DNA of 42,950 nucleotides, taken from a virus. Shown piece by piece: positions 1 to 42,950 of this stretch. How positions within the stretch are numbered: the first letter of the stretch is position 1; each line of letters starts with the position of its first letter. Where the stretch lies: the IMG/VR virus record IMGVR_UViG_3300044712_000268, positions 1 to 42,950 of that record; one strand, written 5' to 3'. The notes beneath the pieces are model-generated. The model did not search any database, had not been told where the DNA came from, and worked only from the letters and a program-made list of their open reading frames with translations. The position numbers and the translations under genes are program-made.

Positions 1-150
1 AACCGCCTATGCTGGTCGGCAGGGTGATTCCCTTGAGGTCGCACCCACTCAGGCCGAGAGAACCGCCTACGCTGGTCGGCAGGGTGATTCCCTTGAGGTC
101 GCACCCGCTCAGGTAGAGAGAACCGCCTATGCTGGTCGGCAGGGTGATTC
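1..150. repeat. Tandem 60-bp repeat inside the LRR-like gene
   Basis: Units at 1-60 and 61-120, plus a half unit at 121-150, differ at only a few positions (for example TAT/TAC near unit base 10, and GGCCGAG/GGTAGAG near the unit end). On the minus strand each unit encodes one 20-residue LRR-like repeat, so the array is coding and not a CRISPR. Near-identity between units suggests recent duplication or ongoing homogenisation. Confidence 0.9.
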
Positions 151-406
151 GTCGAACCCATTTCTCTGCTAATACACGGTCGTCGGTTTTGGCGTTGATT
201 TGGTCGACGGTAAACTTATTACGAAACGGGTCAAATTCATATTTATTAACCTTATCCTCGTTCAGTTCATAAAACTTGCAAATTGAGGCATGGCTGTCCG
301 CTTCATACTGTTGCGGGTTTTCTTTCAAGAGCATCCCGCGTTGCTCGTCGTTAAAAAAGTAGCGGTTGGTTTTACCGTCCGTTACAAAAGAAAAAAACTG
401 GCACAT
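1..406 (-). CDS. Leucine-rich-repeat-like protein, N-terminal part (continues across the circle join)
   Basis: The frame opens at ATG 406-404 and runs off the left edge. On the closed circle it continues at 42823 and stops at 42750-42752, giving 159 residues. Residues 1 to about 84 are non-repetitive (starting MCQFFSFVTDGKTNRYFF). A 20-residue repeat then follows with core LSGCDLKGITLPTS and a GGSL link, present as two full and two partial units. The pattern resembles short phage LRR proteins built of 'GGxLxLSGxxL' units. It lies downstream of the small TM gene and its stop overlaps the NinB-like gene start, so it belongs to the leftward early operon. The function is unknown; protein binding is the usual role of such repeats. 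The repeat number may be under-counted because the contig ends fall here. Confidence 0.75.
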   Translation of the reverse strand, partial: MCQFFSFVTDGKTNRYFFNDEQRGMLLKENPQQYEADSHASICKFYELNEDKVNKYEFDPFRNKFTVDQINAKTDDRVLAEKWVRRITLPTSIGGSLYLSGCDLKGITLPTSVGGSLGLSGCDLKGITLPTSIGG

Positions 407-421
407 GGTTGGTTATTTTAG

Positions 422-523
422 TTATGTCAAGTCGATTATGGTCTTAACCACTATGTAGATAACACAGAGCCATAAAAACGTCATGGCCCACTTCTGGCCT
501 TTCGGCTTGTCCCTAAATGTCAT
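422..523 (-). CDS. Small single-span membrane protein (33 aa)
   Basis: A short frame starts at ATG 523 and ends at TAA 422-424. The first 12 residues are basic and polar (MTFRDKPKGQKW), followed by a hydrophobic stretch AMTFLWLCVIYIVV that fits one transmembrane helix with the positive charges cytoplasmic. Its start overlaps the end of the upstream acidic gene by 11 bases and it precedes the LRR gene by 15 bases, so it is in the same operon. No family is recognised. The tight packing and clear charge/hydrophobic pattern support a real gene, but it is short enough that chance cannot be excluded. Confidence 0.5.
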   Translation of the reverse strand: MTFRDKPKGQKWAMTFLWLCVIYIVVKTIIDLT

Positions 524-731
524 CGGGGTTGTATTCATTGTTGTAGTCCTCCAGATTGGTTTCTTCTTCTATTTCGTCCGGCTCGTTCCAGGGGGCGTCG
601 TCGGAGTCTAATGTCATGTGATTGGGTACGCACATATCGTTTATGAGATTAAAAATGTCGTCGTGAAGGTGGATGGCGCGGATGGTTTCGGCGGCCATTT
701 GCTTGTATTGTTCGTCAGTTAAATCATTCAT
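513..731 (-). CDS. Acidic hypothetical protein (72 aa)
   Basis: The start at ATG 731 overlaps the stop of the HTH gene upstream by 8 bases. The protein is strongly acidic, especially residues 40-72 (many D and E, ending EYNPDDI), and has no membrane segment or cysteine motif. I do not recognise a family. Its position, second in the leftward operon behind an excisionase-like regulator, fits a small early protein. Very acidic small early phage proteins sometimes mimic DNA or bind host proteins, but nothing here proves that. Confidence 0.65.
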   Translation of the reverse strand: MNDLTDEQYKQMAAETIRAIHLHDDIFNLINDMCVPNHMTLDSDDAPWNEPDEIEEETNLEDYNNEYNPDDI

Positions 732-963
732 GGCTGATTTTTAAAGCGTCCAAAGCGTCCTTTGTGAAGTATATTTTACCCAAACTGGTACGGGCAAAAG
801 GCAGTGTTCCGCGCTCCATCATATTGTAGATTGTTTTTCTACATTTGCCGAGATATTTGGAGGCATCAGTAATGGAATAAGTAGACTGTACGCTATTCAT
901 AGCGGTATGTATCATGTCCATGAGTTCCTGTTTGCTGACTTCGATCATTAGAATTTCTTTCAT
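724..963 (-). CDS. Excisionase/MerR-type helix-turn-helix DNA-binding protein
   Basis: The core STYSITDASKYLGKCRKT followed by IYNMMERGTLPFARTSLGKI is the winged helix-turn-helix pattern of excisionase-like (HTH_17) proteins: helix-turn-helix, then a beta wing with an R/K-rich tip. I place the start at ATG 963 (79 aa) and not at the upstream TTG at 1032, because that TTG lies inside the promoter -7 box (1030-1037). ATG 948 is also possible. It is the first gene of the leftward operon, divergent from the repressor and 0.7 kb from the integrase gene. A role as excisionase, Cro-like switch protein or early regulator is inferred. Confidence 0.75.
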   Translation of the reverse strand: MKEILMIEVSKQELMDMIHTAMNSVQSTYSITDASKYLGKCRKTIYNMMERGTLPFARTSLGKIYFTKDALDALKISHE

Positions 964-1029
964 ATTGTAGAAAAATTTGGTCAAATCCAATATACTGTTT
1001 ATCTTTACTTTTAGATGAGTAATACATGA

Positions 1030-1060
1030 CAAATGTAAACATTATATTGTAATAACCAAA
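1030..1060 (-). promoter_or_regulatory. Leftward early promoter, Bacteroidota type
   Basis: On the minus strand a -33 TTTG (1057-1060) is followed after exactly 19 bases by TACATTTG (1030-1037), which matches the Bacteroidota consensus TTTG-N19-TAnnTTTG fully. Transcription should start near 1023 and drive the HTH gene. The -33 box touches the operator palindrome at 1060-1073, so bound repressor would block it. Confidence 0.8.
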
Positions 1061-1073
1061 TGTTGTACAACAT
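1060..1073. promoter_or_regulatory. Operator palindrome in the lysogeny switch
   Basis: ATGTTGTACAACAT is a perfect 14-bp inverted repeat located between the two divergent genes. It abuts the -33 box of the leftward promoter and shares its last base with the -7 box (TATTTTTG, 1073-1080) of the rightward repressor promoter. One bound repressor dimer could therefore control both. Binding is inferred from position and symmetry only. Confidence 0.65.
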
Positions 1074-1080
1074 ATTTTTG
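1073..1080 (+). promoter_or_regulatory. Repressor promoter -7 box
   Basis: TATTTTTG matches TAnnTTTG and would start transcription about 29 bases before the repressor ATG at 1116. No well-spaced -33 TTTG is present (the nearest TTG, at 1047-1049, is 23 bases away), so the promoter may be weak or need activation. Confidence 0.45.
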
Positions 1081-1115
1081 TAAATTTTATATAAAAACAT
1101 TAAAACGTAACGCTT

Positions 1116-1658
1116 ATGGAAACAATATCTACCCGTCTCGGCTTGCTAAGAGTGAGCCTCGGATTCAAGCACAATAAGGCATTCTCGGAGTATTTGGGCT
1201 ATGCGAACTCGTCCACAATCAACTCGCTTATCAATGGTACAAACGGCAACCCCACCTATGATCTGTTATATAATATCTTAAACAGATTTCCAAAAATAAA
1301 TCCTGCCTGGTTGATGACTGGCAACGGCCAAATGTTTATTGACAACGAACAGGAAGTAAAGGGTGTCGGCCACAGAATCCTTATGATATGCGAATTGCAG
1401 GGGATTTCAAAAGACGAGTTTGCTCAAAGAATCGGCAAACCGGAAAGTATGGTTAACAGCCTATTGGATACCAAACCCGCCAAAATCGGTATGGATTTCA
1501 TTTTGGAAATTTTAGATACATTCCCCAACATTCGGGCGAAGTGGTTTGTTTACGGGAATGAACCCATGACCCATACGGGACAAACGAAAGAAACCGTTGT
1601 ACCTTTGGAAATAGGGAAAGAAACCTATGAACTCATTATCAATGTCCGTCCCCGGTAA
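1116..1658 (+). CDS. Phage repressor with two HTH-like halves (CI-like)
   Basis: This is the only recognised plus-strand gene. Residues 3-75 form an XRE-like helical domain ending KINPAWLMTGNGQMF, a hallmark of Bacteroidota phage and mobile-element repressors. Residues 86-151 form a second, diverged copy (ILMICELQGISKDEFAQR and later IRAKWFVYGNEPM). There is no S24/LexA-type self-cleavage domain in the 180 residues, so RecA-triggered autocleavage is unlikely. It is divergent from the excisionase-like gene across an operator palindrome, as expected for the lysogeny repressor. Its last 20 bases overlap the 3' end of the convergent integrase gene. What relieves repression is not visible. Confidence 0.75.
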   Translation: METISTRLGLLRVSLGFKHNKAFSEYLGYANSSTINSLINGTNGNPTYDLLYNILNRFPKINPAWLMTGNGQMFIDNEQEVKGVGHRILMICELQGISKDEFAQRIGKPESMVNSLLDTKPAKIGMDFILEILDTFPNIRAKWFVYGNEPMTHTGQTKETVVPLEIGKETYELIINVRPR

Positions 1659-2775
1659 AAAACGGATGCTCCTTCAGTATCCGAGCCACGTCCTCTCCCG
1701 TTATCTTGATATAAGACATAAACTGCCTTTCGGACTTGTGGCCCGTTATCTTCATAATGATGGTCGAAGGTATCCCCGCTAAAAACATATTGGTCGCCAT
1801 TGTCCTGCGGGCGGTATGCGTGAAGATAAGGTCACACTTCTCAAACTTGGTCGTCACGCTCTTGTTCCCCTGTGTTCTTGTGCGGTGTACCGTCTCGGTA
1901 ATCCCCGCATTTCTGCCGATAATCTTCAGCTTGTCGTTCATGTTCTGGTTGGAAACCGGCCAATGATTTCTTGTCAGTATCTCTCGGATAAACGGATGAA
2001 CCGGGATGGTTACCCTCGCTTTGGTTTTCAGGGTATCCATGATGACGAACTCGTTCACATAGTCGCCGGTAACCCTTGAAAAATCCTGGTACCTCAATCC
2101 CGTCAAGCATCCTATCACAAATTGGTCGGCCACGTTCTTGAACTCAGGCTCTAAATCCAGTTGGTGTATTTTTGTCACCTCCTGCATGGTGAGATAAATG
2201 TTGTTTACGTCCTCGTACCCGCCCTTCATTTTCGTCGTATTTCCGCTCCAAAGACCGGCGTCCTCCGCTTCGTGGAGTATCCTCCGAAAGTTAGAAATCA
2301 TTTTCGCCATGAAGTTCTTAGAGTATTGCCCCTCTATGAAGTATTCTTTTAGCCTTAAAAAGTAATCAAAGTCCACTTCCGCAATATCTATCGGATGAAG
2401 TTTTAAGTGGGAAATAAGTGCCTTAAAACTCTTTGTGGTGGATTCGGGGTGAAACTTGGAATAGTTCTCCAGCCACTCCTCCGCGAATCCCACTAAAGTC
2501 TTCGACGCCCGCTGGGATTTCCCACATAATATTGCCAACTCAGCGAGAAAATTGGCTATTGTGACATCTTCCTTACAGGCTTGGATTAATGCCTGGTCTC
2601 TGATGTGCGAAACCTTTGCCACTAATCCCCGTTCCACCTGAGTTACGGGTTTCAGTTTCCCGTCGTTCCAAACTTCGTCCGTTAGGTGGATTCCGGTGCA
2701 GTACCGGATTCTTTTACCTTTTAGGGTCGTCGAGATGTAGACGACCCCGTTCTGAAGGAAAGTGTTTATTTTCAT
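1639..2775 (-). CDS. int: Tyrosine recombinase (integrase)
   Basis: A complete 378-residue phage integrase of the Bacteroidota type. The order is an N-terminal arm-binding domain (about 1-90), a SAM-like core-binding domain (about 95-180), then the catalytic domain. The active-site set can be read in full: R228 (TGLRYQDF), a lysine at 250/252, H320-x-x-R323 (FTHTARRT), H346 (ITGHKS) and the nucleophile Y355 (FMSYIKI). It should catalyse attP x attB integration and, with a partner protein, excision. It lies next to the repressor and faces a repeat-rich gap that is the likely attP. Its 3' end overlaps the repressor gene tail-to-tail by 20 bp. Confidence 0.95.
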   Translation of the reverse strand: MKINTFLQNGVVYISTTLKGKRIRYCTGIHLTDEVWNDGKLKPVTQVERGLVAKVSHIRDQALIQACKEDVTIANFLAELAILCGKSQRASKTLVGFAEEWLENYSKFHPESTTKSFKALISHLKLHPIDIAEVDFDYFLRLKEYFIEGQYSKNFMAKMISNFRRILHEAEDAGLWSGNTTKMKGGYEDVNNIYLTMQEVTKIHQLDLEPEFKNVADQFVIGCLTGLRYQDFSRVTGDYVNEFVIMDTLKTKARVTIPVHPFIREILTRNHWPVSNQNMNDKLKIIGRNAGITETVHRTRTQGNKSVTTKFEKCDLIFTHTARRTMATNMFLAGIPSTIIMKITGHKSERQFMSYIKITGEDVARILKEHPFFTGDGH

Positions 2776-2815
2776 GCTCTGACAATTTAGGTCTGATTCG
2801 TGACGAAACCTCTGA

Positions 2816-2842
2816 CAAATTTATGACAAAATACTATACAAA
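2816..2842 (-). promoter_or_regulatory. Possible integrase promoter
   Basis: TAAATTTG (2816-2823, minus strand) fits the Bacteroidota -7 box and lies about 40 bases before the integrase ATG. A TTTG at 2839-2842 is 15 bases upstream, shorter than the usual 19-20, so the match is imperfect. Confidence 0.35.
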
Positions 2843-3088
2843 TGTATATATAAATGACAAAGGCCCACCGTATGGAGAGCCTTGTTTTACCCGTAATTGC
2901 TTGGAAGTGTGTATTTACTTTGCACCTTTCGTTGTCCTGCCAGGGCTTTTGACAATTTTGATAGCCCTTTGTAAACGTGGGTTTACGTATGGCTATGCAA
3001 AATATCTGACAATTTCGTGACGGGAATCACGGTTTACATATATGTAATGTGATTTTTTGCGGAAGATAGTGAAAAACGATACTTTACG

Positions 3089-3116
3089 CAAAAGAAAGGC
3101 CGGATCGCTCCGGCCC
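3089..3116 (-). terminator. Rho-independent terminator closing the late operon
   Basis: On the minus strand a perfect 7-bp stem GGCCGGA/TCCGGCC (3098-3104 with 3109-3115) with a 4-base loop is followed by TTTCTTTTGCG. It lies 28 bases beyond the stop of the M15 peptidase gene, so it ends leftward transcription of the structural and lysis genes before the integrase region. Confidence 0.85.
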
Positions 3117-3143
3117 TCCCAACCAACCACCTCAAAAACTCCC

Positions 3144-3563
3144 CTAAATTTTTCTCAGTTGAAAATGTTGTCCGTCTTTGGTGCGCCATACACCCCCCCA
3201 ATCGAACCCGGCATCTATCCAGCACGAAACAAACCCCGGCGTCATATTCACCGGCCCGCCGTATGGGTTCGTCGCGGCATTTACATCTATCGCAATCCCC
3301 CAGGAGTGCAAGGAATAATTCGTTCCCCCTCGCATGGGTCTGATGTTGAAACACCCGTCCCAAGTCTTCAGTTCGTCAATGTAACCCCGCGTGATGAGGT
3401 TTGTCAGCGCGGTTTTTAAGGGCAACTCCATATCTACATTGCAGTATATCCTTTTGGGTATCGCCCCGACCCGTAAAAGGTCAGGAACAATCCAAAGAGT
3501 CAGATAATCTGCTCCGTTCTTAGGATGCCCCCACTTGGTCAGACATTGGTTACTCGTTACCAT
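3144..3563 (-). CDS. Endolysin: M15-family (VanY-like) peptidase
   Basis: The 139-residue protein carries the zinc-peptidase pattern RPMRGGTNYSLHSWGIAIDV (SxHxxGxAxD: metal-binding H and D) and a later histidine in KDGQHFQL, as in M15 D,D-carboxypeptidases and L,D-/D,D-endolysins. It should cut peptidoglycan stem peptides at lysis. I chose ATG 3563, which overlaps the upstream gene by 14 bases; an upstream start at 3593 would add a 10-residue extension with no counterpart I know. There is no signal peptide, so it needs the holin-like proteins just upstream. It is the last gene of the late operon, just before the terminator. Confidence 0.85.
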   Translation of the reverse strand: MVTSNQCLTKWGHPKNGADYLTLWIVPDLLRVGAIPKRIYCNVDMELPLKTALTNLITRGYIDELKTWDGCFNIRPMRGGTNYSLHSWGIAIDVNAATNPYGGPVNMTPGFVSCWIDAGFDWGGVWRTKDGQHFQLRKI

Positions 3564-3915
3564 CGGTGCCAATCTTAGCCAACAGACCAGCAATAACAGT
3601 GAAGATTCCCGTAAATATCATTTTCTCCGTTGCGTCGTCCAGCCCGGGTATGTCAATCAACCCGTCGATGAAATCGGATGCCAGTTGGCAGGCGGTGGCA
3701 TAGTCCTTTTCTTCGAGGATTTGTACCAACACTTCAGCGAGCGCGGTTTTGTACGGCTCGGGGATTTTGTCGGCGACGTTGTTGTCAATGGCCGTGATAG
3801 CCAGTTTAAATGCGAGTCCGTCGACCGCTTCGAGCAGTCCGCTCAGTTTCACCAAATCATCCAGCTTGGTAGCCAGTTGGTTCTCTAATGCGCTTGTTAA
3901 GATTCCTTTTTCCAT
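3550..3915 (-). CDS. Lysis-cassette hypothetical protein (121 aa)
   Basis: A mostly helical, acidic protein (MEKGILTSALENQLATKLDD) with a moderately hydrophobic C-terminal stretch (MIFTGIFTVIAGLLAKIG, about residues 98-115). That stretch could be one membrane span or an amphipathic helix. It sits between the two-span holin-like gene and the endolysin gene, so it may be an accessory lysis protein. No family is recognised. Confidence 0.6.
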   Translation of the reverse strand: MEKGILTSALENQLATKLDDLVKLSGLLEAVDGLAFKLAITAIDNNVADKIPEPYKTALAEVLVQILEEKDYATACQLASDFIDGLIDIPGLDDATEKMIFTGIFTVIAGLLAKIGTDGNE

Positions 3916-3926
3916 TTCTTTGTTTT

Positions 3927-4145
3927 TTAGTGATTGTTATCTTCATGAGTTAACTTTGTCAAGAATTTTCCCGTGACCAAGAGAAGGTTACAGGCGACCA
4001 TGAGGAACGGCTTGACGCTTCCGGGTATGGGTAGCATCTCTAAAGAGGCCGTGATAACGGGAATGGCAAGTAATAGGGCATCCCCGATGTTGCGCCACTT
4101 CTGCGGAGTGGGCTTCTTCCAGTTGGTTAATTTGAATGTTGTCAT
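3927..4145 (-). CDS. Holin-like protein, two membrane segments (72 aa)
   Basis: Residues about 20-40 (IGDALLLAIPVITASLEML) and 46-60 (PFLMVACNLLLVTG) are hydrophobic. They are flanked by a basic N-terminus (KLTNWKKPTPQKWR) and a charged C-terminus (THEDNNH). Size, two spans and a place two genes before the endolysin fit a class II-type holin that permeabilises the inner membrane. Its start overlaps the end of the upstream one-span gene by 4 bases. The assignment rests on topology and context. Confidence 0.65.
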   Translation of the reverse strand: MTTFKLTNWKKPTPQKWRNIGDALLLAIPVITASLEMLPIPGSVKPFLMVACNLLLVTGKFLTKLTHEDNNH

Positions 4146-4468
4146 TTGCGAAGCCCGCGAGACGGGTTATATTTGTTTGCGAGTTTGTTCTGAATGGGTA
4201 GATTGGCTGAATCTGAAACCGACATAATGAGAAGCGTTGTCCCGAAGTCCTCTCTTAATCCCGTGTCCTTCGTGCTGATTTCGGTCTGCAAGTCCTTGAT
4301 GGTATTTCCGTTTGCTATGGTTTGTTTGACGGTATATCCCATGACTCCCGCGAGTATCAGAATCACGCTGAAGCTGAAGGTTAAATACCACCGGACTGTT
4401 GCGGTCACGTCTTTTTTAATCGCGTCCCTCAAATCTTCCATAAAGGCCCTTAGTTCTTTCTCGCTCAT
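4142..4468 (-). CDS. Single-span membrane protein of the lysis cassette (108 aa)
   Basis: A charged N-terminal helix (MSEKELRAFMEDLRDAIKKD) precedes one membrane span at about residues 27-47 (WYLTFSFSVILILAGVMGYT). A polar helical tail follows (IKDLQTEISTKDTGLREDFG), probably coiled coil. This architecture is common in phage holin-associated or haemolysin-XhlA-like proteins. The neighbours are the tail repeat protein upstream and the two-span holin-like gene downstream (4-base overlap). It could instead be an antiholin or an inner-membrane spanin. Confidence 0.55.
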   Translation of the reverse strand: MSEKELRAFMEDLRDAIKKDVTATVRWYLTFSFSVILILAGVMGYTVKQTIANGNTIKDLQTEISTKDTGLREDFGTTLLIMSVSDSANLPIQNKLANKYNPSRGLRK

Positions 4469-5529
4469 AGTTCAGTCCCGTTGATTATTGCCCGTGATAT
4501 TCTGATGTCCCCGTAATAGATTTTTTGAATCCTGGTGGCCCCGATATACATATCAAACCCCGTCTCTAAAGTCAGTTCGATAGGGTTCCCGGTGAGGGTA
4601 AATTCCCCCTTCTCTGCAAACAGGGTGCGCCCGAAGTTGGCCTGAATAGCCATACCGGTCAATAGGTAGGCGGTGGACTCCGCGTCTAACCGATAGCCCC
4701 TGTTGAAGTCGATGTTGTTCCCGACGAGCGAGAACTGCCCCGGCGCGGTGTTTAGCACATAAGCCCCGAGCCAAGCGGTAAAGTCCGCATCCATCCCGGT
4801 CAGCGCAAACGCCCCGGCCTCGGTGGTTAAAACAAATCCTTTAGTTAGGGTTGCGTCGTTCCCTGTGAGATTGAATACTCCCGCCTCGGTCGATAGGTGG
4901 AATCCATGAACAAGGTTAACTGCTTGCCCCGTAAGACTAAATTGCCCAACCTGCGCGTTCAAAATGTACTGTACAAGTGCCGACAGGATGACGTCAATCC
5001 CGGTCAGGGTAAATTCCCCTGTCCCGGCATCCAGCCTGTACCCCCGGTTAAAGGTAACGTCTATCCCGTTTAAGGTAAATTCCCCAACGGCGGTGCTTAA
5101 TGAGTAGCCCCGGCTAAAATTGAGGTCTATGCCGTTTAGTGCAAATTCTCCCGCCTGAGTGGATAAAATATAAGACCGGATTAAGTTGATGTCGATTCCG
5201 GTCAGGGTAAAGGCCCCGGCTTGTGTAACAAGGTGATAACCCCTTGAAAAATTTATAGGGTTCCCCGTTAAGGAGAAGGTCTGTACCGAAGTGTCTAAGT
5301 GATAGGTTTTAATTAATGTTACGGTATTCCCCGTTAAGGCGAAATTCCCGACCGCAGCAATTAACTCATAGGCGGTCACTCCCGACGGTGCAAGCCCAAA
5401 GAACGGACTCCCGTCTAAGGAATACTCCAATGTCGTGAAGTCCGCACCCGAAGTTCCAATTTGACAAAACGGACTCCCGTCAAACGAAAACTCAAGCGTT
5501 AAAAGGTCGGTGTCAACCGTTAGAGCCAT
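4465..5529 (-). CDS. Tail-associated protein of twelve 22-residue beta repeats
   Basis: The 354 residues start with two 'LEFSFDGSPF'-type units. Twelve repeats of consensus G-x-F-x-L-T-G-x-x-x-x-F-x-R-G-Y-x-L follow. Most are 22 residues long, with two longer units (24 and 25). The C-terminus ends YIGATRIQKIYYGDIRI, a module seen at the ends of phage tail or adaptor proteins. The regular alternation of hydrophobic residues and glycine turns predicts a beta-solenoid or stacked beta-hairpins. Between the spike module and lysis genes, it is probably a distal tail or fibre part. No enzymatic motif is visible. Confidence 0.7.
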   Translation of the reverse strand: MALTVDTDLLTLEFSFDGSPFCQIGTSGADFTTLEYSLDGSPFFGLAPSGVTAYELIAAVGNFALTGNTVTLIKTYHLDTSVQTFSLTGNPINFSRGYHLVTQAGAFTLTGIDINLIRSYILSTQAGEFALNGIDLNFSRGYSLSTAVGEFTLNGIDVTFNRGYRLDAGTGEFTLTGIDVILSALVQYILNAQVGQFSLTGQAVNLVHGFHLSTEAGVFNLTGNDATLTKGFVLTTEAGAFALTGMDADFTAWLGAYVLNTAPGQFSLVGNNIDFNRGYRLDAESTAYLLTGMAIQANFGRTLFAEKGEFTLTGNPIELTLETGFDMYIGATRIQKIYYGDIRISRAIINGTEL

Positions 5530-5977
5530 AGACTATCTTTGCTATTTTACTTCCGCTTGTTGCCACTATCCAATCCCTCAATTTCCCCAGTACGGCGGTT
5601 TCGGTCATGGCCGTTAAACTCAAATCCGCTTTGGCCGCTAAAATGGTTGCGAGGGTGAACACAAAGTACCGGATAACGGCACTCTGATACCAGGTCTTTG
5701 TGCTAAGCCAGTTGTTATATTGGGTTAGGGTCACCGTTGGGTTACCCTTCACCAGTACCACAAACTCTTTTATCAGTTCCGTATGGTCAAGTATGTTAAA
5801 GGTCACTTGTTGCACGTTGTCCAAAGCGTGGGCCTCGGTGTATTGCGCTTCCAATGCGTTTAGGTAGGCTTGCGTGGGCTGTGTCTGGAACTTCAGGGAA
5901 ATCAGTTCCCCCGAAGCGAGTCGGCAGGTCGCCCGTATCTTCCCTGCCATGTCGGTATATTGTTCTGTGATTATCAT
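5513..5977 (-). CDS. Hypothetical tail-module protein (154 aa)
   Basis: ATG 5977 overlaps the stop of the spike gene (ATGA) and is preferred over an upstream start at 6028 that would add 17 arginine-rich residues. The N-terminal part looks beta-rich (MIITEQYTDMAGKIRATCRL). The C-terminal part is helical with a hydrophobic segment (VIRYFVFTLATILAAKADLS). I do not recognise it. Its place directly behind the spike gene suggests a fibre-associated or chaperone protein, by context only. Confidence 0.6.
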   Translation of the reverse strand: MIITEQYTDMAGKIRATCRLASGELISLKFQTQPTQAYLNALEAQYTEAHALDNVQQVTFNILDHTELIKEFVVLVKGNPTVTLTQYNNWLSTKTWYQSAVIRYFVFTLATILAAKADLSLTAMTETAVLGKLRDWIVATSGSKIAKIVYGSNG

Positions 5978-8900
5978 GTCAGTGCTACGCTCCCTACGTA
6001 AGTATTGCTGTTTCCTGCGACATACCACGTTTCCAAAAAGACTTCGACAACAACCTTTGCCCTATTGGGCGTAAAATGGACGTGTAATGCTTCCCAATCG
6101 GTGTCGTTTGCTTTCGTCATGCTGTCCTCGGAAATAGCCAATACGGAATCGGCGTACACGACTAATCGGCACCCTACATTGGTGGCGTGGTCTTTCTTAA
6201 CCCAAGCGGTCAGGGTTCTTTGCTCGTTTGCGGTGACACACGCAAATTTCCCGATGGAGAACTTTACGGGATAGTCCGGGAGTCGTGTTGTGCTTCCCGT
6301 TCCGCCTATTGCAGTACACCAACTGCCGGGCTCCGAGGCGTGCTTGGTTGCGGTTTGCCAGTTAATCGTTCCGCCATATAGGAAGCCCCAATGGTTGCCC
6401 GCCTGACCGTCATGATTATAACTCCAGATAATACCTTGTGAATAGGCAGCCCCGACAACCTCAGTGGATTCGTTTATGGTGGCGTTGCGGAGGAAGTTAA
6501 TTTCGGAACTATTATAAATAGCAGCCGTACCATTATTTATTGTTGATAGTGATCTAATGATGTTATTATTTCCAATATTTTGATTTACACCATATATTCC
6601 ATTATTTTTAGCATTGATAATTGTAAGATCATTAGAAAAGCAAGAAGCCATATATATTCCACTATTCCCATTGTTATTTATAGAAAATAAATGTGATAGT
6701 GAAATATTGTTTGCATTAACATTAATTCCATAATTGGCATTGTTACAGCAATTAATAATACTACCAATGACATTATTAGATGATATGTTTGCGAAATTTA
6801 TTCCAGTAGAACCATTATTGTTGAGATTAGTTAGTATAGTAATTTCATTGCAGGTCGAAGCGGATATTTGAATCCCGTTACTGTATCTAAAAAGACATAC
6901 ATATCCTAACTTGTTATATGTTTTACTACTTATCTGTATCCCATATCCCATACCCGAAAGCCCGTCCATAAACGTCTCGCCCTGTTGTTGCCCTGTAATG
7001 GTATCATATCCTCCCTGATACTCAATTAACGCCCCGTAAATCCCACTATCCAAACACTCATTAACGACCGTTGAACTTGATGCCGCCAATGCCGTTTTAA
7101 TCGTTTCTCGGATATAGGTAGTAAAAGTTCCCCCACCTCCACTATACCCGATACCCCTTGAGGTTACCCGGTAGTTGGCAATACTATTGGTGTCCTGGTC
7201 CAAGTAGATGACCTTGCCGTCCTGTGAGATAGACTTGATCCCGTACCATCCCTCGTTGGCGTACCCCGTAGCACTTGCCGAACCCTGTTCCAAAGTGTTC
7301 TTTGAGATAAGGGATTGTAAATTCAGGTCGTTACAGGCAATAAAATTATCCAGCAGTACGTTGCTGCTGTTTGTCGGGGCGGTTGCCCCTGAATAAATCG
7401 CAATCGAAGCGACCGCAGTCGAAGCGTTACCCCCCAAATTTCCCCCAGTTACGAAGGATGAATTACACCGGGAAATTGTTAAAGGTATCCACCTTGCTGT
7501 TGAGGGGATAGCGGGAATGGGGAAGGTGTCTAAAATCCCCGTGCCGTCCGCATTCGAGCAAAGGGCAATATACCAAGTCGTGGCGTCCGCAATGGCGGCA
7601 CTATTCTTGAACCAAAAAGACAGTTTGGTATATCCGTTGAGTGTTGCCCCCGCAATCGTTCCGGTGGCAAAATAAGCCTGTAACTTGTTGGCTTGGGTGG
7701 CGGCATCCATTAAGACCTTTACCGCAACGTCTCCGCTCTTGTAGTCGGTGTTTAAAAGAGAGGTGTTTGCTCCTGCGGCATCATTCGCCCCCGTCCAATC
7801 CAGTTCACACCGAGTTATGGTTAACGTCCTCGCCGTAGTTAGTTTGACCACCGCCCGGTTTACGTTGGTAATGGTTCCCGTTGCCCCGCCGTCTGCGATA
7901 TAGGTTGAGCCGTCAAGGGTCAGGGCGTTATCGTTTACCCTTGTGACAATCCAGCAACCGTTAGCGGTTTTAGCGTTGTTTACTCCTGTTGCGTGATCTT
8001 GAACATATCCGCAATCCCCAGTCACAAACCCATGCCCCGTGACATTTAACTGAATCACCCCGCCAGAAGTAACCGAAGAGGTAATACTTTTCGAGGCGGG
8101 TAGTGTGGCCGGTTGGTCTGTCCAGACACCATCCCCAACATTAACCGGGGCGGGGCTTTTGACAATGTAGTTTATGTCTTTCGGGGCAATCTTCGTAGCC
8201 GCAGGAAAAGTTTTCCATGAGGAAACACTAAAGTCAGCCGCCGTATGAAAGTGACCACCTCCTGTTCCTAAGTTGATTTGCTCCGCTTGGAAGGCCGCAG
8301 ACTTTGTCCGAAACCAAATTGTACCCGCACCTTGACTCCATTCGTAAGGATCGACCCAACTAACTTTAGCCGTACTCCCCGATGAGCCACCGGTTGCCAC
8401 TTCATCCAACACAGGACAGGTTCCCGTTGCTCCCGTATAGGCCACAGAATGCGTACCGTAAGCGGTATAACCCGTATCACTACCATTGGCAGGATCAACA
8501 TAGTTCGCCCCGCCTAATTGAGTTAACCCGTTTACTACTGTGAGGTCGCAGTTATTTCTGGTATTCCAGGTTGCACCTCCGGTAAAGGTGCAACTTGTGT
8601 TTATGATGTTATATAAGTCAACCACTCCTGATGACTTTGAGATCGTACCGCCCGTAAAAGTTACCTGACCCGCTTTGGGGCGACAGTAGAGAGTGCCGTT
8701 TAGTGTTACTGTTTTACCGCTTGTGACCGCTATGGTTTTAGTGGTAGGTGGGTCAATGATAAGATTTTGGAGAGTGCAAGAATTAGAAAATGTAAAATTC
8801 CCTGTACCCGCATTCACTTTTATACTTAACCCGTTCAAGTCTATTCCGTCTATTAATCCAATTACACAACTATTGTTTGAGCAAATAAATGTTGCCGTAT

Positions 8901-9501
8901 TTGCCGAGTAGGTTAAATTTGAACCGCTACACGACAATGGGGCCGTACCGGTGCCGGTTATAACGGAAGAACCGAGTGACAATACTCGCGTTACTGCTCC
9001 CGTACTATCAACGGCTTGTGCTGAAACTGTTAATCCATTAAAATCAACCGTTCCCTTCGTGTGACTAATATATCCCGTTACGGTTACATTGTTTGTTATA
9101 AACTGATAGCTACTCGTATTGTTAAAAGTTATCGCCTGAATAGTTTTTCCACCAGTATCAATGGTATGCGTCCCAGCTCCGGTGGAGTTGAAAACAATAC
9201 TTGAACTTGAGTTGGGTGTATAAGTTCCAGCCAGTACCATCGCCACCCCTCCCGTAGGGGCAGTACCATCACCAATAGTTAGAGTATAGGATCCGTGTGT
9301 GATGGTGTTGGCATAATTGGAACAGTCGAACCTTCGACAGACAGCCGCTTCATTGATGGTCAACTGACCACTACCGGCCACCAAATAAACCTCGTCTGCG
9401 GCTGTTGGCTTGGCAACGGATTCCCCTCCACCCGGGGTTGATTCCCAAGTGCCTGCGGTTCCCCAATTTCCTCCGGTACTTCGGACGTAGCGATTGGCCA
9501 T
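5974..9501 (-). CDS. Large beta-helix tail spike/fibre (1175 aa)
   Basis: The N-terminus (MANRYVRSTGGNWGTAGTWE) begins a long Thr/Ser/Gly/Asn-rich protein made of beta repeats, typical of phage spikes. Residues about 800-1000 show parallel-beta-helix (pectate-lyase-like) rungs with repeated asparagines, such as STGINFANISSNNVIG and NYGINVNANN. A C-terminal beta-sandwich-like part (about 1060-1175) may bind carbohydrate. It likely recognises or degrades host surface polysaccharide; no catalytic residues can be assigned with certainty. Bases around 6510-6860 (residues about 880-997) are much more A/T-rich than the rest, a sign of a swapped-in receptor-binding segment. Confidence 0.75.
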   Translation of the reverse strand: MANRYVRSTGGNWGTAGTWESTPGGGESVAKPTAADEVYLVAGSGQLTINEAAVCRRFDCSNYANTITHGSYTLTIGDGTAPTGGVAMVLAGTYTPNSSSSIVFNSTGAGTHTIDTGGKTIQAITFNNTSSYQFITNNVTVTGYISHTKGTVDFNGLTVSAQAVDSTGAVTRVLSLGSSVITGTGTAPLSCSGSNLTYSANTATFICSNNSCVIGLIDGIDLNGLSIKVNAGTGNFTFSNSCTLQNLIIDPPTTKTIAVTSGKTVTLNGTLYCRPKAGQVTFTGGTISKSSGVVDLYNIINTSCTFTGGATWNTRNNCDLTVVNGLTQLGGANYVDPANGSDTGYTAYGTHSVAYTGATGTCPVLDEVATGGSSGSTAKVSWVDPYEWSQGAGTIWFRTKSAAFQAEQINLGTGGGHFHTAADFSVSSWKTFPAATKIAPKDINYIVKSPAPVNVGDGVWTDQPATLPASKSITSSVTSGGVIQLNVTGHGFVTGDCGYVQDHATGVNNAKTANGCWIVTRVNDNALTLDGSTYIADGGATGTITNVNRAVVKLTTARTLTITRCELDWTGANDAAGANTSLLNTDYKSGDVAVKVLMDAATQANKLQAYFATGTIAGATLNGYTKLSFWFKNSAAIADATTWYIALCSNADGTGILDTFPIPAIPSTARWIPLTISRCNSSFVTGGNLGGNASTAVASIAIYSGATAPTNSSNVLLDNFIACNDLNLQSLISKNTLEQGSASATGYANEGWYGIKSISQDGKVIYLDQDTNSIANYRVTSRGIGYSGGGGTFTTYIRETIKTALAASSSTVVNECLDSGIYGALIEYQGGYDTITGQQQGETFMDGLSGMGYGIQISSKTYNKLGYVCLFRYSNGIQISASTCNEITILTNLNNNGSTGINFANISSNNVIGSIINCCNNANYGINVNANNISLSHLFSINNNGNSGIYMASCFSNDLTIINAKNNGIYGVNQNIGNNNIIRSLSTINNGTAAIYNSSEINFLRNATINESTEVVGAAYSQGIIWSYNHDGQAGNHWGFLYGGTINWQTATKHASEPGSWCTAIGGTGSTTRLPDYPVKFSIGKFACVTANEQRTLTAWVKKDHATNVGCRLVVYADSVLAISEDSMTKANDTDWEALHVHFTPNRAKVVVEVFLETWYVAGNSNTYVGSVALT

Positions 9502-9502
9502 A

Positions 9503-9946
9503 CTAAGCGATTGTTAATGCCCCTGCGGCGTCGTCCATGTTGATTAGGAATGTGTTTGTGGCGGCAAGCGTTATCTCACTACCATAGTTGTAGAATCCAA
9601 TTATGGGGTTCGTTTTCGTGGTTGCCGATGAGTTGTACAAAATGACATACTGGAACGGCCCGACCGCCCCGGTTGCGGTTAACGTCAAATCGGCGAGGGT
9701 CAACTTGTACGTTCCACCCGACTGCGCCGAAGCCGAAATGGTGATAACGTCCGGTGTGGCCCCCGAAAGGTTCGTGAGGGAAACGGTCGTGATGTCCGCT
9801 AATACGGCATCATCTGAAGCCGAAGGGGCATTGGCGGCACTCGATAGGGCGATCTTTAGGGTGTCTCCGGTCGTGGGGGTGAAATTATGCTCGCCCTTTG
9901 CGAGGTCTTCCACGAAAATGTTTACTTTGGAAAATGCTACTGACAT
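9503..9946 (-). CDS. Beta-rich tail protein (147 aa)
   Basis: The pattern FVEDLAKGEHNF, then DTLKIALSSAANAP and VLADITTVSLTNLSG, belongs to small beta-sandwich proteins often found among phage tail or decoration genes. The alternating hydrophobic pattern and a lack of charged helices support an all-beta fold. It is encoded between the FISUMP protein region and the spike, 1 base from the spike start. A structural tail role is inferred from fold pattern and position. Confidence 0.6.
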   Translation of the reverse strand: MSVAFSKVNIFVEDLAKGEHNFTPTTGDTLKIALSSAANAPSASDDAVLADITTVSLTNLSGATPDVITISASAQSGGTYKLTLADLTLTATGAVGPFQYVILYNSSATTKTNPIIGFYNYGSEITLAATNTFLINMDDAAGALTIA

Positions 9947-9958
9947 GATATTTAGATT

Positions 9959-10180
9959 TTAGTGTATTAGATATAAAGTTGTTGCGTCCTTTACGACAAG
10001 GGCGTTGTAAGCCGCCTCGGTCATAATCTTTACTTCGTCGATACTCGTACTCCCGACAAACAGCGAGGCGTCATACCTTTTTGTTGTCGAGTCCGTCGGC
10101 TTGTCCACCTCAACAAAGTACCCGTCAAGGCTCCCCGACTTGGTGTCGAGTTCGTAAATCCGGTATGATTCTTTTTGCAT
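9959..10180 (-). CDS. Small tail-associated protein (73 aa)
   Basis: The C-terminus MTEAAYNALVVKDATTLYLI matches the 'YxALxxKDxxTLYxI' motif found in many phage tail fibre and baseplate proteins, usually as a linking module. The start shares one base with the stop of the FISUMP gene, so the two are co-translated. It probably attaches or caps one of the neighbouring fibres; this is inference. Confidence 0.6.
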   Translation of the reverse strand: MQKESYRIYELDTKSGSLDGYFVEVDKPTDSTTKRYDASLFVGSTSIDEVKIMTEAAYNALVVKDATTLYLIH

Positions 10181-11784
10181 CAGTCGATAATGTTTGTTAC
10201 GGTAACGGTCTCGCTCCGGTGGGTTGAGGTCAGGGTGACCTCGCTTTCGACAATGGTGTCCAGAGTGTACCCTGTGGGCGGGGTCTCGGTTATCACATAG
10301 TCGTCAAACTTCAGCCGCCTAACGACAAGTGGAGTGCTTTGCGTCACCACGTCCGTTACCACATCGGGGTCTGCCCCCTGTCCGGTAATGGTCACTTCAA
10401 ACTCGGTGTCGTCAGCAATCTGCTCGTAACCGCTTTCTGACGAGTTTGAAGAGTCGTTGTCGTAATAGCACATTCCGGCGGTCGAAAGGGCAGCCCAAGC
10501 GGAGTTGTCGGTTATAAGGGGGATTTCATCGGATTGAGGTTCAACTCCTGCTATGGAACCATCATTTGAGTAGGCACAACGCGCTCCGGTTGAAAGCCCC
10601 GCCCAAGTGCTATTATCCGTCACGACCGAAATAGTAGACCCATCGGAATACTTGGTTTCCATAAGGTTCTCAGACAGCCAAACTTGGTCGCCTATTTTTA
10701 CGCTGGCGTAGGTTTTCCCGTCGTTTCCGGTGTAAGACGAAAGCGTGGAGTTTTCTTTTATGAGCCGGACGCTTACGCCAAAATAAGGATGGTTCGTACT
10801 TGCCCAAGCCAAATCGTCATTGAATGAACTTAACTGCGGGATAACCCAAGTGCCACCCGAATAGTAGGTTGTTGCTAAAGACAACGTGGCACGAATCGAC
10901 GTAAATGCGCCATCGGTTGCCCTTGTCCCGCTTCCCCTTCCGTTAAACCCGCTTGAATTGTCGGCTCCGGTGTTTGGGGAATCCCAATAAGTTGTCCCCG
11001 TTTCCTTCATTTTTCCACCCGCAACGCTATACCCACCTAAAGTGCTGGCTAATGTGAGGTAGTCATCCCACGAAGGAACTCTCCAACCGCTACCCGCGAG
11101 ACCCGATAAAGCGTAGTAATTATAGAGGTATCCCTGCGCCACACTTCCCTCAATCGCATTCCGAAAGTGTGTGCAGTAAAGGTTTTCGGCCATCCAGACC
11201 TGATCCCCGATCTTGACCGTTGGGTAGACGTTGCCGTCATTGTCGGTCATGGTTCCGGGGTCGGTGGAGTCGTCTTTTAGGAGGCGGATGCACTGCCCGT
11301 CAACCATTGTCGTTCCAACCGTATCCCCGAAATAAACCGACGACTCATCCGTTGAAAATGAAACCTGAAGCGCATTGCCGGGAACACTTGGCTCAATATC
11401 GGGTAACCATATTTGGGCATATTGCTTAAACCCCCAAAAAACACCATCCATGTCTCTTGCCCCGGCACCCCTCATACCAAATCCGGTTGAATTATCTGCC
11501 CCCTCATTTGGGGTATCCCAATGAACCAACCCGGCTTCTTTTAAATAGCCACCGGCTAACGGGTATCTACTATTTCCACTATCATAACTATCTATACTAT
11601 TTAATAATGTAGTCCATTCAGTTTTTGTCGGAACGTGCCACCCTGCCGGAGCGATTAGTCTGGAATCATTTACAGCATACCAGTTATACAAGGCCCCGTA
11701 AAGAGCATTGGTGACGTATTGGTTGACAATCTTTAAAATGGTGATTGTCCCGGTCTTTTTGGCGCAGGTGGATATTATTCTCAT
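10180..11784 (-). CDS. Tail protein with repeated FISUMP (C-type-lectin-like) domains
   Basis: The 534 residues contain FISUMP domains (Fibrobacter succinogenes major paralogous domain, related to the FGE-sulfatase/C-type-lectin fold). Domain 1, about 26-175, has LYGALYNWYAV and APAGWHVPTKTEW. Domain 2, about 180-345, opens with GNVYPTVKIGDQVWMAENL. A third, about 350-455, keeps the VKIGDQVWLSENL entry but lacks the LYNWYA half. The C-terminal ~75 residues look like a Cna-B/SpaA-type beta domain ending VTVTNIID. Lectin-like domains on a tail protein point to receptor binding. It lies between the tail-tip gene (4-base overlap) and the small linker gene. Confidence 0.8.
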   Translation of the reverse strand: MRIISTCAKKTGTITILKIVNQYVTNALYGALYNWYAVNDSRLIAPAGWHVPTKTEWTTLLNSIDSYDSGNSRYPLAGGYLKEAGLVHWDTPNEGADNSTGFGMRGAGARDMDGVFWGFKQYAQIWLPDIEPSVPGNALQVSFSTDESSVYFGDTVGTTMVDGQCIRLLKDDSTDPGTMTDNDGNVYPTVKIGDQVWMAENLYCTHFRNAIEGSVAQGYLYNYYALSGLAGSGWRVPSWDDYLTLASTLGGYSVAGGKMKETGTTYWDSPNTGADNSSGFNGRGSGTRATDGAFTSIRATLSLATTYYSGGTWVIPQLSSFNDDLAWASTNHPYFGVSVRLIKENSTLSSYTGNDGKTYASVKIGDQVWLSENLMETKYSDGSTISVVTDNSTWAGLSTGARCAYSNDGSIAGVEPQSDEIPLITDNSAWAALSTAGMCYYDNDSSNSSESGYEQIADDTEFEVTITGQGADPDVVTDVVTQSTPLVVRRLKFDDYVITETPPTGYTLDTIVESEVTLTSTHRSETVTVTNIID

Positions 11785-14700
11785 GAGAAGGCTGGTATTC
11801 GTTGGATTCTCAACTTGCCCCGAATCAAGGTCGGGTCGCCATCGGTGCCCGAAGTGACGAGGGTTACTTGGTCGTCTAATGCGACCTGATTGTCTGCGGT
11901 CGCCTCCAAATCAATGATGGCGGTGGTCACGTCAATGGCGCTCAATCCCGCAACGGCGGTACTCCCAATCTTGATGGCCACATTATCCATTGTGTCGTCA
12001 CTCTGGAGCGCACAGGACAGGATTTCATAGTAGAATGAGGCTTTCAAATCGAGGATATAGGTCTGCTCCGTGCCGGGTTCAATATCCCGAAACTCAAAAG
12101 CAATGTCTTCGACCATAGAAAAGACTAACGGCTTGTTCTTGATGAAGTCGAGTGCTTCACTATCCGCTTGGTTCCAGTCGCTTTGTATCTGCGGGGCAAC
12201 GGTGTTATTAAATCTTAGTGATTTAGTGGTGTTGTCGCCCTCAATCTCTATCCCGTCCTGAACGAACAGGTTTAACGTATCGTTGTAATAGGCCGCGATA
12301 ACGGCCATATCTCCATAAGTAGGAGAAACACCTTCGGGATTTATCGCGAAGGTCTTAAACGTCTTAATGGGAGTGTTTGCGGAGTTAAGATTGATGGTCA
12401 CCCATTTTATCCCGTTGCTCTGCACCCACCTGATTTCCCCGGCCACGCCAAAGGTCACCCCCGAGGCGGCGGGTTCGTCGTCAATATCTCCCCCTGCGGA
12501 AACGATCTTTACCGTGTTTGCCACGTTAATCGCCTTGACCCCGTAAATCCTTCGCGGGCAATCGACGGCATCCGGTAATGTGATGGTGACGTTCTCGCTT
12601 GTTCCGTCCACCAAAACAACGTACTGCGTTTCGTTTAGCGAGGTGTTCGCGCTGACGGTTTCGATAGACCGCCCGTTGCTCCCGCCAACGTCTAACGTGC
12701 TTTCGGGAACATCATGCGCCACCGCCACTTGTCCGATTTGCTCATCTCCGTTGTAGGCCAAACAGGTGTCCCCGTGAAAGCCGCCTAAGACGGGAATCTT
12801 CCCGCCGTACAAATAGAGTTTCCCGCCGGAATAGGTTTGAGCCTTGCCGTCCCCGGCGTGGATATGTAAGTCGTCTCCGCCTAAATTGGCGGGCTTGGCA
12901 ACGTAAAGGTGTCTCGCTCCTCCGGCATCGAAAACCCAGTCGTTTGTAGTGGGTTCTTCCTGGAGGGTAGAATAGGTTATCTCGGTATTGGATTTCCACT
13001 TGGTGACGTAGTTCTTTTTGCCCGACAGGATTAACCCGCCTCCGGTGTTAGCGAAGTCCCTTTTATCCTCGTCACTCCACAATAAAGTCTTAACCTTGAA
13101 TCCAGATGATTTCGTCCCGGCGGGGATGGTATCTTTTAACTCGTAGTAATCTCCGTTCCACTCCACCATCTTGATATTGTACTCCACGTCACCCCACAAG
13201 AACCTGGCACCGTTGGCCTCCTCGATTAAGAGTGTATTGAAGTAATCCGCGTGGCCGTGAATCGTTCCCCTGAATTTCTTTACTGCGGTGGAATATTGTT
13301 CGTACCAAGCCTGGGGGAGCCATCCTTCATAAGCGTTGGAGTCCACCCCGGAAATTAGTAACGGTTGGCCGTCACCGCCCCACTCATACTTGTTTTGCCA
13401 CATTGACGACCAATTCCCGTTAGCCAGTTTAATCCAGCCGTTGTAGTAGTCGGCCAAACTCTGATCTGCCAACCCGTCGGATATTTTGGCCTGAAACGGC
13501 TCGGGAGTCAGATACTCCTCGTCGGTGATGGTGATGAGATATTTCGACCCCGCAACAATATCGGTTTCGGTTTCCGTATCGGGGTCAAACCCTAAACGCT
13601 GAATCATTACTCCCGAGAAGTAATAATAGTCGTTCATGGTTGATAAGAGGTTCCGGTGCGGGTTGTTGATGATAATGTATATCTCCCCGTCGCTCGGAGT
13701 CTTCCCTAACGTGATTTCTTGGGTTATGAGGGAATCGGGACCGGACACCTCGGGGAAATTGATCGAGGTGATTTCTTTATACGGGAATGTCGGGATAGGG
13801 GGATCGTAAATAACGGGTTGCCCAAACGTCCATTCCTTATCGCCTTCGTTCCAATGGTAGGTAGCCCCCAACCCGTCTATAAAACAGACATTGAACCAAA
13901 TATCAGATTCTAAGACTGCGACCTTTTTGTGTCCGCAGTTTATTCTAACCAAGTGTTCAAACTCATCCTGAACCGGGACGCTCGGGGATTGAATATATTT
14001 AGTGGGGTCGAGGGTTGAACTTTCGGTAATCTTCGATAAGACCCCGAATCCCTTATTAACGGTTCTCACCCATCCCCCGGGATTTGTCCACCCGCTTATT
14101 GATGTGGGGTCGTCGGGGTCGACCACTCCGTCCTGAAACCAACTTCCCGTGATGAGAGAGTTTTTTAGCCCGTAGTCAACTTCGATTAGTCTTTCTTTCC
14201 ACCCGTCCAGGTATTCAAGCGTATGGTCGGCCATAACACAGAACCTCGTCGGGGTGAACACAAAGGTTGATTTGGTGGCGTCAAAGTGATTATTGTAGGA
14301 ATATACCCCCGCAGAAGTGAAGTGTCTGTAATCAATGTCTTCCTGCGCCATATCGGACTTGCGCTGAACCCACCAATGGCCTCCGCTCTGGAATATCCGG
14401 CAGTCGAATACCTTGAGTATCCCTTCTAAGACATCAGCGCAATATCCCGCATTCAGGTCGGAGTCCCACCATATATCCTGATTAACCCACATTTGGGCGA
14501 AAGGGTCGTCCGTGTCTGCGGTATTCATTCTGTTCTCAAACAGGTTGTTGCAAACCCGGATTTCCAATCCTAAATGAGTATGCGCCAACGCCTGTGCGAT
14601 CTGAACAATCGCGGTAGCGTAACCCGTATATTTTACGGGCGGGGATGCTTGGGATTGGTAGTAAATCTTGTCGAGCATCCCGATCCGGTCGTTAGCCACA

Positions 14701-15044
14701 ATGGTTAAAAACCGCTTTTCGTCTTTTAACTCGTCGACATATTGCCCCGCAATTCCGAACCCCGTCCAGTATGTTGTCCCGGCTTTCTTGATGATAACCT
14801 TAATATCATCCCCGGTTGAAGTATCAATCCAAGAGAAGTCATCCGTTCCAACTATGGTTACGGTGGCCTCCGATCCGATAATGACCTTTTCTTTATCTCC
14901 GTTGTAGCGGATAACAACAGGCGGATCGCCCATTGCATCTAATTCGGTAGCGGCACCGGCAAATAGGTTATCCCATATCTCGACCGTCCAGGTTGTCCCC
15001 AATTCGTCGTCGAAGTCCATGTATAGCCGTTTGCCGTATGCCAT
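11781..15044 (-). CDS. Large tail-tip/baseplate protein (1087 aa)
   Basis: It directly follows the tape measure gene (start and stop share one base), the usual place of the tail-tip or distal-tail complex. The N-terminal ~250 residues (YGKRLYMDFDDELGTTWTVE and then VIIGSEATVTIVGTDDFSW) resemble the hub-like beta domains of siphovirus tail proteins. Residues about 795-905 (NVTITLPDA, then GDIDDEPAASGVTFGVAGE) form a small beta module found at ends of receptor-binding proteins. The last ~120 residues may be a collar or adaptor for the FISUMP protein. No lytic domain is seen. The role is confident by synteny, the details are not. Confidence 0.75.
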   Translation of the reverse strand: MAYGKRLYMDFDDELGTTWTVEIWDNLFAGAATELDAMGDPPVVIRYNGDKEKVIIGSEATVTIVGTDDFSWIDTSTGDDIKVIIKKAGTTYWTGFGIAGQYVDELKDEKRFLTIVANDRIGMLDKIYYQSQASPPVKYTGYATAIVQIAQALAHTHLGLEIRVCNNLFENRMNTADTDDPFAQMWVNQDIWWDSDLNAGYCADVLEGILKVFDCRIFQSGGHWWVQRKSDMAQEDIDYRHFTSAGVYSYNNHFDATKSTFVFTPTRFCVMADHTLEYLDGWKERLIEVDYGLKNSLITGSWFQDGVVDPDDPTSISGWTNPGGWVRTVNKGFGVLSKITESSTLDPTKYIQSPSVPVQDEFEHLVRINCGHKKVAVLESDIWFNVCFIDGLGATYHWNEGDKEWTFGQPVIYDPPIPTFPYKEITSINFPEVSGPDSLITQEITLGKTPSDGEIYIIINNPHRNLLSTMNDYYYFSGVMIQRLGFDPDTETETDIVAGSKYLITITDEEYLTPEPFQAKISDGLADQSLADYYNGWIKLANGNWSSMWQNKYEWGGDGQPLLISGVDSNAYEGWLPQAWYEQYSTAVKKFRGTIHGHADYFNTLLIEEANGARFLWGDVEYNIKMVEWNGDYYELKDTIPAGTKSSGFKVKTLLWSDEDKRDFANTGGGLILSGKKNYVTKWKSNTEITYSTLQEEPTTNDWVFDAGGARHLYVAKPANLGGDDLHIHAGDGKAQTYSGGKLYLYGGKIPVLGGFHGDTCLAYNGDEQIGQVAVAHDVPESTLDVGGSNGRSIETVSANTSLNETQYVVLVDGTSENVTITLPDAVDCPRRIYGVKAINVANTVKIVSAGGDIDDEPAASGVTFGVAGEIRWVQSNGIKWVTINLNSANTPIKTFKTFAINPEGVSPTYGDMAVIAAYYNDTLNLFVQDGIEIEGDNTTKSLRFNNTVAPQIQSDWNQADSEALDFIKNKPLVFSMVEDIAFEFRDIEPGTEQTYILDLKASFYYEILSCALQSDDTMDNVAIKIGSTAVAGLSAIDVTTAIIDLEATADNQVALDDQVTLVTSGTDGDPTLIRGKLRIQRIPAFS

Positions 15045-16816
15045 TAGGTTCTATTTAAAAAGTCGTTTTCTTTATGCCAAATGGTGTAGATATCCCTTCC
15101 CCGTATCACGGTTTCGCCTCGCACGGATACCGCCCCGAGCATCCCCTCCAACTTGGAGAGCGGGGCAATCACTTCGGGGTCAAGTCGGGCGTTCCGGTTG
15201 TCGCCGACTATCGCCATTTGGGGGGAATAGGCCAGACCGCCATTGGCGAACTTCGGGACAAGTGTGTTAAAGAGACCGGCGGCAAGCCCTCCGGTTAAAG
15301 CCCCGACGGCAACCCCAACCCCGACGGGTAATTCAGATAATGATTTTTCAATAGCGGACGCGACACCCTTTGCAATTAACCCGGCCACAACCTGACGGAG
15401 CGCGTTTTTAGCCATTTTCCCGAAGTCGCTCCAACTATCCGCACCCTGCGAAAGCGCGCTCCCGAGGTCTATCATCCCCTCGGTTAATGTTTTCTGCCAG
15501 GAAGTAATCTCCTTTAATACGGGTACCACTTCCTTTAATTTGTCCGCGTCCAGAATAACCGGAATGTCGGCACTGCCTTGATTTGCATTCGGGGCCAACG
15601 TGCGATCCTCAAAATCTGGAACTGGCTTGAGGTTACGTTGCATGACGGCAACAAATTGTTTAAAACTCGGGGAGTCCCGCTCAAATGCAGCCGCGCGCTT
15701 CTCTAAAAGCCCCTGCATCTCGGTCATTTCCTGTAATTTCTGCCGAGTCAGTTTAACACTCTTCTCGTCGGCGTCGTTAGCGATACCCTGACTTTTCGCA
15801 ATGAGTTGGTTCATCTTGTCCTCATCGCGCATGGTCTCCAAAAGATGCTGTATAGCAGTTTCGTTCCCGTTAATCAAGGCGGTTGCATTCTCAATGGCCT
15901 GTTCCCGGGCGAAGTGTTTACCAATCCCCCAATTCGTCATGCCTTTGGCATCCGTCAAACCTTGTTGCAGGCTGGTACGCGCCTTTTCCCGCTCCTGAAT
16001 GTAAATCCGTAACGCCTTGCGGGCATCCTCTGTATTTTCGGCACTGGAGGCCAAATTACGGGCTTCCAGTTCTAAGGTGGCGGCGTAGTTCTGTTCTGTC
16101 TTTCCGGTTTGGAGTTCAATAATCTCCTTCAGGTTCTTGGCAAATCTGTTTATAGGAAGCCCCACTAATCTCCCGAAAGACTCTTTCAAGTTATCAATGG
16201 CCTGTTGAAGCTGAACAATTCCAGAAGTACCCGCGTCGGTTGCGGCCTTTGCAAATCCGTCAACCTGTCTTTTTGCGCTTATCACAGTGGACTCAAAACG
16301 CGCGTTAGACCCGGCTGTACCCTCGACCGTAATGCCGTATCTTTTTAACCCGTTGGTGGCGCTCCCTATGGTTTTAGCAAATAGGTTGGCTGCCGCCGGT
16401 AAGTCCATACCGAACTTCGTGGCGAAGTCCATAACGACCGGAATCAGTTTGGATACCTGAGCCTCGGTCATGTTCATAGAGGCCAGGAATGTTTGGGCAT
16501 CCTGTATGTCCTCGTCATCAAATAAAGAATTAGATTGAAGTAGCCCGGCCTGTTGTGATAGTCTCCTGAAAGACTCCGCATTACCATCAACTGCGTTTAG
16601 CAGTTTTGCTGAACTTTTAGCGGCCTTGTCAAACTCCTCCACGCAAACTTTGCCGAAATTAGCGATAGACCCAACCGCAAAAGCCCCGGCAACCGCCCCG
16701 CCTAACTGTTTGATGCTGCTCTCGAATGCGCCCAACTTCGCACGGGAATCCTTCAACCCGCGATTGAAGTTCACCGTGTCCGACTTGAAAACAAAGTTTA
16801 GATTAGATAGAGCCAT
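15044..16816 (-). CDS. Tail tape measure protein (590 aa)
   Basis: A long, mostly helical protein typical of tape measures: an N-terminal start MALSNLNFVFKSDTVNFNRG, Ala/Gly-rich helices, a coiled-coil middle (about 230-400) and a glycine-rich hydrophobic segment near 490-525 (VGVGVAVGALTGGLAAGLF) that may enter the host membrane. The C-terminal FANGGLAYSPQMAIVGDN is a common tape-measure ending. Using the usual ~0.15 nm per residue, the tail would be about 90 nm. It follows the tail chaperone genes and overlaps the second one by 14 bases. Confidence 0.88.
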   Translation of the reverse strand: MALSNLNFVFKSDTVNFNRGLKDSRAKLGAFESSIKQLGGAVAGAFAVGSIANFGKVCVEEFDKAAKSSAKLLNAVDGNAESFRRLSQQAGLLQSNSLFDDEDIQDAQTFLASMNMTEAQVSKLIPVVMDFATKFGMDLPAAANLFAKTIGSATNGLKRYGITVEGTAGSNARFESTVISAKRQVDGFAKAATDAGTSGIVQLQQAIDNLKESFGRLVGLPINRFAKNLKEIIELQTGKTEQNYAATLELEARNLASSAENTEDARKALRIYIQEREKARTSLQQGLTDAKGMTNWGIGKHFAREQAIENATALINGNETAIQHLLETMRDEDKMNQLIAKSQGIANDADEKSVKLTRQKLQEMTEMQGLLEKRAAAFERDSPSFKQFVAVMQRNLKPVPDFEDRTLAPNANQGSADIPVILDADKLKEVVPVLKEITSWQKTLTEGMIDLGSALSQGADSWSDFGKMAKNALRQVVAGLIAKGVASAIEKSLSELPVGVGVAVGALTGGLAAGLFNTLVPKFANGGLAYSPQMAIVGDNRNARLDPEVIAPLSKLEGMLGAVSVRGETVIRGRDIYTIWHKENDFLNRT

Positions 16817-17102
16817 CGAGGGGTTTCCAATGTTTTAGTTTGCTGATCTTGTCGATCTCCTTCTGTCGCTCCTCCGGTGAACGGGTATCTTTGGGTGGCT
16901 TCTCCTTGAATAGGCCGTCTAAGGTTAACCGATCCTTTCGGGGGAGTTGAATGTTTATCAACTGGATGGTCCGTTGCCAGTTCTCTTTCTCGCGGGTCTT
17001 GAATAGTTCCCAAAATCCGCTCTGCGCGCACAGGAACTCAAGGGGGGTCATTGACCAAAACTCATCAGGGGAAAGGCCGAGTTGCCCCAGGCCAATCTCC
17101 AT
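16803..17102 (-). CDS. Tail assembly chaperone, second component (TAC_6-like)
   Basis: The segment EIGLGQLGLSPDEFWSMTPL matches the short chaperone family found before tape measures in gene-transfer agents and many siphoviruses ('LRLSPdEFWxMTPrE'). The protein is 99 residues with a charged C-terminal half. It lies 14 bases after the first chaperone and overlaps the tape measure gene. Its frame is open upstream through the end of the first chaperone gene in the -1 frame, but no classic slippery heptamer is present there, so I annotate it as a separate gene from ATG 17102. Confidence 0.75.
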   Translation of the reverse strand: MEIGLGQLGLSPDEFWSMTPLEFLCAQSGFWELFKTREKENWQRTIQLINIQLPRKDRLTLDGLFKEKPPKDTRSPEERQKEIDKISKLKHWKPLDGSI

Positions 17103-17116
17103 GAGGTAGCGGAAGG

Positions 17117-17440
17117 TTATTTCTGCCCCACCTGATCCGGTGGAGCGAAAATCTTTCCCAACTGTTCCCCGATTAAATCTGATAACTCGGTGGATTTCCC
17201 CGGTTCGTCCATTAAGTCCGCAACGTCCTCTTCGGTCAGCGTGAACTCTTGTTTTTCTTTACGCGCACCATGTTTAAGGGCTAAATGACAGATATAAACC
17301 GTGTCCTTAATGGAGGCGTTCTCAATACCCCCAAGCAAATCGGACAGCCCCCTTTTTGTCTCCCGTTCCGCTTCCCGAAGTGCCGCGAACCCTAAACTCA
17401 CCGGGTAATCCTTACCGCCTAATTTTATCAGGTCTACCAT
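17117..17440 (-). CDS. Tail assembly chaperone, first component
   Basis: The protein starts MVDLIKLGGKDYPVSLGFAA, the typical pattern of GTA/TAC-type tail chaperones (a beta start followed by helices). It has a central helical region and an acidic C-terminus. ATG 17440 is one base past the major tail gene's stop and is preferred to the upstream start at 17476, which would overlap that gene. It likely coats the tape measure before tail tube polymerisation. Position between major tail protein and tape measure supports this. Confidence 0.75.
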   Translation of the reverse strand: MVDLIKLGGKDYPVSLGFAALREAERETKRGLSDLLGGIENASIKDTVYICHLALKHGARKEKQEFTLTEEDVADLMDEPGKSTELSDLIGEQLGKIFAPPDQVGQK

Positions 17441-17441
17441 A

Positions 17442-17852
17442 TTATGTTCCTGTTGATACCGATAAAGCTGATGCACCCTCGAAACTCACACTATATGAAG
17501 TATTTTCTTCCTGCGGAGCGTCCACCTGCAATGAGGTCAGGTAGCATTCTCCCGAGAAGTAAGAGTCGCCGGATACTTCCGTCGAAAACTTCAGGGTGAC
17601 CGGGGTTCTGTTCGTGATGAAAGCATACAACTGGGGGAACCCATAGGTGTCATCGAAAGCAACGAATCCTTCGCCGGTTCCGCTCCACTCCCGCATCCCT
17701 TCCAGTTTGGCTCGCCATCCCGCATTCTGCTTAGTCGTAATGTCTCGGGTCGCCATGTTGACGGTAATCGTGTGACTCGTTGAGGAGCCGATCAAATTAT
17801 CATCAAGATAGAAGCACATGAGACTTCCGTTTAAAACTGATGTACTTGGCAT
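17442..17852 (-). CDS. Major tail (tube) protein, TP901-1-like
   Basis: At 136 residues, with LMCFYLDDNLIGSSTSHTIT, TRDITTKQNAGWRAKLEGMR and a late SYFSGECYLTSLQVDAPQEE, it follows the TP901-1/GTA major tail protein pattern. That means a beta-sandwich tube subunit with a 'xSKDxxxWxxxLxGxRxW'-like loop. It lies between tail completion and chaperone genes, the conserved siphovirus order, so tail tube is the clear role. Confidence 0.85.
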   Translation of the reverse strand: MPSTSVLNGSLMCFYLDDNLIGSSTSHTITVNMATRDITTKQNAGWRAKLEGMREWSGTGEGFVAFDDTYGFPQLYAFITNRTPVTLKFSTEVSGDSYFSGECYLTSLQVDAPQEENTSYSVSFEGASALSVSTGT

Positions 17853-17863
17853 TGTTTTCTTTA

Positions 17864-18235
17864 TTACGTTAAATTGTTTTCTGGTAAAACCCGAGCCTGG
17901 TACATAACCGTCCTGACGTAGTAGTCGGTATCGAATCCGTCCTCCCGTGAGGTCATTCTAACGGAATCGAAAACCGTTGAATCCTGCGTACCGGAGAATC
18001 CATCAAGGATAGACCGTATCGCAATATCCAACTCGTCAAGCTGCGCGTACTGCTCGGAGTATATGTTGATTTGAATTTGATAGACGTCAATTACCGAAGG
18101 GGTTTGCTTGGTGCCGATTGGAGTAGCCGACAGGATATTATAGACCGCAAAAGGCCAGGGTTCCCCCTGCGTGGCGCGTAAAGGATAAACCCTCCCGACG
18201 CCACCAATCAAAGAATATATTGCCGTCCCGATCAT
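17864..18235 (-). CDS. Tail terminator/completion protein (DUF3168/gp17-like)
   Basis: The 123-residue protein starts MIGTAIYSLIGGVGRVYPLR and has the 'PFAVYNILSATP...VYQIQINIYSEQYAQLDELD' arrangement of the DUF3168 tail-completion family. This fold caps the tail tube and joins it to the head connector. Its start overlaps the end of the HK97-gp10-like gene by 4 bases and it precedes the major tail gene, in the expected order. Confidence 0.8.
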   Translation of the reverse strand: MIGTAIYSLIGGVGRVYPLRATQGEPWPFAVYNILSATPIGTKQTPSVIDVYQIQINIYSEQYAQLDELDIAIRSILDGFSGTQDSTVFDSVRMTSREDGFDTDYYVRTVMYQARVLPENNLT

Positions 18236-18747
18236 AATTTACCCCTCGACTTCATCCTGTTTACAAACCTGTTGAATATGTCCAGCGAATTGTTTTCAAA
18301 TCGATACCTGACCACTTCCCGCTTCGATGCCCAGGCGGGAGCCATAAATGGCGTTCCCTTCCTGACCTGAGCGGTTCCCCTCCACCGGCTTCTTTTGCCC
18401 CATGTGATACGGCGGTCAAACTCTACAAAGTGAGCGTACCAACCGCCCTTATATCCTCCAAATGCGCCTTTTGCCCTCGGCCCGATAATGACCGTTACCA
18501 ACTTTGACCTGAGCATATCCATTACTCCGATGGATTTCTGTAATGTTCCAGGCTGTATCCAATGTCCTCGCGCTTTATGTGGGTGGGCTGAAATAGGGGC
18601 GTTTGTTCGTGCCTGTTCCAAGAGCGGTTTAGCGGAATCCTTTATCATGGCCCGCATGGCCTTTGCCTGGAACTGTTTGGGTAGGCCGTCAAGAAGTGCT
18701 TTGACCTCTGCGGCGTTGGTGAACTCAACACTAAATGAACTTTTCAT
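18232..18747 (-). CDS. HK97 gp10-family tail-connector protein
   Basis: The N-terminus (FSVEFTNAAEVKALLDGLPK) and conserved features such as LLEQARTNAPISA, GTLQKSIGV and GWYAHFVEFD fit the HK97 gp10 family: a helix, then a beta sheet with the 'YAxxVEFG' motif. These proteins act at the head-tail interface or in tail completion. At 171 residues it is slightly long. It lies between the tandem head-closure genes and the tail terminator. Confidence 0.85.
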   Translation of the reverse strand: MKSSFSVEFTNAAEVKALLDGLPKQFQAKAMRAMIKDSAKPLLEQARTNAPISAHPHKARGHWIQPGTLQKSIGVMDMLRSKLVTVIIGPRAKGAFGGYKGGWYAHFVEFDRRITWGKRSRWRGTAQVRKGTPFMAPAWASKREVVRYRFENNSLDIFNRFVNRMKSRGKL

Positions 18748-19139
18748 AGGTGTTCAGTTGCCCTCAGTTGACCCTCGCCCGTTTCGCGTACCCCCGTTCC
18801 CGTCGACCGTAAAACATCAAACCACTTGCTGTCTTTGTATTCGGTTCTGATGACCATATACTTCGGGTTGATTTCCTCGATGGAGGTGATCGCGTAGTAC
18901 ATTCCGTCCCACTTGACCCTCATCGTTTCGTCAATATCCTTTCGTAACCGGACAAAGAACTTCACCACACTCACAGCAACCAGTTGGTCGGCCTCGTCCA
19001 TCTCGGTACTGTCCTCATAGGCCACTTTCGCCCACGCATCCGTTAGGGTTGACCATACGGGCAACATCTGACCATAACCATCTGTTACCTCAGAATAGCC
19101 CTGTATCTTGATTCTCCGGTCAAAATCCCCGATCTGCAT
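18744..19139 (-). CDS. Head-closure/adaptor protein, copy 2
   Basis: MQIGDFDRRIKIQGYSEVTD begins a head-tail joining protein (SPP1 gp16/HK97 head-closure type) with the conserved course WSTLTDAWAKVAYEDSTE, then RLRKDIDETMRVKWDGMYY. It is a clear paralogue of the gene just upstream (19120-19440), sharing MQ-GD-RRI, WSTL--WAKV, ADQLVA, IKF/VKF and DETMR. It has an extra ~20-residue C-terminal tail. Only one such ring is normally needed between portal and tail, so the pair is unusual. Confidence 0.85.
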   Translation of the reverse strand: MQIGDFDRRIKIQGYSEVTDGYGQMLPVWSTLTDAWAKVAYEDSTEMDEADQLVAVSVVKFFVRLRKDIDETMRVKWDGMYYAITSIEEINPKYMVIRTEYKDSKWFDVLRSTGTGVRETGEGQLRATEHL

Positions 19140-19440
19140 AGTCGGCCTTGAGGATTAAATATTTACTTCTGCCAATTCTTTCAATGTGCCGTATATTGAA
19201 ATACCCGCCGTCAAAGAGTATCCGCATGGTCTCGTCAACTTCCCGGTACCGAATCCAAAACTTGATGATTCGGCGGGCCACCAGTTGATCCGCTTCCATA
19301 GCTTCCCCTCCCTTCTCGAAGGAAACCTTAGCCCACACTTCAGATAGGGTACTCCACGAAGGAATCTCCTGTCCGTCGTCGGCCTTAGTCGTCGTCGGCT
19401 GTTCAATAACTATCCGTCTGTTCAAGTCGCCTAATTGCAT
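19120..19440 (-). CDS. Head-closure/adaptor protein, copy 1
   Basis: MQLGDLNRRIVIEQPTTTKA starts the same head-tail joining fold as the next gene. ATG 19440 is chosen over 19488 because it aligns with the paralogue's start and avoids most of the overlap with the upstream glycosyltransferase gene. Conserved parts include SWSTLSEVWAKVSF, EADQLVARRIIKFWIRY and EVDETMRILFDGGYF. It overlaps copy 2 by 20 bases. Either copy could have moved to a different place in the connector. Confidence 0.82.
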   Translation of the reverse strand: MQLGDLNRRIVIEQPTTTKADDGQEIPSWSTLSEVWAKVSFEKGGEAMEADQLVARRIIKFWIRYREVDETMRILFDGGYFNIRHIERIGRSKYLILKADYADRGF

Positions 19441-20218
19441 CCCGTTCCCCTTCGCTGATAAAGCCCATTTCAAAATCTTCCTTATCATAAGTTTCGATAG
19501 GCCATATATTGGTTTCAGACTTCAAATCGACCGCTAAAATCGAATCTGTTAATACTTTGGTTTGTCTGATTCCGTTCTTATGGAGTATCATCTCTGAACC
19601 ATGATCTAACCCCCGATTGAGGGAATCCGGCCAGAGTTTTTGCTCAGGAGAATGCTCCTGAATGATGTCGGCCACCCTGTGAAGTTTGCAGGCGTTGTTG
19701 CGGGTCATTGTCACCTCCCTTCGGGCGGTGCAAGTGAAGTCCGTTCCAACAGCCGAAACCTTGTAACGTATGGTAACCATATCTCCTAATCGCTCCACCA
19801 CGTCCCGGCGAATACACCGCGCAAGTCCAATCGGGTAAACATTATTGAAAATGCGTTTCTCTCCGGTTCTCACATCCAGGATCCCGCAACGGGTCAGCCC
19901 GAAGGCTTCATCTTCCCATTTATAGAGTCTTAGAAGTTCGTTGGCAATCAGGTCGTCCGATCCCATCGTCATCAGGTAATCCCAGGGTAATTTGAGTGCT
20001 TCGGTTAGCCCGGCGTTCCACTTTTTACCCAATGGCAGATTAGCGTGTTCCACCCCAATCACGTCGTACTTTTTCAGGAGAGGTTTAAAGTCTCCCGTAT
20101 AGACGGCTAATGGGGTGATGTCAAATTCGCCCCTAAGACGTTCCAGACCCATCATAAAGATTTCTGAAACCTCGGGGCGTTTATATAGCGCAGTAAGACA
20201 AAGAACTTTAGTAGACAC
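19403..20218 (-). CDS. GT-A glycosyltransferase inserted among connector genes
   Basis: The N-terminus STKVLCLTALYKRPEVSEIF is a Rossmann-like GT-A opening. NLPLGKKWNAGLTEALKLPW and D88-D89 in LMTMGSDDLI give the nucleotide-sugar/metal site of family-2-like transferases. At 271 residues it is a complete compact enzyme. It lies between the gp6-like connector (11-base overlap) and the head-closure gene (38-base overlap), a place normally held only by structural genes. Co-expression with the capsid suggests it sugars a virion component, which is inference. Confidence 0.8.
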   Translation of the reverse strand: MSTKVLCLTALYKRPEVSEIFMMGLERLRGEFDITPLAVYTGDFKPLLKKYDVIGVEHANLPLGKKWNAGLTEALKLPWDYLMTMGSDDLIANELLRLYKWEDEAFGLTRCGILDVRTGEKRIFNNVYPIGLARCIRRDVVERLGDMVTIRYKVSAVGTDFTCTARREVTMTRNNACKLHRVADIIQEHSPEQKLWPDSLNRGLDHGSEMILHKNGIRQTKVLTDSILAVDLKSETNIWPIETYDKEDFEMGFISEGERDAIRRLEQTDSY

Positions 20219-20756
20219 GGTACTTGTCTAACAAGTATTGGCTGCCCAACGGCAGTTCGTTATAACTACCCTGGACGGCATCCTGCCTGTTCTCGTACAA
20301 GTGTCCAAGAATAAGCAGGATAGCCGCCTTGATAGTTTCCGGGACTGTGGTGTATCCGGCGGTGTATTCCACCACGATACCCCCCAATCTCAAGTCAGTT
20401 GCCGGCCAACTCTGACCCGACGCTAAGAACACCCGTGCGGGGTCTGAGACAATGTCCACGTTGTAGACGGTACTCGCAAGCGTGGTCAGAGTTCCGGCAG
20501 TGTTGTAGTATTTAATCGAAGAGATAGCTTTTACCGGACTGCCGTACAGATACATGATGGCACTAAAGGAGTCGAAAGTCGCCTGCCAGGTCGTGCTGCA
20601 TAATGTTCTTTTCGTGTAATGCTCGGCAACCTCACGCGCGGCCTTGATTAAGCCCGTGATTAAGGTGTCGTCATCCTCGCTGTCAACCTTTAGGTAGGTT
20701 TTGGCCTCCTCTAAAGTGACAGGCTCAACGGTCGGTTCGGTAAATACTTTTCTCAT
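20208..20756 (-). CDS. Head-tail connector, gp6-like adaptor
   Basis: The opening TEPTVEPVTLEEAKTYLKVD followed by DDDTLITGLIKAAREVAEHYTKR is the signature of HK97 gp6/SPP1 gp15-type adaptors, which form a ring under the portal. The 182 residues include a beta-rich middle and a C-terminal helical end (AAILLILGHLYENRQD) that is also conserved. It follows the major capsid gene by one base. Confidence 0.9.
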   Translation of the reverse strand: MRKVFTEPTVEPVTLEEAKTYLKVDSEDDDTLITGLIKAAREVAEHYTKRTLCSTTWQATFDSFSAIMYLYGSPVKAISSIKYYNTAGTLTTLASTVYNVDIVSDPARVFLASGQSWPATDLRLGGIVVEYTAGYTTVPETIKAAILLILGHLYENRQDAVQGSYNELPLGSQYLLDKYRVY

Positions 20757-20757
20757 C

Positions 20758-21996
20758 TTAGGAAGAAGCGTGTACCAGATATTTAACCGGGTGGGTTCCA
20801 GCGTCCATCAGCATAGCGTCCACGCGGACGTTCAGGAACATACCGATCTGGTCGTACTCGGCATACCGCTCATTCAGCACAACCAGCCTTTCGGGTCCGG
20901 CGTAGCGAATGACGTAATTGGAGAAGTCGCCAAACAGAACGGATTTGTTGTTGGCTCCGATAGCGGCCATGTCCTGATTGATAACATACGGTTTTCCGAG
21001 AACGGTAGCCGGGATTCCAGCAACCAAGTCGGGTTGCCAGATCAGGTGACCTTCGGTATCTTCCAGTTTGCGGATAGCGGCCAGGGTCGAATCCTTGAAC
21101 ATAAATTTACCGTTGATCTGATAGGCCGGGTCAACCGAGTGGTACAGGTCGATCAGGTTGGCATACGACAGGGTAGTGTCGTCAACCGTCACACCTGAAG
21201 AGGTGGCTCCGGTAACAACGCCAGCGACGTCGGTAGTTCCAGCTCCGGTAGTAAAGGCAGCGTTCAAACCGCGACCGATACGATAGCCGAACAAGTCGGC
21301 AAGCAGGGTCTGGAAGTTGAAATAGCTGTCCTGAATCAACTCGCGGGAAACACGAACCAGACCGGAAGTGTATTTGTACGACTTCAGGGTTTTCTGTGTG
21401 AAAGTCACGTCAGTTGCGGAAGTACCGTGATCGGTAGCCTCAGCAATTTTGTAAGCCACAACGGCGGTATCGTTGGCAAGAGGCCATTCGATGTCGTTAC
21501 CGGAATCCGTGCGAATCACGCGGGAAACACCTTCTACACCGCCCCAAGCCAGTTTAGCAAGGGTCAGTTCGTTGGAGAATCCGGTCGGGATAGTGTAACC
21601 GCCTTTCCCGTCAGTCAAGGACTGTGCGTTGGTACGGAACTCCTTGTAAGGGTTGTTTTCGAGCGTCCGGCGATCTTCTTCGGTGAAGTCGGCCCATTTG
21701 CCCCCGCGATTCAGAAAATAGTTCTGCCATGCGCGGTTTGATTTTTCACGGGCTTCGTCTTTGCTCATACTTCCCTGTTCAGCAACAGGAACGGCACTAA
21801 CGCTCAAGAGAGCCTCGGCCCGCTCGGCGATCTTAATATCTTCGTCTTTGGCATCCAGATCGGTCGTCATTCTCGCCCACTGATCCTTCTCCTCCTTTGA
21901 GAAAGAGCGGTTTTCGGCCTTGCTCTTCTCGTGCAAATCGAGCATCTCTTTGGCAAGTTGCCCGCGCTCGTCTTTTAACTTTTTAATGCGATCCAT
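20758..21996 (-). CDS. Major capsid protein, HK97 fold
   Basis: The 412-residue protein begins with a charged coiled coil (MDRIKKLKDERGQLAKEMLD, to about residue 65). That part is the delta domain that scaffolds assembly and is cut off by the protease. The HK97 Phage_capsid region follows: GGYTIPTGFSNELTL, VRVSRELIQDS, FTTGAGTTDVAGVV, GKFMFKDSTLAAIRKL, and FGDFSNYVIRYAGPERLVVL near the end. It is the shell subunit, encoded directly after the protease gene. Confidence 0.95.
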   Translation of the reverse strand: MDRIKKLKDERGQLAKEMLDLHEKSKAENRSFSKEEKDQWARMTTDLDAKDEDIKIAERAEALLSVSAVPVAEQGSMSKDEAREKSNRAWQNYFLNRGGKWADFTEEDRRTLENNPYKEFRTNAQSLTDGKGGYTIPTGFSNELTLAKLAWGGVEGVSRVIRTDSGNDIEWPLANDTAVVAYKIAEATDHGTSATDVTFTQKTLKSYKYTSGLVRVSRELIQDSYFNFQTLLADLFGYRIGRGLNAAFTTGAGTTDVAGVVTGATSSGVTVDDTTLSYANLIDLYHSVDPAYQINGKFMFKDSTLAAIRKLEDTEGHLIWQPDLVAGIPATVLGKPYVINQDMAAIGANNKSVLFGDFSNYVIRYAGPERLVVLNERYAEYDQIGMFLNVRVDAMLMDAGTHPVKYLVHASS

Positions 21997-22006
21997 TTTT
22001 AGATTG

Positions 22007-22777
22007 TTATTTCGATTTTAGCGTTATCATTCTTAGGTACTCTTCTCTTTCCCGCGCCTCGGCCTCGGCTTGGCGTTCCTGTTCTGCGAGGTCGGCTTTG
22101 GCCTGTTCGAGGGAAGTCATATCTCTTTTGGCGACTGTGGTATCAGGGTATGCCGGGAAGGTGACCGGGGAAACGTCATAGATTTTAGCGAACTTACTAA
22201 TGCGCCTTTCCATTGTTCCGTCCTCGGCCTCGCGCCATTCACTCCCCCCTTTATCGACAGAGAAGGAAAACGAACTCTGCGTCACGTCGCCCCTGCGAAG
22301 GGAGATTAACAGGTCGTTGGCGTAAGTCTGGCCGCCGTTGTCATAATCATAGGCGAAGCCCTTATCCGTTGCGGCAACGCGAAGGGTTTTACTCTTTGTT
22401 CTTCCCAGTATCTTATTCGGGTCGTGGTTGAACAGGGCGCGTATGTCGTTATTCTCCATCCCATCAAAAGCACCCGGCAGGATCATCTCTCTGAACCCGC
22501 CCAAATCTTCTGACCACGAATCATATACAGCCGCCATGCCATGCACGACTTCTTTCCCGTCCACCTCTTCGGTGCGGAACTCCATATCAATCAGTCTAAC
22601 TTCTTTTTCCATCTTTGCTACTTTAAAACTTTCCCATCTTATGCCTTTGTCCTTCAATAGCCGCTTGGCCTCCTCCATCGAATACATGGAGGCGTCAAAC
22701 AGTATTCTCGTCCCCTCCGCTCTTACCCCCGGTGCCGTTATCTCCACCGGTCGGGCTAACTTGCACAGGTGTTGCAT
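22007..22777 (-). CDS. Prohead maturation protease (U35 family)
   Basis: The core RLIDMEFRTEEVDGKEVVHG, GFREMILPGAFDG, the catalytic-histidine region ALFNHDPNKILGRT and the serine region GDVTQSSFSFSVDKGG match HK97-type prohead proteases. The C-terminal ~40 residues are a charged helix. ATG 22777 gives 256 residues with an N-terminal beta/helix module (RILFDASMYSMEEAKRLL) and an 83-base overlap with the portal gene; ATG 22687 would remove the overlap but break that module. It trims the capsid delta domain during head maturation. Confidence 0.9.
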   Translation of the reverse strand: MQHLCKLARPVEITAPGVRAEGTRILFDASMYSMEEAKRLLKDKGIRWESFKVAKMEKEVRLIDMEFRTEEVDGKEVVHGMAAVYDSWSEDLGGFREMILPGAFDGMENNDIRALFNHDPNKILGRTKSKTLRVAATDKGFAYDYDNGGQTYANDLLISLRRGDVTQSSFSFSVDKGGSEWREAEDGTMERRISKFAKIYDVSPVTFPAYPDTTVAKRDMTSLEQAKADLAEQERQAEAEAREREEYLRMITLKSK

Positions 22778-23954
22778 TTATCGCTTTGTCTAATGTTGTC
22801 ATGTTCACGGGGGCGAATAAATTGTCCCCTCCCTCCATCGGGTTGAGGTTCTCGAATGCCCTGATTTCGTTTGGTGTGATTGCCGAGATATTCCACATCT
22901 GTCGGTAGAACTCACCCCTTGAGGCCACGTCGCCCCGTAACAGACCGTCCACGTTTACCTCGACGAAGTAGTCCGCTTTCTCGGATTCGTAGAATAGTTT
23001 GCGGGTCAGCTCCTCCTCGATGCGCTTTATCCAGGGCATCAAAGAATACTGCACGAACTGGATGCTCTGCTGTTCGATGTTTGAATAAGTCGCTGCCGAT
23101 AGGTCGCCGATCATGTGAGGGGGGACGTTGAAGATTCTCGCCACGTCCGCGATCTGAAACTGTCGCGTTTCGAGGAACTGCGCCTGATCCGGCGGTATCG
23201 TAATTGGTTTCCAAACCATGCCCCCCTCGAGGATGACCGGCTTGTTTGTGTTTTCAACGCCCGTATTCCGGCTCATCCACATTTGCCGGAGCCGATCATA
23301 CTGGTTGTCGTCCAGTTTCCCGGCGACCTCTAAAACTCCCGAAGCACTCGACCCATTCTTGAAAAAGTAGGAGCCTTGCTTTTGTGCGGCGAGTCCGAGA
23401 CCGATATTCTCCCGTGCGATCTGGATAGGGGATTTCCCGACAATCCCATTCGTCGAGAATCCCAAAATATGAATCATGTTACGGGAGGGGACAAGGTTCG
23501 TCCGGTTGGCAACCTTATACCAAATCATGTTCTTGACAACGACCTCAACATCTGAAGGATGAATAATATCTAACGAGACAGGCCGTTCTAATGCGTCCTT
23601 CGTGATGATGGCATAAGCGTTCCCCCACAGGAGCACGCTGTTCATCATCGTTTGGAAAAATGTAAATTTTGACTGAAAGTCGTTAGGATTTTCGTGTACC
23701 AGAGAGTAAACGGGGTGCGCTCTGTCAATAGACTTGCCCGACTCGCCACGCTTGAAGACCTGGAAAGGAAGTTGTGCAACGCTGACCCCCAAGAGGTTCA
23801 CGGCTGACCATACCGCAGAGAGGGCCAACGAAGTTTCCTCGGTCACGGCCACACCGGACGAGGTCGTCGGCATAAACATATCTTCCAGCCATTTCGGGGG
23901 AGTTTCGAGGCTGCGCTCAGCGACAAAAAAAGGCCATTTCCTGACTATTCGCAC
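22695..23954 (-). CDS. Portal protein, HK97 family
   Basis: Typical HK97 portal features: SLETPPKWLEDMF, ALSAVWSAVNLLGVSVAQLP, FFQTMMNSVLLWGNAYAII, the ISPIQIARE-like GKSPIQIARENIG, and IADVARIFNVPPHMIGDL followed by AATYSNIEQQ. It forms the 12-fold DNA channel. The frame opens at GTG 23954, because an in-frame TAA lies in the hairpin just upstream. The 419 residues end in a Gly/Asp-rich tail. The region before it holds repeats and a hairpin that could control its translation. Confidence 0.93.
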   Translation of the reverse strand: MRIVRKWPFFVAERSLETPPKWLEDMFMPTTSSGVAVTEETSLALSAVWSAVNLLGVSVAQLPFQVFKRGESGKSIDRAHPVYSLVHENPNDFQSKFTFFQTMMNSVLLWGNAYAIITKDALERPVSLDIIHPSDVEVVVKNMIWYKVANRTNLVPSRNMIHILGFSTNGIVGKSPIQIARENIGLGLAAQKQGSYFFKNGSSASGVLEVAGKLDDNQYDRLRQMWMSRNTGVENTNKPVILEGGMVWKPITIPPDQAQFLETRQFQIADVARIFNVPPHMIGDLSAATYSNIEQQSIQFVQYSLMPWIKRIEEELTRKLFYESEKADYFVEVNVDGLLRGDVASRGEFYRQMWNISAITPNEIRAFENLNPMEGGDNLFAPVNMTTLDKAINATPVQVSPTGGDNGTGGKSGGDENTV

Positions 23955-24047
23955 TTCGAGGTATTAATATACCTGCGAAGATTTAGTCAGGAATCAGCCT
24001 TTGGTATGTAAGAAAGTTACGGTAGGGGGTGTAAGAAACTTACGTTT
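23955..24047. promoter_or_regulatory. Repeat pair and hairpin before the portal gene
   Basis: GTAAGAAAGTTACG (24008-24021) and GTAAGAAACTTACG (24031-24044) are direct repeats 23 bp apart, about two helical turns. Each is itself a GTAAG/CTTAC-type dyad. Next to the portal start is a hairpin: CTTCG-AGGTAT-TAAT-ATACCT-G-CGAAG (23954-23980), an 11-bp stem with a one-base bulge. Its end includes the first base of the GTG start. Protein binding or translational control is inferred. Confidence 0.5.
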
Positions 24048-24275
24048 CTATGAGAGAGGGGAATTAACAAGAAACAATAGAAGGAGCGTGGCCTCTTCGG
24101 AGCCTAAAATTATCAGTCTGCGGAGTTCCTGATAGTGGGCAACGTGACGGGAGTGGGTCTGTTGGTCGTAGGAAGGAAGTTCCGTAGCCACATAGTTTAG
24201 AAACCAGGAGTCCAAATCAACAATAAATTCCTTTGGGGTGTCAAATTCGCAAACGGCGGGTAGGTCGGTTAACAT
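24048..24275 (-). CDS. Hypothetical protein before the portal gene (75 aa)
   Basis: A small helical protein (PKEFIVDLDSWFLNYVATEL) with a leucine-rich C-terminus (LRRLIILGSEEATLLLLFLV) that could be a membrane segment or part of a helical bundle. The ATG is preceded by an A/T-rich 48-base gap. It separates the sugar cassette from the head genes. I recognise no family; it could be a cassette component or a head accessory protein. Confidence 0.5.
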   Translation of the reverse strand: MLTDLPAVCEFDTPKEFIVDLDSWFLNYVATELPSYDQQTHSRHVAHYQELRRLIILGSEEATLLLLFLVNSPLS

Positions 24276-24323
24276 TTTTAGTAAATTAGGCGGTGATAGT
24301 GTCGAAATTTACAAATGTTAATC

Positions 24324-25025
24324 TCATAAAAAAGTGTTATTGAGCAGGTTTGTCTGACGTTCATCGCCCCCGTTTGCAAATTCATCCCAAATCGTCCATT
24401 TCCCTTGCATCTTAGGGTGATACGTTACCCAACCCATTTTATGAGCCAGTACGATTCGCCTTTTGTGCTGTTGCTCGGCCAAACACCCCACTTCAATATC
24501 GGCCATCATGTCCTCTTTTAGATTCTCGGGGCAGAAGTACCGCAAGTCAAAGGCCATGCACCCCGTACCCAACAGGTCAACGTCGTGATTTCCGATGACT
24601 TCTCCCAACACCCGATAGGAGTGCCGTTCCTCTAAGGGGGTCTGTCTGGCGTAGTACGACCTAACGCCCCGCGTTATTAATTGCTTGCCGTGATAACTCA
24701 CAATCGCTTTATGGTTGTACTTAGCCAGCTCTTTTAGGGTGTGCTGAACATAATCGGGCGGGTATAACAGGTCGTCATCAAAGGCAAAGTAGGTGTGGTT
24801 CTCACCTTTGAGTTCAGAGCAAAAGTAAAATTTACCCCTGTCCGTTAAGTTTGGCCCCCGTACTTTTTTCACGTTCCCGTCCGTGATGGTTCTCGCGTTG
24901 CGGTAACTTTCCTCGTCATTGCAGTAAATCATTAACAGGTCGATTTGCGGGGCAATAGTCTTCACCACGTCCTTGACAATGTCGACCCTGTCCTTGAAGG
25001 TAGCAAGCGCGCCTATGGTCGCCAT
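24324..25025 (-). CDS. GT-A glycosyltransferase (233 aa)
   Basis: MATIGALATFKDRVDIVKDV opens a GT-A fold. YFAFDDDLLYPPDYV holds the metal/nucleotide-sugar acidic cluster D83-D85. LLGTGCMAFDLRYF and MADIEVGCLAEQQHKRR are typical acceptor-side motifs of family-2-like enzymes. It should move a sugar from a nucleotide donor to an unknown acceptor. Its start and the stop of the small upstream gene share a base, so it is translationally coupled to the cassette. Confidence 0.82.
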   Translation of the reverse strand: MATIGALATFKDRVDIVKDVVKTIAPQIDLLMIYCNDEESYRNARTITDGNVKKVRGPNLTDRGKFYFCSELKGENHTYFAFDDDLLYPPDYVQHTLKELAKYNHKAIVSYHGKQLITRGVRSYYARQTPLEERHSYRVLGEVIGNHDVDLLGTGCMAFDLRYFCPENLKEDMMADIEVGCLAEQQHKRRIVLAHKMGWVTYHPKMQGKWTIWDEFANGGDERQTNLLNNTFL

Positions 25026-25282
25026 TATCCTGCGTTAAAAGATGCTAAAATAACACCAATTTCCTGCGACGCGTCTGCCTCTCCGATATACTCCACTTTT
25101 AATTTGTCTATATCGGCAAACGGAACCCAAAGGTAATCCTCCCAGCCTTCATCGTTTGGTAACCCCCAACTCCGTTTCGGGTGGATTCTCCTTGCCTCAT
25201 CCTCATCATTTGTGACAACTACCATGCTATCAAAAGTATCATAGTCGTTGTTGATGTTTTGACTTACTTTGTAAATGTTCAT
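25025..25282 (-). CDS. Small hypothetical protein in the sugar cassette (85 aa)
   Basis: ATG 25282 overlaps the stop of the upstream glycosyltransferase (ATGA), so it is preferred to 25291. The protein has the form of a small alpha/beta regulatory or binding domain: MNIYKVSQNINNDYDTFDSM, then VVVTNDEDEARRIHP and YLWVPFADIDKLKVEYIGEA. Proteins of this look ('YxVxxxxxxxYDTYDSxVVxAxxExEAR...') occur as small phage proteins of unknown role. No enzymatic motif is seen. Confidence 0.6.
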   Translation of the reverse strand: MNIYKVSQNINNDYDTFDSMVVVTNDEDEARRIHPKRSWGLPNDEGWEDYLWVPFADIDKLKVEYIGEADASQEIGVILASFNAG

Positions 25283-25983
25283 GGTTTCCAATTTATTTCG
25301 TGCGTGCCGGTGAATAATTCTGTTTTCGCCCCCTTACAGGAGGGGTGTACCGAGTGTACCGCCTCGATTTGTTCCCTGTTTTCGGGAGTCCAGGGGAGCC
25401 AAACCTCGTTATACCACTTCATATAATCAAACTGTGTATAAAGCGTATTGTAATATTTCAGTTTCCTTTTGATGCTTTCCTCGTAAACATACGAATAGTG
25501 ATTTATTTTCTGCGTCAAGCAAAGCGTGTATTTTACTTGACCCTCCAACGTTGGGGGACGGTGAGATACAAACCTATCTCCCTTGTGGTATTTGAAGATT
25601 CTCGGACACCAAGCGTTGTACGCCCAACCATCCCCGCCTACTCCGATGTAGTTGTCCTTCCAAAAGTGGTTCATTTGAAACTTGACCACGTCCGGCTCGG
25701 ACTCCAATAGGCTTTCGATGTAATAGAAGTCCGCCGTACTGATAAACTCGTCCACGTCGAAGATCATGATGTAACCGGACTCCACCCCGTCAAGCGCGGC
25801 GTTCACTTGGTCGATCTTCTCGTTAAAGACCTCCACGCCCCAGGGGTTGCCGTTTACCCTTGCCCAACTCGTCGTAACCCCGTATTGTACCACTACGTCG
25901 TCGGATAATCGGGAATAATGCTCGTAAAACTGTTTGAGCAGGGGGTGATCCATTTCACCGCAGATGGCGACCGTTGTTATCAT
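25279..25983 (-). CDS. GT2-like glycosyltransferase (234 aa)
   Basis: MITTVAICGEMDHPLLKQFY with GYIMIFDVDEFIS (D76-x-D78) shows a GT-A fold with a DxD motif, close to the 'Glyco_tranf_2_4' type. Later aromatic-rich segments (MNHFWKDNYIGVGGDGWAYN and a C-terminal HEINWKP) likely shape the acceptor site. ATG 25983 overlaps the FkbM gene stop by 4 bases and is preferred to the start at 26043. It is part of the five-enzyme cassette. Confidence 0.82.
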   Translation of the reverse strand: MITTVAICGEMDHPLLKQFYEHYSRLSDDVVVQYGVTTSWARVNGNPWGVEVFNEKIDQVNAALDGVESGYIMIFDVDEFISTADFYYIESLLESEPDVVKFQMNHFWKDNYIGVGGDGWAYNAWCPRIFKYHKGDRFVSHRPPTLEGQVKYTLCLTQKINHYSYVYEESIKRKLKYYNTLYTQFDYMKWYNEVWLPWTPENREQIEAVHSVHPSCKGAKTELFTGTHEINWKP

Positions 25984-26540
25984 AAGAACAGATAATCGTT
26001 TCCAAACTGGTAAACCTCCGTGTAAACATTCCCCATCAGCCACTCGGCATACTCACTTGGGTCTCCGTTGGGGTGAAATTCCACCATCAGAATCTCGGGG
26101 TACTCATCGCGTGACAGTTCGTCTATCACGGCGTACTCTTCCCCCTCAATATCCAATTTCAATATGTCGATTTTCTCGACCTTCAATAGCCTCTTTATGT
26201 CATCCAGACAATAACATTGCGCGTTAAAATAGTCAGCCGTACCCTGTAAATTGACCATCGAACAGGAAACATACTCGGGGTTCTCGGGAAGATAAAACCT
26301 CCTAATCTCGGTTGTGTCGGCCAGCCCCCACGCCCGAAACTCCACCGGAGCGGAAAGGGTCGCTATATAGGTACTTGCTTTCGGGGTCGGGTCAAAACAA
26401 TACACCCTTACGCCGTGTTTTACGGCCTCCAGTTCAAAACTGATGTCCTCGCCAACCCCGAAGGAAAACAGCACCATTCCTTCTTTAAAGCGGTCTGTGG
26501 GGAAGAAACGCCCCCCGGTTTCTGTGCCTAAATATTCCAT
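25980..26540 (-). CDS. FkbM-family SAM methyltransferase (186 aa)
   Basis: The SAM-binding motif I VLFSFGVGEDISFELEAV is followed by the acidic strand end VRVYCFDPTP and the FkbM signature IDILKLDIEGEEYAVIDEL, then PEILMVEFHP. Such enzymes O-methylate sugars in polyketides, glycopeptidolipids and surface glycans. ATG 26540 overlaps the fusion gene's stop by 13 bases; a longer upstream frame is a shadow of the neighbouring gene. Methyl capping of a glycan built by the adjacent transferases is the natural reading, but the substrate is unknown. Confidence 0.85.
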   Translation of the reverse strand: MEYLGTETGGRFFPTDRFKEGMVLFSFGVGEDISFELEAVKHGVRVYCFDPTPKASTYIATLSAPVEFRAWGLADTTEIRRFYLPENPEYVSCSMVNLQGTADYFNAQCYCLDDIKRLLKVEKIDILKLDIEGEEYAVIDELSRDEYPEILMVEFHPNGDPSEYAEWLMGNVYTEVYQFGNDYLFL

Positions 26541-28576
26541 TGCTCTAAAATTTGGTCGATTTCTTCTCTCGGTCTCGCGTTGAACGCCTGGGAGTCGGGA
26601 TGACCTCCAAACCAATGCAAAGCGAAACTGTCCGCAGTCGGGGGTTGTTTGCCCTCGTAGTAGTCTTTCATCAGGTAGCTTTCCTCGATGGGATAGAAAT
26701 ACCGCATCGGGGTTTTGAATGTTTTGTAGTATTTCAGTAAGGACAGACCTTCCCCCGATGATACAAAAGATGACCATAGCCAATTCCCCGCCTCGCAGTA
26801 GGAAGTTACCCCTTCGGACAACTTTTGCTTTGTCCGCTCGTACATTTCCTTCGCCAATGGGCATCTTTTGAACATTCCCACCACTCCCGAGTAGTTGATT
26901 CTTTCCCCGCCCCAAACAATGTCGTAGTCGGTCAACTCATCGAAAGGCTTTAGGAATAGTTGGTCAAGGTCAAAATAGAATCCTCCATACTCGTACAGGG
27001 CTTTCCACCGGATTAAGTCGGAAGCGTAGTTGGGTAATATCCCGTCGACAAACTCGTTCACCAATTCCTGCGGGGTTATGTCCGGCAAGTATTCTATTCC
27101 CGTGCGGTCAAATTCCAGTTTCTCTTTTCCTACCCACGTTTGCTTATTCCCGCAACCTCTTACGTGGTGGAACATAACCTTCCAGTTGGGATGGTGCTCC
27201 TTAAAGGTAACGTAGGTCATATACCGCAGGTAGGACATGGGGGTGTTTGCACTCCAAATGAAGTGGGCAATCTTCGGGATTTTCACCGGGAAGCCGATCT
27301 TCTCCCTTTGATTATAGACCTCCTCATCCCGCTTGATGAATGTATAATTATGCAGTAGGAGTTTATCATACTCGGCCAACCCGAAGTCTGCGTGTTCGTG
27401 CCGGATAATCACATCGGGATAGTATTTTATTCGTTTGAACCGCTTGGCGAGGTTCTGGAACTCCACGTCGCACCTTTGGGAAACATAGTCCTCGTGGTAC
27501 ACAAATCCCCACCGATCAAACCACTTCCGGCCCATGATTTGGATGGTGTTAATTTTATCCGTCTGGAATCCGTCGTTGAACCATAACGCCCCGTCCGTAT
27601 CGGGGTACATTTCGCCCATTCTCTTACGGATGATATTATCCAACCCCGAAACTTTCGGTATCATGTCGTCGCTCACAATCACGACAATATCCCAATCCTC
27701 CTCTGCGATACCGTAGTTGACCGCCTCAATCTTGGATTTACATTCCGATATTGTACACTTCAAATTGCGGTAGCCCTTTAGCCTATCAAAAAACTCCTGA
27801 TTGTTTAGTTCTTTGTCGTCGGAGTCAATCGTTATCAGGAACAGGAAGTTTTCGCTTCGTAGGCTCTTGTAATACAGGTCTAAGGTGTTAAAGAACTTCT
27901 CCCTGCGGTATCTTATCGGATATTTGAATAGAATCTTATACTCTCTTGCCGGAGCATCGGTACCCGCCAGTTTCTTGACGAGCGAAGTCCAGTATTCCCA
28001 ACCCTTATCCCGAATCACGTCCCACTCCCAGGTCATGTGCAAAGTGACCACTTCATGCCTTTTACCGAAGTCCATTCCCTCCAACCTCCCGTAATAGTCA
28101 CTTTTGATAACCGGAATACGGGAGTTGACTATGTTCTCGCACAGGATTCTTTTGAACCCCGCCTCCCTTAATAATCGGGCCAACCGAATATCTAAAGTGT
28201 TACAACAGGGGATAAAGGTATCTACCTCTCTCTTAAAGGCCGTTTCGAGCAGTTTCTTTCCCGCGCGTAGTTTGTCCAGTATCTTCCTTTCGGGAAGCCC
28301 CACGAACTCGTCAAACGTCCCCAAAGTCTTTGAGTTGTAAATATCCCCGCACCCTGTAAGGATGGCACTCTTTTCCGTGTAGCCGTGTTCGTACCCGTGC
28401 ATACAGGGGATGGCGTTTACCGGACGCTTAAACTTCTCGTAGGTCGCCGGAACTATCCCCAAGTGAACCTCAACCCCGTTGTCGGCAAAAATCTCCAGCA
28501 TCCTATCGAAGTCGTCTAACTGCCCCGGCTGAACGGGGCGAATCCCCGAAGGGTAGTCGTCAATCCTTACTATCAT
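26528..28576 (-). CDS. Three-domain fusion: NodB-like deacetylase, GT-A transferase and GT32 DXD transferase
   Basis: The 682 residues join three domains. Residues 1-180 look like a NodB/DUF2334 polysaccharide deacetylase: D6-D7 (VRIDDYPSG), H60-x-x-x-H64 (CMHGYEHG) and a TLHMTWEWD end. Residues 215-430 are a GT-A fold with D303-D304 (VIVSDDMIP). Residues 431-682 are a GT32/Gly_transf_sug domain with ASDLIRWKALYEYGGFYFDL and its D536-x-D538. The protein could de-acetylate and extend a glycan in one pass. It starts 4 bases before the end of the upstream small gene. I know no standard enzyme with exactly this order. Confidence 0.82.
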   Translation of the reverse strand: MIVRIDDYPSGIRPVQPGQLDDFDRMLEIFADNGVEVHLGIVPATYEKFKRPVNAIPCMHGYEHGYTEKSAILTGCGDIYNSKTLGTFDEFVGLPERKILDKLRAGKKLLETAFKREVDTFIPCCNTLDIRLARLLREAGFKRILCENIVNSRIPVIKSDYYGRLEGMDFGKRHEVVTLHMTWEWDVIRDKGWEYWTSLVKKLAGTDAPAREYKILFKYPIRYRREKFFNTLDLYYKSLRSENFLFLITIDSDDKELNNQEFFDRLKGYRNLKCTISECKSKIEAVNYGIAEEDWDIVVIVSDDMIPKVSGLDNIIRKRMGEMYPDTDGALWFNDGFQTDKINTIQIMGRKWFDRWGFVYHEDYVSQRCDVEFQNLAKRFKRIKYYPDVIIRHEHADFGLAEYDKLLLHNYTFIKRDEEVYNQREKIGFPVKIPKIAHFIWSANTPMSYLRYMTYVTFKEHHPNWKVMFHHVRGCGNKQTWVGKEKLEFDRTGIEYLPDITPQELVNEFVDGILPNYASDLIRWKALYEYGGFYFDLDQLFLKPFDELTDYDIVWGGERINYSGVVGMFKRCPLAKEMYERTKQKLSEGVTSYCEAGNWLWSSFVSSGEGLSLLKYYKTFKTPMRYFYPIEESYLMKDYYEGKQPPTADSFALHWFGGHPDSQAFNARPREEIDQILEQWNI

Positions 28577-28875
28577 TTCGCCTCCTTGCAGTTATTGACG
28601 TTTTTCCTCCAGTTCTGGACGCTCACCCTGAACGAGTCGTAAGTCTTATATTTCCGCCGTCCAAAATAGAACAGATAGCTTTCCTCCAACGCCTCGTAAG
28701 CCTCTTCGTGCGTTTTGTAGTAGGAAATCAGGTTGCACCACTTGTCGTAGAAACCTTCGATAGTCTGAAGATTCAGAATGTGTTTCTCGTATTTGTTTTC
28801 CTCCCTTATGTGGGTCGCCTCGTCCTCCGGTTGGATAGACTCGGGCTTTGTGAAAATCTTAAAGGGCTTCCTCAT
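28573..28875 (-). CDS. Hypothetical protein in the sugar cassette (100 aa)
   Basis: A charged helical protein with many aromatic residues (EGFYDKWCNLISYYKTHEEA, then YLFYFGRRKYKTYDSFRVSV). It overlaps both neighbours by 4 bases, so it is translated with the dehydrogenase and the fusion enzyme. No family is recognised. The basic C-terminal half might bind nucleic acid or a polyanion; that is speculation. Confidence 0.6.
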   Translation of the reverse strand: MRKPFKIFTKPESIQPEDEATHIREENKYEKHILNLQTIEGFYDKWCNLISYYKTHEEAYEALEESYLFYFGRRKYKTYDSFRVSVQNWRKNVNNCKEAK

Positions 28876-29603
28876 ATACTGTATTTAAAGATTTGTTCCA
28901 GCGCTGGAAAGGGTTTCAGTTCGTTTATCAGCTTCGCGTTTGGCGTGACGCAATGGCCCCCAATCGGCATACTCAAATGTTCAAAGTAGGGGCGGGTAAC
29001 ATTCGCCATGCCCAACTTCTGGTAACCGGCATTGTAGGACTTCAGGTAGTCGACCCAATCGGAGTAACTCACGTCGACCTCCTTGAACCACTCTTCGGCC
29101 TCGGCGTTCAGGGCAAGGCACAACCCGTAGTAGGTTGTATCAAACACCTTGAACAGTTCCGTTGTGATTGACGGGGAAACCGCCTCGAAGTTGATAATCC
29201 CAATGTCCAAAAAGTGTTTTACAACATCTTTCACGTCCTGACCGCTCTCGTAGCCAATCCACTTCTTAAAGGTCAATATCCCGTCGGCCAAGTTAGGGTG
29301 TACGCCAATCACCGGGGAGTGAACAACCGTTACCTTGTAGTCCAGTAATTGGAGAATGTGCAGAGTAACACCGGGGGAAACGGTCGAATGAATGATAACC
29401 GTTTTCGCACCCGATGAATGAATCTCGTCAATCACCGCCCCGACAAAGAAGTCATTGTACGGGATGCAGACGTTTAAGATTTCGCACTCCTGTTTCCCCT
29501 GCGAGATGCGTAAGTCCTTCCACGCCACCTCGAAGCCGGAACGCTGGTACACCTCGTAAAGGGATTTTCCAATCTCGCCAAAACCTAAAATCTTTACTTT
29601 CAT
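28872..29603 (-). CDS. Shortened UDP-glucose/GDP-mannose dehydrogenase-like protein
   Basis: A Rossmann NAD-binding motif GFGEIG (residues 7-12) starts the protein. The family's STVSPGVT motif (near residue 74) and a late MPIGGHCVTPNAKLINEL follow; the latter aligns with the catalytic-cysteine region 'GGxCxPKD' of nucleotide-sugar 6-dehydrogenases. At 243 residues it lacks the C-terminal UDP-binding domain of the usual ~400-residue enzyme. It may have a different substrate or a reduced activity. Its place directly upstream of glycosyltransferases suggests it makes or tailors a sugar-acid building block. Confidence 0.65.
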   Translation of the reverse strand: MKVKILGFGEIGKSLYEVYQRSGFEVAWKDLRISQGKQECEILNVCIPYNDFFVGAVIDEIHSSGAKTVIIHSTVSPGVTLHILQLLDYKVTVVHSPVIGVHPNLADGILTFKKWIGYESGQDVKDVVKHFLDIGIINFEAVSPSITTELFKVFDTTYYGLCLALNAEAEEWFKEVDVSYSDWVDYLKSYNAGYQKLGMANVTRPYFEHLSMPIGGHCVTPNAKLINELKPFPALEQIFKYSI

Positions 29604-29612
29604 ATTGTTTGT

Positions 29613-30506
29613 TTAAAATATGTTTGGCATTAACTCTTTTATCCTTACCGTTGTTAGGTATGATAGTGTTTTGAAGTTTATGGTGGGGTTTTTAAACTGC
29701 TTAACAAAGTTCCACGCCTCCTCTTTTACGAGCGAGTAGTAAATGGTTCCAAGCAGCCGGGGGATATGACGAGACGACCATCCGTCCTCACCTTCAATTT
29801 TCGCCCTCTCTTTTTCCACAAGAGAAAGCGTTACAAATTGGTCGACAATTTCCTGCTCGATGAGTTTCTTTTCCTTTAATTCTGTCACATCGAGGCGGGC
29901 GTGTTCGGACTTAAATTCGTTTTTAACTATCTTTGCCCACGTTACCCTGCCAAACTTGTTTTTGTAAGAGTAATTTTTAATCACAATCCCCTCTCCGGTT
30001 CCCTTACCGTCCTCGATTAAAAAAGTATTTTTATCAAGTTGCGCTACCAAACGCTCATAAGTGGGGTTTTCTATTTTGCATATTGGGATTATATAGTCAA
30101 TCTTGAATCGGTCTAATATGTATTGATAATCCTCATACTCCATATAATCCCCATCAACGCAAACATCAAAAACATAAAATCTCCTCCAGGCATCGGGCTG
30201 ATAGGTTTTGAGCGTATGCGGGACAAGCCATTCTCCGAATACCCTTAAATTTGGATATTCCAAAAACATAGCGTAGAGATTGGGATTATTCACGACCCAG
30301 GCCATAAACCCCTGATTGTCGGAATCAAGTGTTAACTCCCGATTCCTTGAACCCGCCCGAAGTGTTCCGTCCCACCATAACTGCGAATTGGTACCATCAA
30401 TTTTAGGGAACACATAGCACATCCCGTGTGTTATACCCTCGGTCTCTGTTGTGCCGAATCTTTCAACGTGCTGATACTTGATAAATCCACCTTCTTCTGT
30501 TGTCAT
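29613..30506 (-). CDS. ATP-dependent RNA ligase (Rnl2-like)
   Basis: Nucleotidyltransferase motifs are complete. Motif I is K35-x-D-G38 (FPKIDGTN, the lysine that takes AMP). GSRNREL (52-58) follows, then motif III-type RVFGEWL (88-94) and FYVFDV (110-115), motif IV GEGIVIKN (171-178) and motif V WAKIVKNEF (190-198). The family seals nicks in RNA, often to repair tRNA cut by host defences. It overlaps the large terminase stop by 4 bases, an odd place for such an enzyme. No polynucleotide kinase partner is visible in the window. Confidence 0.85.
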   Translation of the reverse strand: MTTEEGGFIKYQHVERFGTTETEGITHGMCYVFPKIDGTNSQLWWDGTLRAGSRNRELTLDSDNQGFMAWVVNNPNLYAMFLEYPNLRVFGEWLVPHTLKTYQPDAWRRFYVFDVCVDGDYMEYEDYQYILDRFKIDYIIPICKIENPTYERLVAQLDKNTFLIEDGKGTGEGIVIKNYSYKNKFGRVTWAKIVKNEFKSEHARLDVTELKEKKLIEQEIVDQFVTLSLVEKERAKIEGEDGWSSRHIPRLLGTIYYSLVKEEAWNFVKQFKNPTINFKTLSYLTTVRIKELMPNIF

Positions 30507-32122
30507 AATATTCTGATGTTATATTCGATGTTCTCTTCTTTCGGTATACTCATGGCGAGTGCCATGATAGCGGCCACCACCCCGTCAATCTTCGCCCCGC
30601 TCTTGTCTTTATTGGGTTTGATATTGCCCGCCGCGTCCATGTCCATGACGACGTTGCTCAGCATCCACCTCATAACGGGATTCCCGTCGTGGTAGATTCT
30701 CCGTTGCGCGCACATCATTTCAAACTCCTTAGAGGGTGAACTCATAGAGGCGAACCCCTGACCGAACTGTTCAATAGGCACACCCTCGGCCAACAGGTCG
30801 ATAATCATTTGGGAGGCATTCCACCGGTCACAGGCAATCTTTCTCGGTTTGTGGGCGTCCATCTGTTCGTGAACGTCCCGCTTGATATAGTTGTAGTCCG
30901 TTGCGTTGCCGGGGGTTTGGGTCATGTAGCCCTTCCGCACCCAATCGCTATAATCATGCTCCTCTTTTTTCTTGACGGTTTCTTCGGGAATATAGAAACG
31001 CGGGTCGACGTAATACCCGTCTCTATACGGGAAAAACTGGACGTAGGCGGTTATGTCTCTTACCGAAGCCAAGTCAATTCCCGCCCCGGTCGAACTCACC
31101 CCGTTGAAGTTGGGTTTTTCCACGACGGTACTCATCCAAACGTCGTCGGGAATCCAGGTATCCGCACTATCCGTCCATTGGTTTAAATTCTTGGTGCGGA
31201 AATCAATCTCTTTGGTGCCACCTTCGTTTTTGGCTTTCAGGTATCTATTCTGTAAAAAGTCCAGCTTCACGCTCACCCCGAGATTAGGGTTTGCCTTGAG
31301 CCAGGTGCTTGAGTCGTTCCAGTCGTCCCTCTCGTCCAATTCATACAGGATAGCCAGTAAACTCTCGTCGGTTTTGATGCCCTTCAGTATGTCGATGCTC
31401 GTTTTACGCAGGGCCGAATAGCACGGATAGTCCTTGTGGAACCCCGCCGTCGTGATGACGTCAATCATCGGCTGACGCCTCGCTCCCATGCCACTTTCCA
31501 GCACATTGAGCATTTCGTCGGTTTTGTGGGCATGATATTCGTCAATTACGCCCCACGATGGGTCGAAACCGTCCTGAGTGTTGGAATCGGAACCCAAAGG
31601 TTTAATAAAACTGTCCTGAAAGATGACCGACTTGGTCATGACCTTCATCATGCTGCGAAGTTCCGGCGTCCCCTCAATGATTTTCTGCACGTCCTTGAAA
31701 CCAATGCGCGCCTGGTCTTCTTTGGTGGCGGCGATATACCCCTGTGCGCCAGACTCTTTGTCCGCCAATAGGTGGTAAATAACCTTCCCGGCCGCCATTG
31801 TAGTTTTTGCGTTTTTTCGTCCTACCTCCATAAACGAAGTTCTGAACCGGCGCAGGTTGGTATCTTGGTTGACCCAACCGAACACCTGACCGACATAGAA
31901 ACATTGATGGGGTTCGAGCGTAATCCGACTCCCCGCCCATTCGCCCTTCCAGTGCCTTAACACCTCAAAGAAGTTAATGGCCTTCTGCGCGGCATCCTCG
32001 TCAAACCGAAAATCCCCCCGGTCGCGGTCGGCAATAAAACGCTTGACCGCCAACTGGATTAATTCACCGGCAACCTGCTTACCGGACGAAACGTCATCAA
32101 TATATTTCCAAAACCTAACCAT
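30503..32122 (-). CDS. terL: Terminase large subunit
   Basis: A 539-residue HK97-type (Terminase_1) packaging motor. Walker A-like VGRKNAKTTMAA is at 100-111. The Walker B DE pair is at 193-194 (WGVIDEYHAHK). The RNase-H-like nuclease has D349 (GAGIDLASVRD), D431 (IACDRWNAS) and a late acidic residue in SGAKIDGVVAAIMAL. It cuts concatemeric DNA and drives it through the portal. It overlaps the small subunit gene by 8 bases. The portal is unusually far away (6.5 kb), with the sugar cassette and RNA ligase between. Confidence 0.96.
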   Translation of the reverse strand: MVRFWKYIDDVSSGKQVAGELIQLAVKRFIADRDRGDFRFDEDAAQKAINFFEVLRHWKGEWAGSRITLEPHQCFYVGQVFGWVNQDTNLRRFRTSFMEVGRKNAKTTMAAGKVIYHLLADKESGAQGYIAATKEDQARIGFKDVQKIIEGTPELRSMMKVMTKSVIFQDSFIKPLGSDSNTQDGFDPSWGVIDEYHAHKTDEMLNVLESGMGARRQPMIDVITTAGFHKDYPCYSALRKTSIDILKGIKTDESLLAILYELDERDDWNDSSTWLKANPNLGVSVKLDFLQNRYLKAKNEGGTKEIDFRTKNLNQWTDSADTWIPDDVWMSTVVEKPNFNGVSSTGAGIDLASVRDITAYVQFFPYRDGYYVDPRFYIPEETVKKKEEHDYSDWVRKGYMTQTPGNATDYNYIKRDVHEQMDAHKPRKIACDRWNASQMIIDLLAEGVPIEQFGQGFASMSSPSKEFEMMCAQRRIYHDGNPVMRWMLSNVVMDMDAAGNIKPNKDKSGAKIDGVVAAIMALAMSIPKEENIEYNIRIL

Positions 32123-32570
32123 TCAGTATTTTGGTTAGATCGTTTTCCTCGTCCTGTTTCTTAACGGTGACCTTCGTGCGGGAGACCGGCGACAGGCCGA
32201 ACCTATCCTCAATCTTCAGCATCTCGGATTCACAGTTACTCAGTAGCCCGACGCACGGCCTGACTTGCTCATACCCGCTCTGCGTCCTCTGGAACGGGCC
32301 GTTGTCGTCAATATCCTTGTGCATAGCCAGGGCCGTATCGTACAACTTGCAATATCTCCCAAATGTCACCAAATCGAGAAAAGTCATCAGGCCGTTATAG
32401 ATTAATTGGTTCCCGTAGGTGTACCACAGCCCCTTCGCCTCTTTGGATAAATTCAATTTCGGATCCGGTGCGGGCATCTTGTCTAATGCCTCGATTTTTA
32501 CCCCGGTATCCCGGTCGGCCCGGTAGGTCCCCTCCTGTTTTTTCTGCTCGACACTCTTTTTTTTACTCAT
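32115..32570 (-). CDS. terS: Terminase small subunit, P27 family
   Basis: MSKKKSVEQKKQEGTYRADR opens the protein, and the conserved core is PKLNLSKEAKGLWYTYGNQL, TFGRYCKLYDTALAM and LSNCESEMLKIEDRFGLSPV. ATG 32570 overlaps the stop of the radical SAM gene (ATGA) and is preferred to an upstream ATG at 32630. At 151 residues it is the DNA-recognition subunit of the packaging machine. P27-type small subunits are usually linked with cos-end packaging. Confidence 0.9.
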   Translation of the reverse strand: MSKKKSVEQKKQEGTYRADRDTGVKIEALDKMPAPDPKLNLSKEAKGLWYTYGNQLIYNGLMTFLDLVTFGRYCKLYDTALAMHKDIDDNGPFQRTQSGYEQVRPCVGLLSNCESEMLKIEDRFGLSPVSRTKVTVKKQDEENDLTKILNG

Positions 32571-33913
32571 AGTCCCTCCCTTCGGCAACTGACAGCGCAG
32601 GTTTCCTGCTGGGGCATCGATGTACGGCAACTCGCTCCTTGTGATACAGACCCCCTATCCCGTTGCGATATAAATTGATTTCGTAAAAAGTTGGAGCAGT
32701 CCTCATCTCTTAGATAGTAGGATACTCCGTTTGTAAATGAATTGAGAAGCGTATCAGTTGAAACATAATCCCTCTTCAATGCCATAAGAACATCATAGGA
32801 TGGTTGCTTCCTTCCGAGTCTTCCCCTGCTATTAGTATAGTCGAATGATTCTCCCTTATGGAACCCGTGTCTAATCAGGGCGGCTGACCACTCCTGCAAG
32901 AATGATTCTTTAGCCTCGAAGTCAACGGGCGGTGCGCCCTCATAGGGTGTGCCGACACATGGCTCAAAGTTCGTGATACTAAAGTCGACACGAATGTTTC
33001 TGTTATTTGTTACAAAGGAATCCCCGAATAGTGTTGTATTAGTTGTGCTGTTCTTACTTATAATGCTCTTGATTGTACTTAGCGCATCAAACCATATACT
33101 ATATGTGGACTCTCCCGGCAACCCATAGATGAGACACAAGTGGAAGTAACTCACATGATGCGACAGTCTCTCAATTATGTTGTACAACATATCATCAGTA
33201 ACCCGCTTACCCGATGCCATGCGTACATTCTCATCGAATGATTCTACTCCTAATTTAACCGATGCCCTCAGGGTGGTGTTTAGATAGGGTTCTATCTTAT
33301 CTGCATCCATTAGACAACAATCCGTATTCATTACGGTAATATGGTTGCGCTGGCAATACTCCATCAATTCAGTAATATCAGAATATCCCCCCATGTTTGC
33401 GGATAACAGGTTAACCGTACTGTTGGGTTTTAATTGAGACCTGACCATCCCAATGGGTTTTTCTCTGTACTTCCCGCCGTGAACCCAAGAGTATTCACAA
33501 AACTTACATTTGTACTTGCAGCCCCTCGTTAACTCCACAACCCGATTGCGCCCGCTTATTACCTCGCCCGATGTTATTGATGTAGCGTTTTCGTCATAGT
33601 CAAATTCGCCCCTAAAAACGTCCACAATTTCGTCCAAGCAAACAACTCCCTGACCCCCGGCGAGTAATCTGTGAGAAGTCCGTTTACTTTTGATTGGCTC
33701 AATTCTGTTTCTCTTCAGGAATGAAAGCGCATTGAAAATATGGGTGGGGTAGAATATGTTAAACCATATTTCGTCAAACTTGCTGAAGTCGGCCTTTTCG
33801 TACCAATTAAATCGCGTCGCCCCGGATTTTGCTAATACGATCTCCAGCCCCAAATTTATTGAGCCTTTATTCCTGGAATCTCTCGGCAAAGTGTCTATCA
33901 GGGCAATCTTCAT
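32567..33913 (-). CDS. Radical SAM enzyme overlapping the small terminase gene
   Basis: The iron-sulfur motif C132-x3-C136-x2-C139 (GCKYKCKFCEY) is intact. LGVESFDENVRMASGKR (221-237) and HLCLIYGLPGES (258-269) are further radical SAM landmarks. The N-terminal ~125 residues look like a cobalamin-binding-type Rossmann domain but lack the DxHxxG motif. Several extra cysteines lie near the C-terminus (429, 439, 443). The gene is richer in A/T than the terminases, suggesting acquisition. The substrate is unknown; overlap with terS suggests expression with packaging and perhaps modification of DNA, RNA or a virion protein. Confidence 0.85.
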   Translation of the reverse strand: MKIALIDTLPRDSRNKGSINLGLEIVLAKSGATRFNWYEKADFSKFDEIWFNIFYPTHIFNALSFLKRNRIEPIKSKRTSHRLLAGGQGVVCLDEIVDVFRGEFDYDENATSITSGEVISGRNRVVELTRGCKYKCKFCEYSWVHGGKYREKPIGMVRSQLKPNSTVNLLSANMGGYSDITELMEYCQRNHITVMNTDCCLMDADKIEPYLNTTLRASVKLGVESFDENVRMASGKRVTDDMLYNIIERLSHHVSYFHLCLIYGLPGESTYSIWFDALSTIKSIISKNSTTNTTLFGDSFVTNNRNIRVDFSITNFEPCVGTPYEGAPPVDFEAKESFLQEWSAALIRHGFHKGESFDYTNSRGRLGRKQPSYDVLMALKRDYVSTDTLLNSFTNGVSYYLRDEDCSNFLRNQFISQRDRGSVSQGASCRTSMPQQETCAVSCRREGL

Positions 33914-33927
33914 CTTGTTTGTATTGT

Positions 33928-34260
33928 TTATCTTGGATGTACGTTTTCAAATGGGTTTAATGAAATCGTTGGCTCACCGAACCATCTATAAAACCATCTT
34001 TTCTTCTTAGTGTCATAGATGATATGTTTGCTTTCCCTCAACTTAGCAATGTCCTCCTTCAGTTTATTGTTCTCATCTGTTATCTCGTTCATGGTGCGTG
34101 AAAGTTTTATGATCGCCATATCATTTGATACAACGATCACCTCCGTATCCATTTTAACATTCTTTAAATAAACATGACTTACTGTATTGTTCGCGAACTT
34201 CTTGCATTCCATCAGTTCATCATAGTCCTTGCGCGTGATTGTAATAACATCTAATTCCAT
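33928..34260 (-). CDS. Coiled-coil hypothetical protein (110 aa)
   Basis: Residues about 53-78 (LSRTMNEITDENNKLKEDIA) form a heptad-patterned coiled coil. The N-terminal part (MELDVITITRKDYDELMECK) is a common start of small phage proteins of unknown function, and the C-terminus is basic and aromatic (KKKRWFYRWFGEP). It sits 15 bases before the radical SAM gene and shares a base with the HNH gene stop. No function can be assigned. Confidence 0.6.
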   Translation of the reverse strand: MELDVITITRKDYDELMECKKFANNTVSHVYLKNVKMDTEVIVVSNDMAIIKLSRTMNEITDENNKLKEDIAKLRESKHIIYDTKKKRWFYRWFGEPTISLNPFENVHPR

Positions 34261-34574
34261 TATCGCTTCTCCATGTTAGTTAATGATGTATTCTCCTTGC
34301 CCTCCTTGCCACTCTTACTGTTGTGGTGGTGGGTACATAAAGACTGAAGGTTATCCCAATCAAGCGGCTCGCCCCCTGCCTTGATGGGTATGATATGATC
34401 GACCACTGTTGCGGGCTTGTATATTCCCTTACGAAAGCATACCGTACATAGCGGGTTTTGTTGCTTGTACGCTGCCCTCAATCGCCTCCAGGCCGTACTT
34501 GAATAAAAGGGATTCATTACCCCGTCAAAAGGCTTGGTGGTTTTCTTGGGTGGGTTCTTTGGTAGATAAGCCAT
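34260..34574 (-). CDS. HNH endonuclease near the terminase genes
   Basis: The HNH fold reads LCTVCFRKGIYKPATVVDHI (with C-x-x-C), PLDWDNLQSLCTHHHNSKSG and a second CxxH-type zinc pair. ATG 34574 overlaps the stop of the small upstream gene (TAATG) and starts MAYLPKNPPKKTTKPFDGVM. HNH proteins encoded beside HK97-type terminases support cos cleavage in several phages; here two genes lie between it and terS. Confidence 0.88.
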   Translation of the reverse strand: MAYLPKNPPKKTTKPFDGVMNPFYSSTAWRRLRAAYKQQNPLCTVCFRKGIYKPATVVDHIIPIKAGGEPLDWDNLQSLCTHHHNSKSGKEGKENTSLTNMEKR

Positions 34575-34726
34575 TATGTCCAGTCCTCCATCCATTCTGT
34601 TTCATTCATTGCGTCCAAATATTCATTCATGCTGATCTGCTCAATGGTTTCCTCATTGGTTTGCAGGTTCTTTTCTGCCCGCCAATAAGTACCATCGCAG
34701 CAAGCCGTGTAATAAACCACTATCAT
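34574..34726 (-). CDS. Small acidic hypothetical protein (50 aa)
   Basis: The frame ATG 34726 to TAA 34574-34576 fills the gap between two genes, overlapping the upstream gene by 4 bases and the HNH start by 1. The protein starts MIVVYYTACCDGTYWRAEKN and ends in an acidic helix (EYLDAMNETEWMEDWT). The tight fit on both sides supports a real gene; the function is unknown. Confidence 0.55.
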   Translation of the reverse strand: MIVVYYTACCDGTYWRAEKNLQTNEETIEQISMNEYLDAMNETEWMEDWT

Positions 34727-34908
34727 TTTTTTGTTGGCTCTTCAGCGTAAGTCTCCACCTTCAAACTGCCGGTATTGAACTCGGCATACAGATTCGCCCT
34801 CTCTAAACTTCCGGCGGGGCGTGGCACGATAGTCTCGTCTGCTATCGGGATTAACTTTACCTGACCGTTTTGCAGGTCGATAATGCGGAACTTGACCTTG
34901 ATTCTCAT
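34723..34908 (-). CDS. Hypothetical protein (61 aa)
   Basis: A small beta-rich protein (MRIKVKFRIIDLQNGQVKLI, then SLKVETYAEEPTKK). It overlaps the phosphoesterase stop and the next small gene by 4 bases each, so it is translationally coupled in a run of five genes. No family is recognised. Confidence 0.55.
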   Translation of the reverse strand: MRIKVKFRIIDLQNGQVKLIPIADETIVPRPAGSLERANLYAEFNTGSLKVETYAEEPTKK

Positions 34909-35888
34909 AATACCTTCCCGTTAATGATTTTCGCATTGAATACCCTGAATGTTCCGTCCTCGTTTATCTTGACGTGGCCGAAACCATGAGACCATTCGTT
35001 GAACTTCCGAAACTCGGGGTACAGTCCAGATAAGCAACCGAGCGACCAACAGCCCTCGACTTTCCCGTCCATTCTTTTCCAAGTATGCTCGCTTGAGGTG
35101 TGAAAATGGCCTCCGATGTAGTTTACTTTCCCTTTGAGCATGAATGTTCGTGCGGGGTTTACCGTGTTGCTTTTCACCCCGAAGTCGTCGCCGTGACCAA
35201 TCCACAATTCCCCGGCCTTTATGATTTGTCTGTTCTTGAGGTAAGTCACCCCAAAATCAGAGAACTTCAGAAAGAAGTCCAGGTCGAGTTCATCCCCGCT
35301 TGCGCCTAATAGTTCCGGTGCCTTGATGCGGAGATAGTTTTCCAACCGTCTTTCGTGATTCCCCGGCAGAAAGTAAATCTTCGCCTTTGGAAGAGTTGAT
35401 GAGATGTAATAGAGCATCTCATACCCGGCGTCCAATTCATCCCGCAGTTCCCTCATTCTTGGGTCTCGGGTGAAACTCGACAACTGGTAAAAGTCCATGA
35501 AGTCGCCCGTCAGAATAATCGTGTTGATGCCTTTTGTTTTACCCCATTCAACGGCGGCTTTCACGGCTTCGGGTTCATGGTACGGAACGTGAATATCAGA
35601 GAGCAAAAGACAATTATTCGCCGTTGTGGGCAGAATGAAGTCTTCCCGTTCCTCTTTGTAGGTCTGAGGCTGGCAGATATTCAGAAATCTTCGGTCAGTC
35701 AATAACTCTAAGTTTCTTGAGCCGGAGTTCCCGGTGTAGTGCCGGATTCTGCTTCTCACACTATCTACGCTGGCAAACACCTCGGGGTTTTCCTTGTAAA
35801 TCAGCCTCGCAAGCGTCAGCTTCATAAGATTCGGATACTTTTCAAGGTATTCGCAAATGATTTCTCCACTAATCCCTTTTTCACCCAT
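34905..35888 (-). CDS. Calcineurin-like metallophosphoesterase with N-terminal helical domain
   Basis: All five metal-binding blocks are present: D98-x-H100 (LLSDIHVPYH), G128-D129 (ILTGDFMD), G176-N-H178 (LPGNHERR), H232 (IGHGDDF) and H261-x-H263 (IGGHFHTS). Residues about 10-55 form a helical, HTH-like domain ending SVRSRIRHYTG. The enzyme could hydrolyse phosphodiesters in nucleic acids or signalling nucleotides; phage members are known but substrates vary. It belongs to the accessory run between replication and packaging. Confidence 0.85.
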   Translation of the reverse strand: MGEKGISGEIICEYLEKYPNLMKLTLARLIYKENPEVFASVDSVRSRIRHYTGNSGSRNLELLTDRRFLNICQPQTYKEEREDFILPTTANNCLLLSDIHVPYHEPEAVKAAVEWGKTKGINTIILTGDFMDFYQLSSFTRDPRMRELRDELDAGYEMLYYISSTLPKAKIYFLPGNHERRLENYLRIKAPELLGASGDELDLDFFLKFSDFGVTYLKNRQIIKAGELWIGHGDDFGVKSNTVNPARTFMLKGKVNYIGGHFHTSSEHTWKRMDGKVEGCWSLGCLSGLYPEFRKFNEWSHGFGHVKINEDGTFRVFNAKIINGKVL

Positions 35889-36066
35889 TTTGTTTGATTT
35901 GGTTTACACTTTTTGCCACAGCCCGTTTTTCTGCGGTGTAGCCCTTCAATGTCATTCGGTTCATTCTTTGCTGGAGCTCCTTGTATGTTATCCCGCACTC
36001 CCAAACGGACTCGTTGAACTTGCCTTTTTTGTAGTCAACGAGAAAGTCGTATTTCATTGGTAGCAT
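35881..36066 (-). CDS. Small basic hypothetical protein (61 aa)
   Basis: Starts MLPMKYDFLVDYKKGKFNES (ATG 36057 is an alternative). Residues 30-61 are basic and helical (QQRMNRMTLKGYTAEKRAVA), which could bind nucleic acid. It overlaps the phosphoesterase gene start by 8 bases. No family is recognised. Confidence 0.5.
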   Translation of the reverse strand: MLPMKYDFLVDYKKGKFNESVWECGITYKELQQRMNRMTLKGYTAEKRAVAKSVNQIKQNG

Positions 36067-36076
36067 TGGTAAATGG

Positions 36077-36373
36077 TTATCTGTTACAGCAAACGTGCTT
36101 GGTTGTTATCACTTCAATTCCGTTCCGGTAAATCGTATCGCAGTAGATGTTCTTTTTGATATACCCCAGGATTAAGCTATCCGGGGTTTCACCTGGGAAT
36201 ACCGTTAGGTCTGTCCAATGATCTGTGACCCTTCCATTTTGTTCTATCTTGGTAGATTCGATACATGACCATTCGGGGAGTGGTGTTTTTGTGCATCCGC
36301 AAAGCGAGATCAAAAGTCCGATCAGGACGAAAACGAGGGCGATGCCGGTTAGACGGGTGGATTTGGGGTTCAT
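36077..36373 (-). CDS. Putative lipoprotein (98 aa)
   Basis: A signal peptide with basic start (MNPKSTRLTG) and hydrophobic core (IALVFVLIGLLISL) ends in lipobox L24-C25-G26-C27, giving lipid attachment at C27. The mature part is 72 residues with two further cysteines near the end (KHVCCNR and IYCDTIY). Small phage lipoproteins often block superinfection at the envelope; that role is only a possibility here. It overlaps the upstream gene by 4 bases. Confidence 0.65.
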   Translation of the reverse strand: MNPKSTRLTGIALVFVLIGLLISLCGCTKTPLPEWSCIESTKIEQNGRVTDHWTDLTVFPGETPDSLILGYIKKNIYCDTIYRNGIEVITTKHVCCNR

Positions 36374-36642
36374 CGTCCTTCCTCCTTCATAAATTCATCA
36401 ATGGCAGTCGGGGGTTCACTTCGCCAATCGGTATCGGTATAACCGTGTTTTTCGAGAAAGTTGGCAAAGCGTTCGAGAAGTTCTAAATCCTCTGTTCTGC
36501 GATTCAATTTATTGTCCGGGCAACTATTGATAAAGGCATCCATTTCAGACGAATCAACTTTTAGGTATGCTCCGTTTTCATTCCGTAAAAAGATCGGGCC
36601 GGGTGGCATATACGGCATTACTTCAAGAATTATTCTTTTCAT
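36370..36642 (-). CDS. Hypothetical protein (90 aa)
   Basis: A soluble acidic protein (IILEVMPYMPPGPIFLRNEN, then LELLERFANFLEKHGYTDTD) with no motif that I recognise. It overlaps the lipoprotein gene by 4 bases and follows the small 62-residue gene by 3 bases, consistent with one operon. Confidence 0.55.
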   Translation of the reverse strand: MKRIILEVMPYMPPGPIFLRNENGAYLKVDSSEMDAFINSCPDNKLNRRTEDLELLERFANFLEKHGYTDTDWRSEPPTAIDEFMKEEGR

Positions 36643-36645
36643 AGT

Positions 36646-36834
36646 CTAACAATAATCAATTACTATACGGGTTTCTACAATATCTTCACCTTCATCCATG
36701 TCATCATTAAGGATGACTTCTTTCTCTCTAACGCAATAGGCTACCATATACCAATCCGTTTCACCTTGCTCGATCATTACGATAAGATTGTCATCGTACT
36801 GGTCTAATTCTCTGCGCAGTTCTTTTACTGTCAT
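36646..36834 (-). CDS. Small conserved phage-type protein (62 aa)
   Basis: The opening MTVKELRRELDQYDDNLIVM is a widespread start in small phage proteins ('TVKELIxxLxxYDxdxxVxI') of unknown function, probably with a ferredoxin-like or similar small alpha/beta fold. The C-terminal half is acidic (DDMDEGEDIVETRIVIDYC). Confidence 0.6.
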   Translation of the reverse strand: MTVKELRRELDQYDDNLIVMIEQGETDWYMVAYCVREKEVILNDDMDEGEDIVETRIVIDYC

Positions 36835-36841
36835 GGCTCAA

Positions 36842-37078
36842 TTAGTTTATTATTTTTTCTGTAATACTCACAATATGTACCGTCTTTACCTCATTAAATA
36901 AAAGCAAGGCATCAGCAATGGTTCTAACAAATGATTCTCTATTCCATCCATTTGGGCAATGCACCTCGCTTTCATATTCGTTATTTACGATAAACTTAAT
37001 AATGGTAGGCCTACCAAAATAGAAATCAATATCATGCTTAATGGTATCTGAAATTGTTAGTTTTGGGTAAGTTGTCAT
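36842..37078 (-). CDS. Hypothetical protein (78 aa)
   Basis: A mixed alpha/beta protein (PTIIKFIVNNEYESEVHCPN, then SFVRTIADALLLFNEVKTVH). ATG 37078 overlaps the upstream gene stop by 4 bases. No motif or family is recognised. Confidence 0.5.
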   Translation of the reverse strand: MTTYPKLTISDTIKHDIDFYFGRPTIIKFIVNNEYESEVHCPNGWNRESFVRTIADALLLFNEVKTVHIVSITEKIIN

Positions 37079-37815
37079 GGCTTCTCCTCCGGTTCAGTAG
37101 GGTTGAGTAGTTCAATAGCCTCTTTTGCCAACGCCTTCATATCCTCAATGACATTCCTTGCGTGTTTCATCGGATCATGGTCGAAGCGGCCTTTGCCTTC
37201 GCTTATCTCATTGAGTAATTCTAAAAGTTTGTCATTGTCACGGTCTGGTTCTACCTGATTGTTGTCCGGCTGTTGTGGCTTGGATTCGGGACGATTAGGG
37301 TTGCATGGCGGGGCTGTGCTTGTTACATGGCCATCATGATCGGTGTACCAATAATCAGGGTTCTTGTATTTCCTTTTAATCCCACAGTTCAGGCAAGTTT
37401 CGCTTATACGCCCAACGTAATCACCATTTCCATTATCTGTATAGTAAGACCATTTATGGCGTTTCGTTTCCACCTTCACCGCTTCGGGTTGCTCCGGATT
37501 GGAATGTAGAGTAAAGTATTCCCCTATATACCAATCCAGTCTATCATTATAGGCTTTGGGTAAGAATCCCAATTTGATTTCGTTCTTTAGGAATTTGATA
37601 AAACGGTCGAATTTATCTTCGGTTTTTGCTACGTCTATGCTTGGGGTTGGCTGCTGATCTCCCGGTTTCCAACTCTCTTCTGCGTTGGGTAATTGGAACA
37701 AGAAATTAGCCAAACCCTCATCGGCTGATTCATAAATATCATTTCTTTCATTGATTAATTCCACCGATGTGTGGTCGGGGAAATTAATTTTCAATTTAAT
37801 TATTCTTGTTTTCAT
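37075..37815 (-). CDS. Hypothetical protein with a possible single zinc knuckle (246 aa)
   Basis: Residues about 138-173 contain ETCLNCGIKRKYKNPDYWYT and a later cysteine in TAPPCNPNRP. The C-x-x-C could bind zinc with a further ligand. A proline/glutamine-rich linker follows (ESKPQQPDNNQVEPDRDNDK), then a C-terminal helical segment. The layout suggests small domains joined by linkers, but I know no family. Confidence 0.55.
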   Translation of the reverse strand: MKTRIIKLKINFPDHTSVELINERNDIYESADEGLANFLFQLPNAEESWKPGDQQPTPSIDVAKTEDKFDRFIKFLKNEIKLGFLPKAYNDRLDWYIGEYFTLHSNPEQPEAVKVETKRHKWSYYTDNGNGDYVGRISETCLNCGIKRKYKNPDYWYTDHDGHVTSTAPPCNPNRPESKPQQPDNNQVEPDRDNDKLLELLNEISEGKGRFDHDPMKHARNVIEDMKALAKEAIELLNPTEPEEKP

Positions 37816-37834
37816 CTCTTTTGGTTGAGTTGTT

Positions 37835-38074
37835 CTACCTGATTATGATAAGTCCCCTCTGTTCAAGGTCGACAAGCTCATCGTTGGTAAGGTATCTACA
37901 ACGATCTCCGACCATCCCATAGGTTCTACCCTGCTGATAAATGAGCTGGTGTTCCTTTTTATCGGAACGATTCTTTTTGTCCAAAATAAATTTGGTTTGA
38001 CAAGTCACCGGGAAAACAAAAGAGTTGTCCCCGAAGGAAATTGGCTTTACTTGAATTATACTTTTGATTCTCAT
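37835..38074 (-). CDS. Hypothetical protein (79 aa)
   Basis: A beta-rich basic N-terminal half (MRIKSIIQVKPISFGDNSFV) and a C-terminal RYLTNDELVDLEQRGLIIIR helix. The start MRIKxxxxVK resembles the 61-residue protein at 34723-34908, but the similarity is short. No function can be assigned. Confidence 0.5.
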   Translation of the reverse strand: MRIKSIIQVKPISFGDNSFVFPVTCQTKFILDKKNRSDKKEHQLIYQQGRTYGMVGDRCRYLTNDELVDLEQRGLIIIR

Positions 38075-38094
38075 GATCTTATTTGGTTAAGTTG

Positions 38095-38277
38095 TTAGTG
38101 CGATTGCGTTTTTATTGCTTGCTCATATAGCTTTGCAAATGATTTCAGACCCTCAATCCTTTGAGCCAATCTTACCGCTTTTATTCCTGTCTTGTCGGCA
38201 TATTTTGCGTATTGTTCTTCCAATATTTGAACATCTGTTTTACCATCATTAAAGATAATGTCACGGCTTGTTTTCAT
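38095..38277 (-). CDS. Hypothetical helical protein (60 aa)
   Basis: MKTSRDIIFNDGKTDVQILE starts a charged helical protein ending SFAKLYEQAIKTQSH. ATG 38277 lies one base after the DUF551 gene stop. A longer frame reaching to 38526 runs through the DUF551 gene and is a shadow. No family is recognised. Confidence 0.5.
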   Translation of the reverse strand: MKTSRDIIFNDGKTDVQILEEQYAKYADKTGIKAVRLAQRIEGLKSFAKLYEQAIKTQSH

Positions 38278-38278
38278 T

Positions 38279-38608
38279 TCAGGTTGTTTTAGGTGGGGCG
38301 GGAAGGTGCATCCAGTGGGTGACTGGATTTGTACTATCAAACCAATTAATTTGTGAAGTCCATAATCCGTTGTGAAAATCTTCACATAACATTTGACCTT
38401 GCTTGTGTAGTGTAAGCATAATTTCATTTGGTTCCGGCAACCTTTCTGATACGGGTATCCATCCGTCCGCTTCGGGGATGGACTTATAAGTTGGGGTGCA
38501 AGTAAATCCACGGAACATGGCTTCAAGTTGCTCTATCGGCTTATTAAACATCACCATATCCTTTGCAAATGCTATCGCAATCTGTTGTTCTCTTTCTTGG
38601 ATTGTCAT
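38279..38608 (-). CDS. DUF551-domain protein (109 aa)
   Basis: The C-terminal half has the DUF551 hallmark DGWIPVSERLPEPNEIMLTL and ends VTHWMHLPAPPKTT ('WIPVSERLPE...VTHWMPLPEPP'). This domain occurs in many phage accessory genes, with unknown function. The N-terminal helix (EREQQIAIAFAKDMVMFNKP) is separate. ATG 38608 overlaps the upstream gene by 4 bases. Confidence 0.75.
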   Translation of the reverse strand: MTIQEREQQIAIAFAKDMVMFNKPIEQLEAMFRGFTCTPTYKSIPEADGWIPVSERLPEPNEIMLTLHKQGQMLCEDFHNGLWTSQINWFDSTNPVTHWMHLPAPPKTT

Positions 38609-39003
38609 GGCTTGGGCTTGTTAAATTCGACTATGACCGTTCCGTTCTTCTGAAACAGCGGGCTTCTGTTCCGCTTCAATACCGCCCTGAGTTCCAAGAC
38701 CACCTCAATTTTGATTTGCGCCAGTTGTTTAGCATCAGCGTCAGCGCTCCGGTCTAACTCGGAAATTTCGGCCTCTAAATCCTTTATAACTCCCTCCAAA
38801 TCGAATACCCACCGCTTATGGGCGATACTGGAGCATCTTTTCTCGCACCCGATACGCTCGGCCTTGCGCCGGATTTCCGTCGGGGTCAGTTTTCGGGCTT
38901 TCGGGACGGCCTCGCACTTCTTTCCTGATATGTCGCAAGTTCCGGTGTTGAAGTAAATACAGACGCCACCCTTTAATTTCTTGAACCGTTCACAGTCTTT
39001 CAT
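38605..39003 (-). CDS. Cysteine-containing coiled-coil protein (132 aa)
   Basis: The N-terminal part has four cysteines (KDCERFKK, GVCIYFNTGTCDISGKKCEA) arranged like a small zinc-binding domain. More cysteines follow at IGCEKRCSS, then a helical coiled coil (LEGVIKDLEAEISELDRSAD). A nucleic-acid-binding role is possible but unproven. ATG 39003 overlaps the stop of the small upstream gene by 3 bases. Confidence 0.55.
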   Translation of the reverse strand: MKDCERFKKLKGGVCIYFNTGTCDISGKKCEAVPKARKLTPTEIRRKAERIGCEKRCSSIAHKRWVFDLEGVIKDLEAEISELDRSADADAKQLAQIKIEVVLELRAVLKRNRSPLFQKNGTVIVEFNKPKP

Positions 39004-39167
39004 TTCATCGACTTTAAAAAGGTCTCAAAGTCCTCGCCGAAGGAACAGGCCAGCCACGCCAGCCTCATGAGTTGGATAACGTCGGCGTCCTTTAATAGCC
39101 GGGCGCGTTTCGTCTGGATGGGAAGTTTAAAAAGGGTCAATCCCTCAAAGAATTTCTTAACTAACAT
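39000..39167 (-). CDS. Small hypothetical protein (55 aa)
   Basis: The frame ATG 39167 to TGA 39000-39002 fits exactly between neighbours, overlapping the DnaA-like gene by 11 bases and the next gene by 3. It starts MLVKKFFEGLTLFKLPIQTK and is basic, then hydrophobic/helical (VIQLMRLAWLACSFGEDFET). The placement supports a real gene. It belongs to the replication region. Confidence 0.55.
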   Translation of the reverse strand: MLVKKFFEGLTLFKLPIQTKRARLLKDADVIQLMRLAWLACSFGEDFETFLKSMK

Positions 39168-39588
39168 TTGACATGTACCTTTCCCAGAGTTGCAACATGG
39201 GCCAACCCTTTTCAGATTCGGTTAAGTCGGGCATCAGCCGATGAAGGTCGAATCGGGTTATCATCACGTTCAGCGTGTTGGTGTTTATTCGACCGGAAAG
39301 AGCATCCAGTTCGTGCAGTAAGTCTCTTAATTTCATACAAACCACCTTGTCCTTCAGGTAGGTATCCGTAACCTTTTTGCAACTGTGAATGACGTTGCAA
39401 TGCGTTCTGTTAACGATTATCCCCACATTCGGAAAGGACAGGCTGGTGTATCTTTTTAGCGAGTACGAAAGAACCTGGCGGGCAACCCTAATGTCGAACT
39501 GCCTATCCGGTTCTTTGATTTGGTCAACGGTGTACCCGTAGATTTTACTCCATAGGTCAATTACCATCGAAGGGTCAAGTGCTATCAT
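39157..39588 (-). CDS. DnaA domain IV-like DNA-binding protein (143 aa)
   Basis: Residues about 31-80 (FDIRVARQVLSYSLKRYTSL, then SFPNVGIIVNRTHCNVIHSC KKVTD) align with the DNA-binding domain IV of DnaA ('iARqiamYLxReLTxxSlpxIGxxxgRDHtTVxHAxxKI'). The AAA+ ATPase part is absent, so it can bind but not remodel an origin by itself. It sits with the replisome-organiser-like gene, and may recognise the phage origin or recruit host DnaA-type sites. It overlaps the upstream gene by 4 bases. Confidence 0.7.
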   Translation of the reverse strand: MIALDPSMVIDLWSKIYGYTVDQIKEPDRQFDIRVARQVLSYSLKRYTSLSFPNVGIIVNRTHCNVIHSCKKVTDTYLKDKVVCMKLRDLLHELDALSGRINTNTLNVMITRFDLHRLMPDLTESEKGWPMLQLWERYMSNVS

Positions 39589-40037
39589 AGTCCGTACTGT
39601 TCTTTTTCAGCTTTTGAAATCCAGTAAACTCTCCCGTTGATTCTCTTCTGGTCGTAGGCACTCCAGATTGATATTCCGCTACGAATAGCCATATCGCACA
39701 TTTCCTCGTGGGTATGCAGTTTAACCCGCTTGTCGAAACTGAGGATGTTGGCAATCGTAGGGGTTGGATAGACGCAGGTTTTAATCACGTTCTTTACGGC
39801 ATCGGTTAGTCTGGAGTCACAAAACCCGTCATCCTTGACCATCTCGCCGAGTATGTCGTAAAACCCCTGCGGAAGTTGCGGGAAAGCGAGTTTTAACCGC
39901 TTTACGTTGTCAATCACGCAAAGGGGCGTTAACTGTCCGGTGTAAACGGATAGGCTATTGTCCGAAGTGCTTAAAGACGACTGCTGCAAGTTCTGCATCA
40001 GTTGCTCCACCTTTACTACTTGGCCGTTGATTTCCAT
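39585..40037 (-). CDS. Replication-region protein (150 aa)
   Basis: The core RLKLAFPQLPQGFYDILGEM, FCDSRLTDAVKNVIKTCVYP and TPTIANILSFDKRVKLHTHE is a pattern I associate with Bacteroidota phage and plasmid replication-region proteins of unknown mechanism. ATG 40037 gives an 83-base overlap with the upstream gene; ATG 39998 is an alternative. A helicase-loader-type role would fit the neighbourhood but is not shown. Confidence 0.6.
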   Translation of the reverse strand: MEINGQVVKVEQLMQNLQQSSLSTSDNSLSVYTGQLTPLCVIDNVKRLKLAFPQLPQGFYDILGEMVKDDGFCDSRLTDAVKNVIKTCVYPTPTIANILSFDKRVKLHTHEEMCDMAIRSGISIWSAYDQKRINGRVYWISKAEKEQYGL

Positions 40038-40752
40038 TCCGTAATTTTTTGTTGATTTCGTTGAATTTGCTGACGATGATCGAAAGGCTCATGTTTTCCT
40101 GAAGCCAGGGGTCGTTGATTAAATTACAGGCATCAAAAAAAACGCGCAGGTTCTGTATGGTTGTAGTGGAATCCTGGTCGGGGTACATCTCCCGATGAAG
40201 TTTGAGCAATTTGCCGACAGCCGCCCGTTCCTTACCCTTGTTCAAAATCACATACTCGGTTCCGTTCTGAGAATAAGATTCGACAAACTGCTCAATCACT
40301 TCATCAAGAAAATCCCCCTTAACAATCCCTCTGTCCTCGTCTTTATCCTTGTCTTTATCCTTGTCTTTATCCTTAGCCCCTTCTAAGGGGCTTGCAAGGG
40401 CCTTAAATTCTATACCTAATTTTTTCAATTCTTGTAAAACAGATTGATGCACTCGGTTTGATTGATTCAACTCTCCATACTGAAATTCGATGAACTTCGG
40501 AATAAACCACTTCCTGCCTCCATCAACTTCAATCACCCGTATTTTTTCTGCGTTAAAAAATCGTAAAGCATCTTCACGATTTACCATCATGTCGCAACCT
40601 AAATACACCTGAGCAATCTCAAAATCCACTATCCAAATTCCGGCATGGTCGCAGTCGTGGTATATGTAATCCCAAAGGAGTTTGTAAGCCCCTTGTAAAC
40701 CCCTTATGAACGGGTCTTTGTACTTGTTCGTGTCCGTAAATCTCTTAGCCAT
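39955..40752 (-). CDS. Replisome-organiser-like replication protein (265 aa)
   Basis: The N-terminal domain (DPFIRGLQGAYKLLWDYIYH, then DCDHAGIWIVDFEIAQVYLG) is the winged-helix start seen in Bacteroidota phage replication initiators. A lysine/aspartate linker at residues 127-140 follows, then a helical domain (about 145-235) with features of DnaD-like proteins. It would bind the origin and recruit helicase-loading factors. It is the first long gene after the 40.9 kb promoter, and overlaps a small upstream ORF by 8 bases. Confidence 0.7.
   Translation of the reverse strand: MAKRFTDTNKYKDPFIRGLQGAYKLLWDYIYHDCDHAGIWIVDFEIAQVYLGCDMMVNREDALRFFNAEKIRVIEVDGGRKWFIPKFIEFQYGELNQSNRVHQSVLQELKKLGIEFKALASPLEGAKDKDKDKDKDKDEDRGIVKGDFLDEVIEQFVESYSQNGTEYVILNKGKERAAVGKLLKLHREMYPDQDSTTTIQNLRVFFDACNLINDPWLQENMSLSIIVSKFNEINKKLRNGNQRPSSKGGATDAELAAVVFKHFGQ
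40333..40374. repeat. Short in-frame tandem repeat (12-bp unit)
   Basis: About three and a half copies of TCCTTGTCTTTA encode alternating lysine and aspartate (residues 127-140 of the replication protein). Unit length is a multiple of three, so copy-number change alters linker length without shifting the frame. Confidence 0.85.
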
Positions 40753-40864
40753 TTTTCGGAATTATCTCAAAAAGAACATCACCGGATGGGTTGAGAGGTA
40801 TTCCGTACCTGGTCTGTCGCTTAGTGCAGTCCGCCCGATCCGATGATGTAGCTTTATAAGTCAT
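40745..40864 (-). CDS. Small hypothetical protein (39 aa)
   Basis: The frame ATG 40864 to TAA 40745-40747 starts MTYKATSSDRADCTKRQTRY and ends VLFEIIPKNG. It begins about 20 bases after the promoter -7 box and overlaps the replication gene start by 8 bases, so it may be a leader gene coupling translation to the replication protein. It could equally be non-coding leader. Confidence 0.4.
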   Translation of the reverse strand: MTYKATSSDRADCTKRQTRYGIPLNPSGDVLFEIIPKNG

Positions 40865-40885
40865 TGCTTCGGAATTAACTCGGCT

Positions 40886-40916
40886 CAAATATAATACAGT
40901 ATAATGCAAAATGCAA
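40886..40916 (-). promoter_or_regulatory. Replication-operon promoter, Bacteroidota type
   Basis: On the minus strand TTG (40914-40916), 20 bases, then TATATTTG (40886-40893) fit the Bacteroidota consensus. The spacer contains dyads: ATACAGTAT (40894-40903 area) and TGCAAAATGCA (about 40905-40915), which could be operator sites. The 77-80 base gap around it (40865-40945) has no other gene. It should drive the replication genes and perhaps the long leftward transcript. Confidence 0.65.
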
Positions 40917-40945
40917 TAGATTGTAACAACTTGTTTAAAAGTATT

Positions 40946-41188
40946 TCAGAACGGTAAATCATCGGTTTTGTCCTTGAAGGGCGTTCCCCCGACGTGCGGT
41001 TCCATCTTCGTCATCTTCAGTTCTGTTCTGCCGGAGAAAAACTTGCCTTTTGCGCCATCCTTCACCCACAGGGAGATGTTATATTCGTTCCCGTCAAGGA
41101 GTATGGTCCCCTTGTAGGCCGGAGCCTTTTCATTGTCTGTGACGTTGCGGAATATCACCGTGTCGCCGTCTCTTCTTTCGTAGTCCAT
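40946..41188 (-). CDS. SSB-like single-stranded DNA-binding protein (80 aa)
   Basis: The protein follows the pattern of short phage SSB-like proteins ('G...F.N......P.Y.G...dG.ey..s.W.K.g..GkF.s'): DTVIFRNVTDNEKAPAYKGT, YNISLWVKDGAKGKFFSGR. It ends in an acidic tip TDDLPF like the C-terminal tail by which SSBs recruit partners. At 80 residues it is about half a normal SSB. It lies beside recombination and replication genes. Confidence 0.68.
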   Translation of the reverse strand: MDYERRDGDTVIFRNVTDNEKAPAYKGTILLDGNEYNISLWVKDGAKGKFFSGRTELKMTKMEPHVGGTPFKDKTDDLPF

Positions 41189-41189
41189 T

Positions 41190-41384
41190 TTAGTTATTTG
41201 TTAAAGTGTGGTTTGTAACTTGCAGGGATTGTTTTAACTCGTCAATTTCGCTGGTGAGTACCTGTATTTTAAATTCGAAATATTCTGCTCGTGCCTTTGC
41301 GAGTTTGTCGGTAAGTTTAAGGTTGTCCGATAAGGCCATAATCAATGCCGACTGGGCGTTAAGCGCCTCCAGGATTTCTTTCAT
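41190..41384 (-). CDS. Coiled-coil hypothetical protein (64 aa)
   Basis: Almost entirely helical (LAKARAEYFEFKIQVLTSEI followed by DELKQSLQV) with heptad-spaced leucines. It lies 1 base before the SSB-like gene and overlaps the annealase-like gene by 4 bases. It may be a small oligomeric partner in recombination, by context only. Confidence 0.55.
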   Translation of the reverse strand: MKEILEALNAQSALIMALSDNLKLTDKLAKARAEYFEFKIQVLTSEIDELKQSLQVTNHTLTNN

Positions 41385-41983
41385 TTCTTTTCGTCTTTTA
41401 GGATTTTGTCTAAATATTCCCCGGCTTCGGTTACGGTGTAATTCCCGTCCTGTACAGAGTTCTGCTGGTTGTCTTTCAGCGATTTGATTAGCAACGTGGC
41501 CTTGTCGAAGGTCATAAACCCGTAAGAGTCGGATATGCGTTCTCTTTCCTCTTCGGGCAGTACGGATGACCGCAAAAGTTTGTCGATTAGTTTTATCTGC
41601 CAGGTATCCGCAGGGTTGTCCGTTTCCAAGTTCTCATCCTCGCCGAAAACCCCGTGCTGGTATATCTGAACGAGTTTCAGCACGATTCTTGACAGGGCGC
41701 GCTTCTCGGCCACCTCCAGATAGTGCTTGCTTTGGCAGTTATCCGATGAGGCCGAAGCGAAAGTGTAGATGGGCTGACCGTCTTCCTTCCAGCCTTTTGC
41801 CTTGAGCATTACGCAGTCTTTTTGCGCCAGTTCGACCTTGTACCGGATGTGGATTTTCTCGGCCTGTTGGATTTTTTCGATGCCCGGACGGGTGATGATG
41901 ACGAACTTCGCGTTCTTGTGGTAGTCGTCTTCGGTGAGGTTGTACTTTTTGAACACCTCCCGCAGAAATTCAATGTTGTTCAT
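41381..41983 (-). CDS. Putative recombination/ssDNA-annealing protein (200 aa)
   Basis: The segment SKHYLEVAEKRALSRIVLKL and following VQIYQHGVFGEDE resembles the conserved 'ExAETrAlGRAL..lG..G..seeE' stretch of Erf/Rad52-type phage annealing proteins. The N-terminal half is beta/alpha (FVIITRPGIEKIQQAEKIHI). The C-terminal part is helical and acidic, as in the family's DNA-free tail. It is encoded beside NinB, HNH and SSB-like genes. The match is partial, so the family call is tentative. Confidence 0.5.
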   Translation of the reverse strand: MNNIEFLREVFKKYNLTEDDYHKNAKFVIITRPGIEKIQQAEKIHIRYKVELAQKDCVMLKAKGWKEDGQPIYTFASASSDNCQSKHYLEVAEKRALSRIVLKLVQIYQHGVFGEDENLETDNPADTWQIKLIDKLLRSSVLPEEERERISDSYGFMTFDKATLLIKSLKDNQQNSVQDGNYTVTEAGEYLDKILKDEKK

Positions 41984-42308
41984 TGTTTATGAGTTGTTGT
42001 TTAATGATTTCAAATTCATCATAATATTCTCTGATGTCCGAAGTCATATCCGAGGGGGCGACATTGTGGATGGCGTGGTGCAATTCCCTCGATACGGCCA
42101 CCATGTTTTCGGGTTGGAAAGTGTACCACAGGGGACAATGACTCCGCTCCCAGACGTGGTGGATTTCAGTCAGGGGGCCAAACTCGTCGTAGTAGATTCC
42201 GTTTTCCCGCAATTCCAGAAACTTCATGTGGGAAATCACGCGATACTGCTTGTCGGCAAAGGCGCGTTTCCTTTTCGTGTTCATGCACTCAAATTCTTGT
42301 CGGTTCAT
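41970..42308 (-). CDS. HNH-type nuclease-like protein of the recombination region (112 aa)
   Basis: The core LTEIHHVWERSHCPLWYTFQ, then ENMVAVSRELHHAIHN, matches a small HNH/His-Me finger nuclease without the zinc cysteines. ATG 42308 is preferred to 42368, whose extra 20 residues (glycine/proline-rich) come from a strong hairpin. It overlaps the annealase-like gene by 14 bases. A Holliday-junction or branch-processing role, like NinG/RusA in lambda-type phages, is possible. Confidence 0.7.
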   Translation of the reverse strand: MNRQEFECMNTKRKRAFADKQYRVISHMKFLELRENGIYYDEFGPLTEIHHVWERSHCPLWYTFQPENMVAVSRELHHAIHNVAPSDMTSDIREYYDEFEIIKQQLINNEQH

Positions 42309-42378
42309 TTGGTTTAATTTGGGGTCTGGCGGGTAGGCGGGGTTTCCCCCGCCCCCAACCAAAACCAATTACCTAACA
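42309..42378 (-). promoter_or_regulatory. GAAA-capped hairpin between NinB-like and HNH-like genes
   Basis: On the minus strand GGCGGGG-GAAA-CCCCGCC (42336-42353) is a perfect 7-bp GC stem with a GNRA tetraloop. No T-run follows on either strand, so it is not a typical terminator. It lies 27 bases before the HNH-like start and could protect or attenuate the mRNA. Confidence 0.5.
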
Positions 42379-42753
42379 CTACAAAACACCTTTTAATTGA
42401 TAATATCGGTACAGTTCCTCGCTGTTGTCGGCTTCGGGTAATGTGATGTTCAGTTCGTGCAAAGCCCACATCTTTATCCGGTCGATATACTTTGACATTT
42501 GCATACTGTTCATTTCAGAAGTCCTCACAATCACAAACCTATCCATGACCTGTTTTCGGGGGGCGAACATATCAAGGGCCACTTCGTGTAGTTCGTTCTT
42601 GTAGTAGCCGAGGTGTTCGCCAATTATGACCATGATAAGCCAGTAGTAATTGTTGCTGTTCAAAGAGCGTTTTCGGGCAACCGGCTCAACCCTGATGGCA
42701 CCCTTGAGGGTCTCCAGGTAGGTTATAGCCTTACTTTTGTCCGTGAAAATCAT
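42379..42753 (-). CDS. ninB: NinB-like recombination protein (124 aa)
   Basis: RVEPVARKRSLNSNNYYWLI and TSEMNSMQMSKYIDRIKMWA, plus the ELNITLPEADN ending, follow the NinB family (lambda Orf-type recombination mediator): the 'RSxxQNxxxW' and 'TSxMxxxxMxxxIdxixxWA...gixLPdp' blocks. NinB helps load annealase/recombinase on SSB-coated DNA. Its ATG overlaps the LRR gene stop (ATGA) across the circle join, tying the early operon together. Confidence 0.75.
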   Translation of the reverse strand: MIFTDKSKAITYLETLKGAIRVEPVARKRSLNSNNYYWLIMVIIGEHLGYYKNELHEVALDMFAPRKQVMDRFVIVRTSEMNSMQMSKYIDRIKMWALHELNITLPEADNSEELYRYYQLKGVL

Positions 42754-42950
42754 CTTATAACCTTACGGGTAAATCTTGCGGGGATTTTGATTCCCTTCAG
42801 GTCGCACCCGCTCAGGTCGAGATAACCGCCTATGCTGGTCGGCAGGGTGATTCCCTTGAGGTCGCACCCACTCAGGCCGAGAGAACCGCCTACGCTGGTC
42901 GGCAGGGTGATTCCCTTGAGGTCGCACCCGCTCAGGTAGAGAGAACCGCC
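42750..42950 (-). CDS. Leucine-rich-repeat-like protein, C-terminal part
   Basis: In the frame that continues from 1-406, residues read as the same 20-residue repeats (LSGCDLKGITLPTS) and end GIKIPARFTRKVIR with stop TGA 42750-42752. The 42824-42950 part is the same DNA as 1-127, so only 42750-42823 is new. The stop overlaps the NinB-like start (42753). See the N-terminal entry for the whole gene. Confidence 0.75.
   Translation of the reverse strand, partial: GGSLYLSGCDLKGITLPTSVGGSLGLSGCDLKGITLPTSIGGYLDLSGCDLKGIKIPARFTRKVIR
42824..42950. repeat. Exact 127-bp terminal overlap with positions 1-127
   Basis: The last 127 bases are identical to the first 127. A length of exactly 127 is a common assembler k-mer size, and the gene reads through the join in frame, so this marks a circular assembly and not a biological terminal repeat. 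It spans two 60-bp repeat units plus 7 bases. Confidence 0.9.

Follow-up and report, generated by a model that had tools for sequence, protein, structure and literature searches.

The virus record IMGVR_UViG_3300044712_000268 of IMG/VR, a stretch of 42,950 bases that was analysed as a whole and is here called the window, carries a cassette of sugar genes among the genes of its head operon. This cassette, along with one more transferase named GT271, probably forms a virion-glycosylation locus, as judged from sequence. A broader reading is quite possible, though it is put forward tentatively. It holds that an uncultivated lineage of tailed phages, probably infecting Bacteroidota, keeps serotype-like and swappable glycan cassettes in the head operon, following the plan of flagellin islands and giving different virion glycans. 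As part of the same tentative reading, the dehydrogenase-like and first-transferase genes of these cassettes would be fixed, with an exchangeable middle.

In the proposed mechanism, soluble transferases would attach a sugar, late in infection and in the cytosol, to an assembling structural protein such as the capsid, tail tube or fibre. The GT2 and GT32 enzymes would lengthen the attached sugar, after which the deacetylase would trim the glycan and the FkbM methyltransferase cap it; a nucleotide sugar would be oxidised by the dehydrogenase-like protein. The exchange of the middle genes would alter the outer glycan and thus produce different surface ‘serotypes’ within one lineage. Such a locus would work in the manner of bacterial flagellin glycosylation islands and of glycosylated mycobacteriophage virions.

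Sugar genes within the head operon

The head-and-tail operon of the window lies on the minus strand. An integrase is present at one end, and the phage may therefore be temperate. The host is probably a member of the Bacteroidota, because a FISUMP-domain protein is encoded at 10180-11784 (PF09603, 4.4e-46), the nearest TerL match among named genomes is a Fibrisoma prophage, and two of the cassette proteins, GTb and FkbM, have homologues in the Bacteroidota phylum. The large terminase gene terL (30503-32122, minus strand; PF20441 4.6e-46, PF03354 5e-34, phrog_9 8e-161) and the portal gene (22695-23954, minus strand; phrog_12 3e-129) bracket about 6.5 kb with eight genes, all of them on the minus strand. 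From terL to portal, these encode an RNA ligase, a nucleotide-sugar dehydrogenase-like (NDH-like) protein, the small protein sm100, a three-part fusion, an FkbM methyltransferase, GTb, an 85-residue protein and GTc. The original prediction of a sugar gene set lying here, coupled and sharing one direction, is borne out by profiles, junctions and strand. The coordinates given with it are correct. It had overlooked the RNA ligase inside the block, as well as the fact that most of the cassette is exchanged between sister phages. A calcineurin-like metallophosphoesterase (34905-35888, minus strand; phrog_221) is encoded upstream of the head operon. A radical SAM enzyme (32567-33913, minus strand; PF04055 7.7e-9), which has no PHROG match, lies immediately upstream of the gene for the small terminase, an unusual location for such an enzyme.

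The RNA ligase (29613-30506; PF09414 1e-16, phrog_548 2.6e-43) is not a sugar enzyme, and no homologue of it was found in the loci of the relatives examined. It is followed by the NDH-like protein, a mini version of a nucleotide-sugar dehydrogenase with 243 residues (28872-29603; phrog_9148, UDP-glucose dehydrogenase, 2.2e-6; PDB UGDH 7kws 2e-4). The Rossmann motif GxGEIG, K152 and C218 (PIGGHC) are present in it, and all three motifs are found in the sister phage L048 as well; we take the Lys and the Cys to be the equivalents of the UGDH catalytic residues. Of the features of a UDP-glucose/ManNAc 6-dehydrogenase, the Rossmann NAD domain, the Lys and the Cys (GGHC) are thus in place, but the C-terminal UDP-binding domain is missing, as the protein ends about 25 residues past the Cys motif in the window and L048 alike. 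Hence, the ‘acidic’ glycan that had been proposed is a weak claim, with the Cys and Lys motifs in its favour and the missing domain against it. An AlphaFold2 model of this protein, built from two sequences, had a pLDDT of 41 and was discarded.

The next gene encodes sm100 (28573-28875), a small conserved protein of 100 residues that is a marker of the terL-portal gap. The fusion (26528-28576) then joins a CE4/DUF2334-like deacetylase (about 28576-28127; DUF2334 6e-5, below the Pfam cut-off), a middle GT-A transferase (about 27841-27341; phrog_14945 1.3e-12) and a GT32 transferase (about 27283-26597; Gly_transf_sug/GT32, PF04488 4.5e-9). The best cellular match of the deacetylase part is a DUF2334/Polysacc_deac_1 protein, and its motif residues are apparently intact by eye. 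The Pfam cut-offs are passed by the GT32 part and by the FkbM methyltransferase, a protein of 186 residues (25980-26540, with its start at ATG 26540; PF05050 1.4e-8) whose cellular homologues reach up to 41% identity. It is this FkbM domain on which the ‘methylated’ character of the predicted glycan rests.

GTb (25279-25983), which has a DxDEF motif, is assigned as a GT2-type glycosyltransferase through its homology to the GT2 parts of Bacteroidota-phylum proteins (best E 1.3e-20). A direct Pfam or PHROG match was not found for GTb; some of its cellular homologues match Glycos_transf_2. PDB searches with the fusion or with GTb, each as a single sequence, gave no match. After the gene of the 85-residue protein (25025-25282; phrog_5444 2e-17) comes GTc (24324-25025), a putative GT-A transferase with a DDD motif. 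No Pfam or PHROG family matches it, and its sole phage homologue (30%) is found in the cassette of the phage L003. Two GT-A transferases had been predicted here, of which GTb stands by its GT2 homology; GTc, which is called from the DDD motif and the L003 homologue, is the least certain assignment in the cassette. A search of 163 genomes of the Bacteroidota phylum for cellular homologues of GTc and the NDH-like protein found none; as no control matched in it, this shows little.

As read from the sequence, 4-base overlaps occur at the terL/ligase, NDH-like/sm100, sm100/fusion, FkbM/GTb and GTb/85-residue junctions. The fusion and FkbM genes overlap by 13 bases and those of the 85-residue protein and GTc by 1 base, while the ligase and NDH-like genes are separated by 9 bases; the 4-base overlaps described earlier are thus present at most junctions. 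By gene order and junctions, the cassette is coupled to the structural genes and co-directional with them. A sequence search recognised no Bacteroidota-type promoter inside the head operon or the cassette block. This absence and the position of the genes suggest that the cassette would be expressed late.

GT271 lies outside the gap (19403-20218, minus strand), between the genes of the head-tail adaptor Ad1 and the head-closure protein Hc1. The transferase that had been predicted at this place is confirmed by its AF2 model (pLDDT 84) as having a GT-A fold, the Foldseek matches being SpsA (1qg8, E 2.6e-7) and other GT-A structures. The GT271 family occupies two locations, both among head genes. 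In L048 the location is identical to that in the window, while in L002, L003, L004 and L045 the gene is inside the terL-portal gap and not between Ad1 and Hc1. GT271 and its L048 orthologue also have a common insertion of about 40 residues, which is missing from the family members in the gap. GT271 and the cassette transferases did not arise by recent duplication, as hhalign detected no relation between them. When GT271 or the 279-residue protein family of L048 was searched as a profile against the PDB, chance matches alone were returned.

Exchange of sugar genes between sister phages

L048 and L239 together represent a sister phage that is collinear with the window. Amino acid identity between the two phages is about 42-69% in the stretch that begins with terS and runs to the end of the neck and major tail protein genes; for much of the tape-measure gene and the tail genes next to it, the value drops to 31-38%. 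L048 retains the genes of sm100, the NDH-like protein and GT271 but lacks the fusion, FkbM, GTb and GTc. Their place is taken by a set that encodes a 279-residue sugar-locus protein, a methyltransferase, a GT4 and a GT2. This set is common to L041 and in part to L042, at 50-70%. Between the window and L048, amino acid identity is 58-59% for the NDH-like protein, 53% for GT271, 54% for the MCP and 59% for terL. The NDH-like and GT271 genes also show the pattern of capsid and terminase, in which codon positions 1 and 2 are conserved and fourfold sites are near saturation. Such conservation at the amino acid level, with fourfold sites near saturation, indicates purifying selection; and because the substitution pattern equals that of capsid and terminase, both genes are in use and not decaying. 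On this comparison, the arrangement is that of a serotype locus, with the NDH-like gene and GT271 fixed and the remainder exchanged as a set.

The gap itself was studied in 192 loci with both terL and portal, which came from scanning viral contigs for the two proteins. TerL, portal or sm100, and not sugar genes, served to find the loci of the relatives, which are mostly contig fragments. The gap is below 600 bp in 152 of the 192 and above 1 kb in about 27. The earlier claim that this place is free of genes in most HK97-type phages is nearly right, but 61 of the 152 short gaps hold sm100. Altogether, sm100 is present in 78 of the 192 relatives, invariably within the terL-portal gap and never elsewhere in those loci. 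Therefore, terL-sm100-portal is a common simple state. The sm100 gene probably has an accessory role in packaging or in the head.

In the TerL tree, the window forms a clade with L048, L042, L004, L002, L003 and L045 (SH-aLRT 94 in a short search, below the starred level). All seven members, a small sample of uncultivated phages, carry sugar genes in the terL-portal gap. The clade was not chosen for these genes, as it was collected via TerL and a non-sugar marker. The gap of the nearest outgroup pair, L038 and L049, is without sugar genes, and the sugar-gene label needs 3 changes on the tree against 8.6 in shuffles. L038, the Fibrisoma prophage, was at one point counted as a cassette carrier by its gap length; it was removed, as its gap holds antirepressors. 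Thus, the search of relatives that the original prediction called for finds sugar genes throughout the clade, but with a sister phage that swaps most of the cassette.

The terL-portal slot is a general insertion site, because wider relatives hold other cargo in it, including transposases, reverse transcriptase, antirepressors and other genes. What is distinctive of the window's clade is the use of the slot for sugar genes. Homologues of the cassette were not found among 50,697 phage records by megablast and tblastn, and scans of viral contigs with the fusion and the NDH-like protein gave nothing beyond L048. L041, which has a partial TerL and was assigned to the clade by its portal, carries a large set with a methyltransferase, a GT4, a GT-D-like protein, a GT2 and others. 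Outside the clade, a methyltransferase and GT2 set is found in the gap of L111 (2249-4594, plus strand) and a single GT-like gene in that of L015; both look like gains separate from that of the window's clade. The cassette of L003 (2735-4471, plus strand) includes a separate deacetylase-like protein and a 149-residue protein that, by eye, resembles an ADP-ribosyltransferase; its GNAT-like protein is present in L002 as well.

Virion protein, host envelope or DNA as the possible acceptor

A membrane segment, taken as a 19-residue hydrophobic stretch at 1.6 or above, was not found in the cassette proteins of the window or in GT271, where the maximum 19-residue KD value is at most 1.4. In the relatives, too, the cassette proteins show no clear membrane segment; the one borderline case is a stretch of the GNAT-like protein from L003. 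This argues against a lipid-linked or Gtr-type modification of the envelope and for a cytosolic acceptor. The Gtr-type families (membrane glucosyltransferase, GtrA flippase and GtrB) are also absent from the Pfam scans of the window and its relatives. Soluble cytosolic enzymes and phage-encoded glycosyltransferases, two of the features by which a virion glycosylation locus would be recognised, are found.

It is unlikely that the enzymes modify the host envelope, altering LPS or capsule in lysogeny or late infection so as to block superinfection or the adsorption of progeny to debris. Conversion by prophage glycosyltransferases is nonetheless a known strategy (PMC12619734). The integrase, with the temperate habit it may imply, is consistent with such a role, as is the presence of cellular homologues of some relatives' enzymes in exopolysaccharide loci. 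Phage-borne sugar transferases are common to the window and to prophage O-antigen conversion of the GtrABC type. The Gtr systems, however, are membrane proteins encoded near the attachment site, whereas the window cassette proteins have no transmembrane segment and are encoded within the head operon with no recognisable promoter of their own. Further, in the window and L048 alike, GT271 is flanked by two genes of the head-tail connector.

The decoration of phage DNA bases against restriction, by the transferases, the methyltransferase and the other enzymes, is considered very unlikely. Phage glycosyltransferases that act on hydroxymethylated bases do exist (Pyle 2024, as cited in PMC12619734), soluble cytosolic enzymes would fit, the cassette adjoins the terminase, and the methyltransferase of one relative matches phage families annotated as DNA methyltransferase. 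This reading is weakened by the absence of a thymidylate-synthase-type base hydroxymethylase (PF00303) from the window record, which may be incomplete; the controls in this search matched. The search for a TET/JBP oxidase (PF12851) was empty too, but counts for little, as no control genome matched either. Moreover, the enzymes resemble those of protein or polysaccharide glycans (GT32, FkbM and CE4, with GT-D in relatives). Less probable again is the proposal that the gap is a hotspot for any moron genes and that its sugar genes have no joint function. The RNA ligase in the window's own gap and the mixed cargo of the wider relatives speak for it; the sugar genes in every member of the clade, the purifying selection on the NDH-like protein and GT271 over the window-L048 divergence, and the tight translational coupling of the cassette genes speak against it. 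Virion glycosylation, as originally proposed, is thus the best-supported reading, given the clade-wide slot, the capsid-like rate of the NDH-like protein and GT271, the lack of membrane enzymes and of a hydroxymethylase, and the homologues in flagellin islands.

Likeness to known glycosylation systems

To our knowledge, the glycosylation of virions has been described for few phages, mainly mycobacteriophages. These glycosylate their capsid and tail tube with their own transferases (Freeman 2023, as reported in PMC12363180, PMC11256854 and PMC12619734). Che8 gp110 and Corndog gp38 are likewise phage-encoded glycosyltransferases, and the targets proposed for them are capsid and tail proteins (PMC12363180 and PMC11256854). 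Unlike these, the transferases of the window have no homologue in the 50,697 phage records and lie inside the head operon; their set adds a deacetylase, an FkbM methyltransferase and a dehydrogenase-like protein, and is swapped between sister phages. In the autonomous capsid glycosylation of the chlorovirus PBCV-1, the glycan of the major capsid protein is reportedly assembled by virus-encoded multidomain transferase proteins; this, however, is a eukaryotic virus with unrelated genes. In both comparisons, the glycan of the window phage is a predicted one.

If the proposal is true, phages diversify their surface in the way that bacteria do with O-antigen and flagellin glycans, and the clade is a concrete set of phages in which glycosylated particles may be sought. 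The glycan might shield the particle from antibodies or lectins, help to retain it in mucus or biofilm, or mimic a receptor.

Flagellin glycosylation is a cytosolic protein glycosylation carried out by soluble enzymes. The islands responsible likewise hold variable genes for glycosyltransferases, methyltransferases and sugar tailoring, next to a gene whose cytosolic protein product self-assembles, and FkbM enzymes and fusions of glycosyltransferase with methyltransferase are common in them (PMC4875605). In the window, the flanking assembly genes are those of terminase, portal and capsid, and not of flagellin. The best cellular homologue of GTb and one of the top three of FkbM are found on flagellin-bearing loci of two genomes. 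That of GTb (E 1.3e-20, the next being 4.7e-6) is part of a glycosyltransferase/methyltransferase protein of 2840 residues, which stands 9.5 kb from two flagellin genes. That of FkbM (38%), which ranks third by E-value, belongs to a protein of 2454 residues in another genome; flagellin genes lie on the same contig at a distance of about 26 kb, with TPR and transferase-like genes in between. Homology does not settle the acceptor, because the homologues of the L048-type genes and some of those of FkbM are in exopolysaccharide or O-antigen-like clusters. A Ser/Thr-rich acceptor tail was looked for on the MCP, and no obvious one was seen. From the homologues and the operon position taken together, a structural protein is the most likely acceptor.

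The 2840-residue protein, encoded in a genome of the Bacteroidota phylum (L240, 4632-13154, minus strand), contains a methyltransferase, a GT2 and additional parts that are glycosyltransferase-like and TPR-like. Similar giants are found in L252, where the protein has 2454 residues, and in L251, where it has 3745.
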